A stretch of 64,000 bases of DNA from Synechococcus sp. A10-1-5-1 (GTDB taxonomy: Bacteria; Cyanobacteriota; Cyanobacteriia; PCC-6307; Cyanobiaceae): contig NZ_CP096032.1 of NCBI RefSeq assembly GCF_023115425.1, forward strand, positions 1,798,001 to 1,862,000, given 5' to 3'. The notes under the pieces were generated by a model that worked only from the letters and a program-made list of their open reading frames with translations, was not told the DNA's origin and did not search any database. Of the stretch, positions 1 through 64,000 are shown one piece after another. Within the stretch, counting starts at the first letter, position 1. Each line of letters begins with the position of its first letter. The translations under genes were made by a program, and so were the position numbers.

Positions 1-702
1 GGGGTGTTCCAGGTGGCCCGCCGGGCCGGTTGGCTGCCAGAGGGTGCTCGCCTGGAGCACGTGCCGTTTGGACTGGTGCAAGGGGAAGACGGCAAGAAAC
101 TGAAAACCCGAGCCGGGGACACGGTGCGCCTGCGGGATCTTCTGGATGAGGCCGTTGAGCGCTCCGATGCGGACTTGCGTCGCCGCCTGGAGGAGGAGGG
201 CCGCAGCGAGGACGAGGCCTTCATTGAGCATGTGGCCACCACGGTTGGTCTGGCGGCGGTGAAGTACGCCGACCTCAGCCAGAACCGGATCACCAACTAC
301 CAGTTCAGCTTTGATCGAATGCTGGCCCTGCAGGGCAACACGGCTCCCTACTTGCTCTATGCCGTGGTCCGCATTGCCGGCATCGCCCGCAAGGGCGGTG
401 ACCTCGATGCCTCAGCCAGCGGGGCGCTTCAGTTCAGTGAGCCCCAGGAATGGGCCCTGGTGCGGGAGCTGCTGAAGTTCGATGCGGTGATCGCCGAGGT
501 GGAGGAGGAGTTGCTGCCCAATCGTCTCTGCACCTATCTGTTTGAGCTCTCCCAGGTGTTCAACCGCTTCTACGACCAGGTGCCGGTGTTGAAATCCGAG
601 GGGATAGCCCGTCAGTCCCGTTTGGCCCTTTGCCGTCTCACCGCGGACACCCTCAAACTGGGACTGGGTCTGTTGGGCATCCCAACGCTGGATCGGATGT
701 GA
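1..702 (+). CDS. argS: Arginyl-tRNA synthetase, C-terminal part (5' truncated by window)
   Basis: This class I aminoacyl-tRNA synthetase charges tRNA-Arg with arginine in the cytosol. The reading frame is open from base 1, so only about 233 C-terminal residues are present. The fragment carries the ArgS version of the KMSKS region ([13 protein letters not shown]) followed by a helical DALR anticodon-binding domain with the typical [13 protein letters not shown] and GIPTLDRM-type ending. The TGA stop at 700-702 shares its last base with the ATG of the following aminotransferase gene (TGATG), suggesting translational coupling. The missing N-terminus lies outside the window. Confidence 0.95.
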
Positions 703-1790
703 TGGAGCAAGCGTGGCCACCGGCTCGCCCTGAAGTGGAGAGCCTCCATGCCTATAGCGCTCCCCTGGAGGGACGCCGGACGTTGCTGCGGCTCGACTTC
801 AACGAGAACACGGTTGGCCCAAGCCCCCGCGTTGTCGAAGCGTTGCGGACCATTCCCGCTGACCAGATCGGCATCTACCCCGAGTACGACGGCCTGCGGG
901 AAGCGGTGGTGGCCAACCTGGGACTGCCGCTCCAGCCGGAGCAGGTCGGCCTGTTCAACGGTGTCGATGCGGCGATCCACGCCGTCTTTCACGCCTACGG
1001 CGACCGCGGGGAGACATTGCTCACCACCTCGCCAACCTTTGGCTACTACACACCCTGTGCCCAGATGCAGGGGATGGTGATCGAGGCCGTCCCCTATGTG
1101 GGTGAGGTCTTTGACTTCCCGCTGGAGACGATTCGCGAGCGCCTGCAGGCCTTGAAGCCCCGCCTGCTCCTGATCTGCAATCCCAACAACCCCACTGGGA
1201 CCCGTCTGGCTCCGGACGTGATTCTTCAGCTCGCGGCCGAAGCGCCGTCCACGCTGGTGGTGGTGGATGAGCTCTACGAAGCCTTCACCGGCGACAGCGT
1301 TCTTCCCAGTGCCGACTTCGCGGCCACACCGAATCTGCTGGTCCTGCGTTCGCTGGCTAAAACCGCAGGCCTGGCGGGGTTGCGCATCGGCTTTGCCTTG
1401 GGCCACGCCGCCGTCGTGGATCGTGTCAGCCGGGTCACGGGGCCCTACGACATCAACAGTTTTGCGGTGACCGCAGCCTTCGCGGCCCTGAAGGATCAGG
1501 CCTACGTGGATGCCTATGTCCAGGAGGTCCTGCAGGCCAGAACCTGGATGGCCCAGCAGCTCCGGGCCGCAGGAGTTCGCCATCACATCGATGGCGGGAA
1601 CTACCTGCTGGTGTGGCCCAAGGGTGATCCGGCGCGGATCGATCAGGGACTGCGTCAGGCCGGAATTTTGGTGCGGGCGATGACCGGCAAGCCGTTGATT
1701 GATGGCTCGCTGCGGGTCAGCCTGGGCACCACGGCGCAGATGCAGCAGTTCTGGGCGGCCTACGCCGCCCTGGAGGGACTCGCGTCTTAG
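702..1790 (+). CDS. hisC: Histidinol-phosphate aminotransferase family protein
   Basis: Fold-type I PLP aminotransferase of about 362 residues. Visible motifs are the NPNNPTG element (residues 160-166), the DE-LYEAF segment that contacts PLP (Asp189), and the SLAK lysine expected to form the Schiff base (Lys220). HisC converts imidazole-acetol phosphate to histidinol phosphate; family members also act on aromatic or other substrates, so substrate is inferred. The ATG at 702 is preferred over an upstream in-frame start at 630 because it overlaps the argS stop by one base and the upstream extension lies inside argS. Organisms of this type often carry more than one HisC-like gene. Confidence 0.8.
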   Translation: MEQAWPPARPEVESLHAYSAPLEGRRTLLRLDFNENTVGPSPRVVEALRTIPADQIGIYPEYDGLREAVVANLGLPLQPEQVGLFNGVDAAIHAVFHAYGDRGETLLTTSPTFGYYTPCAQMQGMVIEAVPYVGEVFDFPLETIRERLQALKPRLLLICNPNNPTGTRLAPDVILQLAAEAPSTLVVVDELYEAFTGDSVLPSADFAATPNLLVLRSLAKTAGLAGLRIGFALGHAAVVDRVSRVTGPYDINSFAVTAAFAALKDQAYVDAYVQEVLQARTWMAQQLRAAGVRHHIDGGNYLLVWPKGDPARIDQGLRQAGILVRAMTGKPLIDGSLRVSLGTTAQMQQFWAAYAALEGLAS

Positions 1791-2497
1791 CGCATCACAT
1801 CGATTTGGGTGCCCTCGCCGAGCTTGCCCGGCAGGCTCAACACCCGGCCGACCCGTTTGACGCTGGTGCCCTTCATGGCCTCCAGGAAAGGTTCAACGCT
1901 GCTTTGATCGCAGTTCGCCGGCGTCTTGCCGCTGACGTACTGCACCGGAATCACCCGTTTGGGCGCCAGCTCGCGCACCACTGCTGCAGCTTCCGCGCCG
2001 TCATAGACCTTGGCCCCGCCGCCGACACCGACGATCAGCACGTCGGGCTTGCCCAGCAGCACACGGTCCTCAGGACTCAGCTGGGCGGCGGTGCCGCCCA
2101 GGTGGGCAAAGCTCAGGCCCCCTTGGCTCCAGCGCCAAAGGGTGGATTGACCAAAGCGACGCCCACCAAAGCGGTCGTGGGGTGCTGAGATGCCTTCGAT
2201 CTTGAGGCCGGCCAGGCGGTAGGAACCGGGTTGGCTTAGAAACTTGCCGCTCGCCACCGGGGCCCCTTCATCCAGCAACAGGCTGCTGGCCAGGATCACG
2301 TTGGCGTTGACCCGTGGTTCCGCCAGTCCCGCAGCACAGGCCACGGCCTTGAACGGGTTGATCAGCACCTTTGCTCCCCCTCCTTGGATTAGCAGGGCGC
2401 TGTGTCCGTAGCTGGTGATCGTCACACCGGTGCTGGCACTAGCCGCCAAAGGAAGAGCAACGGCTGCGGCAGCCAGGGTGCGGATCGGCAGGGCCAT
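1787..2497 (-). CDS. Exported UlaG-like metallo-beta-lactamase-fold protein, degenerate metal site
   Basis: A 236-residue protein with a likely signal peptide (residues 1-22, hydrophobic and Ala-rich, ending ASAS). The rest resembles the UlaG-type (PF13483-like) metallo-beta-lactamase fold: the opening TSYGHSALLIQ, a PGSYRLAGLKIEGISAPHD segment, and FAHLGG. The HxHxDH metal-binding loop expected near residues 70-78 reads ASSLLLDEG, and the Asp of the HLGD motif is Gly135. A metal-dependent hydrolase activity is therefore doubtful. The start at 2497 lies 25 bp after the trpG stop on the same strand. Its 3' end overlaps the hisC end by 4 bp. Role unknown. Confidence 0.7.
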   Translation of the reverse strand: MALPIRTLAAAAVALPLAASASTGVTITSYGHSALLIQGGGAKVLINPFKAVACAAGLAEPRVNANVILASSLLLDEGAPVASGKFLSQPGSYRLAGLKIEGISAPHDRFGGRRFGQSTLWRWSQGGLSFAHLGGTAAQLSPEDRVLLGKPDVLIVGVGGGAKVYDGAEAAAVVRELAPKRVIPVQYVSGKTPANCDQSSVEPFLEAMKGTSVKRVGRVLSLPGKLGEGTQIDVMR

Positions 2498-2522
2498 GGA
2501 GCAGCTGGAGTTGGGCCGAACG

Positions 2523-3119
2523 TTAGCCGGCTGTCGCTTGGGCCAGGAAATTCCCCAGCAGCTGATGACCGCTCTGGGTGAGCACGCTTTCCGGGTGGAA
2601 CTGAACCCCTTGCAGATGTGGGTGATCCCGGTGGCGTAGGCCCATGATCGTTCCGTCCTCGAGCCAAGCCGTGATCTCCAGGCAGTCCGGCAGCGATTCC
2701 CGTTCGGCAATCAGGCTGTGATAACGGGTAGCCGTCAGGGGGTTGGGTAGGCCTGCGAAGACCCCGGCTCCCTCGTGCAGCACTGGGGAGGTCTTGCCAT
2801 GCATCAGCTCCTTGGCCCGGATCACCCTGCCGCCGTACACCTGGGCGATGGATTGGTGGCCCAGGCAGACCCCCAAGGTGGGGACCGTTGGGCTCAGTTC
2901 CCGCAGGACCTCGAGGCAGACGCCGGATTGATCTGGATCGCCAGGGCCCGGTGAAATCAAGATGGCGTCAGGCTTCAGTGCGCGGATCTCCTCCAAGTTG
3001 AGGGCGTCGTTGCGCTCGACCCGCAGGTCTTCGGTGATCGGATGGTCGGCCGCCAGTTCACCCAGGTACTGCACCAGGTTGAAGGTGAAGCTGTCGTAGT
3101 TGTCGAGAACGAGAAGCAT
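2523..3119 (-). CDS. trpG: Anthranilate/aminodeoxychorismate synthase glutamine amidotransferase subunit
   Basis: A 198-residue class I glutamine amidotransferase that supplies ammonia to anthranilate synthase (tryptophan) and possibly to aminodeoxychorismate synthase (folate), so pabA is an equally valid name. It shows the start [19 protein letters not shown], the oxyanion segment ISPGPGDP, the nucleophile Cys in [11 protein letters not shown], and the His-Glu pair in [11 protein letters not shown]. The ATG at 3119 matches the family N-terminus. It follows dgkA and ybeY on the same strand with short spacing. Confidence 0.93.
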
Positions 3120-3142
3120 CAGCCCTGCAGCCAGGGCACCAT

Positions 3143-3619
3143 TCAAACGCCCAGACGGGCCAGGAGGGCGGGGAGCATCAGCAGCGCCGCAATCACCAAG
3201 GAACTCAGGGCGGCCACCAGAACAGCTGCAGCGGCGCAATCCTTGGCGATTCGCGCCAAGGGATGGAACTGCCGGCCGATGGCCAGATCCACGACCGCTT
3301 CGGTGGCGGTGTTGATGAGCTCCAGCACCAAGACGGCGGCCACGGTCAAGACGAGGACGGCCAGTTGCGGCAAGGGCAGTTGCAACCACAGACCCAGGCC
3401 AAAGACGCAGGCCCCGGTGACCACATGGATGCGGAAGTTGCGCTGGCTGCGGAAGCCGTAGATCAGGCCCTGGGCGGCATAGCGAAAGCTGGCTGGCAGA
3501 TCACTCGCCACTTGCCAGGCTCCGAGTCGACGCACCTTGCTCCCAACACCAGTTCCCACCTCACTCGCCTGATAGAGGCTGCGCCTGGAGGTTGGATCCG
3601 GTTCCTGGGGTTGAAGCAT
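3143..3619 (-). CDS. dgkA: Diacylglycerol kinase-like membrane protein (DgkA family)
   Basis: A 158-residue integral membrane kinase of the DgkA/undecaprenol kinase family. After a soluble N-terminal stretch of about 40 residues come the family pattern [21 protein letters not shown], then [14 protein letters not shown], the active-site signature, then a third hydrophobic helix. Members phosphorylate diacylglycerol or undecaprenol; the lipid substrate here cannot be told from sequence. The ATG at 3619 is chosen over a TTG two codons upstream. It lies 36 bp downstream of ybeY, an arrangement consistent with one transcript with ybeY and trpG. Confidence 0.88.
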
Positions 3620-3655
3620 GGGCAAAGGCGAGGTGGGCAGGCCTTTGGCCGCACA

Positions 3656-4219
3656 CTACCGCTGCTCCGTCCCAGCGAGAAGCAGTTGCTGCCGCTGGAG
3701 CATCGCTTCGAGGCTCGCATCGTCGGGGTGGTCCCACCCCAACAGGTGCAACAAGCCATGGGTGGCGAGGAACAGCAGTTCTTCGCGAAGGCTGTGCTGG
3801 TGTTCAGGCGCCTGACGCGCAGCAGTTTCGATTGAGATCACGATGTCGCCTAACTCCAGGGCATCGAGCAGTCCCTCATCCGCGTCGAAGTCGGGCATGG
3901 GAATGGCCGGGGCATCGTCGAGGCCGTCGTCCTGCGCGGCGAAGGCCAGCACGTCCGTCGCCCCTGCTTTGTCGCGCCACTCACTGTTGAGAGCGGCGAT
4001 TTCGTCATCGCACACCAGGCTTAGGCCGAGGCTGTAGGCCGGCGCCTGCAGGGACTCTGGAAGTTCGGCGCTGAGTTGGGCCAACCAGCCGCTGATCAAT
4101 CCATGCCACGGTTCAATCCCGGCAACGGGATCACACAGGTCAGCAGCGGCTTGAACCAGGGTTGCTGGTAGGTCCTCCGCGGCTTCAAAGGCCAAGTCCA
4201 GATCCGGTTCCGCCGTCAT
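3656..4219 (-). CDS. ybeY: Endoribonuclease YbeY (rRNA maturation factor)
   Basis: A 187-residue zinc-dependent RNase needed for 16S rRNA 3'-end processing and ribosome quality control. The metal-binding signature HGLLHLLGWDH near the C-terminus gives the three His ligands. The upstream LNSEWRDKAGATDVLAFA element is also typical. The ATG at 4219 is chosen; a longer frame starting at 4270 would overlap the preceding small gene. The first 45 residues are acidic and poorly conserved, as in other cyanobacterial YbeY proteins. Confidence 0.93.
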   Translation of the reverse strand: MTAEPDLDLAFEAAEDLPATLVQAAADLCDPVAGIEPWHGLISGWLAQLSAELPESLQAPAYSLGLSLVCDDEIAALNSEWRDKAGATDVLAFAAQDDGLDDAPAIPMPDFDADEGLLDALELGDIVISIETAARQAPEHQHSLREELLFLATHGLLHLLGWDHPDDASLEAMLQRQQLLLAGTEQR

Positions 4220-4223
4220 CGCC

Positions 4224-4400
4224 TCAGGCTCCAGGCAGTTGGGGTTTGCCCAGCCAGGCCACCAGGACAATGAAGCCCAGGAAGCCCAGAGCGGTCAATC
4301 CGAAGTGGAAGAGGCTCAACTTCCCCTTGCTCACCATGTTCCGCATCGCCAGTTTTGTGAAACTGGGGTTCTCGCCTTTGGGCTGTTGAGGATCAGTCAT
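4224..4400 (-). CDS. Small single-helix protein, DUF3285-like
   Basis: A 58-residue protein with a basic, Met-rich N-terminal part ([21 protein letters not shown]) and one hydrophobic helix ([12 protein letters not shown]). This matches my memory of the short cyanobacterial DUF3285 family, whose function is unknown. The ATG at 4398-4400 overlaps the prfB stop by 8 bp and ybeY begins 5 bp after its stop, so it is embedded in a prfB-small protein-ybeY-dgkA-trpG string. A membrane-anchored role is inferred only from the helix. Confidence 0.75.
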
Positions 4401-5521
4401 CGCTGCTGGCTCCGGCCACTTCGACGCCGGCATGCAGCAGGCTCTGGATGAAGGGATCGAGATCCCCGTCCATGACCCCTTGCACATCGGTGGTTTCGTG
4501 CTGGGTGCGCAGGTCTTTCACCATTTGGTACGGGTGGAAGACGTAGTTGCGGATCTGGTTGCCCCAGGCGGCTTCAACGATGTCGCCGCGGATGTCGGCA
4601 ATCTCGGCGGCCCGCTGCTCTTGGGCGATCACCAGCAGCTTGGCCATCAGCAGGGCCATCGCCTTTTCCTTGTTCTGGAGCTGGGAGCGCTCCTGGGTGC
4701 AGCGCACGAACAAGCCCGTAGGGATGTGGAGGATCCGTACAGCGGTTTCCACCTTGTTCACGTTCTGACCGCCGGCGCCGCCTGAACGTGAGGTGGTGAT
4801 CTCCAGGTCTTTTTCGGGGATATCCAGCTTCACCTCCTCCTCGATCTTCGGCATCACCTCCACGCCCGCAAAGCTGGTTTGGCGCTTGTCGTTGGCGTTG
4901 AACGGGGAGATGCGTACCAGGCGGTGGGTGCCCTTCTCGTTGCGGAGATAGCCGTAGGCGTAGCGACCCTCGATTTCGATCGTGCAGCTCTTGATGCCCG
5001 CCTCTTCCCCGTCGCTGAGTTCGTCGACGGTCACCTTCATGCCGTGGTCTTCGGCCCAGCGGGTGTACATCCGCATCAGCATCAGCGCCCAGTCCTGGGC
5101 GTCGGTGCCCCCGGCACCGGCATTGATGCTGATGACCGCCCCTTCTTTGTCGTAGGTACCGCTGAGCAGGCGCTCGAGTTCCCAGCGGTCCAGGTCGGCC
5201 CGCAGTTTCTTCAGGGCCGCATCCGATTCGCTGAGCAGCTCCTCGTCGGGTTCCAGGCCGTAGATCTCAACCGTGGCTTCGGCGTCGGCCACGGCGCCCT
5301 GCCATTGGGCGAGCTGCTCGAGCTGAGCCTTCACCTCGTCCAGCTGGCGCATCTTGGCTTGCGCCTGTTTCTGGTCATCCCAGAAGTCGGGCTGGGAGGC
5401 CAGTTGCTCGAGGTCCTGTTGCCGTGCGTTCAGTGCAGCGACGTCAAAGACAGTCCTGGGCATTGCCCAGGCGGTCAGTGAGCTCAGAGAGATCGCGCTT
5501 GAAGTCGGTGAGGTCGAGCAC
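4393..5521 (-). CDS. prfB: Peptide chain release factor 2, expressed by programmed +1 frameshift
   Basis: RF2 recognises UGA/UAA stop codons and releases the peptide. The gene is in two frames. Frame one runs from GTG at 5521 for 25 codons and ends at an in-frame TGA (5444-5446) directly after CTT, in the context CTTTGAC. After +1 slippage the frame continues [15 protein letters not shown] and runs to 4393, giving about 375 residues, the normal RF2 length. The second part holds the GGQ motif ([15 protein letters not shown]) that triggers hydrolysis. The recoding site makes expression self-limiting when RF2 is plentiful. The GTG start is inferred because no in-frame ATG precedes it. Confidence 0.93.
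5443..5458 (-). promoter_or_regulatory. RF2 programmed +1 ribosomal frameshift site
   Basis: On the minus strand the codons read CAG GAC TGT CTT TGA C. CTT-TGA-C is the canonical RF2 slippery/stop context. An AGG upstream could serve as the stimulatory Shine-Dalgarno-like element. The zero frame before it encodes a typical RF2 N-terminus ([15 protein letters not shown]) and the +1 frame after it encodes the rest of RF2. This is seen directly in the sequence; its function follows from the known RF2 autoregulatory mechanism. Confidence 0.92.
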
Positions 5522-5637
5522 CGGGCAGGAAGGAACTTGGTTTGACCGTATCAGTGCAGCTCGAGCGCAGGGCGGCTTCCCGTCCAAGCCCCTCAAATCT
5601 CGCTCCTAGGATTTCTCCACGCTTGAGAAGTGGCGCG

Positions 5638-5895
5638 ATGCCGACGGTTGAGATCTACACCTGGCGCGCCTGTCCGTTTTGCATCCGCGCCAAGGCCCTC
5701 CTGGACCGCAAAGGGGTGACCTACACCGAGTACGCCATCGATGGAGACCAGGTGGCCCGCCAGGCGATGTCCGAGAAGGCGGGTGGTCGCACCAGTGTTC
5801 CCCAGACCTTTATCGACGGTCAGCACGTGGGTGGTTGTGATGACCTCTATGCCTTGGAGCGCAGTGGTCAACTCGATGCTCTGCTGGGAGCCTGA
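5638..5895 (+). CDS. grxC: Glutaredoxin 3-type (GrxC)
   Basis: An 85-residue dithiol glutaredoxin that reduces disulfides using glutathione. The active site CPFC is at residues 12-15, followed by [19 protein letters not shown], the cis-Pro and glutathione-binding region. The ATG at 5638 fits the family N-terminus (MPTVEIYTW); a longer frame back to 5542 has no similarity and is rejected. It lies 2 bp before gshB, so the reductant-user and the glutathione-making enzyme are probably co-transcribed. It is divergent from prfB. Confidence 0.95.
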
Positions 5896-5897
5896 GT

Positions 5898-6881
5898 TTG
5901 AGCGCTCTCACTAGCGGTTTGCCCTCGCAGCTGTTTGTGATCGATCCGATCGCTCGGCTGCGTCCCACCAAGGATTCCAGTGTTGCCCTGATGCAGGCGG
6001 CCCAGCGGGCTGGTCAGCAGGTCTGGGTCTGCACACCGGCTCAGCTCTCCGTTCAAGGCCAGAGCGCTTTCGTCCACGCCCAGCCGATTCGTCTGGCTGA
6101 GATCCGACCCACCGCCAGCGGTTGGGATCTTCCTGGACGTTGGTTTGAAGCCGATGAGCCCCGCTGGCTCCCCCTGAGCAGCTTCCCGCTGGTCTGGATG
6201 CGGAAGGATCCCCCGGTGGATGAGGCCTACCTCTATGCCACCCATCTGCTGGATCTGGCGGAGCGCCAGGGTGTGCGGGTTCTGAATCGCCCGGCCTCCC
6301 TGCGGGCTTGGAACGAAAAACTTGGTGCCCTGCGTTGGAGCCATCTGATGGCTCCCAGCCTGGTGGGTGCTGATGTGGAGCAACTGGCGGCCTTTGCCGC
6401 TGACCATGGCGATGTGGTGTTGAAGCCCCTCGGTGGGCGCGCTGGCCAGGGGGTTGTTCGCAGCCATGGGGGCGCGCCTGGTTTGAAGGCCTTGCTCGAG
6501 CTGGTCACAGCTCAACAGACCCTGCCGGTGATGGTGCAAGCCTTTCTCCCGGCGGTGACCGCCGGCGATAAGCGCATCCTCTTGGTGGATGGTGAGCCCC
6601 TGGGTGCGGTGAATCGGATGCCAGCTGCTGGTGAGTTCCGCAGCAACCTGGCGGTGGGTGGCTCGCCCCAGGCCACCGAGCTGAGCGAGCGGGAGCGTGA
6701 GATCTGCGCTGAGTTGACCTCAGCCCTGCGCGCCGAGGGTCTGTTCTTTGTGGGCATCGATGTCATCGATGGTCGCTTGAGCGAGATCAATGTCACCAGT
6801 CCCACCGGCGTGCGCGAGGTGGAGCGTCTGAGCGGCATCCCCCTGGCCGATCAGGCCATGGAGCGGCTCCTAGCCGGGTAG
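5898..6881 (+). CDS. gshB: Glutathione synthetase
   Basis: ATP-grasp enzyme of 327 residues joining gamma-glutamylcysteine and glycine to make glutathione. The N-terminus [22 protein letters not shown] and the ATP-grasp segments [34 protein letters not shown] and [14 protein letters not shown] are visible. The start is a TTG at 5898, two bases after the grxC stop; no in-frame ATG precedes the conserved N-terminus. Its end overlaps the oppositely oriented ion channel gene by 12 bp. Confidence 0.95.
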
Positions 6882-7760
6882 GGCTTCGCCGCAGTTGTCG
6901 CAGAACTGGGCTTCGGTTCGGTGGGTTTTGGCCTGGCAATTCCCGCAGGTGCGCTGCACCAGGGTTGGTTGAAGCCGCTGCATCTGCTGGACTTTGGCCC
7001 CGACGATGCCCGTGGGGACAGCAATGATGCTGTAGCCAAGCAGCATCACGAGTGAGGCCACCAGGCGGCCGAGGGGGGTGACGGGAGCGACATCGCCGTA
7101 GCCCACGGTTGTGATCGTCACCACGGCCCAGTAGATGCCAATCGGGATGCTGCGGAAGCCGCTTTCCGGGCCTTCGATCACATACATCAAGGTGCCAATC
7201 AGCACCACGAGGGCCACGATCGTCAGCAGGAACACCGTGATCTTGCGGCGGCTCTGCACCAGGGCTTGGCGCAGCTGTTCGGCCTCGTTGAGGTAGGACC
7301 CCAGCTTCAGGATCCGGAACACCCGCAGGAGGCGCAGCACCCGGATGATCAGGAACGACTGCCCCTGGGGCATCCCGAGGGTGAGCAGGGGAGGAATGCT
7401 GGAGAGCAGATCCACCAGGCCAAAGAAGCTGCGGGCATAACGCAGGGGTGTGCGACTGCAGAGCAGGCGCAGCAGATACTCCAGGCTGAACAGGGTGGAG
7501 AAGACCCATTCAGCGCCTGTAAACCACGGGGCGAACTGCTCGCCGAGGCGGGCATCGCTTTCGAGGGCCACCAGCAGCACGCTCAAGGCAATGGCGCTCA
7601 GTAGGCCAAGGTCGAAGGCCTTCCCGGCGGGGGTGTCGGACTCGAAGATCACCCGCTCGAGTCGGGTCTTGCCGAGCCATTGGCGCAGGCCAAGGGCGAC
7701 TGGCACACAGAGGGCCAGCAGGACCGTGCCGGTGCCCAGGCCCGCTCCCGGCTGAATCAC
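6870..7760 (-). CDS. Voltage-gated-type potassium channel with C-terminal zinc ribbon
   Basis: A 296-residue six-helix cation channel. Residues 140-152 ([13 protein letters not shown]) form an S4 voltage sensor with regularly spaced Arg/Lys. The P-loop holds TVGYGD (218-223), the K+ selectivity filter. After the last helix there is a short coiled segment and a four-cysteine ribbon (Cys272, 275, 287, 290; CGNC and CDNC). The GTG start at 7760 overlaps the menF stop (GTGA, 4 bp), so it is probably translated together with menF. The overlap with gshB is tail-to-tail. Ion selectivity is inferred from the filter. Confidence 0.88.
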
Positions 7761-9181
7761 CTGAGGCTCTCGCTGTGGGGGAGATCGAGTTGCTGTTGCA
7801 GCACCCCCAGCTTCAGGGCGACTTCCGCTAGCTCCCGCTCGACCGTTGATCCGCGCACCAAGCCAGCACCAGCGGTGAGCTCGAGCCGGCGGCCCTGGAG
7901 GCTGCCGCTGCGGATGGCGACGCGCAGCTCCGTATCCCCTTCGCTGTCGATCCAGCCGATGGGCGCGGCGTAGTACCCCCGCTCGAAGGGTTCCAGGCTC
8001 CGCAGGGCGGCCATGGCTTCGCGGCAGGGCAGGCCTGCTACCGCCGGGGTGGGATGCAGGGCAGCCGCGAGCGAGAGCGGTTGCTGATCCTCGAGTGCGG
8101 CGCTGATGGGGGTGTGCAGATGGAGCAGTTGACCGTGCCTGGCGAGTCGCGGATGACGGGGTCTGCGGGTCTTCAGGCCTGCCGCGCGGAGCACGTCCGT
8201 GATCGCTTCGACCACTAACTCGTGTTCGCGGCGGTCCTTGTCGGAGCGGGTGAGTCGCTCAGCAGTCGGTCCAACCGGTGCGGTGCCTGCGAGGGCGTCG
8301 CTGCGCAGTTGCCCCTGCCGCACCGTCAGTAGTCGCTCCGGGGAGGCCCCTAGGAGGGCCGAACCGCCTGCTTGCTGCCAGAGGAAGCGACAGCTGCCGG
8401 GTTGACGCAGCCGCAGTTGGGCCAGCAGCTGCAAGGGGTCCAGGGGTTGATCCAGCAGGAGCTGCTGCCGCACCGCGAGGACCAATTTGCGTAGTCGGCC
8501 CTCTTCCACCAGTTCCACGCCGCGCTGCACCACAGAGCGGTAGCCCTCCTGCCAGGAGGAGCGGCTGGCGATGGCCGGCCCTGGAGCATGGCCTTGATCC
8601 GCGCTGGGATCGGAGGGCAATGCGCCGAGGCGCTCGGCCTGCTCCCAAAGTTCTTCGGCAACGCTGCGGGCGCTGATGTCCCCGCCGAGGTTGCGCTGCA
8701 GCCGCAGCCAGCAGTGGCGTCCCTGTTTGCTCAGCTGCCAGCGGGGCAAGACCGCCTGCACCCCCGGCACCCCTTCTCCTTCATGCAGCGGGCTGTCGAA
8801 AAAAGAGAAGGCCAGCAGCACCCGTGGACGCGCCAGGGGCGGGCAGCTTTGCGGGGCGGCCAGGCGATTGAGGCTGACGGCACTGAAGCGCTGGGCCAGT
8901 TCGAAGCGCCGGGGACCGCTGAGTTCAAGGCTGTTGCAGCGCCCGCTTGCGGCGAGGCAGAGCCCGGGGGCGCTGTCCCAGAGGAAGCGGAACCGTTCCC
9001 CCTCCTTCAGGTGGCTGAGCAGGGCCATGGGATCCCGGCTTGGAATCGCCATGGCCAGGCTGAGCACGCCTTCTCCCTCGAGCTGGCGCTCGCCTGCCTG
9101 GGCGGCGGTCAGCAGATCGCTGAAGCTGGTTGTGACGCTGGTGGGGGCCTGCAACCGAAACGGGCCGATGCGGCTGCTCAA
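7757..9181 (-). CDS. menF: Isochorismate synthase (phylloquinone pathway)
   Basis: About 474 residues of the chorismate-binding enzyme family, converting chorismate to isochorismate, the first committed step to phylloquinone. Motifs include RKLVLAVRQQL, LLGASPERLL, DALAGTAP, SDKDRREHELVV, HPTPAVAGLP and EPFERGYYAAPIGW. The start is uncertain: in-frame candidates are TTG at 9181 and TTG at 9244, and the longer one would overlap the divergent menA. The stop overlaps the ion channel start. The gene stands head-to-head with menA, forming a men locus. Confidence 0.9.
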   Translation of the reverse strand: MSSRIGPFRLQAPTSVTTSFSDLLTAAQAGERQLEGEGVLSLAMAIPSRDPMALLSHLKEGERFRFLWDSAPGLCLAASGRCNSLELSGPRRFELAQRFSAVSLNRLAAPQSCPPLARPRVLLAFSFFDSPLHEGEGVPGVQAVLPRWQLSKQGRHCWLRLQRNLGGDISARSVAEELWEQAERLGALPSDPSADQGHAPGPAIASRSSWQEGYRSVVQRGVELVEEGRLRKLVLAVRQQLLLDQPLDPLQLLAQLRLRQPGSCRFLWQQAGGSALLGASPERLLTVRQGQLRSDALAGTAPVGPTAERLTRSDKDRREHELVVEAITDVLRAAGLKTRRPRHPRLARHGQLLHLHTPISAALEDQQPLSLAAALHPTPAVAGLPCREAMAALRSLEPFERGYYAAPIGWIDSEGDTELRVAIRSGSLQGRRLELTAGAGLVRGSTVERELAEVALKLGVLQQQLDLPHSESLR

Positions 9182-9207
9182 ATGTATGGGCCTTCCCGCA
9201 CCTCGAG

Positions 9208-10167
9208 TTGCCTCTGCCCGCTGACGAGCCTCAGGTCGTCGCAAGCCTTCATGCCCCTGCTGCTGAGCGCAGTCGCCTCTGGAAGGCTGCGATCAAGTGG
9301 CCGATGTACGCCGTGGCCGTGATGCCAGTGCTCCTGGCGGCTGGTTGGCGCCGGCAGCAGGAGCTCCCGGTGCGGCTGGATCAGCTGTTTCTGTTCTTGT
9401 TGGCGGCCGTGCTGCTGCTGGCTTGGGAGAACCTGGCCAATGACGTCTTTGATGCGGACACCGGGGTTGATGCCACCGGAAAGCCCCACTCCCTGGTGAA
9501 CCTCACCGGACGGCGGGATCGGGTGTCACTTCTCGCCAATGGCGCGCTGTTGGTGGGCCTGCTCTTGATGGCCCTGGTGGCCGTGCGTAGCCAGGGCGCT
9601 GTCCTGGCCCTGGTGCTGGCCTGCTGCGGCTTGGGTTACCTGTACCAAGGTCCTCCGTTTCGCCTCGGTTATCGCGGTCTTGGGGAGCCGCTCTGCTGGT
9701 TGGCCTTTGGCCCCTTGGCGACGGCCGCTGGCTTGATGGCCCTCGCCCCCGAAGGGGCGACTGCGGTGCCCTGGCGTGCGGCCCTGGAGCTGGGGAGTGG
9801 CCCCGCCCTGGCCACGACCTTGGTGCTGTTCTGCTCCCACTTCCATCAGGTCAAGGAGGACGCCGCCCACGGCAAGCGCTCGCCGGTGGTGCGGCTAGGG
9901 ACCGCTCGAGCGGCGGCTCTGGTGCCCTGGTTTGTGGCGGGTTGTCTGGCCTTTGAGTGGGGCCCGGTCCTGGTGGGCCACTGGCCCTTGACCGCTCTGT
10001 TGGGGGTGGCCGGTTTGCCTGCGGCCCAGGCCTTGATTCGACTGCTGCGGGAGCATCACCGCGAACCCGAGCGCATTGCCGGCAGCAAATTTTTAGCCTT
10101 GCGCTTCCAGGCCCTGAATGGTTTGGGCCTCGCCCTTGGTTTGGCCCTGGGGCCGTTGCTGGGCTGA
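9208..10167 (+). CDS. menA: 1,4-dihydroxy-2-naphthoate phytyltransferase
   Basis: Membrane prenyltransferase of the UbiA family, about 319 residues with eight or nine hydrophobic helices. It attaches the phytyl chain to 1,4-dihydroxy-2-naphthoate for phylloquinone, the A1 cofactor of photosystem I. The first Asp-rich motif is seen in NDVFDADTGVDATGKPHSL and the second region as HFHQVKEDAAHGKRS. The start appears to be TTG at 9208; the conserved LWKAAIKWPMYAVAVMPVLLA follows shortly after. Its stop overlaps the menC ATG by one base. Confidence 0.92.
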   Translation: MPLPADEPQVVASLHAPAAERSRLWKAAIKWPMYAVAVMPVLLAAGWRRQQELPVRLDQLFLFLLAAVLLLAWENLANDVFDADTGVDATGKPHSLVNLTGRRDRVSLLANGALLVGLLLMALVAVRSQGAVLALVLACCGLGYLYQGPPFRLGYRGLGEPLCWLAFGPLATAAGLMALAPEGATAVPWRAALELGSGPALATTLVLFCSHFHQVKEDAAHGKRSPVVRLGTARAAALVPWFVAGCLAFEWGPVLVGHWPLTALLGVAGLPAAQALIRLLREHHREPERIAGSKFLALRFQALNGLGLALGLALGPLLG

Positions 10168-11138
10168 TGGAGCTGCGCTGGCGGCCCTATTCCTTCCGGC
10201 TGCCCAGTGCCCTGGTCAGTGCCCAAGGGCGCTGGCTCGAACGTCGCGGTTGGCTGCTGCGCCTAGAGGTCCCAGACGGACGGTTGGGGTGGGGGGAGGT
10301 GGCCGACTTGCCCGCGGCTTGGCGGACGGCAGCGCCAGAACGACCTCCGCTGCAGGAGGCTCTCGCTCAGCTTCCAGCAGCCGTTGAGCGCTCTGCGCTG
10401 GAGGCCCAGTTGCCCGCGCTGCCCAGCGCCTTGGCCTGTGGCTTGGGCATGGCCCTGGCTGAACTCGATGGCCTGGGGGGCGAGGGCTGGCTGCCTGCCC
10501 CGGCCTCCGCGGAGCTGTTGCCTGCCGGGCAGGCCGTTCTGCCGGCGCTTGAGGCCCTGCTGCAGTGCCCTTCGCCAGAGCCCAAGAGCGTGAAGTGGAA
10601 GGTGGCCGTTGAGGCCGATGCCAAGGAGCGTGTGCTGCTGGAGCGGTTGCTGGAGCAGCTCCCAGCGAACTGGAGTCTTCGCCTCGATGCCAATGGCGCC
10701 TGGGATCGCTCGGTGGCCCAAGGCTGGGCGGAGCGTCTCCAGGGCGAGTCGCGCTTGCAGTGGCTGGAGCAGCCCCTGGATCCCGCCGATCTGGAGGGGC
10801 TGCAGGCCCTGGCGCAGCGGGTTCCGGTGGCCCTGGATGAATCCCTGCGGCAGTGCCCGGAGTGTGTTGATGCCAGCTGGCCCGGTTGGCGGGTGCACCG
10901 GCCCTTGGCGGAGGCCGACCCGCGTCCTTTGCTGGAGCAGTTGCAGCGGGGCGTACCCCGCTTGATGGTCAGTACGGCCTTTGAGACGGGGATCGGCCGG
11001 CGTTTTCTGCACCACCTGGCGGGCCTGCAGGCCCTGGGGCCCACGCCGGTGGCCCCGGGCCTTGCGCCGGCCTGGCAGCCGGAGGGCCCATTGTTCAGCG
11101 CGGATCCCCAGCAGGTGTGGGAGGCGGCAGCGGCATGA
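10167..11138 (+). CDS. menC: o-Succinylbenzoate synthase
   Basis: A 323-residue enolase-superfamily enzyme that dehydrates SHCHC to o-succinylbenzoate. The catalytic lysine lies in VKWKVA, metal ligands in RLDANGAWD, LEQPLDP and VALDES, and the C-terminal capping segment is STAFETGIGRR. The ATG at 10167 is shared with the menA stop (TGATG); a longer frame from 9957 is inside menA and rejected. Its stop overlaps the menE start by 4 bp (ATGA), so menA-menC-menE is one tightly coupled operon. Confidence 0.93.
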   Translation: MELRWRPYSFRLPSALVSAQGRWLERRGWLLRLEVPDGRLGWGEVADLPAAWRTAAPERPPLQEALAQLPAAVERSALEAQLPALPSALACGLGMALAELDGLGGEGWLPAPASAELLPAGQAVLPALEALLQCPSPEPKSVKWKVAVEADAKERVLLERLLEQLPANWSLRLDANGAWDRSVAQGWAERLQGESRLQWLEQPLDPADLEGLQALAQRVPVALDESLRQCPECVDASWPGWRVHRPLAEADPRPLLEQLQRGVPRLMVSTAFETGIGRRFLHHLAGLQALGPTPVAPGLAPAWQPEGPLFSADPQQVWEAAAA

Positions 11139-12349
11139 ATGGGATCGAGGTGCTGCTGGATCAGGGGGATCGCGCTGCCTTGGCCGAGCAGCTTCGTCAG
11201 CTTTGGCGCGAAGGCCTGACCACAGCGGTGGTCAGGCCCCAGGAGAGAGCCCAGCTGGAGCCTCTGCTGGCGGCGGCGCTGCCGCAAGGCGTGGGGCCGG
11301 CCTTGGTTCTGGGGACCGGCGGCAGCACCGGTGCGCGCCATTGGTGCCTGCAGCCCATGGCTCACCTGCAGCGAGCGGCCAGGGCCACGGCCGAATGGCT
11401 TCAGGGCATCGGCATTGATCCAGGGGGCTGTGAGCTGCTGAACCCCCTGCCGCTGCATCACATCAGTGGCCTGATGCCCCTGGTTCGTGCTGAGCAGTGG
11501 GAGGTCCCGTTGCGGTTTCTGCCGCCGCAGTGGCTGCGGGAACCGGCCCTGCTGGCGCAGCAGGCACCCTTGGCTGGCGAGCGGCAGGCGCTGGTGTCGC
11601 TGGTGCCCACCCAGCTGCAGCGGTTGCTGGAGGATCCGCGCGGCCTTGCCTGGCTGCAGGGCTGTGCCTTGATCTGGGTGGGGGGCGCGGCGTTGCCCCA
11701 GCCCTTGGCGGAGGCCTGCCGGCGGGAGGGCTTGCCCCTGGCCCCTTGCTACGGGAGCACGGAGACCGGGGCGATGGTGGTAGCCCAGGCACCGCAGGCT
11801 TTTCTGGCGGGGGAGAGCGGCTGCGGTCAGCCTCTGCCCCATGCCGAGTTGCGGCTGGAGCCCAGCAGTGGTGCGTTGCAGATCCGCAGCGACAGCCTGG
11901 CGGCGGCCCTCTGGTCTGGGGAGGTCTGGCAACCCCTGCCGCTGCAACAGGGCTGGTGGAGCAGTGGTGATCTGGCTCGATTGGATGCCAGGGGGCTTCA
12001 GCTGCTGGGCCGGCGCGATGGGGCGATCCAAAGCGGCGCTGAGACGGTGTTCCCCGAGCAGGTGGAGCAGGCGTTGCTCAGGCTGCTGAAAGACGCGGCC
12101 ATTGGGATCGACGGGTTGCTGCTGCTGCCCCAGGACGACCCCCTTTGGGGGGCCCGCTTGCTCGCCCTGGTGCGGCCGGCCGAGCCGCAGGATTGGCCGG
12201 CCCTGGAGCGGAGCCTGCGGCACCTGGCTGAGCAGTTGCCCCCGCCCCAGCGGCCCCGCCAATGGCTGCTGTGTGAGGGCTTGGAGCGCAACGCGATGGG
12301 CAAGTGGGAGCGCCAGCGTTGGCGGCAATGGCTTGCGTCCCGGCCGTGA
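11135..12349 (+). CDS. menE: o-Succinylbenzoate-CoA ligase
   Basis: A 404-residue acyl-CoA synthetase of the AMP-forming family that activates o-succinylbenzoate for ring closure by MenB. The P-loop TGGSTGARHW, the A5 motif YGSTETGAMV, the A7 motif SGDLARLDARG and the A8 motif LLGRRDGAIQSGAETVFPEQVE are present, and the catalytic lysine is in the C-terminal NAMGKWER. The protein is compact, with a short N-terminal domain as in other cyanobacterial MenE. The ATG at 11135 overlaps the menC stop. Confidence 0.92.
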   Translation: MNGIEVLLDQGDRAALAEQLRQLWREGLTTAVVRPQERAQLEPLLAAALPQGVGPALVLGTGGSTGARHWCLQPMAHLQRAARATAEWLQGIGIDPGGCELLNPLPLHHISGLMPLVRAEQWEVPLRFLPPQWLREPALLAQQAPLAGERQALVSLVPTQLQRLLEDPRGLAWLQGCALIWVGGAALPQPLAEACRREGLPLAPCYGSTETGAMVVAQAPQAFLAGESGCGQPLPHAELRLEPSSGALQIRSDSLAAALWSGEVWQPLPLQQGWWSSGDLARLDARGLQLLGRRDGAIQSGAETVFPEQVEQALLRLLKDAAIGIDGLLLLPQDDPLWGARLLALVRPAEPQDWPALERSLRHLAEQLPPPQRPRQWLLCEGLERNAMGKWERQRWRQWLASRP

Positions 12350-12395
12350 CAGATCGAGCCTGACTTGCTAGAAGCGGCCTATGGCGGGAGGACCC

Positions 12396-12662
12396 ATGGC
12401 TGAGAGCAACCTCACCGAAGCCAGCAACAAAAAGCTCGCGGCGGGCTTGCTTGCGATCTTCTTGGGCTCACTTGGCGTGCACAAATTTGTGCTGGGCTAC
12501 AACACTGCTGGCTTGATCATGCTGCTTGTCACCGTCTTGACCTGTGGCGTTGCGGGCTTCGTGATGGGTGTGATTGGAATCATTGAGGGAATCATTTATC
12601 TAACGAAAACACCGCAAGAGTTTGAATTGACTTATCTGCAGAACAGCAAAGAGTGGTTTTGA
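12396..12662 (+). CDS. TM2-domain small membrane protein
   Basis: An 88-residue protein with two hydrophobic helices. The pattern KKLAAGLLAIFLGSLGVHKF, then LGYNTAGLIMLLV, then GVIGIIEGIIYL is the TM2 domain, named for its paired helices. The function of bacterial TM2 proteins is unknown. The ATG at 12396 is chosen over an upstream start at 12381. The base composition of the second half (12570-12660) is visibly richer in A and T than the neighbouring men genes. It lies 46 bp after menE. Confidence 0.85.
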   Translation: MAESNLTEASNKKLAAGLLAIFLGSLGVHKFVLGYNTAGLIMLLVTVLTCGVAGFVMGVIGIIEGIIYLTKTPQEFELTYLQNSKEWF

Positions 12663-12665
12663 CGT

Positions 12666-12881
12666 TTGGTTGTGAAATCAGCCCATCTCTGGATCTTGCC
12701 ACTCTCGGCCTTGCTCAGTGTGGGGCTGTTCTCCACGGTTCCGACTGAGGGATTTCATCCCTTCGCGCTTCTCGCCAGTTTGCTCCCGCTGCAGTTGGCT
12801 GCGCTGTTTTGGTGTCTTGGAGTGGTCTCTAAAGGGGCTGAATCCCGCCTTGCAAGGCAGAGGCTTCCAGCCAACGATTGA
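12666..12881 (+). CDS. Putative small membrane protein, unknown
   Basis: A possible 71-residue protein with two hydrophobic stretches (LWILPLSALLSVGLF and a longer one around residues 34-53) and a charged tail. I do not recognise a family. The start would be TTG at 12666 or GTG at 12672, only a few bases after the TM2 gene stop, which favours co-translation. Its last 53 bp overlap the oppositely oriented thioesterase gene, which weakens the case for the full length. No homologue is remembered. Confidence 0.4.
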   Translation: MVVKSAHLWILPLSALLSVGLFSTVPTEGFHPFALLASLLPLQLAALFWCLGVVSKGAESRLARQRLPAND

Positions 12882-13278
12882 TGCCTTGTGGTAACTCACA
12901 GCGTTGCCGTCCGTCGGCGCGGATGGCCACATGGCGAGTGAGCCCCTCAGCGACGAGCTGGTCGTCGCTGCTGAAGCTGTAGCGGACTTCAAAGCAGCCA
13001 GGATCCAGCCGCGTGGGCTTCAGGCCGATGGCAAGCGGTGAGCCGCAGATCAAGGGCCGGCGAAAATCGGCGCTGCAGTGAACGATCGGAAGGGCGATCT
13101 CGGGTGTGCAGCCGGGGGTGGGAAAAATCTCGGCGGCGGTCAGGCCAAAGCGTTCGAGGCTTTCTTCATAGGCCTCATGGCACCAACGCAGGAGCTGTTG
13201 GAAGTGCATCACTCCTGCCGCGTCGGTTTCACCGAAACGCACGCTGCGGCAAAGCATCAACCAGCTGTTCGGATTCAT
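12829..13278 (-). CDS. Hotdog-fold thioesterase, probable DHNA-CoA hydrolase
   Basis: A 149-residue 4-hydroxybenzoyl-CoA-type thioesterase. The signature VRFGETDAAGVMHFQQLLRW includes the catalytic Asp, and the following HEAYEESLERFGL helix is typical. In cyanobacteria this family (for example Slr0204) hydrolyses 1,4-dihydroxy-2-naphthoyl-CoA, releasing the MenA substrate. Its position 0.5 kb from menE supports this assignment. ATG at 13278. Its 3' end runs into the small upstream ORF on the other strand. Confidence 0.82.
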   Translation of the reverse strand: MNPNSWLMLCRSVRFGETDAAGVMHFQQLLRWCHEAYEESLERFGLTAAEIFPTPGCTPEIALPIVHCSADFRRPLICGSPLAIGLKPTRLDPGCFEVRYSFSSDDQLVAEGLTRHVAIRADGRQRCELPQGINRWLEASALQGGIQPL

Positions 13279-13338
13279 TGCAAGCCGAAGTCAAACCCGT
13301 GGTGGTGTCTGCACCATGGCTTCAGTTTGAGGGATCAC

Positions 13339-14022
13339 ATGGCTTCGGCGCTGGCCACAGAATCACCCAGCATTAATCGGGCCTGGGAGGCCTTTGTGGC
13401 CCACGTTCCCGCAATCCTGCTGGCCTGGATTGCGGCTACGGGGATCAGTGTGATCGGCATGCTGGTGTACTTCGTGATCAGCCTCGTGCTGACGACCCTG
13501 AGCGGTGCTGACCCGAATGGTGGTGGCACCGTCTTGGCGATCGCGGTGGGGCAGCTGGGTCAATTCCCCTTCACGGTCCTCTCCAGTTTGGTGGCGGTGC
13601 TGGTCGCGGCAATTCCTGCGCTCTATTACGAGCGCGGCGAGGTAGTCACGGTTCAGGCTGCATTTGCGGCGCTATTCGAGAGGCCCTGGCGCTATCTCTG
13701 GGCCGGTGTGCTCTTCACGCTTCTCGTTCTGGTTGGGTTTCTCTTCTGTGTGCTTCCCGGGGTCTTGATCTTGTTCGTGACCCCGCTCTATGTGAATCGC
13801 ATTTTTAATACCAACTTGACCGTGACCGATGCCTTTGCTGCTTCGGTTCAGGCCCTGTTCCGCTCGCCTCAGGGAATCAGCTACCTGGGCATTGAAGTGT
13901 TGGCCGCCTTGCTGGTGCTCTTGGTGTCGATCTGCACCTGTGGTTTTGGTGCCCTACTGGCGCTACCCGTCAGTTCCTTCTATCTGCAGAACGCGGCCTA
14001 CAACAAGGGCTTAATTAGCTGA
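13339..14022 (+). CDS. Multi-pass membrane protein, unknown
   Basis: A 227-residue protein with about five or six hydrophobic helices and an N-terminal segment SINRAWEAFVAHVPAIL before the first one. The layout resembles DUF975/YIP1-like proteins, but I cannot assign a family. The central part FVTPLYVNRIFNTNLTVTDAF and the later NAAY segment resemble, loosely, the protein at 17148-17918. The ATG at 13339 is favoured; a TTG four codons earlier is possible. The 3' end overlaps the DUF2752-like gene tail-to-tail by 8 bp. Confidence 0.7.
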   Translation: MASALATESPSINRAWEAFVAHVPAILLAWIAATGISVIGMLVYFVISLVLTTLSGADPNGGGTVLAIAVGQLGQFPFTVLSSLVAVLVAAIPALYYERGEVVTVQAAFAALFERPWRYLWAGVLFTLLVLVGFLFCVLPGVLILFVTPLYVNRIFNTNLTVTDAFAASVQALFRSPQGISYLGIEVLAALLVLLVSICTCGFGALLALPVSSFYLQNAAYNKGLIS

Positions 14023-14479
14023 GCTGCGCCAGCGGAAAGTGCAGAAGCCCTGGGCCTAGCCACCCACCAAGACTCACCCCGAGTCGCAGCAGCCAGTAGC
14101 CCAGCAGGGCCAAGGCCATCGCGCCGAGGGGCCAAGCCGGGATCCCTCGCGGCAGCAAGCGGCGCTGGCGGATGGAGAGCACGGACCAGCCGATTAAGAG
14201 CCCAGCCATCACGGGCCCAAAGGCATGGAGCTCCAGCGCTCCATCCAGGTTGCCGGTCAAGCTCGCGGCGGTGGCGCGGGTCAGGTAGCAGGTCGGACAG
14301 GGGATTCCAGTGAGGGCCCGCAGGGGGCAGCTCCATCCCGGCAAGCCCGGGTGCAGCCCCTTCAGCCAGAGGGACCCGGTGAGGCCAGCCGGCAGGAGAT
14401 AGCCGCTGCTTTGAATCCGTTGAAGAAATCGACGCAGGGGGTAGGCAAGACAGACATTGCTGCCACAGTTTGCCCCCAA
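14015..14479 (-). CDS. DUF2752-like membrane protein
   Basis: About 154 residues. The motif GIPCPTCYLTRA is the hallmark of DUF2752 (usually CPxCGxTRA); here the Gly is Tyr. Hydrophobic helices follow (FGPVMAGLLIGWSVL and AMALALLGYWLLRLG). Function unknown; DUF2752 genes are often found beside TM2-domain genes, and a TM2 gene sits 1.4 kb away. The start is uncertain: the first available is a TTG at 14479, which overlaps no neighbouring gene. Both flanking genes converge or diverge tightly. Confidence 0.7.
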   Translation of the reverse strand: MGANCGSNVCLAYPLRRFLQRIQSSGYLLPAGLTGSLWLKGLHPGLPGWSCPLRALTGIPCPTCYLTRATAASLTGNLDGALELHAFGPVMAGLLIGWSVLSIRQRRLLPRGIPAWPLGAMALALLGYWLLRLGVSLGGWLGPGLLHFPLAQLS

Positions 14480-14494
14480 TGCTGCGCTGTTCCG

Positions 14495-15001
14495 ATGGAA
14501 GCACTGGTGAGATTTCTATTGGCCGATGTTCCTGTCTGGACGCTGGCCTTGGCGTTGATCATTGCTCTGGCTCAAACCCGTCGCCAGTGGCAGCTCGGGC
14601 GCTGGGCAGAGGCGTCCTTGCTTTGGATTGCTTTTTGGGTGTTGGGTGTTGCTGGCATCTATGGATTTATCGCCCACATTGCCTTTGGCCCCTTCATTGC
14701 CGAGCAAATTGGCTGGCCCAATAGTCCATTTCAAAACGAGGTGGCCTACGCCAATCTCATGATGGGGATCTTGGGATTCAGCAGTTTTGTGCTGCGCCAA
14801 CGCGCTTACTTAATGGCGTCAATGACCGCTTACTGCAGCTGGTTTTTTGCAGATGGCATCGGGCATGTTGTGTCGCTGTTCATGGATCACAACAGCGCAC
14901 CGTCGAACGCAGGAAGTCCTCTCTATACCGACCTGCTCACACCCGTTTTGGTTGTAGTGCTGATCGCGTTGAGTCGATCAACCCGCCACCGATTTCGTTA
15001 G
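14495..15001 (+). CDS. Membrane protein, DUF6790-like
   Basis: A 168-residue protein with about four helices. The conserved-looking core is [19 protein letters not shown] followed by a small-residue helix ([10 protein letters not shown]) and the [13 protein letters not shown] helix. This matches my memory of the uncharacterised DUF6790 family; that assignment is tentative. ATG at 14495, 15 bp from the divergent DUF2752-like start. The stop overlaps the ndhH stop on the other strand by 4 bp. The sequence is richer in A and T than the surrounding NDH and men genes. Confidence 0.7.
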
Positions 15002-16182
15002 CGGTCAACCGAGCCCATGATCACGTCGATCGAGCCCAGGATCGCCATGATGTCTGCCACCTTGGCCCCTTTGAGGATGTGGGGAAGGATCTGCAGGTTG
15101 GTGAAGTCGGCCGCACGGATCTTGAAGCGCCAGGGCGTCACGTCGTTGTTGCCCTGAAGGAAGACCCCGATTTCCCCCTTGCCTGATTCCAGGCGGGTGT
15201 AAAGCTCGCCGTTGGGGATCTTGAAGGTGGGCGCCACTTTCTTGGCGACGATTTGATAGTCGAAGCCGGCAAATTCGCTGCGCTTGCCCTCGGCCATGCG
15301 CCGCGCCTCGAGGTTCTCGGTGGGGCCGCCGGGGATCATCTGGCAGGCCTGGCGCAGGATCTTCAGCGACTGGCGCATCTCCTCGATGCGGACGCGGTAG
15401 CGGGCGAAGCAGTCGCCTTCCTTCTCCCAGGCCACATCCCAGTCGAAGTCGTCGTAGCACTCATAGTGGTCGACCTTTCGCAGGTCCCAGGGCACCCCGG
15501 ACGCCCGCAGCATGGGGCCGGAGAGGCTCCAGTTGATCGCTTGTTCGCGGCTGATGGTGCCGAGACCCTCAATCCGCTTGCGGAAGATCGGGTTGTTGGT
15601 GATCAGCTTTTCGTATTCGTCGATCTTCGGGCCGAACCAATCGCAGAAGTCCAGGCACTTGTCCAGCCAGCCGTAGGGCAGGTCCGCGGCGACACCACCG
15701 ATGCGGAAGTAGTTGTTGTTAATCAGCCGTTGACCGGTGGCGGCTTCCCAGAGGTCGTAGATCATCTCCCGCTCGCGGAAGATGTAGAAGAACGGCGTCT
15801 GGGCTCCCACGTCCGCCAGGAAGGGGCCAAGCCAGAGCAGGTGGTTGGCGATGCGGTTGAGCTCGAGCATCAACACGCGGATGTAGCTGGCGCGCCTCGG
15901 CACCGGCACATTGGCCAGGCGCTCCGGGGCGTTGACCACGATGGCTTCGTAGAACATGCCCGCCGCGTAATCCATGCGGCTGACGTAGGGCACGAACATC
16001 ACGTTCGTGCGGTTCTCGGCGATCTTCTCCATGCCGCGGTGGAGGTAGCCGATGACCGGCTCGCAATCCACCACGTCCTCACCGTCCAGGGTGACCACAA
16101 GCCGCAACACCCCGTGCATCGAGGGGTGGTGGGGCCCGAAGTTCACCACCATCGGCTCCGTGCGCGTTTCCAGCTGCGTCAT
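14998..16182 (-). CDS. ndhH: NAD(P)H-quinone oxidoreductase subunit H
   Basis: A 394-residue subunit (49-kDa homologue) of the membrane-arm-facing peripheral module of cyanobacterial NDH-1, which moves electrons from ferredoxin to plastoquinone. The N-terminus [16 protein letters not shown], the segment [14 protein letters not shown] and the end [19 protein letters not shown] are characteristic. It is full length with an ATG at 16182. It stands alone here, separate from the ndhAIGE operon and from ndhF-ndhD elsewhere in the window. Confidence 0.97.
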
Positions 16183-16232
16183 GGGGCCGAGGAATAGGGA
16201 TCGCTGACGGGATCTTAGGAAGGAAGGGCCCG

Positions 16233-17147
16233 TTGCTTACACCTCCGCTGGTTCAGGCCTTTGACCACGTGCCTGTGCTGGCAGCACAGGTGATGGCCAG
16301 TTTCGCTGCGCTGGAACCCCTTTTGCAGGAGCGGGGTGGTGGTCTGCTGATCGATTGCACCCTCGGTGGCGGCGGCCACAGCGCCCTGTTGCTCGAGGCC
16401 CATCCCAGCCTGCGCTTGGTGGGGTTGGACCAGGACCCCACCGCCCGGCAGGCGGCGGCGGAACGCCTGGCGCCCTTTGGTGATCGGGTCAGGGTCGTCG
16501 CCACCAACTTCGCGGACTACCAGCCCGAGGAGCCGGCCCTGGCGGTCATGGCGGATTTAGGCGTCAGCAGCCCCCAGTTGGATGTGGCGGAGCGGGGCTT
16601 CAGTTTTCGCCAGGACGGTCCCCTGGACATGCGGATGAATCCCCAGGCCGGGGAGACCGCGGCGGAGCTGATCGAGCGACTGGATGAGACGGAGCTGGCG
16701 GACCTGATCTACGCCTATGGCGAGGAGCGGCTCTCCCGGCGCATTGCCCGCAAGATCAAGGAGCACCTGAGCGAACAGGGTCCCTTTGCTGGGACCGATG
16801 CCCTGGCCTACTTGGTGGCGGGTTGCTATGCCCCCAAGGCGCGCCGGGGACGGATCCACCCGGCGACGCGCACCTTTCAGGCCCTGCGGATTGCTGTGAA
16901 CGATGAACTGGGGGTCCTGGATCGCCTGTTGCAGCAGGCCCCCGATTGGTTAAGCCCCGGCGGGCTGATGGGGGTGATCAGCTTTCACTCCCTCGAGGAT
17001 CGCCGCGTCAAGACCGCCTTCAGCAGCGATGAGCGGCTGCAACGGGTGACCCGAAAACCAGAAACGGCTGGAGAGGAGGAGCAGAGCTCCAACCCTCGCA
17101 GCCGTTCCGCCAAATGGCGCGTCGCTAGGCGGCGCGATCTGAGTTGA
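16233..17147 (+). CDS. rsmH: 16S rRNA (cytosine(1402)-N4)-methyltransferase
   Basis: A 304-residue SAM-dependent methyltransferase (formerly MraW) acting on C1402 in the ribosomal decoding centre. Motifs are FDHVPVL at the start, the SAM loop [29 protein letters not shown] and [19 protein letters not shown]. The start is TTG at 16233; the conserved HVPVL begins about 12 residues later and no ATG fits. It is divergent from ndhH. Its stop abuts the stop of the following minus-strand gene. No mur or fts division cluster follows it here, unlike in many bacteria. Confidence 0.95.
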
Positions 17148-17918
17148 TCAGTTGTTGCTCATGATCCCGGTGTGGTCCTGGCTGCCGAACAGCTGGCGAT
17201 AGGCCGCGGTGCTGACGCAGATCAGCACAGGAGCCAGCACCAGCAGGCCACCGGCGTTGAACAGGTAGGCGACGCCGGCGACGACGCTTTCGACGATCAC
17301 GAACCAGAGCACGGTCCACCAGCTGGGGTTCACCCCATCGATGCCGGCCTGGAGTGTTTCCACAGGACGCTTGGCGCCATAGAGCGACATCGGCACCAGG
17401 AACTGCTGGGTGACCACCAGCCAGATCTTGAAGATGGCGAAGGCGATCACCGGGATCCAGAACAGGACGGTGTTGACTTTGCCGAGACCAAAGCCGATGC
17501 CCCAGGCCACGGCGCCCACGACGGCCAGCACGATCACCAGCAGCAGGCTGGAGCCGAAGAGGCGGCCGCTGGCATCGCTATCCCAGCGGGTGAAGCTGCT
17601 GAAGCTGGGCTTCTGGCCTTCGAGGCTGGTCCAGGCGCCGCGGGTCAGACCAACGGCGGCCCAGAGGGCAACGATGATGTAGCCGATGATTCCCACCACC
17701 AGGCCGATCTTGGTGGCGACGGGGTGCACCAGGGCCGGTGCACCAAGGGCCAGGTGAAGCAGGCCGCTGGTGATCAGGCCGATGAAGGGGGCCATGATCA
17801 CCAGCACCAGCACCTGGAAGAGCACAAAGGGCCAGGGGGCGCGGCAGAAGGCCTGCCAGCCATCCTCGATCGCTCGCAGGATGGAGAGCTTGTTGGTGCC
17901 TGGGGTGGGCAATCCCAT
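17148..17918 (-). CDS. Multi-pass membrane protein, unknown
   Basis: A 256-residue protein with about six hydrophobic helices. It opens with NKLSILRAIEDGWQAF, a pre-helix amphipathic stretch, and contains FLVPMSLYGAKRPVETLQAG between helices. The arrangement is reminiscent of DUF975-like proteins, and of the protein at 13339-14022, but no family is assigned. ATG at 17918; a long upstream in-frame extension lies inside the neighbouring cysteine desulfurase and is rejected. It could follow that gene in one transcript (74-bp gap). Confidence 0.7.
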   Translation of the reverse strand: MGLPTPGTNKLSILRAIEDGWQAFCRAPWPFVLFQVLVLVIMAPFIGLITSGLLHLALGAPALVHPVATKIGLVVGIIGYIIVALWAAVGLTRGAWTSLEGQKPSFSSFTRWDSDASGRLFGSSLLLVIVLAVVGAVAWGIGFGLGKVNTVLFWIPVIAFAIFKIWLVVTQQFLVPMSLYGAKRPVETLQAGIDGVNPSWWTVLWFVIVESVVAGVAYLFNAGGLLVLAPVLICVSTAAYRQLFGSQDHTGIMSNN

Positions 17919-17992
17919 CGAAAAAGCAGGTGTTTGGCCGGAAAGTAGCGACCACGACAGCGTCTGCCCAGAAATGTTGAACTTTCGAAGTG

Positions 17993-19141
17993 CTAGGCCC
18001 GCCGCAGGGTCTTGAGCGTTTCCTCCAGGACGTCTCCGGCGCGCTCCACCTCGGTGCTGGTGCTTGGGCGCCCCAGGCTGAAGCGCACCGAGGCCGCCGC
18101 CTCCAGGCGACTGCGGCCCAGGGCTTGGAGCACGTGGGAGGGTTCGCCCGCGGCGCAGGCGGAGCCGCTGCTGACCGCAAGGCTGCGGCGTAGGCCTTGA
18201 TGCAGGGCGTTCCCCTCGACTCCCTCGATGCTGATGTTGAGGTTGTGGGGCAGGCAGGGGGCTGCGGCACCGTTGCGCTGGATTCCCCCCAGGGCTTGGC
18301 AACGCTCCCAGAGGGCATCGCGGAGCTGAGCGAGCCGCTGGCCCCGCTTTTCTCGATCCGCCTCGGCCAGCTCCACTGCTCTGGCCAGGCCGACGATCAA
18401 GGGCACCGGCAGGGTGCCCGCCCGCAGCCCCCGCTCTTGGCTGCCCCCGTGTTGCTGGGGGGCCAGCTCAATTCCTGGGGCGATGGCCAGGGCCCCGATT
18501 CCTTTCGGGCCATACAGCTTGTGACCGCTGAGGCTGAGCAGGTCGATGCCGAGCTCGCGTGCCTGCAGGGGGATGTGTCCGACCGCTTGGGCCCCATCGC
18601 AGTGGAAGAGGACCTGGCGCCTGCGGCAGAGCTCAGCGATGGCCGCGAGCGGCTGAAGCACGCCGATCTCATTGTTGGCGGCCATGACGCTCACCAGAAG
18701 CGTCTGCGGGTTGAGGGCCTGCTCGAGCCGTTGCAAGTCGATCAGACCATCGACCTGGGGCGGTAGGCAGATCAGCTCAAAGCCGTGCCCCGCGAGGTAG
18801 CGCAGGGGATCGAGGACAGCCCGGTGCTCGGTTGCCAGGCAGACCAGGCGCCGGCGGGTTCCGCCGCGCTGTAATTCCGCCTCCGCCACACCTTTGATCG
18901 CCAGGTTGTTGGCTTCGCTGGCTCCGCTGCAGAAGATCAGCTCCTCGGGGGCGAAGCCCAGGCTGCCGGCGATCGCGGCCCTGGACTGCTGGACCACGGC
19001 GGCAGCGGTGAGCCCAGGCCGATGCAGGCGACTGGCGGGGTTGGCGAAGTCCTCGGTCCACCAGCGCGCCATCGCCTCCACCACCGCCGGATCGCAGGGG
19101 GTGGTGGATTGATAGTCGAGGTAGGTGACGCCGGAGCCCAT
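17993..19141 (-). CDS. Cysteine desulfurase (NifS/IscS family)
   Basis: A 382-residue PLP enzyme that removes sulfur from cysteine for Fe-S cluster or tRNA thiolation. It begins MGSGVTYLDYQSTTPCDPAV, contains the ATEHRAV histidine region, the PLP lysine in SLSGHKLYGPKGIGAL and the sulfur-carrying cysteine in SSGSACAAGEPSHVL. The length and loop suit the NifS/IscS subgroup rather than SufS. ATG at 19141; the longer frame upstream reads through the divergent gene. No scaffold or regulator gene adjoins it. Confidence 0.92.
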   Translation of the reverse strand: MGSGVTYLDYQSTTPCDPAVVEAMARWWTEDFANPASRLHRPGLTAAAVVQQSRAAIAGSLGFAPEELIFCSGASEANNLAIKGVAEAELQRGGTRRRLVCLATEHRAVLDPLRYLAGHGFELICLPPQVDGLIDLQRLEQALNPQTLLVSVMAANNEIGVLQPLAAIAELCRRRQVLFHCDGAQAVGHIPLQARELGIDLLSLSGHKLYGPKGIGALAIAPGIELAPQQHGGSQERGLRAGTLPVPLIVGLARAVELAEADREKRGQRLAQLRDALWERCQALGGIQRNGAAAPCLPHNLNISIEGVEGNALHQGLRRSLAVSSGSACAAGEPSHVLQALGRSRLEAAASVRFSLGRPSTSTEVERAGDVLEETLKTLRRA

Positions 19142-19149
19142 GGACACCC

Positions 19150-19698
19150 ATGCTGGCAACCATGCTGCCGTTCTCGGGCGCCATGGGCCGTCGTATTGCA
19201 CTCCTGTCGTTGCTGCTGGGTTCCGCCGCCCTCGGGCTTGGCGCCCGGGCTCAGGAGGTCCGCGATGGCGTTTTTTTCAAGCCTTCTGAGCAGCGGCCCG
19301 CTGATCTGGTGGTGTTGCGGGAATGGGGAACGATCGAGGGCATGCACCTGATCGGGGTACATGGGGTTAAGCCTGATCCAGGCGACGCCACGGCCCGGTC
19401 GATCGTTGTCTGGGTGGAATCGCCGACGGGGGTTGAGCTGGCTGTCGACAACCTGCGCTGCAGTGCCAGTGCGCCGATGCGCCTGACCAAGCGCGGCAAT
19501 GCGCTCTTGATCAAGGAGCTCAACCCCGGGGGGCAGGTCACTGAAGCCAACCGCATGGATCACAAGATCTGGTGGGCCGCCTGTTTCCCGGACCAGGCCG
19601 GCAAAGACCCCGCCACCCTCCAGGCCTTGGCCAGGCAGTTGGGTTACTCCGGCCAGCTGATTGAGCAGCAGCAGGTGCTGCCTGGAAACCCTCGATAG
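19150..19698 (+). CDS. Exported protein of unknown function
   Basis: About 182 residues with a likely signal peptide: a basic start (GRR) and hydrophobic IALLSLLLGSAALGLG, with a probable cleavage site after ARA. The mature part contains two cysteines (LRCSAS and AACFPDQ) that could form a disulfide. I recognise no family. The first ATG is 19150; an internal ATG at 19183 gives a more typical signal peptide start. It is divergent from the cysteine desulfurase (8-bp gap) and 9 bp before the response regulator. Confidence 0.65.
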   Translation: MLATMLPFSGAMGRRIALLSLLLGSAALGLGARAQEVRDGVFFKPSEQRPADLVVLREWGTIEGMHLIGVHGVKPDPGDATARSIVVWVESPTGVELAVDNLRCSASAPMRLTKRGNALLIKELNPGGQVTEANRMDHKIWWAACFPDQAGKDPATLQALARQLGYSGQLIEQQQVLPGNPR

Positions 19699-19707
19699 AT
19701 TGCGCCG

Positions 19708-20439
19708 ATGAGCCTCGAATCCGACACCCAGCCCGACGTCACGCCAGCGGCTCCAGCGCGCTTGCTGCTGGTGGATGACGAACCGGGGTTGCGCACCGCT
19801 GTACAGGCCTACCTCGAAGACGAGGGGTTTGCGGTGACAACGGCCGTCGATGGTGAGGACGGCTGGGCCAAGGCCCAGGAGTTGTTGCCGGATGTGGTGA
19901 TCAGTGACGTGATGATGCCCCGCCTGGATGGCTATGGCCTGCTGCGGAAACTCCGCGAGGACGAGCGCCTGGGCGGCACGCCCGTGATTTTTTTGACGGC
20001 CAAGGGGATGACGGCCGATCGCATCGAGGGCTTTCAGGCCGGCTGCGACGACTACATCCCCAAGCCCTTCGACCCCGATGAACTGGTGGCGCGGGTGCAC
20101 AACGTGGTCAAGCGCCAGGAACGGCTGCTGACCGAAGCCGCCCGCTTTGCCGATGCCGACATCGGCCAGATGGCGAAGCAGATCACCGAGATCCGCTCCC
20201 TACTGGCCACCGGTGGCAGTAAGCAGCCGACCGCGGCGGTGAAGCACGAGTTCACCCCCCGGGAAGCCTCGGTGCTGCAACTGGTGGCGGAGGGAATGAT
20301 GAACAAAGAGATCGCTCGGCGCCTGGAGACCTCGATCCGCAACGTCGAGAAGTACGTCAGCCGGCTGTTCACCAAGACCGGCACCGCGAGTCGCACGGAA
20401 TTGGTGCGCTACGCCTTGGAAAACGGCCTGGTTGAGTAA
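19708..20439 (+). CDS. ycf29: Response regulator, receiver plus LuxR-type HTH (Ycf29/Rre1 type)
   Basis: A 243-residue DNA-binding response regulator. The receiver domain (residues about 17-135) has the acidic pair VDDE, phospho-acceptor Asp67 in VVISDVMMPRLDGYG, and the Lys in YIPKPFDPDEL. The C-terminal LuxR HTH reads TPREASVLQLVAEGMMNKEIA. The order and linker match the plastid Ycf29/cyanobacterial Rre1 group, linked in other strains to stress and redox signalling with Hik2; this subgroup call is by recall. No histidine kinase is adjacent. It overlaps the downstream gene by 8 bp. Confidence 0.8.
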   Translation: MSLESDTQPDVTPAAPARLLLVDDEPGLRTAVQAYLEDEGFAVTTAVDGEDGWAKAQELLPDVVISDVMMPRLDGYGLLRKLREDERLGGTPVIFLTAKGMTADRIEGFQAGCDDYIPKPFDPDELVARVHNVVKRQERLLTEAARFADADIGQMAKQITEIRSLLATGGSKQPTAAVKHEFTPREASVLQLVAEGMMNKEIARRLETSIRNVEKYVSRLFTKTGTASRTELVRYALENGLVE

Positions 20440-21388
20440 GGACTGGCTGCCGGCGGCCCTGAACAGCGGTCACCGCTACCGGGACCGGGTCCAGGCGGCC
20501 GCTGCCAGCACGGTTGGCTACTACGCCGAGCGCTATGTCCATTCCGATCCATCGGTCTGGAGGGAGCGTCTGGCCGCCGGTGAGATCTGGTGCAACGGCC
20601 AACAGCTCCGGGCCGATGTGGCGTTGGCCGCCGGGGATCAACTGCTCTGGCATCGGCCCCCCTGGGAGGAGGCCGCCGTGCCGGTGCTGAGCCAGCACGC
20701 GGTCGTCTTTGATGACGGCGATCTGCTGGTGCTGAACAAACCCAGCGGTCTGCCGGTGTTGCCCGCCGGGGGCTTCTTGGAGCACACGCTGCTGACGCAG
20801 CTGCGGTCCTGGGCCCCGAAGGCCCGGCCCGTGCATCGCCTGGGGCGATTCACCTCCGGGGTGTTGGTCTGCGCGCGGCAGCGCTCAACCCGCGCCAACC
20901 TGAGCGCGCGCCTGCGGGAGAGCACCGCAGATGTCACTGTCCGTCGGGGCTGCCTGAAGGTCTACCGGGCGTTGACCGAACCGTTGCCGGCCGATTGGGG
21001 GCTGGGGGAGACCCGCCCGATCGAGACCCCGATTGGTTTGCGGCCCCACCCCCTGCTGGGGCAGTTGTGGTGCGCGGCCTTGGCCGGTGATGCGTGCGCC
21101 CTGGCCTCCCGCAGCGCCTTGACCTTGCTCGAGCGCCAGCCGGGTCGCTGCTTGGTGGAGGTGGAGATCGCCACGGGACGGCCCCACCAGATCAGGATTC
21201 ACACGGCCGCCATCGGATCTCCTCTGCTGGGGGATCCCCTCTATCTGCCGGGGGGAGAGGCGCGCGCTGAGGTGCTTCCCGGAGCTGGCGGCTACCAGCT
21301 CCATGCCCACCGACTCAGTCTGGAGCCGGAGGGGCTTTCCCTCGAGGCGCCCCTGCCCTCAGGCCTTCTCGAAGGCCAGCAGCCGTGA
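20432..21388 (+). CDS. RluA-family pseudouridine synthase-like protein with altered HRLD motif
   Basis: A 318-residue protein of the RluA family, which isomerises uridine in rRNA or tRNA. The N-terminal part (about 1-85) is S4-like; the catalytic-domain landmarks LLVLNKPSGLPVLPAGG and GRPHQIRIHTAAIGSPLLGDPLY are intact. The motif that normally reads HRLDRxTSG is HRLGRFTSG, so the nucleophilic Asp is Gly138. Either it belongs to an HRLG-variant subgroup with another mechanism or it is inactive as a synthase. The TTG start at 20432 overlaps the response regulator end by 8 bp. The 3' end overlaps chlM by 30 bp. Confidence 0.85.
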   Translation: MSKDWLPAALNSGHRYRDRVQAAAASTVGYYAERYVHSDPSVWRERLAAGEIWCNGQQLRADVALAAGDQLLWHRPPWEEAAVPVLSQHAVVFDDGDLLVLNKPSGLPVLPAGGFLEHTLLTQLRSWAPKARPVHRLGRFTSGVLVCARQRSTRANLSARLRESTADVTVRRGCLKVYRALTEPLPADWGLGETRPIETPIGLRPHPLLGQLWCAALAGDACALASRSALTLLERQPGRCLVEVEIATGRPHQIRIHTAAIGSPLLGDPLYLPGGEARAEVLPGAGGYQLHAHRLSLEPEGLSLEAPLPSGLLEGQQP

Positions 21389-22084
21389 GAAGTAGAAGGG
21401 GGCCTTGTTCAGGCTGCGGCGCTTGAGCACGAAGCCTGCCTTTTCAGCGGCCTGGACGATGCCCTTCTCGCGAAGGGTGTAGGCGCGGGTGGTCTTGCTT
21501 GGACCGGGGAAGAGCTGGCCGATCTTTTTGAGCACGGCCAGGACCGGGGTGTAGGGAGCGAAGCTGACGATCAGGTGCTTCTCGGCCATGGAGGCGAGGT
21601 GGCGAACCATCTCCTCGGCTGGTTCCTGGGGGTAGTGGATGAAGACATCCAGGCAGACCACGGTCTCGTAGCGACCGCTCAGGCTCTCCAGGTCAGAGGC
21701 CAGGTAGCTGACGCGGCCAGGGGCGATCCCAGCTTCATTGGCCCGGCGCTCCGCTTCATTGACCATGGCCTCCGAGAGGTCTGAGGCGGCAATGGAGCCG
21801 GCCCCCAGTTGGGCCAGGGGCAACGTGAGGCTGCCGACGCCACAGCCGGCATCACAGAAGCTGCGGCCGCCCAGGTTCCCCTGCTCCTGGAGCCAAGCCA
21901 GCACGTTGTCGACGGTCTTCTGGTGGCCGATGCGGATGTTCCGCTGCACCTTGTTGACGTCACTGGACTCGCTGTAGATGCGGTTCCAGCGATCGAAACC
22001 GGTGGTTTCGAAGTAGCCCTTCACCTCTTGCTTCTCGGCCTGCTTTTCCGCGGCCTTGTCGTTGAGGAGCTGATCGGCGGGCAT
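21359..22084 (-). CDS. chlM: Magnesium-protoporphyrin IX methyltransferase
   Basis: A 241-residue SAM methyltransferase that esterifies the propionate of Mg-protoporphyrin IX, a committed step to chlorophyll. The N-terminal FETTGFDRWNRIYSESSDVN is specific to ChlM/BchM, the SAM-binding loop is CDAGCGVGSLTLPLA, and SFAPYTPVLAVLKKIGQLFPGPSKTTRAY marks the C-terminal part. ATG at 22084. The enzyme associates with thylakoid or envelope membranes in known organisms. It ends inside the RluA-like gene on the opposite strand. Confidence 0.96.
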   Translation of the reverse strand: MPADQLLNDKAAEKQAEKQEVKGYFETTGFDRWNRIYSESSDVNKVQRNIRIGHQKTVDNVLAWLQEQGNLGGRSFCDAGCGVGSLTLPLAQLGAGSIAASDLSEAMVNEAERRANEAGIAPGRVSYLASDLESLSGRYETVVCLDVFIHYPQEPAEEMVRHLASMAEKHLIVSFAPYTPVLAVLKKIGQLFPGPSKTTRAYTLREKGIVQAAEKAGFVLKRRSLNKAPFYFSRLLAFEKA

Positions 22085-22116
22085 TCGGCGGAGGGGGGAG
22101 ATGGGGCGGATCCTAT

Positions 22117-23247
22117 TCAGGCGGCCCGGATCCAGCGCAGGTCGGCACTGGGCCCACTCCAACGCAGGGTTTCGCCGATGGGCAGCCCTTGGAGTTGCTG
22201 TTGCACCCGGGTCGCCCCACCCAAGAGGCGCCGGGGCAGGACGGTGGCCGCGGCGATGGCCCGATCCGGCTCACCGCTCCAACGGGCCAGCCGTTTGACC
22301 CCCTCGAGCAGCGGCAGGGTGACCCCAGCCAAGGTGCCGTCCTCGAGCCGGCAACTCCCCTGCTCGACGATCAGCGTGCGGTCATCCCAGCGGTGCAGCC
22401 CGTCGGCCAGGCCATAGGGGGCTAGGGCATCGCTGACCAGCACCACCTGCTCGGGTGCGAGCCGCTGCAGCAGCACCGCCATGGTCGGATCCACATGGAC
22501 GCCATCGGCGATTAAGCCGAGGGCGATGTCGCCCCGCCGTACCGCCGCGCCAATGGGTCCAGGACTGCGGTGATGCAGTCCTGCCATTGCGTTGAAGCTG
22601 TGGGTCAGCATCCCCACCCCCCGCTCGAAGGCGCGACTGGCCTGCTCCGCCGTGGCCTCGCTGTGCCCCAGGCTGACCAGGATTCCTCGATCGCGCAGGG
22701 CGCCGATCACCGCTTCGGCCCCCGGCAATTCCGGCGCCAGGGTCACCAGCGCGATCTCCGCTTCAAAGCCGCCGATACGCTGATTCAAAGCCTCCAGGCT
22801 CGGCGAGGCCAGGTGTTCGGCCGGGTGAGCACCGCGTTTGCCATGGGCGAGAAAGGGGCCCTCGAGGTGTGCACCCAACAGGCGGCAGCGGCCGCTCCGG
22901 TGTTGGAGGCGCGCTTGGCGCAGCACCTCTAGGGCTTGGCGTAGCGGCGAGAGGGCGCAGGTGACCAGGGTGGGGCTGATCGCCTCGACCCCATCACGCC
23001 AGAGCAGCTCCAGTAGCTCCAGCAGTTGGGGGAGATCGCTCGGCTGTAGCTCGGGAAAGGCGAGTCCCAAGCCACCGTTGATTTGCCAGTCGATGCCGGC
23101 GGGGCTGAGCCAGTCGCCATGCCAGTTCTCACCCGCGGCGGCACTGCCCTGGGGCATGGGCTGGGTGGTGGCGATTCGCTCGTGGGCCAGCCCGATGCGC
23201 CAGAGCCCTGGCTCTCCAGGTAGGCGAACGTGGCTCAGCCAGCGCAT
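22117..23247 (-). CDS. nagA: N-acetylglucosamine-6-phosphate deacetylase-like amidohydrolase
   Basis: A 376-residue amidohydrolase. Family landmarks are the [10 protein letters not shown]-type opening ([12 protein letters not shown]), HLEGPFLA with a metal-ligand Glu, [32 protein letters not shown] and the catalytic Asp in [10 protein letters not shown]. NagA deacetylates GlcNAc-6-P in cell-wall recycling or chitin use. No nagB or transporter is nearby, so its role in an autotroph is unclear. Starts at 23247 (ATG) and 23268 (ATG) are both possible; the first is closer to the conserved region. It is divergent from purE. Confidence 0.85.
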
Positions 23248-23300
23248 TCGATGCGAGAACGGAACCATGTCATCCTCGCTGCGAAAGCCGAAACGTGCCG

Positions 23301-23822
23301 ATGTCTGACGCTGCGCTGGTGGCTGTGGTGATGGGGAGTGACTCCGACCTGCCCACCATGCAGCCCGCCGTCGAGATGCTGAACCGCCTTGGGGTGGCGA
23401 CCGAGGTCCGGGTGCTTTCGGCCCACCGGACACCCTTGGAGATGGTGGACTTCGCCCAAGCTGCCGCTGGTCGCGGCTTCAAAGTGATCATTGCTGGGGC
23501 TGGCGGGGCCGCCCACTTACCCGGCATGGTCGCCTCCCTGACGGTGTTGCCGGTCATCGGCGTCCCGGTCCAGACCAGGGCCCTCTCCGGAGTGGATTCC
23601 CTCCACTCGATCGTGCAGATGCCTGCAGGCATTCCGGTCGCCACCGTGGCGATTGGCAATGGGGCCAATGCGGGCCTGCTGGCGGCTCAGATCTTGGCCA
23701 CGGCCGATGGGGCCCTGTCGGCCCGCTTGGCGGAGTATCGCCAGTCCCTCCATGATCAGGTGGCGGCGAAGGATGCCCGCTTGCTGGAGCTGGGCAGTGC
23801 CGCTTACTTGACACAGATGTGA
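23301..23822 (+). CDS. purE: N5-carboxyaminoimidazole ribonucleotide mutase
   Basis: A 173-residue class I PurE that converts N5-CAIR to CAIR in purine synthesis. The motifs [17 protein letters not shown] and [15 protein letters not shown] form the substrate site, followed by [30 protein letters not shown] at 23301; a GTG two codons earlier is possible. It reads away from nagA with a short divergent gap and is followed by the AI-2E-type permease 27 bp later. Confidence 0.96.
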
Positions 23823-23849
23823 TCGGTTGGGGCGATGTTGGGGTGACCC

Positions 23850-24947
23850 ATGCTTGAGCGTCTGGTTCTTCCGCCCTGGTTGCGCCTGAGCCTGGCGCTG
23901 CCTCTTTTGGCGTTGAACCTCTGGGTTCTGCGGCAGTTGCTCTTGCCGCTGGCTCCCTTCCCGGCCCTGTTCGTCGGGGCTGCGCTCATCGCCTTTTTGC
24001 TGGACCTCCCCACCCGGTGGTTGGCCCGTCGCGGGCTGCCGCGGGGTTTGGCGGTCCTGTTGGTGGTGGGTCTGTCCTTGACCCTGCTGGTCTTGGCCGC
24101 CCTCTGGCTGGTCCCGCGGCTGATTGAGCAACTCGGAGAGCTGATCAATGCTTTGCCGTCTTGGTTGGTGGAGGCTGAGGGCCTGCTGGATCGCCTGGAG
24201 GTCTGGGCCGCCGATCGGGCACTGCCCACGGAATTCACGGATCTGAGCAGCACCCTCTTTGCCCGGGCCAGTCAGCTGGCGAGCCAACTCAGCCAACGGG
24301 CCCTGGGGATCTTGGGCGCCACCGTGGGGCTCACGGTCAACGTCGTGATCGTGGCTGTGTTGGCCCTGTTCCTCTTGCTGGGCGGGGATCCGATCGTGGC
24401 GGGATTGGCCCGCTGGCTGCCCGAGGGCACCCGGGAGTTGGTCACCGGCACCTTGAATCGCACCTTCCGGGGTTACTTCGCCGGGCAGGTGTTGTTGGCG
24501 TTGATCCTCAGCGCCTTGCAGATCGTGGTCTTCACCCTGCTGGGGATTCCCTATGGGGTGCTCTTCGCCGTGGCGATTGGGTTCACCACCCTCGTGCCCT
24601 ACGCCAGTGCAGTGACGATTGTCTTGGTCAGCGTGCTGCTGGCCTTGGATGATCCACGCACCGGCCTGGAGGTCTTGGCGGCGGCCATCAGCGTCGGTCA
24701 GGTGGTGGATCAGGTGATCCAGCCGCGTTTGATGGGCAGCATCGTTGGCCTCCAGCCCGCCTGGCTGCTGGTTTCACTGCCGATCGGGGCCCGTGTGGGC
24801 AGCTTGATGGGCTTTGGCGATCTATTGGGGTTGCTGCTGGCAGTCCCGGTGGCCAGCTGTTTGAAAACCTTTCTGGATGCCTGGGGGCAGCAGCCCGCCC
24901 CCGATGGGATCACTGAGGAATCACGCCCGCTTCGCGCAGGTGGTTGA
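23850..24947 (+). CDS. AI-2E/PerM-family membrane transporter
   Basis: A 365-residue membrane protein of the AI-2E family exporter/PerM type (formerly UPF0118). It has two N-terminal helix pairs, a soluble helical region (VPRLIEQLGELINALPSWLV), and the conserved half FRGYFAGQVLLALI, IPYGVLFAVAIGFTTLVPY and QVVDQVIQPRLMGSIVGLQPAW. Some members move autoinducer 2 or act as Na+/H+ antiporters; the substrate here is unknown. Its 3' end overlaps cysC on the opposite strand by 38 bp. Confidence 0.85.
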   Translation: MLERLVLPPWLRLSLALPLLALNLWVLRQLLLPLAPFPALFVGAALIAFLLDLPTRWLARRGLPRGLAVLLVVGLSLTLLVLAALWLVPRLIEQLGELINALPSWLVEAEGLLDRLEVWAADRALPTEFTDLSSTLFARASQLASQLSQRALGILGATVGLTVNVVIVAVLALFLLLGGDPIVAGLARWLPEGTRELVTGTLNRTFRGYFAGQVLLALILSALQIVVFTLLGIPYGVLFAVAIGFTTLVPYASAVTIVLVSVLLALDDPRTGLEVLAAAISVGQVVDQVIQPRLMGSIVGLQPAWLLVSLPIGARVGSLMGFGDLLGLLLAVPVASCLKTFLDAWGQQPAPDGITEESRPLRAGG

Positions 24948-25551
24948 TCACCAACTCCACGCAGGCCTCCAGGCTTTGGCTGCCGGTGTCCACCCGCAGT
25001 TCAGGCTTCTCGGGGGCTTCGTAGGGGCTTGAGATCCCGGTGAATTCCTTGATCTCGCCAGCACGGGCCTTGGCGTAGAGCCCTTTGGTATCCCGCTCTT
25101 CGCAGACGCTCAGGTCAGCGGCGCAGTGGATCTCCACAAAATCGCCGTTCTCCACCAGGGCCCGAGCCCGGTCACGGTCGGCCTTGAAGGGGGAGACAAA
25201 GGCGGTCAACACGACCACGCCGGCATCGAGAAACAGCTTGCTCACTTCACCGATGCGGCGGATGTTCTCCTCGCGATCCGCATCGGAGAAGCCCAGGTCC
25301 TTGCAAAGCCCGTGGCGGATGTTGTCACCGTCCAGTACGTAGCAGGCCAGGCCGCGTTCAAACAGCGCCTGGTTCACCGCATTGGCGAGGGTGCTTTTGC
25401 CGGAGCCACTGAGGCCGGTGAACCAGAGGATGGCGCTGCGATGACCCCGCTGCTCAGCCCGGGCGGCCCGATCGACCGAGGCGTGGTGCCAGGCGATGTT
25501 GGTGGAGGCGCCCTTGTTGGTGAGCTCTCCGTAGGTGGGAGATGCGGTCAT
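24910..25551 (-). CDS. cysC: Adenylylsulfate (APS) kinase
   Basis: A 213-residue kinase that phosphorylates APS to PAPS in sulfate assimilation. It shows WHHASVDRAARAEQRGHRS at the N-terminus, the Walker A loop GLSGSGKST, DGDNIRHGLCKDLGFSDADR, and the lid FVSPFKADRDRAR, ending with TGISSPYEAPEKPELRVDT. ATG at 25551. Standard length and all catalytic motifs are present. No other cys gene adjoins it. Confidence 0.96.
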   Translation of the reverse strand: MTASPTYGELTNKGASTNIAWHHASVDRAARAEQRGHRSAILWFTGLSGSGKSTLANAVNQALFERGLACYVLDGDNIRHGLCKDLGFSDADREENIRRIGEVSKLFLDAGVVVLTAFVSPFKADRDRARALVENGDFVEIHCAADLSVCEERDTKGLYAKARAGEIKEFTGISSPYEAPEKPELRVDTGSQSLEACVELVINHLREAGVIPQ

Positions 25552-25604
25552 GGCGGGCCTGGGGAGCGACGTCGGGCCATTCTCCCCGCCAGCGGTTCCA
25601 GCTC

Positions 25605-25931
25605 CTAGCCGCCGGCTTGTTTGGGCCGGTAGCCCGCCTTCTCCAGGGCAGCCAGGGCCGCGGCGACTTGATCGCCCTGCAGTTCGATTACCCCGTCCTT
25701 GACGGTCCCGCCGGTGCCTGCGGCCGCCTTGAGCTGTTTCAGCAGGGCTTTGAGATCGCTCTCGGCTGCCTCAACCCCGGTGATGGCGGTCACCATCTTT
25801 CCGCCCTTGCCGGCCTTGGTGCGTTGCACCCGCACCCGTTGCTGGGCCTTGGGGCTGGATTCCGCTGGGGCACTACTGGCCCGTTGCAGGCTTTCAGGCC
25901 GCGTGAATTCTTGCCAGCCACCCTTCGGCAT
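25605..25931 (-). CDS. yciH: SUI1/eIF1-family translation factor (YciH type)
   Basis: A 108-residue protein whose C-terminal 70 residues match the bacterial SUI1 (eIF1-like) domain: [38 protein letters not shown] and a closing [10 protein letters not shown]. In other bacteria YciH discriminates against wrong initiation codons; here the role is by family only. ATG at 25931 is used; the upstream extension is not conserved. It is divergent from trpB with a 95-bp gap. Confidence 0.9.
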
Positions 25932-26026
25932 CGCTTTGGATCTGCGTCGGTTCCAGTTCAGCGCAACGCAGGCCAGTCCTGTCACCACCGCCAGTTCCTA
26001 ACCTGAGCCGAATCCGCGCGCTCCTG

Positions 26027-27301
26027 GTGACCAGCACCGCTCCTTCGATGACGTCGGCCCAGGGCGCCCCCGACCCGGCAGAACTGGCACTGGAGTCCAG
26101 GCCCAACAGCTTGGGTCGCTATGGCCAGTTCGGTGGTCAGTACGTTCCCGAGACCCTGATTCCCGCCCTGGCGGAACTGGAGCGGGCCGCCGCCGAAGCC
26201 TGGAAGGATCCCGCCTTTACCGAGCGGCTCAACCATCTTCTGCGCAACTACGTCGGCCGCCCCAACCCCCTCTATGAAGCGGAGCGGCTGAGCGAGCACT
26301 ACCGCCGCGCCGACGGGGGCCCTCGCATTTGGTTGAAGCGCGAAGACCTCAACCACACCGGTGCCCACAAGATCAACAACGCCTTGGGGCAGGCGCTGTT
26401 GGCGCTGCGGATGGGCAAAAAGCGGATCATTGCTGAAACCGGTGCGGGTCAGCACGGCGTGGCCACCGCCACCGTCTGCGCCCGCTTTGGCCTCGAGTGC
26501 GTCGTCTACATGGGCGCCGAGGACATGCGCCGGCAGGCCCTGAATGTCTTCCGTATGCGCTTGCTTGGGGCCACGGTTCAGCCCGTGACCGCTGGCACCG
26601 CCACCCTGAAGGACGCCACCAGTGAGGCGATCCGAGATTGGGTCACCAATGTGGAGACGACTCACTACATCCTGGGCTCGGTTGCTGGCCCCCATCCGTT
26701 CCCGATGCTGGTGCGTGATTTCCATGCCGTGATCGGAGAGGAAACCAAGCGCCAGTGTCACGAGGCCTTTGGCCGCAACCCCGATGTCCTGGTGGCCTGT
26801 GTCGGCGGTGGCTCCAACGCCATGGGCCTGTTCCATTCCTTCGTTCCCGACACCAACGTCCGCCTGATCGGCGTGGAAGCCGCCGGTGATGGCGTCCCGA
26901 CTGGACGCCATGCCGCCACCATCACCGAAGGCCGTGTTGGCGTGCTGCATGGGGCCATGAGCCTGCTGCTGCAAGACAACGAGGGGCAGGTGCAGGAGGC
27001 GCACTCCATCAGCGCCGGTCTGGATTACCCCGGGGTGGGACCCGAGCACAGCTACCTCAAGACCATCGGCCGGGCTGAGTACGGCGCGGTGACGGACGCT
27101 GAAGCCCTTGATGCCCTCCAGCTGCTGTGCCAGCTCGAGGGGATCATTCCGGCCTTAGAGACTGCCCACGCCTTCGCTTGGCTCGATAAGCTCTGCCCCA
27201 CTTTGGCTCCAGGCACCGAGGTCGTCCTCAACCTCTCCGGCCGCGGCGACAAGGATGTCAACACGGTCGCGGATCGCCTGGGAAGTGCCCTCGGCGGCTA
27301 G
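26027..27301 (+). CDS. trpB: Tryptophan synthase beta subunit
   Basis: A 424-residue PLP enzyme joining indole and serine to give tryptophan. The PLP lysine lies in [13 protein letters not shown], the phosphate loop in GGGSNAMG, and the front matches [15 protein letters not shown]. Two starts fit: GTG at 26027 (used here, similar in length to relatives) and ATG at 26048. It stands apart from trpA. The window also contains trpG, far upstream. Confidence 0.95.
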
Positions 27302-27304
27302 GGC

Positions 27305-28303
27305 TCAGCTGAGCAGTCGATCGAGGTAACCCGCTACGCCCTCCACCGCTGATCGAGCGGTGGAGTAGGCCATCCGCATCGGACCGATCAGGGCAACGTG
27401 GCCGGAGGCGCCGCTGCGGTTGCCGTAGCTGGCTTGCACCACGGCGCAGTGCTGCAGGGCGGGATGGGGATGTTCCGAGCCAATCCAGACACCGCCTTTG
27501 TCATGGGCGGCTTCGCTTTGTAGGACTTGTTGGGGCTCCAGCTCCACCAGCTGCAGGAGGGGTTTCAGGCTGGAGCTGCTTTGGAATTCCGGCTGCCCGA
27601 GCAGCCCCGCCACCCCGAGGCTGACCGCCCCTTCGTTGCTACCCCCTCTGGCCAGGCTGTGGCTGCTCAGACCTTGCCGCAGTAGTTCTCCGCTGCTGCC
27701 CAGTTGGCTAGGGAGCGCCTTCCAATTCAGGCGGCCTGATCCCCCTTGGAGTTGATCGCTGGCCCAGCGCTCCAGGGCTGGGACCTGGGTGCCCAGTTCT
27801 TTGGGCATTCGCAGGTTGAGGCAGCTGGCGGCTGCTCCCTTTTCCACCAACAGCACCAGCAGCCGATCGTTGCTGGGGACCAGGCGCACGGTCTCCAGAC
27901 TTCCGCCCAGCTCCTGGGGCCGGGTAATCAGGCTCATCAAGCCGGTGAGGTCGGCCAGGCGGCGGGCGAGCTGCAGCAGCAGGTCATCGAAGGCCGCCCA
28001 CTGAAGACTGAGGCCCGTGAGTTCACGGTTGAGTTGACCGGCGGCGGCCCCCGGCGCGGGCAACAGGCAGTCCACGTAGTGGCGATACCCCAGTTGGCTG
28101 GGGACGCGGCCGGCGGAGGTGTGGGGTTGGGTGAGCAGTCCGCGCTGCTCCAGCGCGCCCATGGCTGAGCGCACCGTGGCGGGGCTGGCCTTCAGGCCAA
28201 AGCGACGCACCAGGGTTTGGCTACCCACGGGCTCCGTGGTGTCGACGTAGTGCTGCACCGTCGCTTGAAGCACCTCCTTTTGCCGGCGGGGCAGGGGCTG
28301 CAA
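27305..28303 (-). CDS. hrcA: Heat-inducible transcription repressor HrcA
   Basis: A 332-residue repressor that, in known systems, binds CIRCE operators upstream of groESL and dnaK. The N-terminal winged helix PLPRRQKEVLQATVQHYVDT and the segment EPVGSQTLVRRFGLKASPATVRSAM, then GYRHYVD, are characteristic. The start is TTG at 28303; no in-frame ATG is available. No CIRCE element (TTAGCACTC-N9-GAGTGCTAA) was seen nearby. It follows the ABC exporter gene, 38 bp downstream of its stop. Confidence 0.93.
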   Translation of the reverse strand: MQPLPRRQKEVLQATVQHYVDTTEPVGSQTLVRRFGLKASPATVRSAMGALEQRGLLTQPHTSAGRVPSQLGYRHYVDCLLPAPGAAAGQLNRELTGLSLQWAAFDDLLLQLARRLADLTGLMSLITRPQELGGSLETVRLVPSNDRLLVLLVEKGAAASCLNLRMPKELGTQVPALERWASDQLQGGSGRLNWKALPSQLGSSGELLRQGLSSHSLARGGSNEGAVSLGVAGLLGQPEFQSSSSLKPLLQLVELEPQQVLQSEAAHDKGGVWIGSEHPHPALQHCAVVQASYGNRSGASGHVALIGPMRMAYSTARSAVEGVAGYLDRLLS

Positions 28304-28341
28304 AACGGTGCAATCGGGCCTCAGAGCCGATGCTACGGGGC

Positions 28342-30504
28342 CTAAACGCTGGCGCGGGCTGAATGCAGGAAAAAGCGGCGGTAGTCCGGGTCCTGATCGA
28401 GCAGATCCAGGAAACGATCCCGGTCGAGCCGCAGCAGTAGGCCATCCCCGCGGGCGCGGACCGTGACGGCCCTGGGTTGGTCGTCGATTAGGCCCGCGTC
28501 GCCGAAGAAATCCCCTTCTTCCACCAGCCCCTGTTTGATCGGAATCCCTCCCCAGAGGTCGTTTTGAAGCACCTCCAAGGTGCCAGCCACCACCACATAG
28601 AAGGCATCGGGGGCGTCTCCTTCGCGGAACACCTCCTCGCCGTGGCGGATCCGATCGCTGACGAATTCCGAGGCCAGCCAGACCAGCAACTTGGGGTCGA
28701 CCCCGTGGAACAAGGGGATGGTGGCCAGGCGCTCGGGTGTGATCCGGACCCGTTGCCCTAGCTCCAGGTTGAAGCCGCTCATCTGGCGGTGCCAGAAGGA
28801 GGCATAGAGCCCTCCGGCGGCCAGCAGATCGTTGTGGTGACCCAGCTCCACCACCTGGCCGCGATCGATGACTGCGATCTGATCCATCGCCGCAGCGGCC
28901 CGCAGTCGGTGCAGGACGGAGACCACCGTGCGGCCGTCGCTTAGCTTCCGCAGGGTCGTGTTGATTGCTTCTTCAGTGTTGGGGTCGAGGGCGCTGGTGG
29001 CCTCATCCAGCAGCAGTAGCCGTGGGTTGCGGACGATCGCCCGGGCGATGGCGATCCGTTGCTTTTGGCCGCCAGAGAGGCGACCGCCGCCGGGCCCGAC
29101 CGGGGTCTGCAATCCGTCCGGCAGGGTATGGATCAGGTCCCCCAGTTCGGCGGCCATGGCCGCCTCTTGAACCTCCTGATCGGAGGCATCAAGGCGGCCC
29201 AGGCGGATGTTGTCGGCGATGGAGAGATCGAAAAGGACCGTCTCCTGGGGCACCAAGGCCACTTCCTCGAGCCACTGGCCCCGGTCGGTGTTGCCAAGAG
29301 GAACCCCATCGACCAGCAGGCAACCCTGCTGCGGCTCGATCTGCCGCAGCAGTAGCCGCAGCACGGTGCTTTTCCCCCCTCCGCTGGGGCCGACCAGGGC
29401 GAGGGAGCTGTTGGCGGGAATGGTCAGGTTGAGCTGGTTGAGCCCTCCACCGCCTGGGTAGCGGAACTGCACGTGCTCAATCGCCAGTTGCTCCCGCAGG
29501 GCAGGCGGGCTCGGCTCCATCCCCCGGGTCACCGCCTGCGACCGCTTCGCTTTGGGCAGCTGCTCCTCGAGCAGATTCAAGGCCGTCGTGGCGGCCTGCA
29601 ACGGCAGCAGGGAGGCGCCCAATTGCCACATGCCACTGACCATCGCCGTGGCGATCCCCAGGGCGGAGACCAGTTGCCCAACCGTGAGCTGCTGTTCCAG
29701 CACCAACCAGGTGCCCAGGGCAAACACGCTCACCAACGTGAGCATGGCGGAGGCGGTCAGGGCGGCCTGTTGGAGGCCTGACATCGCGCCGACCCGCTGG
29801 GCCCAGCGCATCAGATTCCGGTTGCGCCGATTGAATTCCGAGCGGGTGGTGCTGCGAAGCCCAAAGAGATCCACTAGCTCTCGGCTGCGTAGGCGCTCGC
29901 TGGCGTAGCTGAGCAGTAGGCCCGCTTGCTCGACCCGGGCCTCTTCCCGCCTGGCCAGAGCTGGGGTGAAGGCCACCTGGCTCACCAACAGCAACGGGGT
30001 GAGGACCACCGCCACCAGGGCGAGACGCCAATCGCTGGTGAACAGCAGCAGGACGCCGATGAACAGCTGAGCGACCGTCCAGGTGAAGAGGGGCAGCTGC
30101 GTGACGACGGCGTTCTCCAACGTTGGGATCTGAAGGGCTAGTAAGCCCTGTTCGCTCCCTTCAGCGCTGCCGTCGCTGGGGTTGGCTTGCTCCAGCAGAT
30201 GCCCGAAGAGCCGCTGGCGAAAGCCCGTTCCCAGTTGGCTTCCCAGGGCGGCAAACAACTTGATGGACAGACCGTTGCAGGCCACCGCCACCAGGAGCCA
30301 AGCGCAGGGCAGCAGCAGGAGCACCGCCACCGGTGGGCCACTGCTGGCTTGATCAATCACCTGGTCGATGACCAGCTGCAGCAGCACTGGGATGCCCACC
30401 ATCAGCAGCGGGTCTGGCAGGACCGTGAGGATGGCCAGGACCGCCTTCAGCCGTTGGTTGCCGAAGTGGCGCCACAGTCTGAGGGGCAGCAGCAGCGGAA
30501 ACAT
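28342..30504 (-). CDS. Type I ABC exporter fused to a cyclic-nucleotide-binding domain
   Basis: A 720-residue half-transporter. Residues 1-310 form a six-helix ABC membrane domain. The ATPase domain has Walker A GPSGGGKST (372-380), the signature LSGGQ (476-480) and Walker B with Glu (496-501). From about residue 600 a cAMP/CRP-type domain follows (RHGEEVFREGDAPDAFYVVV), ending in an HSARASV tail. Such fusions suggest ligand control of transport, which is inferred. The substrate is unknown. ATG at 30504 is preferred over a TTG at 30534. It runs 38 bp before hrcA. Confidence 0.9.
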   Translation of the reverse strand: MFPLLLPLRLWRHFGNQRLKAVLAILTVLPDPLLMVGIPVLLQLVIDQVIDQASSGPPVAVLLLLPCAWLLVAVACNGLSIKLFAALGSQLGTGFRQRLFGHLLEQANPSDGSAEGSEQGLLALQIPTLENAVVTQLPLFTWTVAQLFIGVLLLFTSDWRLALVAVVLTPLLLVSQVAFTPALARREEARVEQAGLLLSYASERLRSRELVDLFGLRSTTRSEFNRRNRNLMRWAQRVGAMSGLQQAALTASAMLTLVSVFALGTWLVLEQQLTVGQLVSALGIATAMVSGMWQLGASLLPLQAATTALNLLEEQLPKAKRSQAVTRGMEPSPPALREQLAIEHVQFRYPGGGGLNQLNLTIPANSSLALVGPSGGGKSTVLRLLLRQIEPQQGCLLVDGVPLGNTDRGQWLEEVALVPQETVLFDLSIADNIRLGRLDASDQEVQEAAMAAELGDLIHTLPDGLQTPVGPGGGRLSGGQKQRIAIARAIVRNPRLLLLDEATSALDPNTEEAINTTLRKLSDGRTVVSVLHRLRAAAAMDQIAVIDRGQVVELGHHNDLLAAGGLYASFWHRQMSGFNLELGQRVRITPERLATIPLFHGVDPKLLVWLASEFVSDRIRHGEEVFREGDAPDAFYVVVAGTLEVLQNDLWGGIPIKQGLVEEGDFFGDAGLIDDQPRAVTVRARGDGLLLRLDRDRFLDLLDQDPDYRRFFLHSARASV

Positions 30505-30554
30505 CGGCCGGCTCAACCAGCCAACCGATAGCAAGCAGCTGCGGTTTTGACCGC

Positions 30555-30899
30555 TTAGTAGCGGGGCACGCTGGGGTCGGCCGAGACGCTCCAGGCATCG
30601 ATGCCGCCCTGCAGGTTCAAGACCTGCTCGTAGCCCTGGGCCTCCATCAGCCAGCAGGCAAATTGCCAGCTGCGAATCCCGGCATGGCAGAGCACGACCA
30701 CCGGTGAATCCCGGTTGATCAAGCTCGAGATCTGATCGATCCAGGCCTCCGATTGGCTCAAGGGGAGATGGATCACGGGTTGCTGGAGCCGCGCGAGATC
30801 CAGCTCCATGGCTTCCCGCACATCCACCAGTTGCAGCGTTTCTCCGGCGTCCAGACGACGCTTGAGTTCTGTGGCGCTAACGCTTGTGGGTCCAGCCAT
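30555..30899 (-). CDS. Rhodanese-like domain protein
   Basis: A 114-residue single-domain rhodanese. VDVREAMELDLARL is the typical acidic/Arg loop, and the active-site loop VVLCHAGIRSWQFA holds the persulfide cysteine, with GGIDAWS near the end. It may carry sulfane sulfur or act in phosphatase-like signalling; the exact role is unknown. ATG at 30899, 50 bp upstream of the ABC exporter start and probably in the same transcript. Confidence 0.9.
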   Translation of the reverse strand: MAGPTSVSATELKRRLDAGETLQLVDVREAMELDLARLQQPVIHLPLSQSEAWIDQISSLINRDSPVVVLCHAGIRSWQFACWLMEAQGYEQVLNLQGGIDAWSVSADPSVPRY

Positions 30900-30979
30900 C
30901 CAGGCACCCTACCGGCGGTGACGGGGGTGCCAAAGATCGCCTCGATGCATAAAGATGAGGCCAATCCTGTAAGCAACGC

Positions 30980-32578
30980 ATGAAGGCCCGCCCCTTCTTG
31001 GCGGCACTGCTGGCGGTGGCGTTGGCGATGCTGAGCTTTGGCTTTGCGGGTTGGTGGTTGCTGCTGCAGCGCAGTCCGCTCGCGTTACAACAGCAGGCCT
31101 TGTCCTTGCCGCTGGCGGCGCGCTTTGTCCCCCGTACGGCGCCCTTGAGCCTGCATTGGTTGGTGGGTCCGGATCAGCCCGCCGCCTACGCCCGGGCCGT
31201 CGCCCCACCCCGTCAGCGCCGTCAGGCCGCAGCGGCCGCCGATCGCCTGCGCGATGGGGCCTTTGCCGCGGCGGGCCTGGACTACGCCTCGGAGCTGTCC
31301 CCTTGGCTTGGGGATGAGAGCAGCTTTGCCTTGCTCACCCCTCCCGGAAGCGGGGAGTCTCCCGGTTGGGTGTTGGCCCTGCGCAGCCGTGACAACGAAG
31401 GGGCCCGGCGTTTCCTGCAGCGGTTCTGGCAGACCCGCAGCCTGGCGGGTACCGATCTGCAGATCACCAGCTATCGCGGCATGGGCTTGATCAGCGGCCG
31501 CGGGGCGCTGTTGGGGCAGGACCCCCAACCCTTGGCTACGGCACTGATCAATGACGATCTGGTGCTGATCGCCTCAGGTCGCGGTGTGTTGGAGCAGGCC
31601 CTCGATGTCTCCCAAATCGATGAACTGAATCAAGCGGCCAGTGCTCCTCTGCAAAAGGCCGTCAAACGGCTGGGAGAGGGTGTGGCTTTGCTGACGGCCC
31701 GCCCTGAAGCAATGGAGCAGTGGCTCGGTTTGCCGGTTGGCGCTGATGGGGACCAGTCGGCGGCGGTGGAGTTGGTGCTGGCCCTGGCCCCCCAGGGATC
31801 CGGTCTCCAGGTGGATGGCCTGGCCCAGCTGCGGGATGCCCTACCCAGCCTGGGCCCTGTGAACAGTGATCTGCTGCGTCAGGTGCAGGTTGGTGCCGAC
31901 AGCCTGGCCCTGCTGATAAACCCTGCTGCGTTGCTCGGCGCTGATGCCGCCAATGGCTGGAGCAACCTGCTGGGTCCGGCCCTGAGCCAGGCGCTGAACA
32001 AGGAAAACGGTCCCCTGCCGGCCTTGGTGGCCGCGGCGGATTCGGGGCCCCTCCTATGGGCCCACCAGAACGAGGGCTGGTTGCTGGGCACCCGCGCTGA
32101 TCGTCCTGCTGCGGAAAACCTGCAGCCGGCGCTGGAGGCTGATGGCTACAGCGCTTCCCCGCTAGAGAGCCAGGGGCAAACCCTCCAGGCCTGGACCCGG
32201 CTGGAGTCGAAGCCGGTGAAAGGCAATCCCGACCAGCTCCAAGCCCAGTTGGCTGGCGCCCGCGCGAGCCAAGGAGGCATCGCCTGGTGGGGACAAGGTC
32301 TGGCGATCCTGAATCAGCAGCATGAAGGGCGTCGTTCCCCCCAGGAGCGCCTTGATCAACTGGAGCTCTTGGGTGCGCCCCAGGCCCCCTTCCAGTGGTC
32401 GATGGATGGCCAGGCGGCCCAGGGCTTGCTGAGCCACTGGACGCCCTGGCGTCTGATCGGGACGCTCTCCAGCTCGTCGCTCACCCCGATGGTGGACGGG
32501 GCCGCGCTGAGCCTCGAGCCCGATGCCCCCGACCAACGAAGCCTTCGGCTGCGGGCTTTGCTGCAACTGCACTCCTGA
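30980..32578 (+). CDS. DUF3352-like membrane-anchored protein
   Basis: A 532-residue protein with one N-terminal hydrophobic segment (FLAALLAVALAMLSFGFAGWWLLL) and a large extracytoplasmic domain. The RFVPRTAPLSLHWLVGPDQPAAYARAVAPP opening and the segment DGAFAAAGLDYASELSPWLGDESSFALL resemble cyanobacterial DUF3352 proteins of unknown function. Divergent from the rhodanese gene. Its ATG at 30980 is preceded by an 80-bp gap. Family assignment is by recall. Confidence 0.75.
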   Translation: MKARPFLAALLAVALAMLSFGFAGWWLLLQRSPLALQQQALSLPLAARFVPRTAPLSLHWLVGPDQPAAYARAVAPPRQRRQAAAAADRLRDGAFAAAGLDYASELSPWLGDESSFALLTPPGSGESPGWVLALRSRDNEGARRFLQRFWQTRSLAGTDLQITSYRGMGLISGRGALLGQDPQPLATALINDDLVLIASGRGVLEQALDVSQIDELNQAASAPLQKAVKRLGEGVALLTARPEAMEQWLGLPVGADGDQSAAVELVLALAPQGSGLQVDGLAQLRDALPSLGPVNSDLLRQVQVGADSLALLINPAALLGADAANGWSNLLGPALSQALNKENGPLPALVAAADSGPLLWAHQNEGWLLGTRADRPAAENLQPALEADGYSASPLESQGQTLQAWTRLESKPVKGNPDQLQAQLAGARASQGGIAWWGQGLAILNQQHEGRRSPQERLDQLELLGAPQAPFQWSMDGQAAQGLLSHWTPWRLIGTLSSSSLTPMVDGAALSLEPDAPDQRSLRLRALLQLHS

Positions 32579-32580
32579 CC

Positions 32581-33141
32581 ATGGCGAGCCGCAAATGTGA
32601 GCTGCTGTTGGTCCGGCACGGCATCGCGGAGGACCGCAGTGAGGGGGTGGATGACGCCCAGCGCAGCCTGACTCCGGAGGGGCGTGAGCGCACGCGCCAT
32701 CAGGTGGAGCGGTTGCTGGAGTTGGAGTTGCCCTGTGACCTGGTGCTCAGCAGTCCACTGGTGCGGGCCCGCCAGACCGCCGAATTGATCGTCAGCGCCG
32801 GGTTGGCGCCTGAATTGGAGCTGGCGGCGGCCTTGGCGCCCCTGGCCGACCCCTTGCCATTACTTGAACGCTGGCTCGGTCCCCTGTCCCCTAGACCCGG
32901 TTGGAAACGCTTGGCCCTGGTGGGCCATGAACCCGACCTGAGCACCTTGGCAGCCCTGTTGATTGGCGTGCCCATGGCCCGGGCGCCCCAGGCGATCCGG
33001 CTGAAGAAAGCGGGGGCATTGCTGTTGCAGTGGGCCACCGCGCCGGGGGGGGAGTTGCTGGGATCGGCGCGTTTGGAGATGGTCTTGCCGCCGCGGGTGC
33101 TGCTTGGTCGCCGACAGTCCCGAAGCGAGGGCGCGCCTTAG
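32581..33141 (+). CDS. sixA: Phosphohistidine phosphatase SixA-like
   Basis: A 186-residue histidine-phosphatase superfamily protein. The RHG catalytic motif is in LLLVRHGIAEDRS and the second catalytic His in LVGHEPDLSTL. In E. coli SixA dephosphorylates histidine-phosphotransfer domains; here the target is unknown. ATG at 32581 lies 2 bp after the DUF3352 gene stop, so the two are probably co-transcribed. A longer in-frame start at 32395 lies within that gene. Confidence 0.9.
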   Translation: MASRKCELLLVRHGIAEDRSEGVDDAQRSLTPEGRERTRHQVERLLELELPCDLVLSSPLVRARQTAELIVSAGLAPELELAAALAPLADPLPLLERWLGPLSPRPGWKRLALVGHEPDLSTLAALLIGVPMARAPQAIRLKKAGALLLQWATAPGGELLGSARLEMVLPPRVLLGRRQSRSEGAP

Positions 33142-33167
33142 GTTGCCGTTGACGCGACCCCGATCCC

Positions 33168-34328
33168 ATGGCTGAGGAGGCAACCCCAACAGCAGCGACT
33201 CCGGTGTATCGCCCGGGTCTGGAGGGGGTGCCTGCGACGCAATCGGCGGTGTGCGATATCGACGGCCAGAAGGGACTGCTGACCTATCGCGGTTACCGGG
33301 TTGATGAGCTGGCCCGGCAGAGCACGTTCCTTGAGACCACCTATCTGCTGATCTGGGGTGAGCTTCCCGACGCGGAGCAGCTGGCGGCCTTTGAGCAGGA
33401 GGTGCAGATGCACCGCCGGGTCAGCTTCCGGATCCGGGACATGATGAAGTGCTTCCCGGCCAGTGGCCATCCGATGGATGCGCTGCAGAGCAGTGCGGCC
33501 TCCCTGGGTCTCTTTTATTCGCGCCGCGCCCTCGACAACCCTGAATACATCTATTCAGCGGTGGTGCGCCTGATCGCCAAGATCCCCACGATGGTGGCGG
33601 CGTTCCAGTTGATCCGCAAAGGTCAGGATCCGATTCAGCCCCGGGATGACCTGCCCTATGCGGCCAACTTCCTCTACATGCTCACCGAGCGTGAGCCTGA
33701 CCCCCTGGCGGCGCGCATTTTTGATGCCTGCTTGATACTTCACGCCGAGCACAGCCTCAACGCCAGCACCTTCAGTGCGCGGGTGACGGCCAGCACCCTG
33801 ACCGACCCCTACGCCGTGGTGGCGTCGGCCGTGGGAACCCTGGCGGGCCCCCTCCATGGCGGTGCCAACGAAGACGTCCTGGCGATGCTCGAAACCATTG
33901 GCTCAGCTGACCAGGTGCGGCCCTGGCTGGATCAGGCCATTGCGGAGAAGCGCAAGATCATGGGTTTCGGCCATCGCGAGTACAAGGTCAAGGACCCCCG
34001 GGCCGTGATCCTGCAGAAACAGGCGGAGGAGCTCTTCGATCAGTTCGGCCACGATCCCCTTTACGACCTGGCGCGGGAGTTGGAGGCTGTTGCCGCTGAG
34101 CGGCTGGGTCCCAAAGGGATCTATCCCAACGTCGACTTCTATTCCGGGCTGGTGTACCGGAAGCTGGGGATCCCCCAGGATCTGTTCACTCCGATCTTCG
34201 CGATCGCACGCACCGCAGGTTGGTTGGCCCACTGGAAAGAACAGCTGGGGGCCAACCGCATCTACCGCCCCACACAGATCTACACCGGCTCGACCGGTCG
34301 CGATTGGCAGCCGATCGAAGGCCGTTAA
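33168..34328 (+). CDS. gltA: Citrate synthase
   Basis: A 386-residue enzyme condensing acetyl-CoA and oxaloacetate. The catalytic pair of histidines appears in GPLHGGANE and MGFGHREYKVKDPR, with the catalytic Asp in YPNVDFYSG. The length and lack of a regulatory N-terminal domain suggest the short type rather than the E. coli-like long type. ATG at 33168. It lies 41 bp upstream of the ndhAIGE operon. Confidence 0.95.
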   Translation: MAEEATPTAATPVYRPGLEGVPATQSAVCDIDGQKGLLTYRGYRVDELARQSTFLETTYLLIWGELPDAEQLAAFEQEVQMHRRVSFRIRDMMKCFPASGHPMDALQSSAASLGLFYSRRALDNPEYIYSAVVRLIAKIPTMVAAFQLIRKGQDPIQPRDDLPYAANFLYMLTEREPDPLAARIFDACLILHAEHSLNASTFSARVTASTLTDPYAVVASAVGTLAGPLHGGANEDVLAMLETIGSADQVRPWLDQAIAEKRKIMGFGHREYKVKDPRAVILQKQAEELFDQFGHDPLYDLARELEAVAAERLGPKGIYPNVDFYSGLVYRKLGIPQDLFTPIFAIARTAGWLAHWKEQLGANRIYRPTQIYTGSTGRDWQPIEGR

Positions 34329-34369
34329 GGGCTGCGGCGGCCTAAGTTGCACCCATCAAGAGACCACCC

Positions 34370-35512
34370 ATGGTGATCGCCAATCCCGCTGTCGTGAGTG
34401 CCGGCCTCGACCTCGAGGCCAGCTTCACCGACGTCTTGCAGGGCTTCGGCTTGTCGCCGGGGATGGCTCACCTGCTCTGGCTTCCCCTGCCGATGCTGGT
34501 GGTCTTGGTGGCCGCCGTCGTGGGCGTTCTGGTGAACGTCTGGCTGGAACGCAAAATTTCAGCGGCCGTCCAGCAGCGCATTGGCCCCGAATATGCCGGT
34601 GCCCTGGGCATCCTTCAGCCCCTGGCCGATGGCCTGAAGCTCCTTTTCAAAGAAGACATCATTCCGGCTCGGGCCGATGGCTTGCTCTTCACCTTGGGCC
34701 CGGTGCTGGTGCTGGTGCCGGTCATCCTGAGCTGGCTGGTGGTGCCCTTCGGCCAGCACCTGCTGATCAGCAACGTTGGGGTGGGGATCTTCCTCTGGAT
34801 CTCCCTCAGCAGCATCCAGCCCATCGGTCTGCTGATGGCCGGTTACGCCTCCAACAACAAGTACTCCCTCCTGGGTGGCCTGCGCGCGGCAGCCCAGTCG
34901 ATCTCCTATGAGATCCCCCTGGCCTTGGCTGTGCTGGCCGTGGTGATGATGAGCAACTCCCTGAGCACCGTTGACATCGTCAACCAGCAGACCGGCGCGG
35001 GAATCCTCAGCTGGAATATCTGGCGCCAGCCCGTGGGCTTTGTGATCTTCTGGATCTGCGCCCTGGCGGAGTGTGAGCGCCTTCCCTTCGACTTGCCAGA
35101 GGCTGAAGAGGAGTTGGTCGCCGGCTACCAGACGGAGTACGCCGGCATGAAGTTTGCCCTCTTCTACCTGGGCAGCTACATCAACCTGGTGCTCTCCGCC
35201 CTGCTGGTGGCGGTGCTCTATCTGGGTGGCTGGGGCTTCCCTCTCCCGGTGGAGTGGGTGGTGAATCTGACCGGCCAACCGATCGATGCTCCCCTGGTGC
35301 AGGTGATCACCGCGACGACAGGCATTGTGATGACCGTGCTGAAGGCCTACCTGCTGGTCTTCTTCGCAATCCTGCTGCGCTGGAGCGTTCCCCGGGTGCG
35401 CATTGACCAGCTGCTGGACCTCGGTTGGAAGTTCTTGCTGCCGGTCGCCCTGGTCAATTTGCTGGTGACGGCTGGCCTCAAGCTGGCTTTCCCGGCCTTC
35501 TTCGGCGGCTAA
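34370..35512 (+). CDS. ndhA: NAD(P)H-quinone oxidoreductase subunit 1 (NdhA)
   Basis: A 380-residue, eight-helix membrane subunit of NDH-1 at the junction of the peripheral and membrane arms. Typical stretches are [33 protein letters not shown]-like (here [15 protein letters not shown] and [12 protein letters not shown]), [16 protein letters not shown] and [20 protein letters not shown]. It begins the ndhA-ndhI-ndhG-ndhE operon, the standard cyanobacterial and chloroplast order. Confidence 0.97.
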
Positions 35513-35588
35513 TTCCCTTCCGCTTACCCCCTTTGCCAGGGCGCCAGGCCATCATGGTGCCGGCGCAACCGCCTCTTCCCACCACTCC

Positions 35589-36185
35589 ATGTTCGGGTTC
35601 CTCAAGAAAGTCGGTGACTACACCCGCGACGCGGTGGGTGCAGCCAACTACCTCACCCAGGGGCTTTCGGTCACCTTTGACCACCTGCGCCGCAGGCCGA
35701 TCACGGTTCAGTACCCCTACGAAAAACTGATCCCGTCGGAGCGCTACCGCGGCCGAATCCACTACGAGTTCGACAAGTGCATTGCCTGTGAGGTGTGTGT
35801 GCGCGTCTGCCCGATCAACCTGCCGGTGGTGGATTGGGTCATGAACAAGGCCACGAAGAAGAAGGAGCTCCGCAACTACTCCATTGACTTCGGGGTGTGC
35901 ATCTTTTGTGGGAACTGCGTGGAGTACTGCCCGACCAACTGCCTCTCGATGACCGAGGAGTACGAGTTGGCCGCCTTTGATCGCCACAGCCTGAACTACG
36001 ACAACGTCGCCTTAGGGCGTCTTCCCACCAGCGTGACCAGCGATCCAGCGGTCTTGCCCCTGCGGGAGCTGGCCTATCTGCCGAAAGGGGAAATGGATCC
36101 CCATGGCGTTGACCCCAATCGCCCGCGGGCCGGCAAACTTCCCGCAGATGTCCTCGAGACCTTGCCGAAAGAGGAGAACGACTAA
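35589..36185 (+). CDS. ndhI: NAD(P)H-quinone oxidoreductase subunit I (8Fe ferredoxin-like)
   Basis: A 198-residue NDH-1 subunit carrying two [4Fe-4S] clusters. The cluster motifs [12 protein letters not shown] and [12 protein letters not shown] are visible, followed by the acidic C-terminal tail. It passes electrons toward the quinone site. ATG at 35589. Its stop shares a base with the ndhG start. Confidence 0.97.
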
Positions 36186-36784
36186 TGACGATCGCTTCCT
36201 CTACGCAGTTCATCTGCTTTGTCCTGCTCTCGGCCGCGGTCGCGATCGGAGCCCTGGGCGTCGTGTTGCTCCCGAGCATCGTCTACTCAGCCTTCCTGCT
36301 GGGCGGTGTCTTCCTCTCGGTGGCCGGCCTTTATCTCCTGCTGAATGCCAGCTTCGTGGCGGCAGCGCAGGTGCTGGTCTATGTCGGCGCGGTCAACGTC
36401 CTGATCCTGTTCGCGATCATGCTCGTGAACAAACAGGAGGATCTAGCAGCGATCCCTGGCCTGGCAGTGCGTCGTCTGCTCTCCGGAGCCGTCTGCGGGG
36501 GCTTGTTCGTTTTGCTCCTCCGGGTTGCCTTCACCACCCCCTGGGCCCTGCCTGGTCCGACGCCCATCGGTGAGGAGGCCACGATTCGCATTGGCGAACA
36601 CCTCTTCAGCGACTACCTGCTGCCGTTTGAGCTGGCTTCGGTTCTGCTGTTGATGGCGATGATCGGCGCCATTGTTTTGGCACGCCGGGATGTCTTCACC
36701 ACCGATGTGGTCACCGGTGAACCGGCCGACCAAGGTCTGATCGAGAAATCCCGCACGCCCCTGCTCCTGGAGAAAACCAACTGA
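36185..36784 (+). CDS. ndhG: NAD(P)H-quinone oxidoreductase subunit 6 (NdhG)
   Basis: A 199-residue five-helix NDH-1 membrane subunit, recognised by [42 protein letters not shown] and [10 protein letters not shown] near the end. ATG at 36185 overlaps the ndhI stop by one base and the stop overlaps the ndhE start by one base, showing translational coupling. Confidence 0.97.
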
Positions 36785-37113
36785 TGACCATCGAGCTGCC
36801 CACCACCGTTCCCCTCCAGGGCTACCTCGCACTGGCCGCGATCCTGTTTTGCACAGGTGTTTGGGGACTGATCAACAGCCGCAACGCCGTGCGGGTGCTG
36901 ATGAGCATTGAGCTGATGCTCAATGCGGTGAACATCAATCTGATGGCGTTCTCCAACTACCTCGATGGTCAGCTGATTCGCGGTCAGGTCTTCGCGATTT
37001 TTGTGATCACCGTGGCCGCTGCTGAGGCTGCCGTCGGCTTGGCGATCCTTCTGTCTCTGTATCGGAACCGTGAAACGGTTGATATGGAGCGTTTCAACTT
37101 GCTGCGCTGGTAG
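36784..37113 (+). CDS. ndhE: NAD(P)H-quinone oxidoreductase subunit 4L (NdhE)
   Basis: A 109-residue, three-helix NDH-1 subunit (NuoK homologue). The conserved glutamate-bearing helix is in [19 protein letters not shown] and the C-terminal helix in [18 protein letters not shown]. It closes the ndhAIGE operon; nadK follows 28 bp later on the same strand. Confidence 0.97.
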
Positions 37114-37141
37114 GCAGGCTGGGCTCAAGCACAGCTGGCTT

Positions 37142-38053
37142 ATGCGCCTTGAGACCGTTTGGTTGATCCATCGAGCCGCCAGCCAGGCTGCTCTGCGCCA
37201 AGCCCGGCGTTGCGCCCAAACTCTGCGGGACCAGGGTGTGAAGGTCGCTGTGGCCATGAGTGGCGCCAGTGCGAACCCCTTCCCTGGTTTGCTCGCGGAT
37301 GAGGGGACCCACCCCGATTTGGCTGTGGTGCTGGGCGGAGATGGAACGGTGCTTGGGGCCGCGCGTCACCTGGCACCCCTTGGGGTTCCAATCCTCTCGT
37401 TCAACGTCGGCGGGCACTTTGGCTTTTTGACCCAGGAGCGCAAGCTTCTGGGCCATGGTCAGGAAGCGGAAGGGGCTCTCGACCTCTGGCAGCGACTTCG
37501 GGATGATCGCTTCGCCCTCGAGCGCCGAATGATGCTCGAGGCCCGGACCGACAGCAGCGACACGGTCCATACGGCCCTGAATGACCTCTATCTGAGGCCT
37601 GGGATCGATGAGGTCACCCCCACCTGCGTGTTGGAGTTAGAGATTGACGGGGAGGTCGTGGATCAGTTCCGAGGGGATGGCCTGATCATGTCGACCGCGA
37701 CCGGTTCGACGGGGTATTCGATGGCGGCGGGTGGCCCGATCTTGCATCCCGGTGTGGAGGCGATCGTGGTCAACCCCATCTGTCCGATGAGCCTTTCCAG
37801 TCGTCCGTTGGTGGTCCCGCCACGGGCGCAATTGGCGGTCTGGCCGCTGGGTCCCTCCAACAGCCGTGTACGCCTCTGGAAGGACGGTGCCTTTGCCGCG
37901 GTGCTCGAGCCTGGGGATCGCTGTGATGTGCGGCGTTCGCCCCATCACGCCTTGATGGTGCTGCTTGAGCAGAGCCCTTCCTATTACCGAACCTTGACCC
38001 ATAAGTTGCACTGGGCCGGCAGTTTGACGGCTGCTGAGCCTTCTCCGAATTAG
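37142..38053 (+). CDS. nadK: NAD kinase
   Basis: A 303-residue kinase producing NADP+, the acceptor of photosynthetic electrons. The diagnostic GGDGT loop appears in [14 protein letters not shown], and [13 protein letters not shown] forms the nucleotide site. ATG at 37142; a longer in-frame start lies within ndhE and is rejected. Located directly after the NDH-1 operon. Cyanobacteria commonly have two NAD kinases; which paralogue this is cannot be told. Confidence 0.94.
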
Positions 38054-38062
38054 ATCGAGCCC

Positions 38063-38575
38063 ATGGCCCTCGAGATTGAACGTCGCTTCCTGGTGTCAGG
38101 CCAGCAGTGGCGTGATGTGGTGTCTTGGCAACGGGATTTCGCCCAGGGCTATTTCCCGAATTCCTCGGCGGCGATGACCTCGCGGGTGCGCCTCGCTGGC
38201 ACGGAGGAGGCGTGGCTGACCCTCAAATTCCCCGCCGGTGGGATCGCCCGTCAGGAGTTTGAGTACCCGATTCCTGGTGCCGATGCCCTGGCATTGCTGG
38301 AGCGCTGCGAGGCCAAGTTGATCAAGCGCCGCTTTGGCTTGGATCTACCCGGCGGGGATTGGGTTCTGGATGTCTTTGAAGGGGAGAATGCGCCGTTGGT
38401 GATCGCCGAAGTGGAGCTTGAGCAGGCCGATCAAGCTGTGGAGATCCCCCATTGGTGCCAGCGGGAGATCACGGGTCTTGGGACCTTCAGCAATGCGGCT
38501 CTGGCGAGTCATCCCTTTGCCCGCTGGAGCGAGACAGAGCAGGCGCCCTGGCAGGGAGCATTAGGTCAGGGCTGA
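38063..38575 (+). CDS. CYTH-domain phosphatase-like protein
   Basis: A 170-residue CYTH-domain protein. The N-terminal ALEIERRFLV carries the ExExK-type metal motif (Glu-x-Glu-Arg-Arg), with further tunnel residues in SRVRLAG, LTLKFP, FEYPIP and IAEVELEQ. Relatives hydrolyse inorganic triphosphate or act in adenylate or thiamine-triphosphate metabolism. Substrate is inferred only by family. ATG at 38063, 9 bp after nadK. Confidence 0.88.
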   Translation: MALEIERRFLVSGQQWRDVVSWQRDFAQGYFPNSSAAMTSRVRLAGTEEAWLTLKFPAGGIARQEFEYPIPGADALALLERCEAKLIKRRFGLDLPGGDWVLDVFEGENAPLVIAEVELEQADQAVEIPHWCQREITGLGTFSNAALASHPFARWSETEQAPWQGALGQG

Positions 38576-38615
38576 GCTGCCTTAAGATTGTCTCAAGATT
38601 TCATTTGGCTTTTCT

Positions 38616-38792
38616 TTGCTCGGCCTCTACGACCAAGACGGAGTGTTCCGTTGCTCCGGGCTGGATCAGGCCGAGTGCCTTGCTTACGCCGAGCTGTTTG
38701 CCCTGGCTGAGGGGGCTTTCAGCATCGAGCCGTTGTTTGCTGCTGTGGAATTGGGCTCTACTCCTCGTCCCCAGGCAGGTTGCAGCAATTGA
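38616..38792 (+). CDS. Putative 58-residue protein, conserved-looking
   Basis: A short frame opening with TTG at 38616 and ending at TGA 38790-38792. It reads LLGLYDQDGVFRCSG, then LDQAECLAYAELFALAEGAF, and ends ELGSTPRPQAGCSN. The pattern of a short GLYD-x-DG start, an acidic-cysteine segment and a CLAYAELF helix resembles small hypothetical proteins I recall from picocyanobacteria. It has no membrane segment. An ATT at 38598 could be an alternative start. It overlaps the end of pedR by 35 bp on the opposite strand. Confidence 0.5.
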   Translation: MLGLYDQDGVFRCSGLDQAECLAYAELFALAEGAFSIEPLFAAVELGSTPRPQAGCSN

Positions 38793-39027
38793 AGCCATCC
38801 CGGCAGATCTTGCCGTGATCCATCGCCCAATTCAGGAGCGCCACCCGGTTCTTGGCGCCCGTTTTGGTGAAGACGTTGCTGACGTGGTTGTCCACGGTGC
38901 GTTTGCTGATCATCAGGTGCTCACCAATCTCTTGATTGGTTAGTCCTTGGGCTACCAGTTGGATGATCTCAAGTTCGCGCTCGGAGAGGTCCATGGGGGA
39001 ATGGCCGAGGCTGCTTCGATCAGTCAT
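38758..39027 (-). CDS. pedR: PedR-type LuxR-family regulator (single HTH domain)
   Basis: An 89-residue LuxR-type DNA-binding protein with no receiver domain. The HTH is LSERELEIIQLVAQGLTNQEIGEHL, and the C-terminus KICRDGFNCC holds three cysteines (75, 81, 82). The length and end match PedR (Ssl0564), which in Synechocystis responds to photosynthetic electron transport through thioredoxin and a C-terminal cysteine. ATG at 39027; a longer frame to 39078 is not supported. It stands alone and is divergent from metF. Confidence 0.88.
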   Translation of the reverse strand: MTDRSSLGHSPMDLSERELEIIQLVAQGLTNQEIGEHLMISKRTVDNHVSNVFTKTGAKNRVALLNWAMDHGKICRDGFNCCNLPGDEE

Positions 39028-39120
39028 CCTTGCCCCGAGACGCCTCGTCACTGTAGGCAGCAGTTGCCGTCTGGGCATGACTGCGGTGGTTAATGATGGG
39101 CCCTGTTAAGCAAGGTTGTT

Positions 39121-40005
39121 TTGCGGCTACAGCAGGCGCTTGAGGCGGGCCAATTTGCCCTGACGGCAGAGGTGATGCCCCCGCGTGGCGGAGAGATCAA
39201 GCGGACCCTTGAGCACGCTGAGCTGTTGAAGGATTGGGTGCACGCGGTGAATGTCACCGATGGCAGCCGCGCTGTGATGCGCATGAGCAGCTTGGCGGTC
39301 TGCCGGCTCTTGCTCGATGCCGGCGTGGAGCCGGTCTGGCAGCAAGCCTGCCGTGACCGCAACCGCATTGGCCTACAGGCTGATCTGCTCGGAGCCCATG
39401 CCCTAGGCATCAAAAACATTCTTTGTCTGACTGGGGATCCGGTGCGCGCAGGGGATCAACCCCAGGCAAGGCCGGTCAATGAGTTGGAGTCGGTGCGCCT
39501 GTTGCAGCAGGTGGCGGCGTTTAATCGCGGTGAGGATCCGGTGGATGGTCCGCTGCCCGATGGCCCTACGGAGCTCTTTGCCGGTGCGGCCGCTGATCCG
39601 CAGAGCCCAAGCTGGAGCGGCCTGAACAGCAGGATCCGTCGCAAGCATCAAGCCGGGGCGCGTTTCGTCCAAACCCAGATGGTGATGGATGAGGACTGTC
39701 TGAAGCGCTTCGTTGATGAGATCACGGCGCCCTTGGGATTACCTGTGTTGGCGGGCGTGTTTCTGCTGAAGTCGGCTAAAAATGCGGCCTTCATCAACCG
39801 CGTTGTTCCCGGCGCTTGTATCCCTCAAGCGATCATTGATCGTCTCGCCGCCGCGAGCAATCCCGCCGATGAGGGGATCACGATTGCAGCAGAGCAAGTC
39901 CGTCGCTACGCCAAGACCTGCCAGGGGGTTCACCTGATGGCGGTGAAGGCTGAGGAGCGCATTCCTCTGATCCTGGAACGGGCGGGATTTAGCTCGCGTT
40001 GCTGA
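39121..40005 (+). CDS. metF: Methylenetetrahydrofolate reductase
   Basis: A 294-residue flavoenzyme of the MetF family that makes 5-methyl-tetrahydrofolate for methionine synthesis. It opens LTAEVMPPRGGEIKRT, contains AVNVTDGSRAVMRMS, CRDRNRIGLQADLLGAHALGI-type (here NRIGLQADLLGAHALG), ILCLTGDPVRAGD and ARFVQTQMVMD. The start is TTG at 39121 with an AAGCAAGG stretch a few bases upstream that may be the ribosome-binding site. The 3' end overlaps the nucleotidyltransferase gene by 17 bp. Confidence 0.9.
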   Translation: MRLQQALEAGQFALTAEVMPPRGGEIKRTLEHAELLKDWVHAVNVTDGSRAVMRMSSLAVCRLLLDAGVEPVWQQACRDRNRIGLQADLLGAHALGIKNILCLTGDPVRAGDQPQARPVNELESVRLLQQVAAFNRGEDPVDGPLPDGPTELFAGAAADPQSPSWSGLNSRIRRKHQAGARFVQTQMVMDEDCLKRFVDEITAPLGLPVLAGVFLLKSAKNAAFINRVVPGACIPQAIIDRLAAASNPADEGITIAAEQVRRYAKTCQGVHLMAVKAEERIPLILERAGFSSRC

Positions 40006-41170
40006 TGGTGAGCTCAGTGCCGAGTAGATCGGCCATCGCTTTTTGCTGCGGCGAAGGCTTGGCGTAGTCCTGGCGCCGAGCGTCGGTGATCAGCCAATCC
40101 AGAGCTGCTTCTTGAAGGTCAAAGTGGTCGCCGTTGCGGTCGACGCAGTAGCGGCCAAAAACCAGCTTCTCTACGAGACGAACGCCGGGGCCGATGCGGG
40201 AGTAGTCAAAGATGATCGAGTTGTCGATCGTGGCGCCTTCGCAGATGTGGCAACTCGGTCCAATCATGGCGGGGCCAATAATCGTGGCGCCGTCTTCGAT
40301 CTTGGTCATCCCGCCGACGTAGATCGGACCTTCGACGTGGATCTTGTCCCAATTGGCTGCCACATTGAGACCCGCAAAGATGCCGGGCTTGATCTCCTTG
40401 CCAGGGATCTGCACTTGGCGGACTTGGCCCTGAAGAACGCTACGAATGGCCTGCCAGTAATCCGGCACTTTGCCGATGTCGACCCACTCGAAGTCCATCG
40501 GGAGCGCGTAGAAGGGCGCCCCATTGGCAACCAACTGGGGGAAGAGGTCCGAGCCGATGTCGAAGGGGACACCTTCGGGGACAAAATCCAGAACTTCCGG
40601 CTCAAAAATATAGATACCGGTGTTGATCATGTCGCTAGCGGCGTCTTCCACAGAGGGTTTCTCTTGGAAGGACTTCACCCGACCGTCATCGTCAGTGACA
40701 ACAACGCCGTAGCTACTGACCTGATCGCGGGGGACGCGCTTGGTGATCAAGCTCGCCATCGCACCCTTGGCTTTGTGGCGCTTGACGGCTTCGCTGAGAT
40801 CGAGGTCGATCAGGGCATCTCCACAGAGCACCACGAAGGTGTCATCGAAGAAGTGTTGGAAGGTCTGGATTTTTTTCAAGCCGCCAGCTGAACCAACGGC
40901 ATCGCCGATCAGTTCGCCGTCTTCGATTCGGCCTTCGAAGCTGTAGGCAATTTCAACGCCAAAGCGCTGGCCATCACGGAAGTAGTTCTCGATCTCCTCT
41001 GCCAGGTGGGAGACATTCACCATGATCTCGGTGAACCCATGCTCCCGCAGAAGCTCCAGCAGAAACTCCATCACGGGTTTCTGAAGGATCGGGATCATCG
41101 GCTTCGGGATCGTGTGAGTGATGGGTCTCACACGGGTTCCCTTGCCGGCAGCCAGGATCATCGCCTTCAT
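39989..41170 (-). CDS. NDP-sugar pyrophosphorylase (mannose-1-P guanylyltransferase-like)
   Basis: A 393-residue nucleotidyltransferase. The N-terminal Rossmann-like domain shows AAGKGTRVRPITHTIPKPM and VVLCGDALIDLDLSEA; from about residue 255 a left-handed beta-helix follows with hexapeptide-like turns (GPIYVGGMTKIEDGATIIGP). It activates a hexose phosphate with an NTP for cell-surface polysaccharide; the exact sugar is uncertain. The phosphomannomutase domain fused in some larger relatives is absent. ATG at 41170. Confidence 0.85.
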   Translation of the reverse strand: MKAMILAAGKGTRVRPITHTIPKPMIPILQKPVMEFLLELLREHGFTEIMVNVSHLAEEIENYFRDGQRFGVEIAYSFEGRIEDGELIGDAVGSAGGLKKIQTFQHFFDDTFVVLCGDALIDLDLSEAVKRHKAKGAMASLITKRVPRDQVSSYGVVVTDDDGRVKSFQEKPSVEDAASDMINTGIYIFEPEVLDFVPEGVPFDIGSDLFPQLVANGAPFYALPMDFEWVDIGKVPDYWQAIRSVLQGQVRQVQIPGKEIKPGIFAGLNVAANWDKIHVEGPIYVGGMTKIEDGATIIGPAMIGPSCHICEGATIDNSIIFDYSRIGPGVRLVEKLVFGRYCVDRNGDHFDLQEAALDWLITDARRQDYAKPSPQQKAMADLLGTELTISNAS

Positions 41171-41192
41171 GGCGTCACCCTACGCAAAAGAC

Positions 41193-42080
41193 TTAGGCCG
41201 CAATGGGTTCACGAGCCGGCCCCCGAGCTGACCCCAGTTCAGATGGCAGCGGGAGTTGCACGGATTCCCGCTCATCGAGTAGGCGCTTGAGTTGCAGCGG
41301 ACCGAACAATCCGCCCTCCTGTTCCAGCTCCACCTTTCCCTGGGAGCAGAGGAACAGCAGCGCCCAAAACACCCCCACCCGATCGCTGTCGAGGTCTTCC
41401 GGTGCCACTTCAGCCCAGGCCTCTACCAGGCCTTCAAATCCTGTCCAATCCAGTGATTGAGGCCACTGCAGCAGGAACTGGCTGAGGGCCGCGGTGGTCT
41501 CCGGCAGCTTTTCGCGGTGGGCCAGGGCGGCGACCTGCTCAATGGCGGCTCGGTCGCTGTAGCGGCGGCTGCGCTGGCGGTTGCGGACTTGCCCCTCCTC
41601 CTGCTCCAAGCGCTCGGCAATGTCTTCGAGTTGCCGAATCAATTCGCCCAGGGTCACCGGGCGCTGCAGCGGAGGTGGAGCGACCGGGCGACGCAGCAAG
41701 TGACGCTCTGGTTTGCGGGGCAGCTCCAGACCTGGGGTCAACAGCCAGCCCTGCCCTTCAGCATCGAAATCAAAGTCGAAGCTTTCGTCGAGTTCGGGTT
41801 CAGGAGGGAAGGTTTGGGCTTCGAGGACCTCTGCCTTCAGGCTCACCAGCACTGAGGCGGCCAAAAACGCTTCGCTGGTTTCGGCGAGATCCTGCTCGTA
41901 GCTACCACCGCGCCCTTTGTTCAGCGCAGCGACCAGTTTGGGGACTTCAATGCGTTGCCGCAGTTGATCAAGAAAGCCGTCGACGACAGCGATCACATCG
42001 ACGTCCCAGGGGTCGAGATCACCCCGCTCGGCGGCGTCTTGCAACAGCCGGATCGCAAGCCTGGCGCCACCTTCGGCCAC
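41193..42080 (-). CDS. scpA: Segregation and condensation protein A
   Basis: A 295-residue kleisin subunit of bacterial SMC-ScpAB condensin. It shows the N-terminal ARLAIRLLQDAAERGDLDPWDVDVIAVVDGFL, the STAEFLAASVLV-like segment (SEAFLAASVLVSLKAEVL) and an acidic central linker (EPELDESFDFDFDAEG). GTG start at 42080; no in-frame ATG precedes the conserved N-terminus. It follows the nucleotidyltransferase gene on the same strand. SMC and ScpB are not in the window. Confidence 0.9.
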   Translation of the reverse strand: MAEGGARLAIRLLQDAAERGDLDPWDVDVIAVVDGFLDQLRQRIEVPKLVAALNKGRGGSYEQDLAETSEAFLAASVLVSLKAEVLEAQTFPPEPELDESFDFDFDAEGQGWLLTPGLELPRKPERHLLRRPVAPPPLQRPVTLGELIRQLEDIAERLEQEEGQVRNRQRSRRYSDRAAIEQVAALAHREKLPETTAALSQFLLQWPQSLDWTGFEGLVEAWAEVAPEDLDSDRVGVFWALLFLCSQGKVELEQEGGLFGPLQLKRLLDERESVQLPLPSELGSARGPAREPIAA

Positions 42081-42202
42081 GGTTTCTTGCGGACTGAGCC
42101 GAAGGTACCGGCTTGAAGCGGGTTAAGCCAGTGCTCCAGGGCGATGTCAGCCCATTCTTTTGATGGATTTGGGCGAGGAATCTTGGGCCAGCTGAAGTGG
42201 AA

Positions 42203-42562
42203 TTAAGCCACTTCTCCCTGGGCGGAACTTTCCCCAGCAGCTGGGAGGAGGCCCAGCTGGGCATCGACGGTGGCGCGGTAGCGCTGGACGTCTTCCTCCA
42301 GCTCGCGAATGCGCACCTGTTGGGCTTCGATCTGATCCGGATCCATCTCGCTTTCAACCCGCTTGACGACCCCGGTCCAGACCGCAAACACCCAGGCGGC
42401 GGTCGCTCCAATGCCACCCACCACGAGCAGCAGTGCCGCAAGTGGCATGGTGGTGGTCAACCCGGGCAGGAAGCGCACGGTGGTGGGGGCCGTGTTCTCC
42501 AGGGTGAACATCACCGTGGCCAAACCAAAGCTGAAGATCAGCAGGAAGTTCAGCTGCTTCAT
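42203..42562 (-). CDS. LapA-domain (DUF1049) membrane protein
   Basis: A 119-residue protein with two hydrophobic helices (NFLLIFSFGLATVMFTLENT and the PLAALLLVVGGIGATAAWVFAV stretch) and a coiled C-terminal part (QQVRIRELEEDVQRYRATVD). This is the LapA/DUF1049 pattern, seen in lipopolysaccharide assembly proteins of other bacteria; role in cyanobacteria unclear. ATG at 42562 used; a TTG at 42610 would add 16 residues. It precedes scpA on the same strand with a 122-bp gap. Confidence 0.8.
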   Translation of the reverse strand: MKQLNFLLIFSFGLATVMFTLENTAPTTVRFLPGLTTTMPLAALLLVVGGIGATAAWVFAVWTGVVKRVESEMDPDQIEAQQVRIRELEEDVQRYRATVDAQLGLLPAAGESSAQGEVA

Positions 42563-42596
42563 TGCTGCGAGGCGACGCTGGTTGTGCTTCGTTGAG

Positions 42597-42654
42597 ATTA
42601 CGAAGATCACGCCAGCCCTGCATGCGCAGCTCCCCAGGGGCTGCGCTTCGTAAT
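42597..42654. repeat. Inverted repeat with nested hairpin between ndhD and lapA-like gene
   Basis: Outer arms ATTACGAAG (42597-42605) and CTTCGTAAT (42646-42654) are perfect complements. Inside, GCGCAGC (42624-42630) and GCTGCGC (42640-42646) form a second perfect stem around TCCCCAGGG; the two share base 42646. On the minus strand the element lies just past the ndhD stop, so it may end or stabilise that transcript. No long T-run follows, so a classic intrinsic terminator is not shown. A CAGCCCTG in the left bulge can also pair with the central CCCC-AGGGG part. Confidence 0.6.
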
Positions 42655-42667
42655 GGCCGAGCGCTCG

Positions 42668-44298
42668 TCAGCTCAGGACTGGGGCTTGCAGCGGTGCCTG
42701 GCGAATCAATCCAGACCCAGCAGGAGCGGTCAGGGCCTTCATGGCGCTCTCGTTTCTGGCCACCAGCATTTCCATCGAGGCCTTGTAGCTGTCGGTCATC
42801 AAGCGTGGATAGAGGCCAATGCCGATGATCGGCACCAGGAGGCAGCCAATGATGTAGATCTCGCGGGGCTCTGCATCGACCAAGTTGGTGTGGTCCACCA
42901 GCTCCGCTTTCTCTTTGCCATAGAAGATCTCCCGCAGCATCGAGAGCAGGTAGATCGGGGTGAGAGGACCACCCCAATGGCGGCCAGGCCGTCAATGGCG
43001 ACTCGGAAGGGAAGGGTGTAAGCGTCATCCGTTGCGAAACCGACGAAGACCATCAGTTCGCTGACGAAGCCGCTCATGCCCGGCAGGGCCAAGGAGGCGA
43101 GGGAGCAGACCGTCCAAAGCGCAAACATCTTGCGCATTTTTTGTCCGACACCACCCATCTCATCGAGCTGCAGGGTGTGGGTGCGGTCGTAGGTGGCTCC
43201 CACGAGGAAGAACAGTGAGGCGCCGATCAGCCCGTGGCTGATCATCTGAAGCATGGCTCCGCTGGAGCCCAACGCGCTGAAGCTGCCAATGCCAATCAGC
43301 ACAAAGCCCATGTGGCTGATGGAGCTGTAGGCAATTTTTCGTTTCAGGTTCCGTTGGGCGAAGGAGGTCAGGGCGGCGTAAATGATGTTCACCACCCCCA
43401 GCACCACCAGCAGTGGCGCAAAGACCGCGTGCCCATCGGGAAGGATCTGGCAGTTGAAGCGCAGCAGGGCATAGCCACCCATCTTCAAAAGAATCCCGGC
43501 CAGCAGCATGTGCACCGGTGCTGTGGCTTCGCCATGGGCATCGGGTAGCCAGGTGTGCAGAGGCACGATCGGCAGCTTGACGCCGAAGGCGATGAGCAAA
43601 CCCGCATAGGCCAAGAGTTGGAACTTCAGGGGGAAGCTCTTGGCCATCAAGTCGCTGTACTCAAAGCTGGTGGTGTCGCCGTAGAAGGCCATGGCCAGGC
43701 CAGCTAGGAGGATGAACAGGGAGCTGCCAGCGGTGTAGAGGATGAATTTGGTTGCGGCGTATTGCCGTTTTTTCCCGCCCCAGATGGCGATCAACAGATA
43801 GACCGGGATGAGTTCCAGCTCCCAGGCCAGGAAGAACAGCAGCATGTCCTGAACGGCGAAGACGGCGATCTGACCGCCATCCATCGCCAGGAGCAGGAAA
43901 TAGAAGAGCTTCGGCTTAAAACTCACCGGCCAGGCCGCTAGGGCCGCTAGGGCGGTGATGAAGCTGGTGAGCAGGATGAGCGGCATCGAGATGCCGTCGG
44001 CCCCGACCGACCAGGCCAACCCCAGTTCGGGTAGCCAGCTCACCCGCTCGACCAGCTGCAGGTTCGGATCGCTGGGGTCGTATCCCGTCAGATACCCGCC
44101 CACGGTGAGCAGGAAGGTGATCAGGGCAATGCCGAGAGCGAACCAGCGGACCTGCTTCCCATCTCCCTTGTCAGGGATGAAGGGGATGCAGAGGGCGGCT
44201 GCAATCGGGAACAGAATCGAGGCGCTGAGCCACGGGAATGCCGTGCTGCTCGCCTGTTCCGTCGCCACGGCCAGGGTTGAAACGAAGTCCAGGAGCAC
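42668..44298 (-). pseudogene. ndhD: NAD(P)H-quinone oxidoreductase subunit 4 (NdhD1) with 2-bp frameshift
   Basis: Proton-pumping antiporter-like subunit of NDH-1, about 542 residues if intact. Frame one (GTG at 44298) gives normal NdhD through [10 protein letters not shown], then drifts. Normal NdhD resumes one frame over as [18 protein letters not shown] and runs to 42668 ([31 protein letters not shown]). The minus strand reads CTCTCACC where CTCACC restores the frame, so two bases at 42962-42963 look duplicated. This is either a real lesion or an assembly error; no programmed signal is known for ndhD. It follows ndhF on the same strand. Confidence 0.85.
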
Positions 44299-44392
44299 CG
44301 AAAGCGAATCGCTTTAGGCGGAGTGTAGAAATGCTCATCGCGACCTGCTCCTAGGAGTGGTCGATGTCACACAGAGCGTTGTGCGCCAGGGG

Positions 44393-46411
44393 CTAGCCCA
44401 GGGCTCCGAAGAGCACTACCAAGGCGATCACACCCCCGAAAACGATCAGCGCATAGAACTGCGCGCGGCCGGTTTCGAAGTATTTGAGACCCTCGCCACT
44501 ACCCAGGGTGACCAGACCGGTGAGGTTGACGACGCCATCCACCACCTTGGAGTCCACCTCGAGCACCGAGCGGGCCAGTTTGCGGCTGCCTTGAACGAAG
44601 AGCTTGTCGTTGATGTCGTCCAGATACCACTTGTTCGCGAGGAAGGCATTGATGCTGGGGAAGCGTCCCGCCACCGCCGTTGCCAGGTCGAGCTTGCGCA
44701 GGGCATAAGCCAAGACCGCCACGCTGATGCCGATCACCGAGATCGCCACTGAGGCGCCGGCTAACGGAAGGAATTCACCCCAGCTGAAGTGCTCAGCCAC
44801 TTCTGCGGCTTCTTGTGGATCCAGCAGGGTGCCAAAGCGGCTGTTCCAGGGCATACCCAAGAGACCAATCAGGACCGAGGGAACTGCCAGGACCGCCAAG
44901 GGCATCGCCATCTGCCATGCGGATTCGTGGGGATGCTCGGCGTGGGCATGGTGCTCACCGTGCTCGTCACTGTGGTCATCGGCGCCCTTACCGGCGGCGG
45001 CCATCAGCTCCGCTTGCATCGCCTTGTCGTTGCCGCGGAACTCCCCTTCAAAGGTCAGGAAGTAGAGGCGGAACATATAGAAGGCAGTCATCCCAGCCGT
45101 CACAAAGCCCGCGGCCCAGAGGATGGGGAAGCTGCCAAAGGCCTGGCCAAGGATCTCGTCCTTGCTCCAGAAACCGGCGAGTGGCGGGATGCCGCTGATG
45201 GCCAGGCAGCCAATGAAGAAGGTGCTGCTGGTGACAGGCATGTATTTGCGGAGGCCACCCATCAAGCGCATGTCCTGCGCCAAGACCGCTTCGTGGCCGA
45301 CAACCTCTTCCATGGCGTGGATCACCGAGCCGGAGCCCAAGAAGAGCATCGCCTTAAAGAAGGCATGGGTCACCAGGTGGAACATGCCCGCCACCGGAGC
45401 GCCACAACCCATGGCCAGCATCATGTAGCCCAGCTGGCTCACGGTGCTGTACGCCAGGCCCTTCTTTAAATCCATCTGGGTGAGGGCGATCGATGCCCCC
45501 AGAAACAGGGTGATCGTTCCGATCACCGCCACCACCACCTGAACCTCAGGGAACGGCACGTAGACGGGTTGAAGCCGGGCCACCAGGAACACGCCCGCAG
45601 CCACCATGGTCGCGGCGTGGATCAGGGCTGAGATGGGGGTTGGACCTTCCATCGCATCGGGCAGCCAGACATGGAGCGGGAACTGGGCCGACTTGGCCAT
45701 CGGTCCCATGAAGACCAGTAGGCAGAGCAGGATCGCGATGCCGTTGGAGACGCTGCCGGCGCTGATCGCTTCTTGCAGGCGAACGCCAATGTCTTCGAAT
45801 CCGAAGCTGCCGGTGGCCCAGAACAGACCGAGGATCCCCAGCAGCAGGCCGAAGTCACCAACCCGGTTCACCACAAAGGCTTTTTGCGCGGCATTGGCAG
45901 CGCCGTCTCGGTCGTACCAGAAGCCAACGAGCAGGTAGGAGCACATGCCCACCAGCTCCCAGAACACATAGATCTGGAGCAGGTTGGGGCTGATCACCAG
46001 ACCCAGCATCGAGCTGCTGAACAGGGCGAGGTAGGTGAAAAAGCGCACATAGCCCTTGTCATGGGCCATGTAGCCATCGGAGTAGATCATCACCAGAACG
46101 GCGATGGTCGTCACCAGCGAGAGCATCACTGCCCCCAGGGCGTCCACCCGGAAGCCCATTTCCAGGGTGAAGGCCCCGGCACTGGCCCAGTCGAATAAGA
46201 CTTCGGTGGTGCCGGCACCGGCCAGCTGTTGGGCGAGGACGGCGTAACTCAAAACTGCCGCCGCACCCACGCAGCTGATCAACAGAAGCGCAACCGGTTT
46301 GCGCAGGCGGTTGACCGTGCGGTTAAAGCTGATCAGTCCCAGGCCCACCAATGCGGCCCCAATCAGCGGGAGCACCGGGATAAGCCAGGCGAGTTCGGCG
46401 GGCGACGGCAT
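44393..46411 (-). CDS. ndhF: NAD(P)H-quinone oxidoreductase subunit 5 (NdhF1)
   Basis: A 672-residue membrane subunit of NDH-1, of the type paired with NdhD1 in respiratory/cyclic complexes. Segments such as YVFWELVGMCSYLLVGFWYDR, PLHVWLPDAMEGPTPISALIH and KKGLAYSTVSQLGYMMLA are typical. A His-rich loop (DDHSDEHGEHHAHAEHPHE) sits between C-terminal helices. ATG at 46411. The ndhF-ndhD order, with rbcR divergent upstream past the nnrU-like gene, suggests a carbon-status-linked cluster. Confidence 0.96.
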   Translation of the reverse strand: MPSPAELAWLIPVLPLIGAALVGLGLISFNRTVNRLRKPVALLLISCVGAAAVLSYAVLAQQLAGAGTTEVLFDWASAGAFTLEMGFRVDALGAVMLSLVTTIAVLVMIYSDGYMAHDKGYVRFFTYLALFSSSMLGLVISPNLLQIYVFWELVGMCSYLLVGFWYDRDGAANAAQKAFVVNRVGDFGLLLGILGLFWATGSFGFEDIGVRLQEAISAGSVSNGIAILLCLLVFMGPMAKSAQFPLHVWLPDAMEGPTPISALIHAATMVAAGVFLVARLQPVYVPFPEVQVVVAVIGTITLFLGASIALTQMDLKKGLAYSTVSQLGYMMLAMGCGAPVAGMFHLVTHAFFKAMLFLGSGSVIHAMEEVVGHEAVLAQDMRLMGGLRKYMPVTSSTFFIGCLAISGIPPLAGFWSKDEILGQAFGSFPILWAAGFVTAGMTAFYMFRLYFLTFEGEFRGNDKAMQAELMAAAGKGADDHSDEHGEHHAHAEHPHESAWQMAMPLAVLAVPSVLIGLLGMPWNSRFGTLLDPQEAAEVAEHFSWGEFLPLAGASVAISVIGISVAVLAYALRKLDLATAVAGRFPSINAFLANKWYLDDINDKLFVQGSRKLARSVLEVDSKVVDGVVNLTGLVTLGSGEGLKYFETGRAQFYALIVFGGVIALVVLFGALG

Positions 46412-46457
46412 CCGGCACTCAGGGAATCAGGGCGAGTTTAGGCAGGCCGGTGGCCCC

Positions 46458-47198
46458 TTATCCCAGCCAGTGCGCGAGCCCTAATCGACTGAAGCCTGTC
46501 GCGGCAACACCGATGTAGCGGTGGGCCCACCAGAAGACGCCAACAGCAATGGCGATTCCCAGTTGGGCGGGCCGGAGGAATTCAGAGGCCACCAGTTGCT
46601 GACGACCATCCAGCACAGCGCGGAAGGGAACGATGGAGGTGCTGGCTTTGAGCTCCTCAAAGGCCTCGCCAAAGCGGTTGCTTAAGCGGCGGTCCCCATT
46701 CCAAACGGCAAAGAGATGGTGGGCGATTAAGCCGATGCAGGTCGCGACCATGAAGCTGCTGCCAATCCAGAGCAGGTGGGTGGAACACCAAAGGATTTGG
46801 CCGATGGCCTGGGGGTGGCGGCTGATGCGAATGATGCCGGTGGCATACATCCGCACCTGGGGTTTCAAGACCGCCGGGATCTCGAGCAGGTTGTAGGTGG
46901 CTGGGTAGAGGAAGAGAAAGGAGATGGCCGTGCCCAGCCAAACCAGCGGCACGATCCAGGGTTGGTCCTGGAGATTCCAGAGCCGGACCCCGTCGTAGCG
47001 GTGGGCCAGGAAGTAGCCGATCACCACCACGGCGGAGGGAATGCTGACGGCGGCAAACAACAGCCGCCAGGCCCGTTCGCCAATGCGCTCAGCCCCCCAG
47101 TAGCGCAGGGAGGCGCCACCGCTATGGATCACAGCAAAGACGAGGAGCAGAGCCAGCATCACCAGGCTGCTGTGGTGGAGGTTGCTGACGCCGCTCAC
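46458..47198 (-). CDS. NnrU-family membrane protein (Z-ISO-like)
   Basis: A 246-residue protein with about six hydrophobic helices. The core (IGYFLAHRYDG, FLFLYPATYNLLEIPAVLKP, RISRHPQAIGQILWC, WIGSSFMVATCIGLIAHHL) matches the NnrU family, to which plant 15-cis-zeta-carotene isomerase belongs; the HRY and SRHP histidines fit that family's heme-binding pattern. Function here is unproven. A GTG at 47198 is taken; an internal ATG at 47159 is possible. It lies upstream of ndhF on the same strand and divergent from rbcR. Confidence 0.8.
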   Translation of the reverse strand: MSGVSNLHHSSLVMLALLLVFAVIHSGGASLRYWGAERIGERAWRLLFAAVSIPSAVVVIGYFLAHRYDGVRLWNLQDQPWIVPLVWLGTAISFLFLYPATYNLLEIPAVLKPQVRMYATGIIRISRHPQAIGQILWCSTHLLWIGSSFMVATCIGLIAHHLFAVWNGDRRLSNRFGEAFEELKASTSIVPFRAVLDGRQQLVASEFLRPAQLGIAIAVGVFWWAHRYIGVAATGFSRLGLAHWLG

Positions 47199-47300
47199 GA
47201 ATCAGAGTTGCTTCGGTTGCAGCGGATTCTGGCTAAGCGCATGAACCCGCTGGTTAATCGACCTAGAGTTTTGATCCTCCGCTGAACCGCAGCGCCCTCC

Positions 47301-48287
47301 ATGGCTGATCTGCCGTTCACTCTCGATCAGCTGCGCATCCTGCGGGCGATCGCCAGCGAGGGCAGCTTCAAGAAGGCCGCTGACAGCCTCTACGTCACCC
47401 AGCCGGCGGTCTCTCTGCAGATCCAGAACCTGGAGAAGCAGCTCAGTGTCTCCCTGTTCGACCGGGGGGGACGGAAGGCGCAGCTCACCGAAGCCGGCCA
47501 CCTGCTGCTGAGCTACTGCGACCGGATCTTGAGCCAGTGCCAGGAGGCCTGCCGCGCCCTCGATGACCTCCATAACCTCAAGGGTGGCTCCTTGATCGTT
47601 GGGGCAAGCCAGACCACCGGCACCTATCTGATGCCGCGGATGATCGGCCTGTTCCGCCAGAAATACCCTGAGGTCGCGGTCCAGTTGCAGGTTCACAGCA
47701 CCCGCCGTACCGGTTGGAGCGTGGCCAACGGCCAAATCGATTTGGCGATCATTGGTGGTGAGCTGCCCACCGAGCTCAATGAACTGCTGCAGGTCATTCC
47801 CTATGCCAGTGATGAGCTGGCGTTAGTGCTTCCCACGAAGCACCCATTAGCTCGCTTGCCGGAGCTCAGTAAGGACGACCTGTACAGGCTGGGCTTTGTT
47901 TGCCTGGATGCCCAGTCCACCACGCGCAAGATGGTTGACCAATTGCTGGCGCGTTCTGGATTGGACGTCTCGCGCCTGAAGATTGAGATGGAGCTCAACT
48001 CCTTCGAGGCCATCAAGAACGCCGTGCAAAGCGGACTGGGCGCTGCATTCTTGCCGGTGGTTTCAATCGAGCGGGAATTGGCCGCGGGGAGTCTGCACCG
48101 TCCTGCCCTGGCGGATCTCTCGGTCCGCCGTCAGCTCAAGTTGATTACTCACCCAGCGCGCTACTGCTCGCGGGCTGCGGATGCCTTCCGCAAGGAAATC
48201 CTTCCGGTCTTTGCCAGCCCCGACAGCCCGTTGCGCCGGCCGATGGCCGCTGCAACGGGCACTGAACCTGAAAGCGCAGACGTCTGA
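47301..48287 (+). CDS. rbcR: LysR-type regulator RbcR (Ycf30)
   Basis: A 328-residue LysR-type regulator. The N-terminal winged HTH reads [39 protein letters not shown]; the co-inducer domain follows ([36 protein letters not shown]). The sequence matches the Ycf30/RbcR group that controls Rubisco and CO2-fixation genes. ATG at 47301. It is divergent from the nnrU-like gene, which opens toward the ndhF-ndhD cluster, a plausible target. No LysR site could be defined in the 102-bp gap. Confidence 0.9.
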
Positions 48288-48307
48288 GCGGCCGCGATCA
48301 GGCCACC

Positions 48308-48924
48308 TCAGAACTGGCCGGCTTCTGGGGTGATGCCGGCGGCGTCATCCGCGATGCCCTTGGTGATGAATTTGTTGTCGCTGATGTCGGTCTGATAGAC
48401 GCAGCGCACGATCGGCTGGTCCTTGACGGAACCGATGTAAGCGAAGGTGTTCATTCGCTGTTTGCACTGGCGCATCTGCTCAGCGGTCACGGCGCCTTCC
48501 TTCTGAAGCACGCTCCAGTTTTCCCGCCTGATCACGCATCCGGGCCTCAGGGCCGGTTGGGTGACAAAGCTTGAGCTGGGGTTCATGGTCGTGTACAGCT
48601 CGATGTCCATCACGAAGGCACTCGCCCCCCACTGCCGGCAGAACTCGGGGTCAGGAACGGCCATGTCCAGCTGCTGGGAGCTGGCGATGTTGCCTTGGTC
48701 CCCTTGTGTGTTGCTTGAGATGCCGGTCCCAATGCCGATCCCCACCACCAGGACCCCACCGAGCACGGCGACCGTGCCCATGTTGAACTGAAAACCACCG
48801 CCGCCCCCACCTGGGGTGCCACCGCCGCCGGATCCCGGTCCCCGGGGACGGTCGCCTCCGCGGCCTCGCTCCTCCCCATAGCCGTAACGCTCGTCGTAGC
48901 TGCTGCGGCCGTAGCGGGAGCGGG

Positions 48925-48928
<4 letters not shown>
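48308..48928 (-). CDS. DUF3172-like membrane protein
   Basis: A 206-residue protein with a Gly/Arg/Tyr-rich N-terminus (about 1-46), one hydrophobic segment ([21 protein letters not shown]) and an extracytoplasmic or lumenal domain with cysteines ([38 protein letters not shown]). This matches my memory of the cyanobacterial DUF3172 family, function unknown. Its ATG at 48928 overlaps the ndhM stop by 4 bp, so it is translated with an NDH-1 subunit. Confidence 0.82.
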
Positions 48929-50809
<1,881 letters not shown>

Positions 50810-50810
<1 letters not shown>

Positions 50811-51742
50811 TGGTGGCGGTGACAGCAACGGCTGATCTCTCCACCAACACCTCCCTTGAGGAAGCGTTTGAAGCCTGCCGGCAGGAAACGGCGGAGTGGG
50901 CCAAGACCTTCTATCTGGGCACCCTGTTGATGCCCCCGGCCAAGCGCCGGGCCATCTGGGCGATTTATGTCTGGTGCCGGCGCACCGATGAACTGATGGA
51001 TAGTCCTGAGGCGATGGCGCGCCCTGTCTCAGAGCTGGCCGAACGCCTCGACTGCTGGGAAGAGCGCACCCGCGCCCTCTTTAAGGGCGAGGTTCAAGAC
51101 GGCCTCGATCGCGTCATGGTCGACACCCTTGAGCGCTATCCCCAGCCAATTCAGCCTTACCTCGACATGATCGAGGGGATGCGGATGGACCTCACCACCA
51201 CCCGCTACCCCAGTTTCGACGATCTCCAGCTCTACTGCTACCGCGTCGCGGGGACGGTGGGTCTGATGACGCAAGAGGTGATGGGCATTGACCCGGCCTA
51301 CACCTCCGCTCCTTGGAGTGATCCCCCAGACACCAGCGATTCGGCTGTGGCTTTGGGCATTGCGAACCAGCTGACGAACATCCTTCGGGACGTTGGTGAG
51401 GACCGGGGCCGCGGTCGGATCTATCTCCCCCAAGAGGATCTCCAGCGTTTTGGCTACAGCGAGGAGGAGTTACTCGCTGGAACCCTCAACGACAGTTGGC
51501 GTGAGCTCATGCGCTTCCAGGTCAATCGGGCCCGGGAGTGGTTTGCTCGCTCTGAGGCAGGTGTTCGCTGGCTCGCGCCCGATGCTCGCTGGCCCGTCTG
51601 GGCCTCACTTCGCCTCTATCGAGGAATCCTCGATGTGATCGAGGAGCTTGATTACGACGTCTTCAATCACCGCGCCTATGTGCCGAGGTCCGGCAAGTTT
51701 CTTGACTTGCCCCGCTCCTTTGTGATCGCTCAGGCCCGCTGA
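50810..51742 (+). CDS. crtB: Phytoene synthase
   Basis: A 310-residue squalene/phytoene synthase that joins two geranylgeranyl diphosphates. The two Asp-rich motifs are in WCRRTDELMD and LTNILRDVGEDRGRGRIYLP; YCYRVAGTVGLM is also typical. ATG at 50810, overlapping crtP. Its 3' end overlaps the alpha/beta hydrolase gene on the opposite strand by 13 bp. Confidence 0.96.
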
Positions 51743-52680
51743 GCGCCCTCCCAGCCCAGCTGCAGCCAGCGCTCCAGGATTGGATTCACCTGTTCGGGGG
51801 CTTCATCGTGGGGGCAGTGGCCTAGGCCCGGTAGGACCTCAAGCTCCTGCACGCAGCGGAACGCGTTCTTCCAGCGCCGGGCTTCCTCCAGGGGTTCCCA
51901 GGGATCTGCCTCGCCCCAGAGCATCCGCACGGGTATGGCGAGTTGCTCGAGCAGCTGCGGTGCCAGCCAGTCATCAAAGAGATTCACGAAGCCCCTGAAG
52001 CTCTCCGTTGCTCCAGGCTCCTGGCTCGGTTTCAACAGCAGTTGGACCAGTTCCTCATCGACGTTGCCGCCGCTGGGGTAGGCCTGCTTCAGCACCGCAC
52101 GCACCGCACCGGCCCGTGCGAAGAAGCGAAAGAGGTTGGCGACGATCCAACGTTGCCGCACCAGCGCCATCACTAGGGGTCTGGAGAGTTGCGCGATGAA
52201 GGGCTGCTCCGGCAGACGTTTGAGATCGAGTTCGCGTTCAGCGCAGTCGATCAGCACCACCTGAGCAGGGGCTTGTCCGCGTTCTGAGAGAAGACGGGCG
52301 GTATTGAGGGCCACCACTCCGCCGATGGAGTTACCAATCAGCTGCAGTGTGACCGGCTGGTCCCCACGGATGACCTCGCTGTAGAAATCAACCAGTTGCT
52401 TGGCCCACAGGTCAAAGCCGTAGCGCACGCTCCCAGCGGTTTCGGGTTCGTTGTCCAGGCGTGAGGCGGGCTTGCTGCTCCGGCCAAACCCCAAGAGGTC
52501 GATGGCGTAGACGCACTGGTCTTTGGCGAGAGCATGAAGGTTGTGCCTCCAATGCCCCTTTGAGGCCCCAAAACCATGCACACAAAGAACGGCCCGACCG
52601 GATGCGGTTGAGCCGTCCTGGGGAAGGATTTTGGTGTAGCTGATCTGATGGCCTTTCCAGCTCCAGATCAGCTCGTCCAT
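51730..52680 (-). CDS. Alpha/beta hydrolase
   Basis: A 316-residue alpha/beta-hydrolase-fold protein. The oxyanion region is VLCVHGFGASKGHWRHNL, the nucleophile elbow GNSIGGVVAL holds the Ser, and GLGHCPHDEAPE carries the catalytic His. Similar proteins in plants and cyanobacteria include pheophytinase-like and other ester hydrolases; the substrate cannot be assigned. ATG at 52680. It lies downstream of the RNA-binding protein gene on the same strand. Confidence 0.88.
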   Translation of the reverse strand: MDELIWSWKGHQISYTKILPQDGSTASGRAVLCVHGFGASKGHWRHNLHALAKDQCVYAIDLLGFGRSSKPASRLDNEPETAGSVRYGFDLWAKQLVDFYSEVIRGDQPVTLQLIGNSIGGVVALNTARLLSERGQAPAQVVLIDCAERELDLKRLPEQPFIAQLSRPLVMALVRQRWIVANLFRFFARAGAVRAVLKQAYPSGGNVDEELVQLLLKPSQEPGATESFRGFVNLFDDWLAPQLLEQLAIPVRMLWGEADPWEPLEEARRWKNAFRCVQELEVLPGLGHCPHDEAPEQVNPILERWLQLGWEGAQRA

Positions 52681-52697
52681 GGTTGGTCCTTGGGAAA

Positions 52698-53129
52698 TCA
52701 GACCGCAGCCTTTTGGTTGTCGAGCAGGCCCTTGAGCTTGGCCAGTTCACCAGCCCAGCGGGGGTCCGGAGCACCCTCTTCCACGGTGTCGCTGTGGACC
52801 ACTTTGTTGACGGCCTTGCGGGCCACGGCGGGGCCGGTGCTGCCACCGGGGCCACGACGGTCGTTGCCACCACGACGGTCATCGCGGCGCTCAGAGCGCT
52901 CGATGCGGAGGTTGTTGCCGCCGAAGTCACGGCCGTTGAGCTGCTCGATCACAGCGTCGGCGACCTTCTCATCGTTGATGTTGGCAAAGCCGAAACCGCG
53001 ACCAGCACCGGTCTCACGGTCCTGAACAGCTTTGAAGCGGATGCCTTCGCCCACGCTGGCGAACAGAGCCTCGAGCTCCTTGTTATCGAAGCTCAGGGGC
53101 AGGTTGCCGACGTAAAGACGAACGCTCAT
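52698..53129 (-). CDS. RRM RNA-binding protein (cyanobacterial Rbp)
   Basis: A 143-residue protein with one RNA recognition motif (residues about 1-78): RNP2 LYVGNL and RNP1 RGFGFANI. The following Arg/Gly-rich stretch (RRDDRRGGNDRRGPGG) suits cyanobacterial Rbp proteins that respond to cold or localise mRNA. The C-terminal 50 residues (VVHSDTVEEGAPDPRWAG) form an extra domain. ATG at 53129. It has a 169-bp upstream gap that may be a regulatory leader. Confidence 0.9.
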   Translation of the reverse strand: MSVRLYVGNLPLSFDNKELEALFASVGEGIRFKAVQDRETGAGRGFGFANINDEKVADAVIEQLNGRDFGGNNLRIERSERRDDRRGGNDRRGPGGSTGPAVARKAVNKVVHSDTVEEGAPDPRWAGELAKLKGLLDNQKAAV

Positions 53130-53176
53130 GGGATGAGAGAGATGGAACGGAAATGTGTGGGTTCTGGCTGGTCGGG

Positions 53177-53186
53177 GTTAATCACG
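53177..53186. repeat. Direct repeat copy 1 (GTTAATCACG) in rbp leader
   Basis: The 10-mer GTTAATCACG occurs at 53177-53186 and again at 53294-53303, in the same orientation, 117 bp apart. Both copies lie in or at the edge of the gap upstream of the RNA-binding protein gene. They may be chance or regulatory-protein sites; nothing in the sequence settles it. Confidence 0.4.
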
Positions 53187-53293
53187 AAGCGGCAGCACCG
53201 AACCCGACAGCGGAGTTCAATCGGCGACCTACGGCGTAATGCTGTGCCCTAACTGGCTGGATTCAGGTCGTTGATAACGCCTTTCATAGTGAA

Positions 53294-53303
53294 GTTAATC
53301 ACG
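53294..53303. repeat. Direct repeat copy 2 (GTTAATCACG) at end of the CCA/poly(A) gene
   Basis: Second copy of the 10-mer, spanning the stop codon of the neighbouring nucleotidyltransferase gene. Part of it is therefore constrained by the coding end. See the copy at 53177-53186 for context. Confidence 0.35.
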
Positions 53304-54546
53304 GCGGGGGTCCCTCTCCTTGGCGAAATGGCTGACGCTCCAGCCATTGGCGTGCACGCTCCAGGGCTTCATTCGTGCCACTGAGGCGACCAAAGGCCTG
53401 CTCCAGCATCAAGAACTGCAGCAGTGATCCCAGTTGAGGTGTGGCTTTCAGGCCTAACTCCCGTTGCAGCTGGTCGCCATTGATCGCTGGTTGGGGGTGA
53501 AACAGACGGTCGTCTGGGTCGCGCCAGCGCCTGAGCCAAGTGTTGGCCGCTTCGGTTGGCCAATGCAGCAGCAAGGCTGGGAGATCGCTGGCGAGGTCTC
53601 GGTGCAGTTGCAGCCGCTCCGCTTCCGAAAGGCTCTCGGCGCGAGTCCCCGGTGCCTCGGGCCCTAGCCGCTGCTGCCAACGCCGCAGGCGCTGCACCCG
53701 CTGCTGCAGCTTTCGGCTGCTTTTGAGCTGCAGCAGGCCAGGGCCATCGAGGACGGCGGTCATGCGGGCGAGTGGCCCGGCCACTTGCCATTCGTCTGCA
53801 CTGAAACCCAGGGCCTGCGCCCGTTGGGGCGTCAGGGGCTCCAGGGGGACAGGTGGTTTGCCGCGCTCTTGCCAAGGGGCCAGCAGGTCCCAGTCCAGGC
53901 AGCGCTGCAGCCCCTGATGGCCCTGAGGGCTCTGGCACAGCTTCTCGAGTTCCGCCAGGATCCGCTCCCCCGCCACGCCGGTGAGCTTGTGGCGGTGCTG
54001 CTGAATCCATTCCGCTGTTGTGGTCTCCAGCTGGAAGCCCAGTTCACTCGCCAGACGGATGCCCCGTAGCAAGCGCAGGGGATCGTCCAGCAGGTTGTTT
54101 TCGGTGAGGGCCACCAATTGACCGTCCCGCAGATGTCCCAACCCCCCATGGGGGTCCACCAGCTCATGCCGCTGGGCTAGCGGGAGGGCCATGGCATTGA
54201 TGCTGTAGTCCCGCCGCTGCAGGTCTTCCACCAGGCTTTGGCCTTCGCGGCGCGCCAGATCCACGCTCCAGCCGCGGATCACCAGCCGGCCAATGTCGCG
54301 CTCCGCATCCAGCACCACAGGACTGCCGCCGTAGCGCTTGCTCAGCGTTCGGCAGAGGGCAATCGCGTCCCCGGCCACCACCAGGTCGAGGTCGGGGGTA
54401 GGGCTCAGGCGATTCAGCAGGGCATCGCGGACGGCACCACCCACCAGGGCGGCATCGGCCGGAAAAGCCGAGAGGGGAAGAGGCCAGTCCTCGGCGCGCA
54501 AGGCGCCCCAGGCCGCTGCCGCTGCAGAACCGCCAGAGCCGGGCAC
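53299..54546 (-). CDS. CCA-adding / poly(A) polymerase family enzyme
   Basis: About 415 residues of the class II nucleotidyltransferase family that adds CCA to tRNA or poly(A) to RNA. The head domain shows ALVGGAVRDALLN, DLDLVVAGDA and the neck-linked RRDYSINAMALPL, then GHLRDGQLVALTENNLLDDPLRLLR. Which activity it has cannot be read from sequence. Start candidates are GTG at 54546 (used) and ATG at 54582; the second would overlap the divergent ycf34 start, so the first is preferred. It precedes the RRM gene on the same strand. Confidence 0.88.
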   Translation of the reverse strand: MPGSGGSAAAAAWGALRAEDWPLPLSAFPADAALVGGAVRDALLNRLSPTPDLDLVVAGDAIALCRTLSKRYGGSPVVLDAERDIGRLVIRGWSVDLARREGQSLVEDLQRRDYSINAMALPLAQRHELVDPHGGLGHLRDGQLVALTENNLLDDPLRLLRGIRLASELGFQLETTTAEWIQQHRHKLTGVAGERILAELEKLCQSPQGHQGLQRCLDWDLLAPWQERGKPPVPLEPLTPQRAQALGFSADEWQVAGPLARMTAVLDGPGLLQLKSSRKLQQRVQRLRRWQQRLGPEAPGTRAESLSEAERLQLHRDLASDLPALLLHWPTEAANTWLRRWRDPDDRLFHPQPAINGDQLQRELGLKATPQLGSLLQFLMLEQAFGRLSGTNEALERARQWLERQPFRQGEGPPP

Positions 54547-54574
54547 AATGAGCCCATCTGCGCTGACGCTGGAG

Positions 54575-54826
54575 ATGTGCATCTGCGTGGACTGCCGCTG
54601 GGTCGACCAGTGCCAGGCCTACCACGCAGTGGAGCGTCAGCACGGGGCGGCGCACCTCTGCAGCGATCCGCAGTTCGTCCCCACCGAGCCCCAGATCCAT
54701 GTGCAGGTGCGGGAGCTCGGCCCGGCGGATGTCGGTGTGGAGTGGGACGTGCGCGCCTGCGGCAGTTTTGAGCTCGAGCGTGGGCGCTGGCAGCGGCTCT
54801 GCCCGGGGGAGTTGCTGCCCACATGA
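54575..54826 (+). CDS. ycf34: Ycf34 iron-sulfur-type protein
   Basis: An 83-residue protein matching plastid and cyanobacterial Ycf34. Cysteines are seen at 2, 4, 7 and 13 (MCICVDCRWVDQC), followed by AYHAVERQHG and VEWDVRACGSFE. In Synechocystis, Ycf34 binds an Fe-S cluster and affects photosynthetic electron transport. The ATG at 54575 fits the plastid start; an upstream in-frame ATG at 54548 would add nine residues. Its stop overlaps the tsaB start by 4 bp, and its start lies very near the divergent CCA/poly(A) gene. Confidence 0.9.
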   Translation: MCICVDCRWVDQCQAYHAVERQHGAAHLCSDPQFVPTEPQIHVQVRELGPADVGVEWDVRACGSFELERGRWQRLCPGELLPT

Positions 54827-55476
54827 GCGCACCCTCCCTACTGCTGGCGCTCCACAGCTCAAGTGAAACCCTGGGGGTTGGTCTCTGCAATCTCCAGGAG
54901 GAGGACGCGGCTCCGCAGTGCGCCACTTTCCCCTTGGGGCGTCAGCTCTCCAATGACCTTCTCCCCTGCGTGGAGGAGCTGCTGCCTGCGGAGCGGTGGC
55001 CCCAGTTGGCTCGGATTGTTGTCGCCACAGGACCTGGTGGATTCACAGGAACCCGCCTCACCGTCGTCCTGGCGCGCACCTTGGCCCAGCAGCTGCAGAT
55101 TCCTCTGCACGGTTTCAGCAGCTTTTTGTTGATGGCCCGGCGCCTGGCGGCGGCGGGGGCCCTGCGTCCGGATCAGTCCCGTTATTGGCTGCAGCAAACC
55201 CTGCCCCGCCGGGGGATCGTGGCGGGGGCCTACCGCTTGGATGACTCGGTCCTGGGTGGGATCAGTGAGGCCGTGGAGCCCCGCTTGTTCCGTCCCGAGG
55301 AGCAGTGGCCCGGTTCCGCCAGTGGCGGCGAGCCAGCAGCTGCTGCGGTGGTCGAGGCGGAGCAGGACGTTCTGCAGCTGCTGGCCCTGGGGCGATTGGC
55401 CCATGCCGCGGTCTTGCCGGGGCCCTGGGACACCGTTCTTCCGCTCTATCCGACCAGCCCGGTGGATCTGGGATGA
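54823..55476 (+). CDS. tsaB: tRNA threonylcarbamoyladenosine biosynthesis protein TsaB
   Basis: A 217-residue TsaB/YeaZ family protein, needed with TsaD for t6A37 in tRNA. The N-terminal ALHSSSETLGVGL and the characteristic VVATGPGGFTGTRLTVVLARTLAQQL are present. ATG at 54823 overlaps the ycf34 stop; its stop overlaps the next start by 4 bp. The ycf34-tsaB-DUF218 order thus links a photosynthesis factor with tRNA modification. Confidence 0.93.
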   Translation: MSAPSLLLALHSSSETLGVGLCNLQEEDAAPQCATFPLGRQLSNDLLPCVEELLPAERWPQLARIVVATGPGGFTGTRLTVVLARTLAQQLQIPLHGFSSFLLMARRLAAAGALRPDQSRYWLQQTLPRRGIVAGAYRLDDSVLGGISEAVEPRLFRPEEQWPGSASGGEPAAAAVVEAEQDVLQLLALGRLAHAAVLPGPWDTVLPLYPTSPVDLG

Positions 55477-56114
55477 CCCAAGCCCAGCGTCCAACTGGAT
55501 CCCGGCCACGCACGAGGCGCCGCCGCCCGCGACGCCGCGGCAGAACCCGCCGCCTGTTGCTTCTGGTGGCTCTGCTGACTGTTGGTTGGAGCAGCAGAGG
55601 CCTTTGGTTCCCGTCCCTGCCGCCGCCGGAGTTGGTGCTGGTGCTGGGCGGCGATGTGGAGCGTGAGCGGGTCGGCGCTGAAGTCGCCAAGCGTGATGGC
55701 CTCCCCGTGATCGTCAGCGGCGGCAGTAACCCGGAGTACGCCAACTGGCTGTTCCGCGGTCGCGGCCTCGACGACAGCCGGGTGCTGCTGGACTACCGGG
55801 CGACGGACACCCTGAGCAACTTCACCTCCGTGGTGGATGACCTCAAGCGCGCACGGATCCGCCACGTGCTCCTGGTGACCAGTAGTGATCACATGGACCG
55901 GGCGCTGATGGTGGGTCGTGTGATCGCGGGAAGCCGCGGGATTGGTCTGACGCCGTTGGCGGTGCCCTGCGGAAACCGCTGTTTCCCCGAGGACTGGCGC
56001 AAGGTCTGGGGGGATGGGGTTCGGGCCGCCCTCTGGGTGGTGAGCGGCCGGGACCTTAGGGACTGGGCGGCAGAGCGTTTTGGTCCGCTGCTGGAGGAAG
56101 TGCGGGGCCGCTGA
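55473..56114 (+). CDS. YdcF-like DUF218 membrane protein
   Basis: A 213-residue protein with an Arg-rich N-terminus (RTRRRRPRRRGRTRR), one hydrophobic helix (LLLLVALLTVGW) and a DUF218 domain: PELVLVLGGDVERERVGAEVA, GLPVIVSGGS, YRATDTLSNF and VLLVTSSDHMDRA. DUF218 proteins (SanA, YdcF) are linked to envelope functions; substrate unknown. ATG at 55473. The 3' end overlaps plsC by 59 bp on the opposite strand. Confidence 0.85.
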   Translation: MTQAQRPTGSRPRTRRRRPRRRGRTRRLLLLVALLTVGWSSRGLWFPSLPPPELVLVLGGDVERERVGAEVAKRDGLPVIVSGGSNPEYANWLFRGRGLDDSRVLLDYRATDTLSNFTSVVDDLKRARIRHVLLVTSSDHMDRALMVGRVIAGSRGIGLTPLAVPCGNRCFPEDWRKVWGDGVRAALWVVSGRDLRDWAAERFGPLLEEVRGR

Positions 56115-56808
56115 TCAGGCCTTGATCGAGCAGGGCATTGATCTGGGCCTGGCAGGCAGCGGTGGCTTGATCGAGATCCGCCCGTTTGCGCGAAGCCGGT
56201 GGCGGGATCGGCGTACCAATCCGGATGTGGACGGGTACGAGGCGGGCGCTGCGTGAGCCGGTGCCCAGGGCTCGGTGGCTATTGATGATCGCCACGGGCA
56301 GCAGAGGCACGCCGGCGCGGGCGGCCAGCAGGGCTGCTCCGGCCTGGGGGTTGTTCACCCGTCCATCGCTTTGACGGGTGCCGTCGATGAAGACTCCGGT
56401 GGCCCAGCCCTGATCGAGTCGATCGGTGGCGGTGCGGATCGCTTCGCGGTCACTGGCGCCGCGGGAGACCGGATACGCCCCGCAGGCGCGGATGATCGGT
56501 CCGAGTAGGGGAATTTTGAAGAGTTCCGCTTTGGCCATGAACGCCACGGGGCGTCCCAGGGCGTGGCCCAATAGGGGCGGATCCAGGTGAGAGCCGTGGT
56601 TGGCCACCACCACCAGGGCGCCTTCCATGGGCACGTTTCCGTTGCCGGCGGTGCGGCCACGGAACAGCAGCCGGTAGATCGGGAACACCAGCATGTAGCT
56701 CACCAGGCGGTAGGTGAGGCTGGGCCGCGGGGTGCGGATCAGGGCCGGCGGTTCGGCGGGTTTGCGGCGGCGCAGGACACGTTTGACCGCTTTGACAGGG
56801 CGATTCAC
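56056..56808 (-). CDS. plsC: 1-acyl-sn-glycerol-3-phosphate acyltransferase
   Basis: A 250-residue acyltransferase making phosphatidic acid. The catalytic NHGSHLDP (HxxxxD) and the downstream FIDGTRQSDG motif are visible, with an N-terminal hydrophobic segment (LVSYMLVFPIYRLLF). The GTG start at 56808 overlaps the fabD stop by 4 bp (GTGA). It ends the plsX-fabH-fabD-plsC operon that joins fatty acid and phospholipid synthesis. Confidence 0.94.
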   Translation of the reverse strand: MNRPVKAVKRVLRRRKPAEPPALIRTPRPSLTYRLVSYMLVFPIYRLLFRGRTAGNGNVPMEGALVVVANHGSHLDPPLLGHALGRPVAFMAKAELFKIPLLGPIIRACGAYPVSRGASDREAIRTATDRLDQGWATGVFIDGTRQSDGRVNNPQAGAALLAARAGVPLLPVAIINSHRALGTGSRSARLVPVHIRIGTPIPPPASRKRADLDQATAACQAQINALLDQGLISGPALPPAADQNALPPSP

Positions 56809-57695
56809 AGCCCCAGATCGGCGGCGGTGGCGATTTGCGCGTTGTTGATGCCTTCGGTGCTGCGCTTGATCAAGCCACTTAGGACGTTGCCAGGGCCGAT
56901 CTCCACGGCGGTGCTGATGCCCGCGGCGGTCATGGCTTCCATGGTTTCGCGCCAGCGCACACCCGTGGTCATCTGGCTGCGCAGGCGTTCTTTGAGGGCT
57001 GCGCCGCTGGTCTCAGGGGTGGGGTCGGTGTTGCTCAGCACCGGGATCGAGGCGTCGGCGAAGTTCATGCCCTCCAGGGTGGTAGCGAAGGCGGCGGCGG
57101 CCTCCGCCATGAAGGGGGAATGGAAGGCTCCGCTCACCGCCAGAGGAATGGCCCGCTTGCATTTGAGCTGGCTGCTCACGCTGCCCACGGCTTCAGGGCT
57201 ACCCGAGAGGACCACCTGGGCACTGCTGTTGTCATTGGCGATCACGACCCCTTCGGTGGCCTTGACCAGCGTTTCGAGTTCGCCGCGATCAAACCCCATG
57301 ACAGCGGTCATGGCTCCGCCTCCGGCGGCGGCCATCAGTTCGCTTCGGGTTTTCATCAGCTGGATGCCCGTCTCGGCATCGAACACGCCGGCGGCGTAGA
57401 GGGCCACCAGTTCCCCGAGGCTGTGGCCAGCCACCAGATTGGCGCTGCGGCCCTGGGCCTTCAGGCCATCCACCAGCAGGCTTTCCACCACAAACAGGGC
57501 AGGCTGGGTATTGCGGGTGTCGTTGAGTTCGCTGAGCTCGCCATCGGCCTCGCCGTTGCAGATCGCCAGTAGGTCGCGGCCCAGCAGGTTGGAGGCGGCC
57601 TCGAAACGCGCCTTGGCACCAGGGAGTTCCAGTACCCCTGCGGCCATGCCCACTTTCTGAGAGCCCTGTCCAGGGAAAACCCAGGCGTTACCCAT
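56805..57695 (-). CDS. fabD: Malonyl-CoA:ACP transacylase
   Basis: A 296-residue FabD. Q of FPGQGSQKVGM, the nucleophilic Ser in AGHSLGELVALY, and the His in VSGAFHSPFMA are present. It moves malonyl from CoA to acyl carrier protein. ATG at 57695. Coupled to plsC downstream and 28 bp after fabH. Confidence 0.96.
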   Translation of the reverse strand: MGNAWVFPGQGSQKVGMAAGVLELPGAKARFEAASNLLGRDLLAICNGEADGELSELNDTRNTQPALFVVESLLVDGLKAQGRSANLVAGHSLGELVALYAAGVFDAETGIQLMKTRSELMAAAGGGAMTAVMGFDRGELETLVKATEGVVIANDNSSAQVVLSGSPEAVGSVSSQLKCKRAIPLAVSGAFHSPFMAEAAAAFATTLEGMNFADASIPVLSNTDPTPETSGAALKERLRSQMTTGVRWRETMEAMTAAGISTAVEIGPGNVLSGLIKRSTEGINNAQIATAADLGL

Positions 57696-57723
57696 GGCCG
57701 CGCGTTGAAGTGACGGGGGGAGC

Positions 57724-58758
57724 CTACGCGGGGCCCTTCCAGCGCAGCAGTGCTCCGCCCCAGCTCAGTCCGGCACCAAATCCACTGCTGGCGATCAGGT
57801 CTCCGGGTTGAATCCGGCCGTCCTTCACCGCTTCATCCAGCATCAAGGGAATGGTGGCGGCCGAGGTGTTGCCGTAGTTGCTCAAATTGCTGAGCACGCG
57901 CTCGTGGGGAATCTTGAAGCGATCCGCCACCGCATCCAGGATGCGTTGGTTGGCTTGGTGCAGCAGCAGCCAATTGAGCTGGTCGGCTTCGGTCTCAGTG
58001 GTCTCCAGCAGCTCTTTGAGGACGGCGGGGACTTCGCGAACTGCGAACTTGTAGACCTCCTGGCCATTCATGCGCAGGGGCGCAAAGCCCCCCCGCTGGG
58101 CGCTGACCCCGTCGAGCACCGGGTGGTGGGTCTCGGTCTGGGCCAAGGTCAGGCAGCCATTGCGACTGCCGTCGGAGCGCATCCGGAAGCCCAGGAGACC
58201 GTCCTGTTCGCCGGGGCAGGCTTCGACCGCGACCGCAGCTGCAGCATCGCCAAACAGCACACAGGTGGTGCGATCGTCCCAGTCCACCCAACGGCTGAGC
58301 TGATCGGCGCCGATCACCAGGGCTCGGCGCATGGCGCCGCTACGCAGGTATTGGCCGGCCGTGATCAGGGCAAACAGGAAGCCGCTGCAGGCGGCGGTGA
58401 GGTCAAAGGCAACGGCGTTGCGGGCCCCTAGGGCGCCTTGAACCCTGGGAGCTGTTCCAAAAAGGTCATCGGGGCTTGAGGTGGCCATCAGGATCAAGTC
58501 CAGATCCTCCGGTTGCCAGCCCGCGTGCTCCAGAGCGGCCTCGGCCGCTCTGGTGGCGATCACGGTGAGGGGTTCATCGGCATTGCAGATCCGCCGGGCA
58601 CCGATGCCGGTGCGGGTTCGAATCCACTCGTCGCTGGTGTCGACCCGGGTACTGAGCTGCTCGTTGCTGACTTGGTTCACCGGCACAGCACTGCCACAAC
58701 CCACCAGGGCCATGCCCAAGGGGCCCTGAGGGGTCCCGGCTTTGGCAGCGCTGGTCAT
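57724..58758 (-). CDS. fabH: 3-oxoacyl-ACP synthase III
   Basis: A 344-residue ketoacyl synthase III that starts fatty acid chains. The catalytic Cys lies in TAACSGFLFAL, the His in LLLHQANQRI and the Asn in LSNYGNTSAATI. ATG at 58758; an ATG 15 codons in is nearer the usual FabH start. It lies between plsX and fabD. Confidence 0.96.
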   Translation of the reverse strand: MTSAAKAGTPQGPLGMALVGCGSAVPVNQVSNEQLSTRVDTSDEWIRTRTGIGARRICNADEPLTVIATRAAEAALEHAGWQPEDLDLILMATSSPDDLFGTAPRVQGALGARNAVAFDLTAACSGFLFALITAGQYLRSGAMRRALVIGADQLSRWVDWDDRTTCVLFGDAAAAVAVEACPGEQDGLLGFRMRSDGSRNGCLTLAQTETHHPVLDGVSAQRGGFAPLRMNGQEVYKFAVREVPAVLKELLETTETEADQLNWLLLHQANQRILDAVADRFKIPHERVLSNLSNYGNTSAATIPLMLDEAVKDGRIQPGDLIASSGFGAGLSWGGALLRWKGPA

Positions 58759-58789
58759 GTGTGGACTAGCCCGAGACAGTGGGGCTCAG

Positions 58790-60151
58790 TCAACCACAGG
58801 CGACGGTCTCATTTTGGGCTTCGCTGAGCCGGTGCAGGTCGTCCATCACACCGTGGTTTGCGGCGGAATGGGCGATGCGTAGAGCGCTGACGACGGAGAG
58901 GGCTTTGCTGCTGCCGTGGCCGATGACGCAGACGCCATTGACCCCCAGCAGCAGGGCGCCGCCATGTTCGGCATGGTCCAGGCGCTTCTTGATCCGCCGG
59001 AGGTTGCTCATCAAGAAGGCGGAGCCCACCTTGCCGCGGCGGCCGCGGGGCAGCTCAGCCTTGAGGACATCCAACAGGACGCTGCCGACGCTCTCAAGGA
59101 ACTTCAGCAGCACGTTGCCGGTGAAGCCGTCGCAGACCACCACATCGAAGTCGCCGGAGAGGACATCACGTCCCTCGCAGTTGCCGGCAAAACGGAAGCG
59201 GGTTTCAGCCGCCATCAGGGGATAGGTCTTGAGGGCCTGATCGTTGCCCTTGCACTCCTCCTCGCCGATGTTGAGCAGGCCGATGCGGGGCTCTTGGACC
59301 TGCAGAACGTCCCGGCTGTAGATGTTCCCCAGCAGAGCCCACTGGTGCAGATAACTGGGCTTGGCGTCCATGTTGGCGCCGACATCGAGCACAAGGACCT
59401 GCTGGGCTGGATCTTTGGTGGGGAAGAGGGCACCGATGGCAGGGCGATCAATCCCTTTGAGTCGGCCCAACCGGAAGATGGCGGAGGCCATGACTGCCCC
59501 GGAGTTCCCGGCGGAGTAGACGGCTGTGGCCTCTCCGGCCTTCACCAGATCCATGGCCATGTTGATGCTGGCGTCGCGCTTCTTGCGCACCACCGTGGCC
59601 TCTTCGTTCATGCCCACCGACGGGCCACTGGGAACCAGATCAATCAGTCCCTGTTGCTGCGCCTCACGGAGGTCTTCGCCCAGTTCGAGTTCGGCAACGG
59701 CCGCCTCGATGGCCGCTGTTTCGGCCACGAACTTCACCCGAACCGGCAGCAGGCGTACGGCCCGCAGGCAGCCTTCGAGGATGGGGCCTGGAGCGTAGTC
59801 GCCGCCCATGCCATCGACCGCGACCCAGAGACGGTCGGCGTCGTTGATGGCTTCGCCATCGACACCGCCGACCCCCTGCTGGAGTCGCCGCAGGGGGTCA
59901 AACACCAAGGGCTGCAACACGGTGTTGGCCGCTGCACCGGCTGCTCCAGCTGCTGTTCCTGCTGTGTTGACGACGGAGCCAGCCATCGAGCCCGCGGCTG
60001 TGCCGGCGGCTGAGGCTGAACCCACCAGGCTGGTAACGGCCGTATTACGCCGATACCAAATCACCAGACGCCGAATGGCCTTCGGGCGGCTCCGGCGGCT
60101 CGATGAGCCTTGGCCAGTCGCGTCAGTTGGATTCTGGGGCAACGGCTTCAA
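58790..60151 (-). CDS. plsX: Phosphate acyltransferase PlsX with long N-terminal extension
   Basis: A protein of up to 453 residues; PlsX makes acyl-phosphate from acyl-ACP. The conserved domain starts at VAVDGMGGDYAPG (residue 110 onward) and includes PSGPSVGMNEEATVVRKKRDAS-like text (SVGMNEEATVVRKKRDAS) and DGFTGNVLLKFLES. The first 109 residues are extra: an Arg/Lys-rich stretch followed by a Gly/Ala-rich segment around 40-78. The start is uncertain: TTG at 60151 overlaps the rpaB end, while GTG at 60064 or other codons give shorter forms. Confidence 0.9.
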   Translation of the reverse strand: MKPLPQNPTDATGQGSSSRRSRPKAIRRLVIWYRRNTAVTSLVGSASAAGTAAGSMAGSVVNTAGTAAGAAGAAANTVLQPLVFDPLRRLQQGVGGVDGEAINDADRLWVAVDGMGGDYAPGPILEGCLRAVRLLPVRVKFVAETAAIEAAVAELELGEDLREAQQQGLIDLVPSGPSVGMNEEATVVRKKRDASINMAMDLVKAGEATAVYSAGNSGAVMASAIFRLGRLKGIDRPAIGALFPTKDPAQQVLVLDVGANMDAKPSYLHQWALLGNIYSRDVLQVQEPRIGLLNIGEEECKGNDQALKTYPLMAAETRFRFAGNCEGRDVLSGDFDVVVCDGFTGNVLLKFLESVGSVLLDVLKAELPRGRRGKVGSAFLMSNLRRIKKRLDHAEHGGALLLGVNGVCVIGHGSSKALSVVSALRIAHSAANHGVMDDLHRLSEAQNETVACG

Positions 60152-60893
60152 CGATGCGTTGGAACAGATAACCGGTGCCTCGAGCCGTGAGGATCAGCTC
60201 GGGGTTGGTCGGATCGTCTTCCAGTTTGGAGCGCAGCCGGGAAATATGAACATCCACTACCCGGGTATCCACATGGCGTTCGGGGGTATAGCCCCAGACC
60301 TCCTTGAGGATTTCGCCGCGGCTGAAGGGTTCGCCGCTGCGGCCCACCAGCAGCTCCAGCAGGCTGAATTCCATCCCGGTCAGGCGAATCCGCTCATCAC
60401 CGCGGAAGACCTGGCGTTTGTTGGTGTCGATGCGGATCGCGTTGATCTGGATCACGCCTGAATTGGGGATTCCGGCGGCGCCCTCCTTGTCGATCCGGCG
60501 AAGCACGCAGCGGATGCGGGCTTCGAGTTCCTTCGGGCTGAAGGGCTTGACCACGTAGTCGTCCGCGCCAAGCTCCAGTCCCGTGATCCGGTCGGCGACA
60601 TCGCCGAGGGCCGTGAGCATCACGATGGGCACGTCGGACTCCTTGCGGAGTTCTTGGCAGACGCCGTAGCCATCGAGCTTGGGCATCATCACGTCGAGCA
60701 CCACCAAGTCGGGGTTGGTGTTTCGAAACGCTTCGAGTGCTTCCTGGCCATCGCAGGCCGTGACCACCTGGTAGCCAATCATTGAGAGGCGCGTTTCCAG
60801 GATGCGGCGGATGCTGGCCTCGTCATCCACGACCAGAATTGTTTCCTTGGCTGGAGCGGAAGAGGCCGTCATTGCGCCAGTCTGGGTGGCCAT
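60123..60893 (-). CDS. rpaB: Response regulator RpaB (Ycf27), OmpR type
   Basis: A 256-residue OmpR-type regulator. The receiver (about 17-135) has Asp67 in LVVLDVMMPKLDGYGVC and the Lys in YVVKPFSPKELEARIRC; the C-terminal winged helix follows (LTGMEFSLLELLVGRSGEPFSRGEILKEVWGY-type, here SLLELLVGRSG and ILKEVWGY). It matches RpaB, an essential regulator of light-responsive and photosystem genes. ATG at 60893. It overlaps the possible plsX start and is divergent from radA. Confidence 0.96.
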   Translation of the reverse strand: MATQTGAMTASSAPAKETILVVDDEASIRRILETRLSMIGYQVVTACDGQEALEAFRNTNPDLVVLDVMMPKLDGYGVCQELRKESDVPIVMLTALGDVADRITGLELGADDYVVKPFSPKELEARIRCVLRRIDKEGAAGIPNSGVIQINAIRIDTNKRQVFRGDERIRLTGMEFSLLELLVGRSGEPFSRGEILKEVWGYTPERHVDTRVVDVHISRLRSKLEDDPTNPELILTARGTGYLFQRIVEAVAPESN

Positions 60894-60996
60894 TACTAAG
60901 TGATTAGACCTACTGAAGGGGTCATTCGTGGTTCGTGTTCGACGAAACCCACCTTTCGTCATACACCTTCTTCATCCATCCGCCCTCCACAGCGCC

Positions 60997-62439
60997 TTGG
61001 CTCGCACCACCAGCACCTACGTCTGCCAGAGCTGCGGAGCCCAAACCCGCCAGTTTTTTGGGCGCTGCTCCAGCTGCGGCAGTTGGAACAGCCTGGTGGA
61101 GCAGTCCACCCCTTCGAGCGATAACCGCCGCCGCCGTCCGGTCCCGGTGGCCGATGCAGATGCGCCGATTCCGGCTGCACCCCGCCGCTCCGAACCGATC
61201 GCGGCTGTTGGTGATCGCCCCCTTCAGCGCCTCGCCAGTGGCTACAGCGAGTTTGACCGGGTGCTTGGTGGTGGTCTGGTGCCTGGCTCGCTGGTCCTGC
61301 TGGGGGGGGATCCCGGGATTGGCAAGAGCACGTTGCTATTGCAGAGCGCCCAGGCGATGGCGGCCCGTCACTCCGTTCTCTATGTCAGTGCTGAAGAATC
61401 GGCCCAGCAGGTGAAGCTGCGCTGGCGTCGGCTGGCGGAGGAGCAAGGGGAGCTCCCGCCGCAGCAGGAGAGTGCCTCCGGTCTGCAGCTCTTGGCGGAG
61501 ACGGATCTGGAGTTGGTGCTTCAGGAGCTGGAGGCGCTGCGGCCCGCCGTCGCCGTGATCGACAGCATCCAGGCTCTGCATGACGGGGAATTGGGTAGTG
61601 CCCCGGGTTCAGTGGCCCAAGTGCGGGAATGTGCGGCCGCCTTGGCGCGGATCGCCAAGCGTCAGAACACGGCCCTGCTTTTGGTGGGCCATGTCACCAA
61701 GGAAGGAATGTTGGCGGGGCCCAAGGTGCTCGAGCACCTGGTGGATGCGGTCCTGACCTTTGAGGGGGATCGCTTCGCCAGTCATCGCTTGCTGCGGGCG
61801 GTGAAAAACCGCTTTGGGGCAACCCATGAATTGGGCGTGTTTGAGATGCGCGGCCAGGGTCTGGCTCAGGTCCTCAATCCCAGCGAGCTCTTTTTGGGCA
61901 GTGATGAGCCCAGCGCTGGAACGGCGACGATCGTCGCCTGCGAAGGCACCCGTCCGCTGGTGGTGGAGCTCCAGTCCTTGGTCAGCACCACGAGCTATGC
62001 CAGTCCCCGGCGCACCGCCACTGGGATTGGCACCAATCGCCTGCACCAGATCCTCGCGGTGCTTGAGAAACACCTGGGTCTTCCCCTGTCCCGCTTCGAT
62101 TGCTATTTGGCCGTGGCCGGCGGATTGGACGTGGAGGAGCCCGCCGCGGACTTGGGGGTTGCGGCCGCTGTCGTGGCGAGCTATCGCGATCTGACCCTGC
62201 CGCCAGGGACCGTCCTGGTCGGAGAACTCGGCCTGGGGGGGCAGTTGCGGCCCGTGGGACAGCTGGAGCAACGACTGCAGGAAGCGGCCCGTCTGGGCTT
62301 CAGCCGAGCCGTGGTCCCCAAGGGCTCAGGCTTGGGACGGCTTGCGGCTGGCTTGGATCTGCAGCTCCATGAGGCGGGAAGCGTCGCTGAAGCCCTGGTG
62401 GCCGCCCTTGGGGTGAACCCCGCCGATGACAGGGCCTAG
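60997..62439 (+). CDS. radA: DNA repair protein RadA
   Basis: A 480-residue RecA-like branch-migration ATPase. The N-terminal zinc finger is CQSCGAQTRQFFGRCSSC, the Walker A loop GGDPGIGKST, the RadA-specific VKNRFG motif, and a Lon-protease-like C-terminal domain (LFDCYLAVAGGLDVEEPAADL-type). The start is probably TTG at 60997, just before the conserved ARTTSTYVCQ; a GTG at 60928 would add a stretch with no similarity. It is divergent from rpaB. Confidence 0.94.
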   Translation: MARTTSTYVCQSCGAQTRQFFGRCSSCGSWNSLVEQSTPSSDNRRRRPVPVADADAPIPAAPRRSEPIAAVGDRPLQRLASGYSEFDRVLGGGLVPGSLVLLGGDPGIGKSTLLLQSAQAMAARHSVLYVSAEESAQQVKLRWRRLAEEQGELPPQQESASGLQLLAETDLELVLQELEALRPAVAVIDSIQALHDGELGSAPGSVAQVRECAAALARIAKRQNTALLLVGHVTKEGMLAGPKVLEHLVDAVLTFEGDRFASHRLLRAVKNRFGATHELGVFEMRGQGLAQVLNPSELFLGSDEPSAGTATIVACEGTRPLVVELQSLVSTTSYASPRRTATGIGTNRLHQILAVLEKHLGLPLSRFDCYLAVAGGLDVEEPAADLGVAAAVVASYRDLTLPPGTVLVGELGLGGQLRPVGQLEQRLQEAARLGFSRAVVPKGSGLGRLAAGLDLQLHEAGSVAEALVAALGVNPADDRA

Positions 62440-62451
62440 CTTGATGTCGAC

Positions 62452-62973
62452 TCAGAAGTAGACGTCGATGCTGCCGCGACCGCTGGTCTTGAGCCAGTTC
62501 TGAGCTTCGATGTAGTTGTTGGGCGCCAGGCGGATGGCCTTGCCCCAGAAGTCCGCCGCCAGATCAAAGCGGCGATCAGCCTCATCGGTCTCGCCCTGCT
62601 CCTCGGCAATCGAGCCCAGGTGATGGTGAATCACCGCCATGTTGTTCAGCGCCTGGGGCATCTTGCTGTTGAGATCCAGGGCTTGGCCGTAGTGCACCAG
62701 AGCCTTTTCGTGCTCACCGTTGCTGGCAAACACCAGCGCCATGTTGTAGAGGATGAAGGCCTTGTCGTTGGGGTCTTCCTCGAGCTTCAGGGCTTCGGCG
62801 TAGTTGTCCAGCGCTTCGGCGTATTCCCCGTCGGCCTGGGCGCTCATGCCATCGCGGTAATAGGCAAACGCTTCCTTGGCCCGTTGGTTGGTCGGCAGGA
62901 CCTTGAGGATCAGGTCTGCCATCACCGTGAAGCTCTTGTCGATGAAGTTGTCGTTGCGCTGGGAGCGGGGCAC
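62452..62973 (-). CDS. ycf3: Photosystem I assembly protein Ycf3
   Basis: A 173-residue TPR protein required to assemble photosystem I. The N-terminus [31 protein letters not shown] is nearly invariant in plastids and cyanobacteria, and the TPR pairs [19 protein letters not shown] and [20 protein letters not shown] follow. The start is taken as GTG at 62973 (VPRSQRN); GTG at 62982 is possible. It points toward radA; the divergent P-type ATPase starts about 100 bp away. Confidence 0.96.
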
Positions 62974-63073
62974 GGCAGGCACCTGAGCTTCGTGGCCCCA
63001 TCCTGACTTGCGCCCCGCGGATCAGGGGCTAACCGTGAGAACTCCCTAGCTTGGGTATCCCTTCTCTGCCTGC

Positions 63074-64000
63074 GTGTCTCCTGACCTTGAGCCAGCAGCC
63101 CAGCCGGTGGCGCCGCTCTTGCTGGATGTGGAGGGTATGAAATGCGGCGGCTGTGTCCGCGCGGTGGAACAGCGCTTGCTGGCCCAACCCGGGGTGCGTC
63201 AGGCCAGTGTCAATTTGCTGAATCGGACGGCCTGGGTCGGTCTGGACCCCGAGACCGCGATGCCGGAGCCGGCCCAGCCCTTGATTGAGTCCCTGGCCGC
63301 GATGGGCTACAGGGCTGCGGTGCGCAACCTCGATGACGAGGATCGCCCTCTGAGCCTGGCGGAGCGGCAGCAGCAGCAGAGTTGGTGGCAGCGCTGGCGC
63401 CAGTTGATGGTGGCGCTGCTGCTCCTTGTCTTCTCCGTCTCCGGACACCTGGCGGAAGCTGGTCAGCTGCCTTTGCCCCCCTTGGCGGACATCCGCCTGC
63501 ATGCGTTGGTGGCGACCATCGCCCTGTTGCTGCCGGGTCGTCCGATTTTGGTTCAGGGCTGGCGTTCGGCCTGGGCCGGTGCCCCGGGGATGGACACCCT
63601 GGTGGGGTTGGGGATGGGCAGCGCCTACCTGGCCAGCTTGGTGGCCTTGTTCTGGCCGGCCGTGGGTTGGCAGTGCTTCTTCAACGAGCCGGTGATGCTG
63701 CTGGGCTTCGTCTTGATGGGGCGTTTCCTGGAGGAAAGGGCGCGGTTCCGCACAGGACGCGCACTTCAGGAGTTGGCCCGTTTGCAACCCGATGAGGCGC
63801 TGCTGCTGTTGGGCAGTGGCGCTCAGGCGCGGGTCGAGTCGGTCCGCGTGGGTGCCCTGCGTCCGGGGGATCGGCTACGGGTCCTGCCTGGGGATCGGAT
63901 CCCCGTGGACAGCCGAGTGCTCGAGGGGTATTCGAGCTTGGATGTCTCCAGCCTCACCGGGGAACCCCTGCCATTGGTGGCTGCTGTTGGTCAGGAGCTC
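63074..64000 (+). CDS. ctaA: Heavy-metal P-type ATPase, copper type (3' truncated by window)
   Basis: A 309-residue N-terminal part of a P1B-type ATPase, open at the right edge. An HMA metal-binding domain is first, with GMKCGGCVRAVEQRLL, then membrane helices, the conserved GMDTLVGLGM, PGDRIPVDSRVLEG and the TGE loop SLTGEPLP. The CPx motif and ATP site lie beyond the window. The start is GTG at 63074. It resembles CtaA, which brings copper toward plastocyanin and cytochrome oxidase; PacS or another cation ATPase is possible. Confidence 0.88.
   Translation, partial: MSPDLEPAAQPVAPLLLDVEGMKCGGCVRAVEQRLLAQPGVRQASVNLLNRTAWVGLDPETAMPEPAQPLIESLAAMGYRAAVRNLDDEDRPLSLAERQQQQSWWQRWRQLMVALLLLVFSVSGHLAEAGQLPLPPLADIRLHALVATIALLLPGRPILVQGWRSAWAGAPGMDTLVGLGMGSAYLASLVALFWPAVGWQCFFNEPVMLLGFVLMGRFLEERARFRTGRALQELARLQPDEALLLLGSGAQARVESVRVGALRPGDRLRVLPGDRIPVDSRVLEGYSSLDVSSLTGEPLPLVAAVGQEL

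Follow-up and report, generated by a model that had tools for sequence, protein, structure and literature searches.

The closest described counterpart of the gene studied here is NdhD1 of the Thermosynechococcus NDH-1L complex (6hum_D). In NDH-1L, NdhD1 is described as being in contact with NdhB, NdhF1, NdhP, and NdhQ; according to the same account, the complex NDH-1L' had not been isolated biochemically (PMC7021789), and it is defined elsewhere as containing NdhD2 and NdhF1 (PMC4786724). For the lesion itself, the nearest parallel is the glcP frameshift of Synechocystis GT-T, taken from an account in which laboratory substrains of PCC 6803 differ by frameshifts (PMC10068330). As in the present case, a gene with no other damage carries a small insertion that is confined to one cultured lineage. 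As described there, the insertion in glcP is a single base and was confirmed by its phenotype, whereas ndhD1, a core gene of NDH-1, appears in the assembly to have gained two bases.

We analyzed a 64,000-nucleotide stretch of the genome of Synechococcus sp. A10-1-5-1 (contig NZ_CP096032.1, positions 1,798,001–1,862,000), hereafter the window, in which ndhD1 adjoins ndhF1. The features of the locus, together with NDH-1 genes found elsewhere in the genome, are summarized in Table 1. The length of ndhD1 is 1,631 nt, i.e., 3 × 543 + 2. Read from the GTG at 44298, the frame stays open for 499 codons, and its stop ends at 42799; the native NdhD residues end with AIGVVL at residue 445, and the foreign tail begins with SPRSTC. 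Beyond the break, the NdhD sequence is picked up one frame over and continues as far as 42668. The NCBIfam model PRK02546 (NAD(P)H-quinone oxidoreductase subunit 4; 533 positions) matches both frames, the first open reading frame (ORF) at positions 4–434 and a downstream 90-aa ORF at positions 440–514, and the first ORF alone scores 861.4 bits, above the cut-off of 827, which identifies the gene as ndhD1. These results agree with the first-pass annotation, which had claimed that a 2-bp frameshift near 42959–42967 splits the gene, with normal NdhD up to GVVL and a continuation one frame over from TPIYLLSML. The coding strand reads GGTCCTCTCACC, and two fewer bases are needed to keep the frame. 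The duplicated TC that had been assigned to 42962–42963 is one of four equivalent placements within the GAGAG at 42962–42966. Over its residues 19–525, an intact relative's NdhD1 (P0001) aligns with 6hum_D (832 bits); in contrast to the Thermosynechococcus protein, the frame of A10-1-5-1 leaves the NdhD sequence after residue 445 of 542, inside the second-last hydrophobic segment (433–451), and the last segment (482–500) lies beyond the break. An uninterrupted NdhD1 frame of about 540 residues is thus absent from this assembly. In a search of the same genome for a further copy of the site, the sole match was ndhD1 itself, and one exact pattern compared with viral contigs as a possible source or carrier gave no matches.

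Table 1. Split ndhD1 locus and other NDH-1 genes of Synechococcus sp. A10-1-5-1 (positions are those of the window unless a locus is named).
Feature	Position	Strand	Evidence
ndhD1, NDH-1L-type NDH-1 subunit 4, split by two extra bases	42668..44298	-	ORFs; NCBIfam PRK02546; best solved relative 6hum_D
Frame actually open: 499 aa, 445 native plus 54 foreign residues	42799..44298	-	ORF list and comparison with relatives
3' part of ndhD1, out of frame: 97 codons plus stop; end of the second-last and whole of the last hydrophobic segment	42668..42961	-	
CTCTC tract (GAGAG on +) containing the extra dinucleotide; exact place ambiguous	42962..42966	-	
GC-rich hairpin GGGGTG-7 nt-CACCCC, loop overlapping the tract; may be a hot spot for slippage or error	42957..42975	-	
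ndhF1, 672 aa, intact, directly upstream of ndhD1, same orientation	44393..46411	-	ORF; Proton_antipo_M, 291.9 bits
Second ndhD, 544 aa, intact	L136 8829-10463	-	NCBIfam PRK12561, 845 bits (cut-off 645)
ndhF4/ndhD4 pair, intact, with ChpX/CupB-like gene	L135 7109-2594	-	
ndhB, intact	L002		

The ndhD1 gene was aligned to 116 loci from the same genus through to Prochlorococcus, of which 107 span the site of the lesion, including two from the same genome (L004 and L007); five pairs are identical in gene sequence, leaving about 100 distinct sequences among the others. The extra bases are present in L004 and L007, and all of the other 105 spanning loci have exactly two bases fewer. Alignment with relatives, proposed earlier as a check, therefore showed the two bases to be private to this genome. 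Of 110 loci, 104 have a single frame running from residue ≤ 60 to residue ≥ 500; the remaining six are L007 and five in which the sequence ends at the edge of a contig or locus (L028, L030, L035, L078, and L114). One of the 104, from an uncultured Synechococcus metagenome-assembled genome (L084), has one stop inside its NdhD1 match. Within the genus, 20 of the 24 other genomes carry a single ndhD1 frame to residue 536 or further, and that of G020 extends to residue 521; in the remaining three (G018, G009, and G022), the gene is cut at a contig edge. The product is intact and 542 residues long in the three nearest relatives (G013, G019, and G021), the length that had been predicted for the repaired protein and that the gene span also gives. 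With intact orthologues in its close relatives, the gene is a candidate for a recent pseudogene.

To date the lesion, the 5' and 3' pieces (the latter being codons 446–542) were read separately and compared with G013, G019, and G021. The dN/dS ratios against these genomes were 0.022, 0.027, and 0.040, respectively, for the 5' part and 0.038, 0.050, and 0.030 for the 3' part, and the synonymous distances were 0.56 (5') and 0.61–0.78 (3'). A10-1-5-1 has two residue changes of its own in the 3' part, at 528 and 540 near the C-terminus. By these measures, the out-of-frame tail is constrained like the rest of the gene, with no sign of decay. The tail has therefore been under selection for nearly all of the time since the split from these relatives, so the lesion is either very recent or not real, as the first reading of the sequence had also concluded from its two otherwise intact halves.

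We consider that the best explanation, with a probability of about 0.52, is a true, recent, and private tandem duplication of two nucleotides in ndhD1 of the sequenced clone, by which NDH-1L would be impaired. The simplest route would be polymerase slippage turning the coding-strand CTC of an otherwise normal gene into CTCTC. NdhD1 would then be cut within its second-last membrane helix and receive a foreign tail, NDH-1L would fail to assemble or to pump normally, and the cell would depend on the second NdhD (in an NDH-1L'-type complex) and on NdhD4/NdhF4. That the extra bases are truly present in the cells, and that NdhD1 function is lost, is slightly more likely than not; the fold of the family suggests that NdhD1 needs its last two helices. 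Because of its contacts with NdhB, NdhF1, NdhP, and NdhQ, the loss of NdhD1 should prevent the formation of normal NDH-1L. The absence of the extra bases from all 105 other loci, the purifying selection on the 3' tail, and a genome assembled in a single contig support a true mutation. In addition, a Synechocystis ndhD1/ndhD2 double mutant is described as having been cultured in BG-11, although it reportedly showed no photoheterotrophic growth with glucose and DCMU (PMC8887894), and CupB complexes are described as unaffected in such a double mutant (PMC5853218). As this double mutant is viable, a loss of ndhD1 could persist in culture. The frameshifts by which cultured substrains of PCC 6803 differ (PMC10068330) also speak for a true mutation. 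On the other side, a neutral loss in nature would not be expected, judging from a gene that is universally intact where relatives' contigs reach across it, and the GC-rich hairpin loop can cause a sequencing or assembly error.

An error of this kind, with the real ndhD1 intact and encoding 542 aa, is the most serious alternative, and we give it somewhat less than an even chance. Whether it arose by mutation or by error, a 2-nt indel such as this one is ordinary in kind. That all 105 of the other loci are intact at this point and that the tail is free of decay would speak for an error, as does the position of the site in a GC-rich hairpin: a GGGGTG/CACCCC stem (42957–42975) encloses a 7-nt loop with which the extra-base tract overlaps. 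Only 0.57% of the positions in the window fall in loops closed by a perfect GC-rich 6-bp stem of this type, a figure computed for a feature noticed after the fact. The hairpin may promote slippage or sequencing error and is proof of neither. The type of lesion argues against an error, since the usual error of long-read and pyrosequencing assemblies is a single-base change in a homopolymer and not a dinucleotide duplication outside one. So does the genome as a whole, which is one contig of 2,404,104 bases and 99.98% complete.

The general quality of the assembly was examined in a survey of frame changes in 822 kb of the 2,404,104 bases and in the syntenic 800 kb each from G021 and G013, in which ORFs intact in two genomes were tested for a frame change in the third. 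The units of the survey are ORFs, including antisense and wrong-frame ones, so that the 389 of A10-1-5-1 are not vetted genes. This three-genome test replaced an earlier comparison with one relative, which had yielded 20 candidates in either direction, most of them start-side and unpolarized. Frame changes were found in 4 of 389 ORFs in A10-1-5-1 (3/165 + 1/224), 9 of 403 in G021 (6/194 + 3/209), and 7 of 420 in G013 (5/198 + 2/222). Among the four in A10-1-5-1, ndhD1 was the only clean internal break, with two long and closely matching pieces, one of 447 aa (96.2%) and one of 98 aa (95.9%), and the other three were start-side matches with pieces of 32, 15, and 69 aa. That so few frame changes occur in 822 kb indicates that the assembly is not generally poor and mildly favors a true mutation; a single local assembly error at ndhD1 would still be compatible with the survey. 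As a point against a true mutation, 14 of the 389 ORFs in A10-1-5-1 contained in-frame stops within the inner 80% of the match, compared with 17 of 403 in G021 and 6 of 420 in G013. In the 14 ORFs of A10-1-5-1, the only genome vetted in this respect, mismatches peaked at codon position 1 in 10 cases, a pattern that marks wrong-frame ORFs, and at position 3 in 4 cases. These four, one of them with a weak peak and including the matches h21|163889-165601 and h21|17055-17831, may be real genes that either contain a stop or start later.

Recoding, in which ribosomal or transcriptional slippage restores some full-length NdhD1, is very improbable. An RNA hairpin at the site and runs of C4 and G4 close to it could assist slippage, but runs of four bases are short, and the sequence contains no classical X XXY YYZ heptamer. 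The shift site is conserved in none of the 105 other loci, and the frame of the relatives is uninterrupted. The hairpin is explained by the coding sequence, since the perfect 6-bp arm occurs without the extra bases in 14 of 106 parsed relatives' sites, and its fold z-score is only −1.85. Our literature search found no report of a programmed frameshift in ndhD and no paper titled on an ndhD frameshift in Synechococcus. The assembly of a functional two-piece NdhD1 from the 499-aa product and a 90-aa product starting at the ATG at 42940 can practically be dismissed: the 3' piece does have its own ATG just past the break, but the first frame's stop lies about 140 nt beyond this ATG, so that no stop–start coupling is seen, the split falls within a hydrophobic segment, and the arrangement is found in none of the 105 other spanning loci.

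If ndhD1 is truly broken in this strain, the consequences depend on the remaining NDH-1 subunits. The search for other ndhD copies, which had also been proposed as a check, revealed an intact second ndhD and ndhD4. In a tree of 29 rows, the second NdhD belonged neither to the NdhD1 clade (8 rows, 100/100) nor to the NdhD3/4-like group (11 rows, 100/100); it grouped with the rows of G028 and G046 (98/89), and the NdhD2-like rows did not form one resolved clade. The tree uses P0001 in place of the broken NdhD1 of A10-1-5-1, omits L272 (which contains a stop) as well as hits lacking a locus, and includes no named NdhD2. From this placement, the second NdhD is a putative NdhD2. The first-pass annotation had proposed that the lesion, if real, would affect both NDH-1L and NDH-1L' unless another ndhD paralogue took over. 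At most the NDH-1L part holds, NDH-1L being defined by NdhD1 and NDH-1L' by NdhD2; because the genome has an intact second NdhD, a loss of NDH-1L' is unsupported.

A10-1-5-1 may tentatively be regarded as a picocyanobacterium, natural or cultured, in which NDH-1L has newly disappeared and which depends on its second NdhD (NDH-1L'-type) and NDH-1MS'-type complexes, although we doubt this somewhat more than we credit it. If true, a spontaneous mutant for NDH-1L that retains an intact second NdhD would be at hand in this strain, and with it a ready-made test of what NDH-1L' does alone, useful because that complex had not been isolated biochemically. If the extra bases are an error, the genome record needs correcting, or the strain will be scored as having no NdhD1.

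A further NdhD-like protein (about 35–40% identity to NdhD1, about 500–580 aa) is present in most of the genus genomes listed, with no entry for A10-1-5-1 or for G013, G019, and G021, which together are the four nearest genomes. This protein may be an NdhD3-like subunit that was lost in the clade of these four. At 2594–7109 of L135 (contig of A10-1-5-1, minus strand), ndhF4, ndhD4, and a gene that we take from its translation to be CupB/ChpX-like stand in a row beside genes that, likewise from their translations, are presumably carboxysome-like; the nearby start of the contig begins with what we take to be a dnaA-like sequence.
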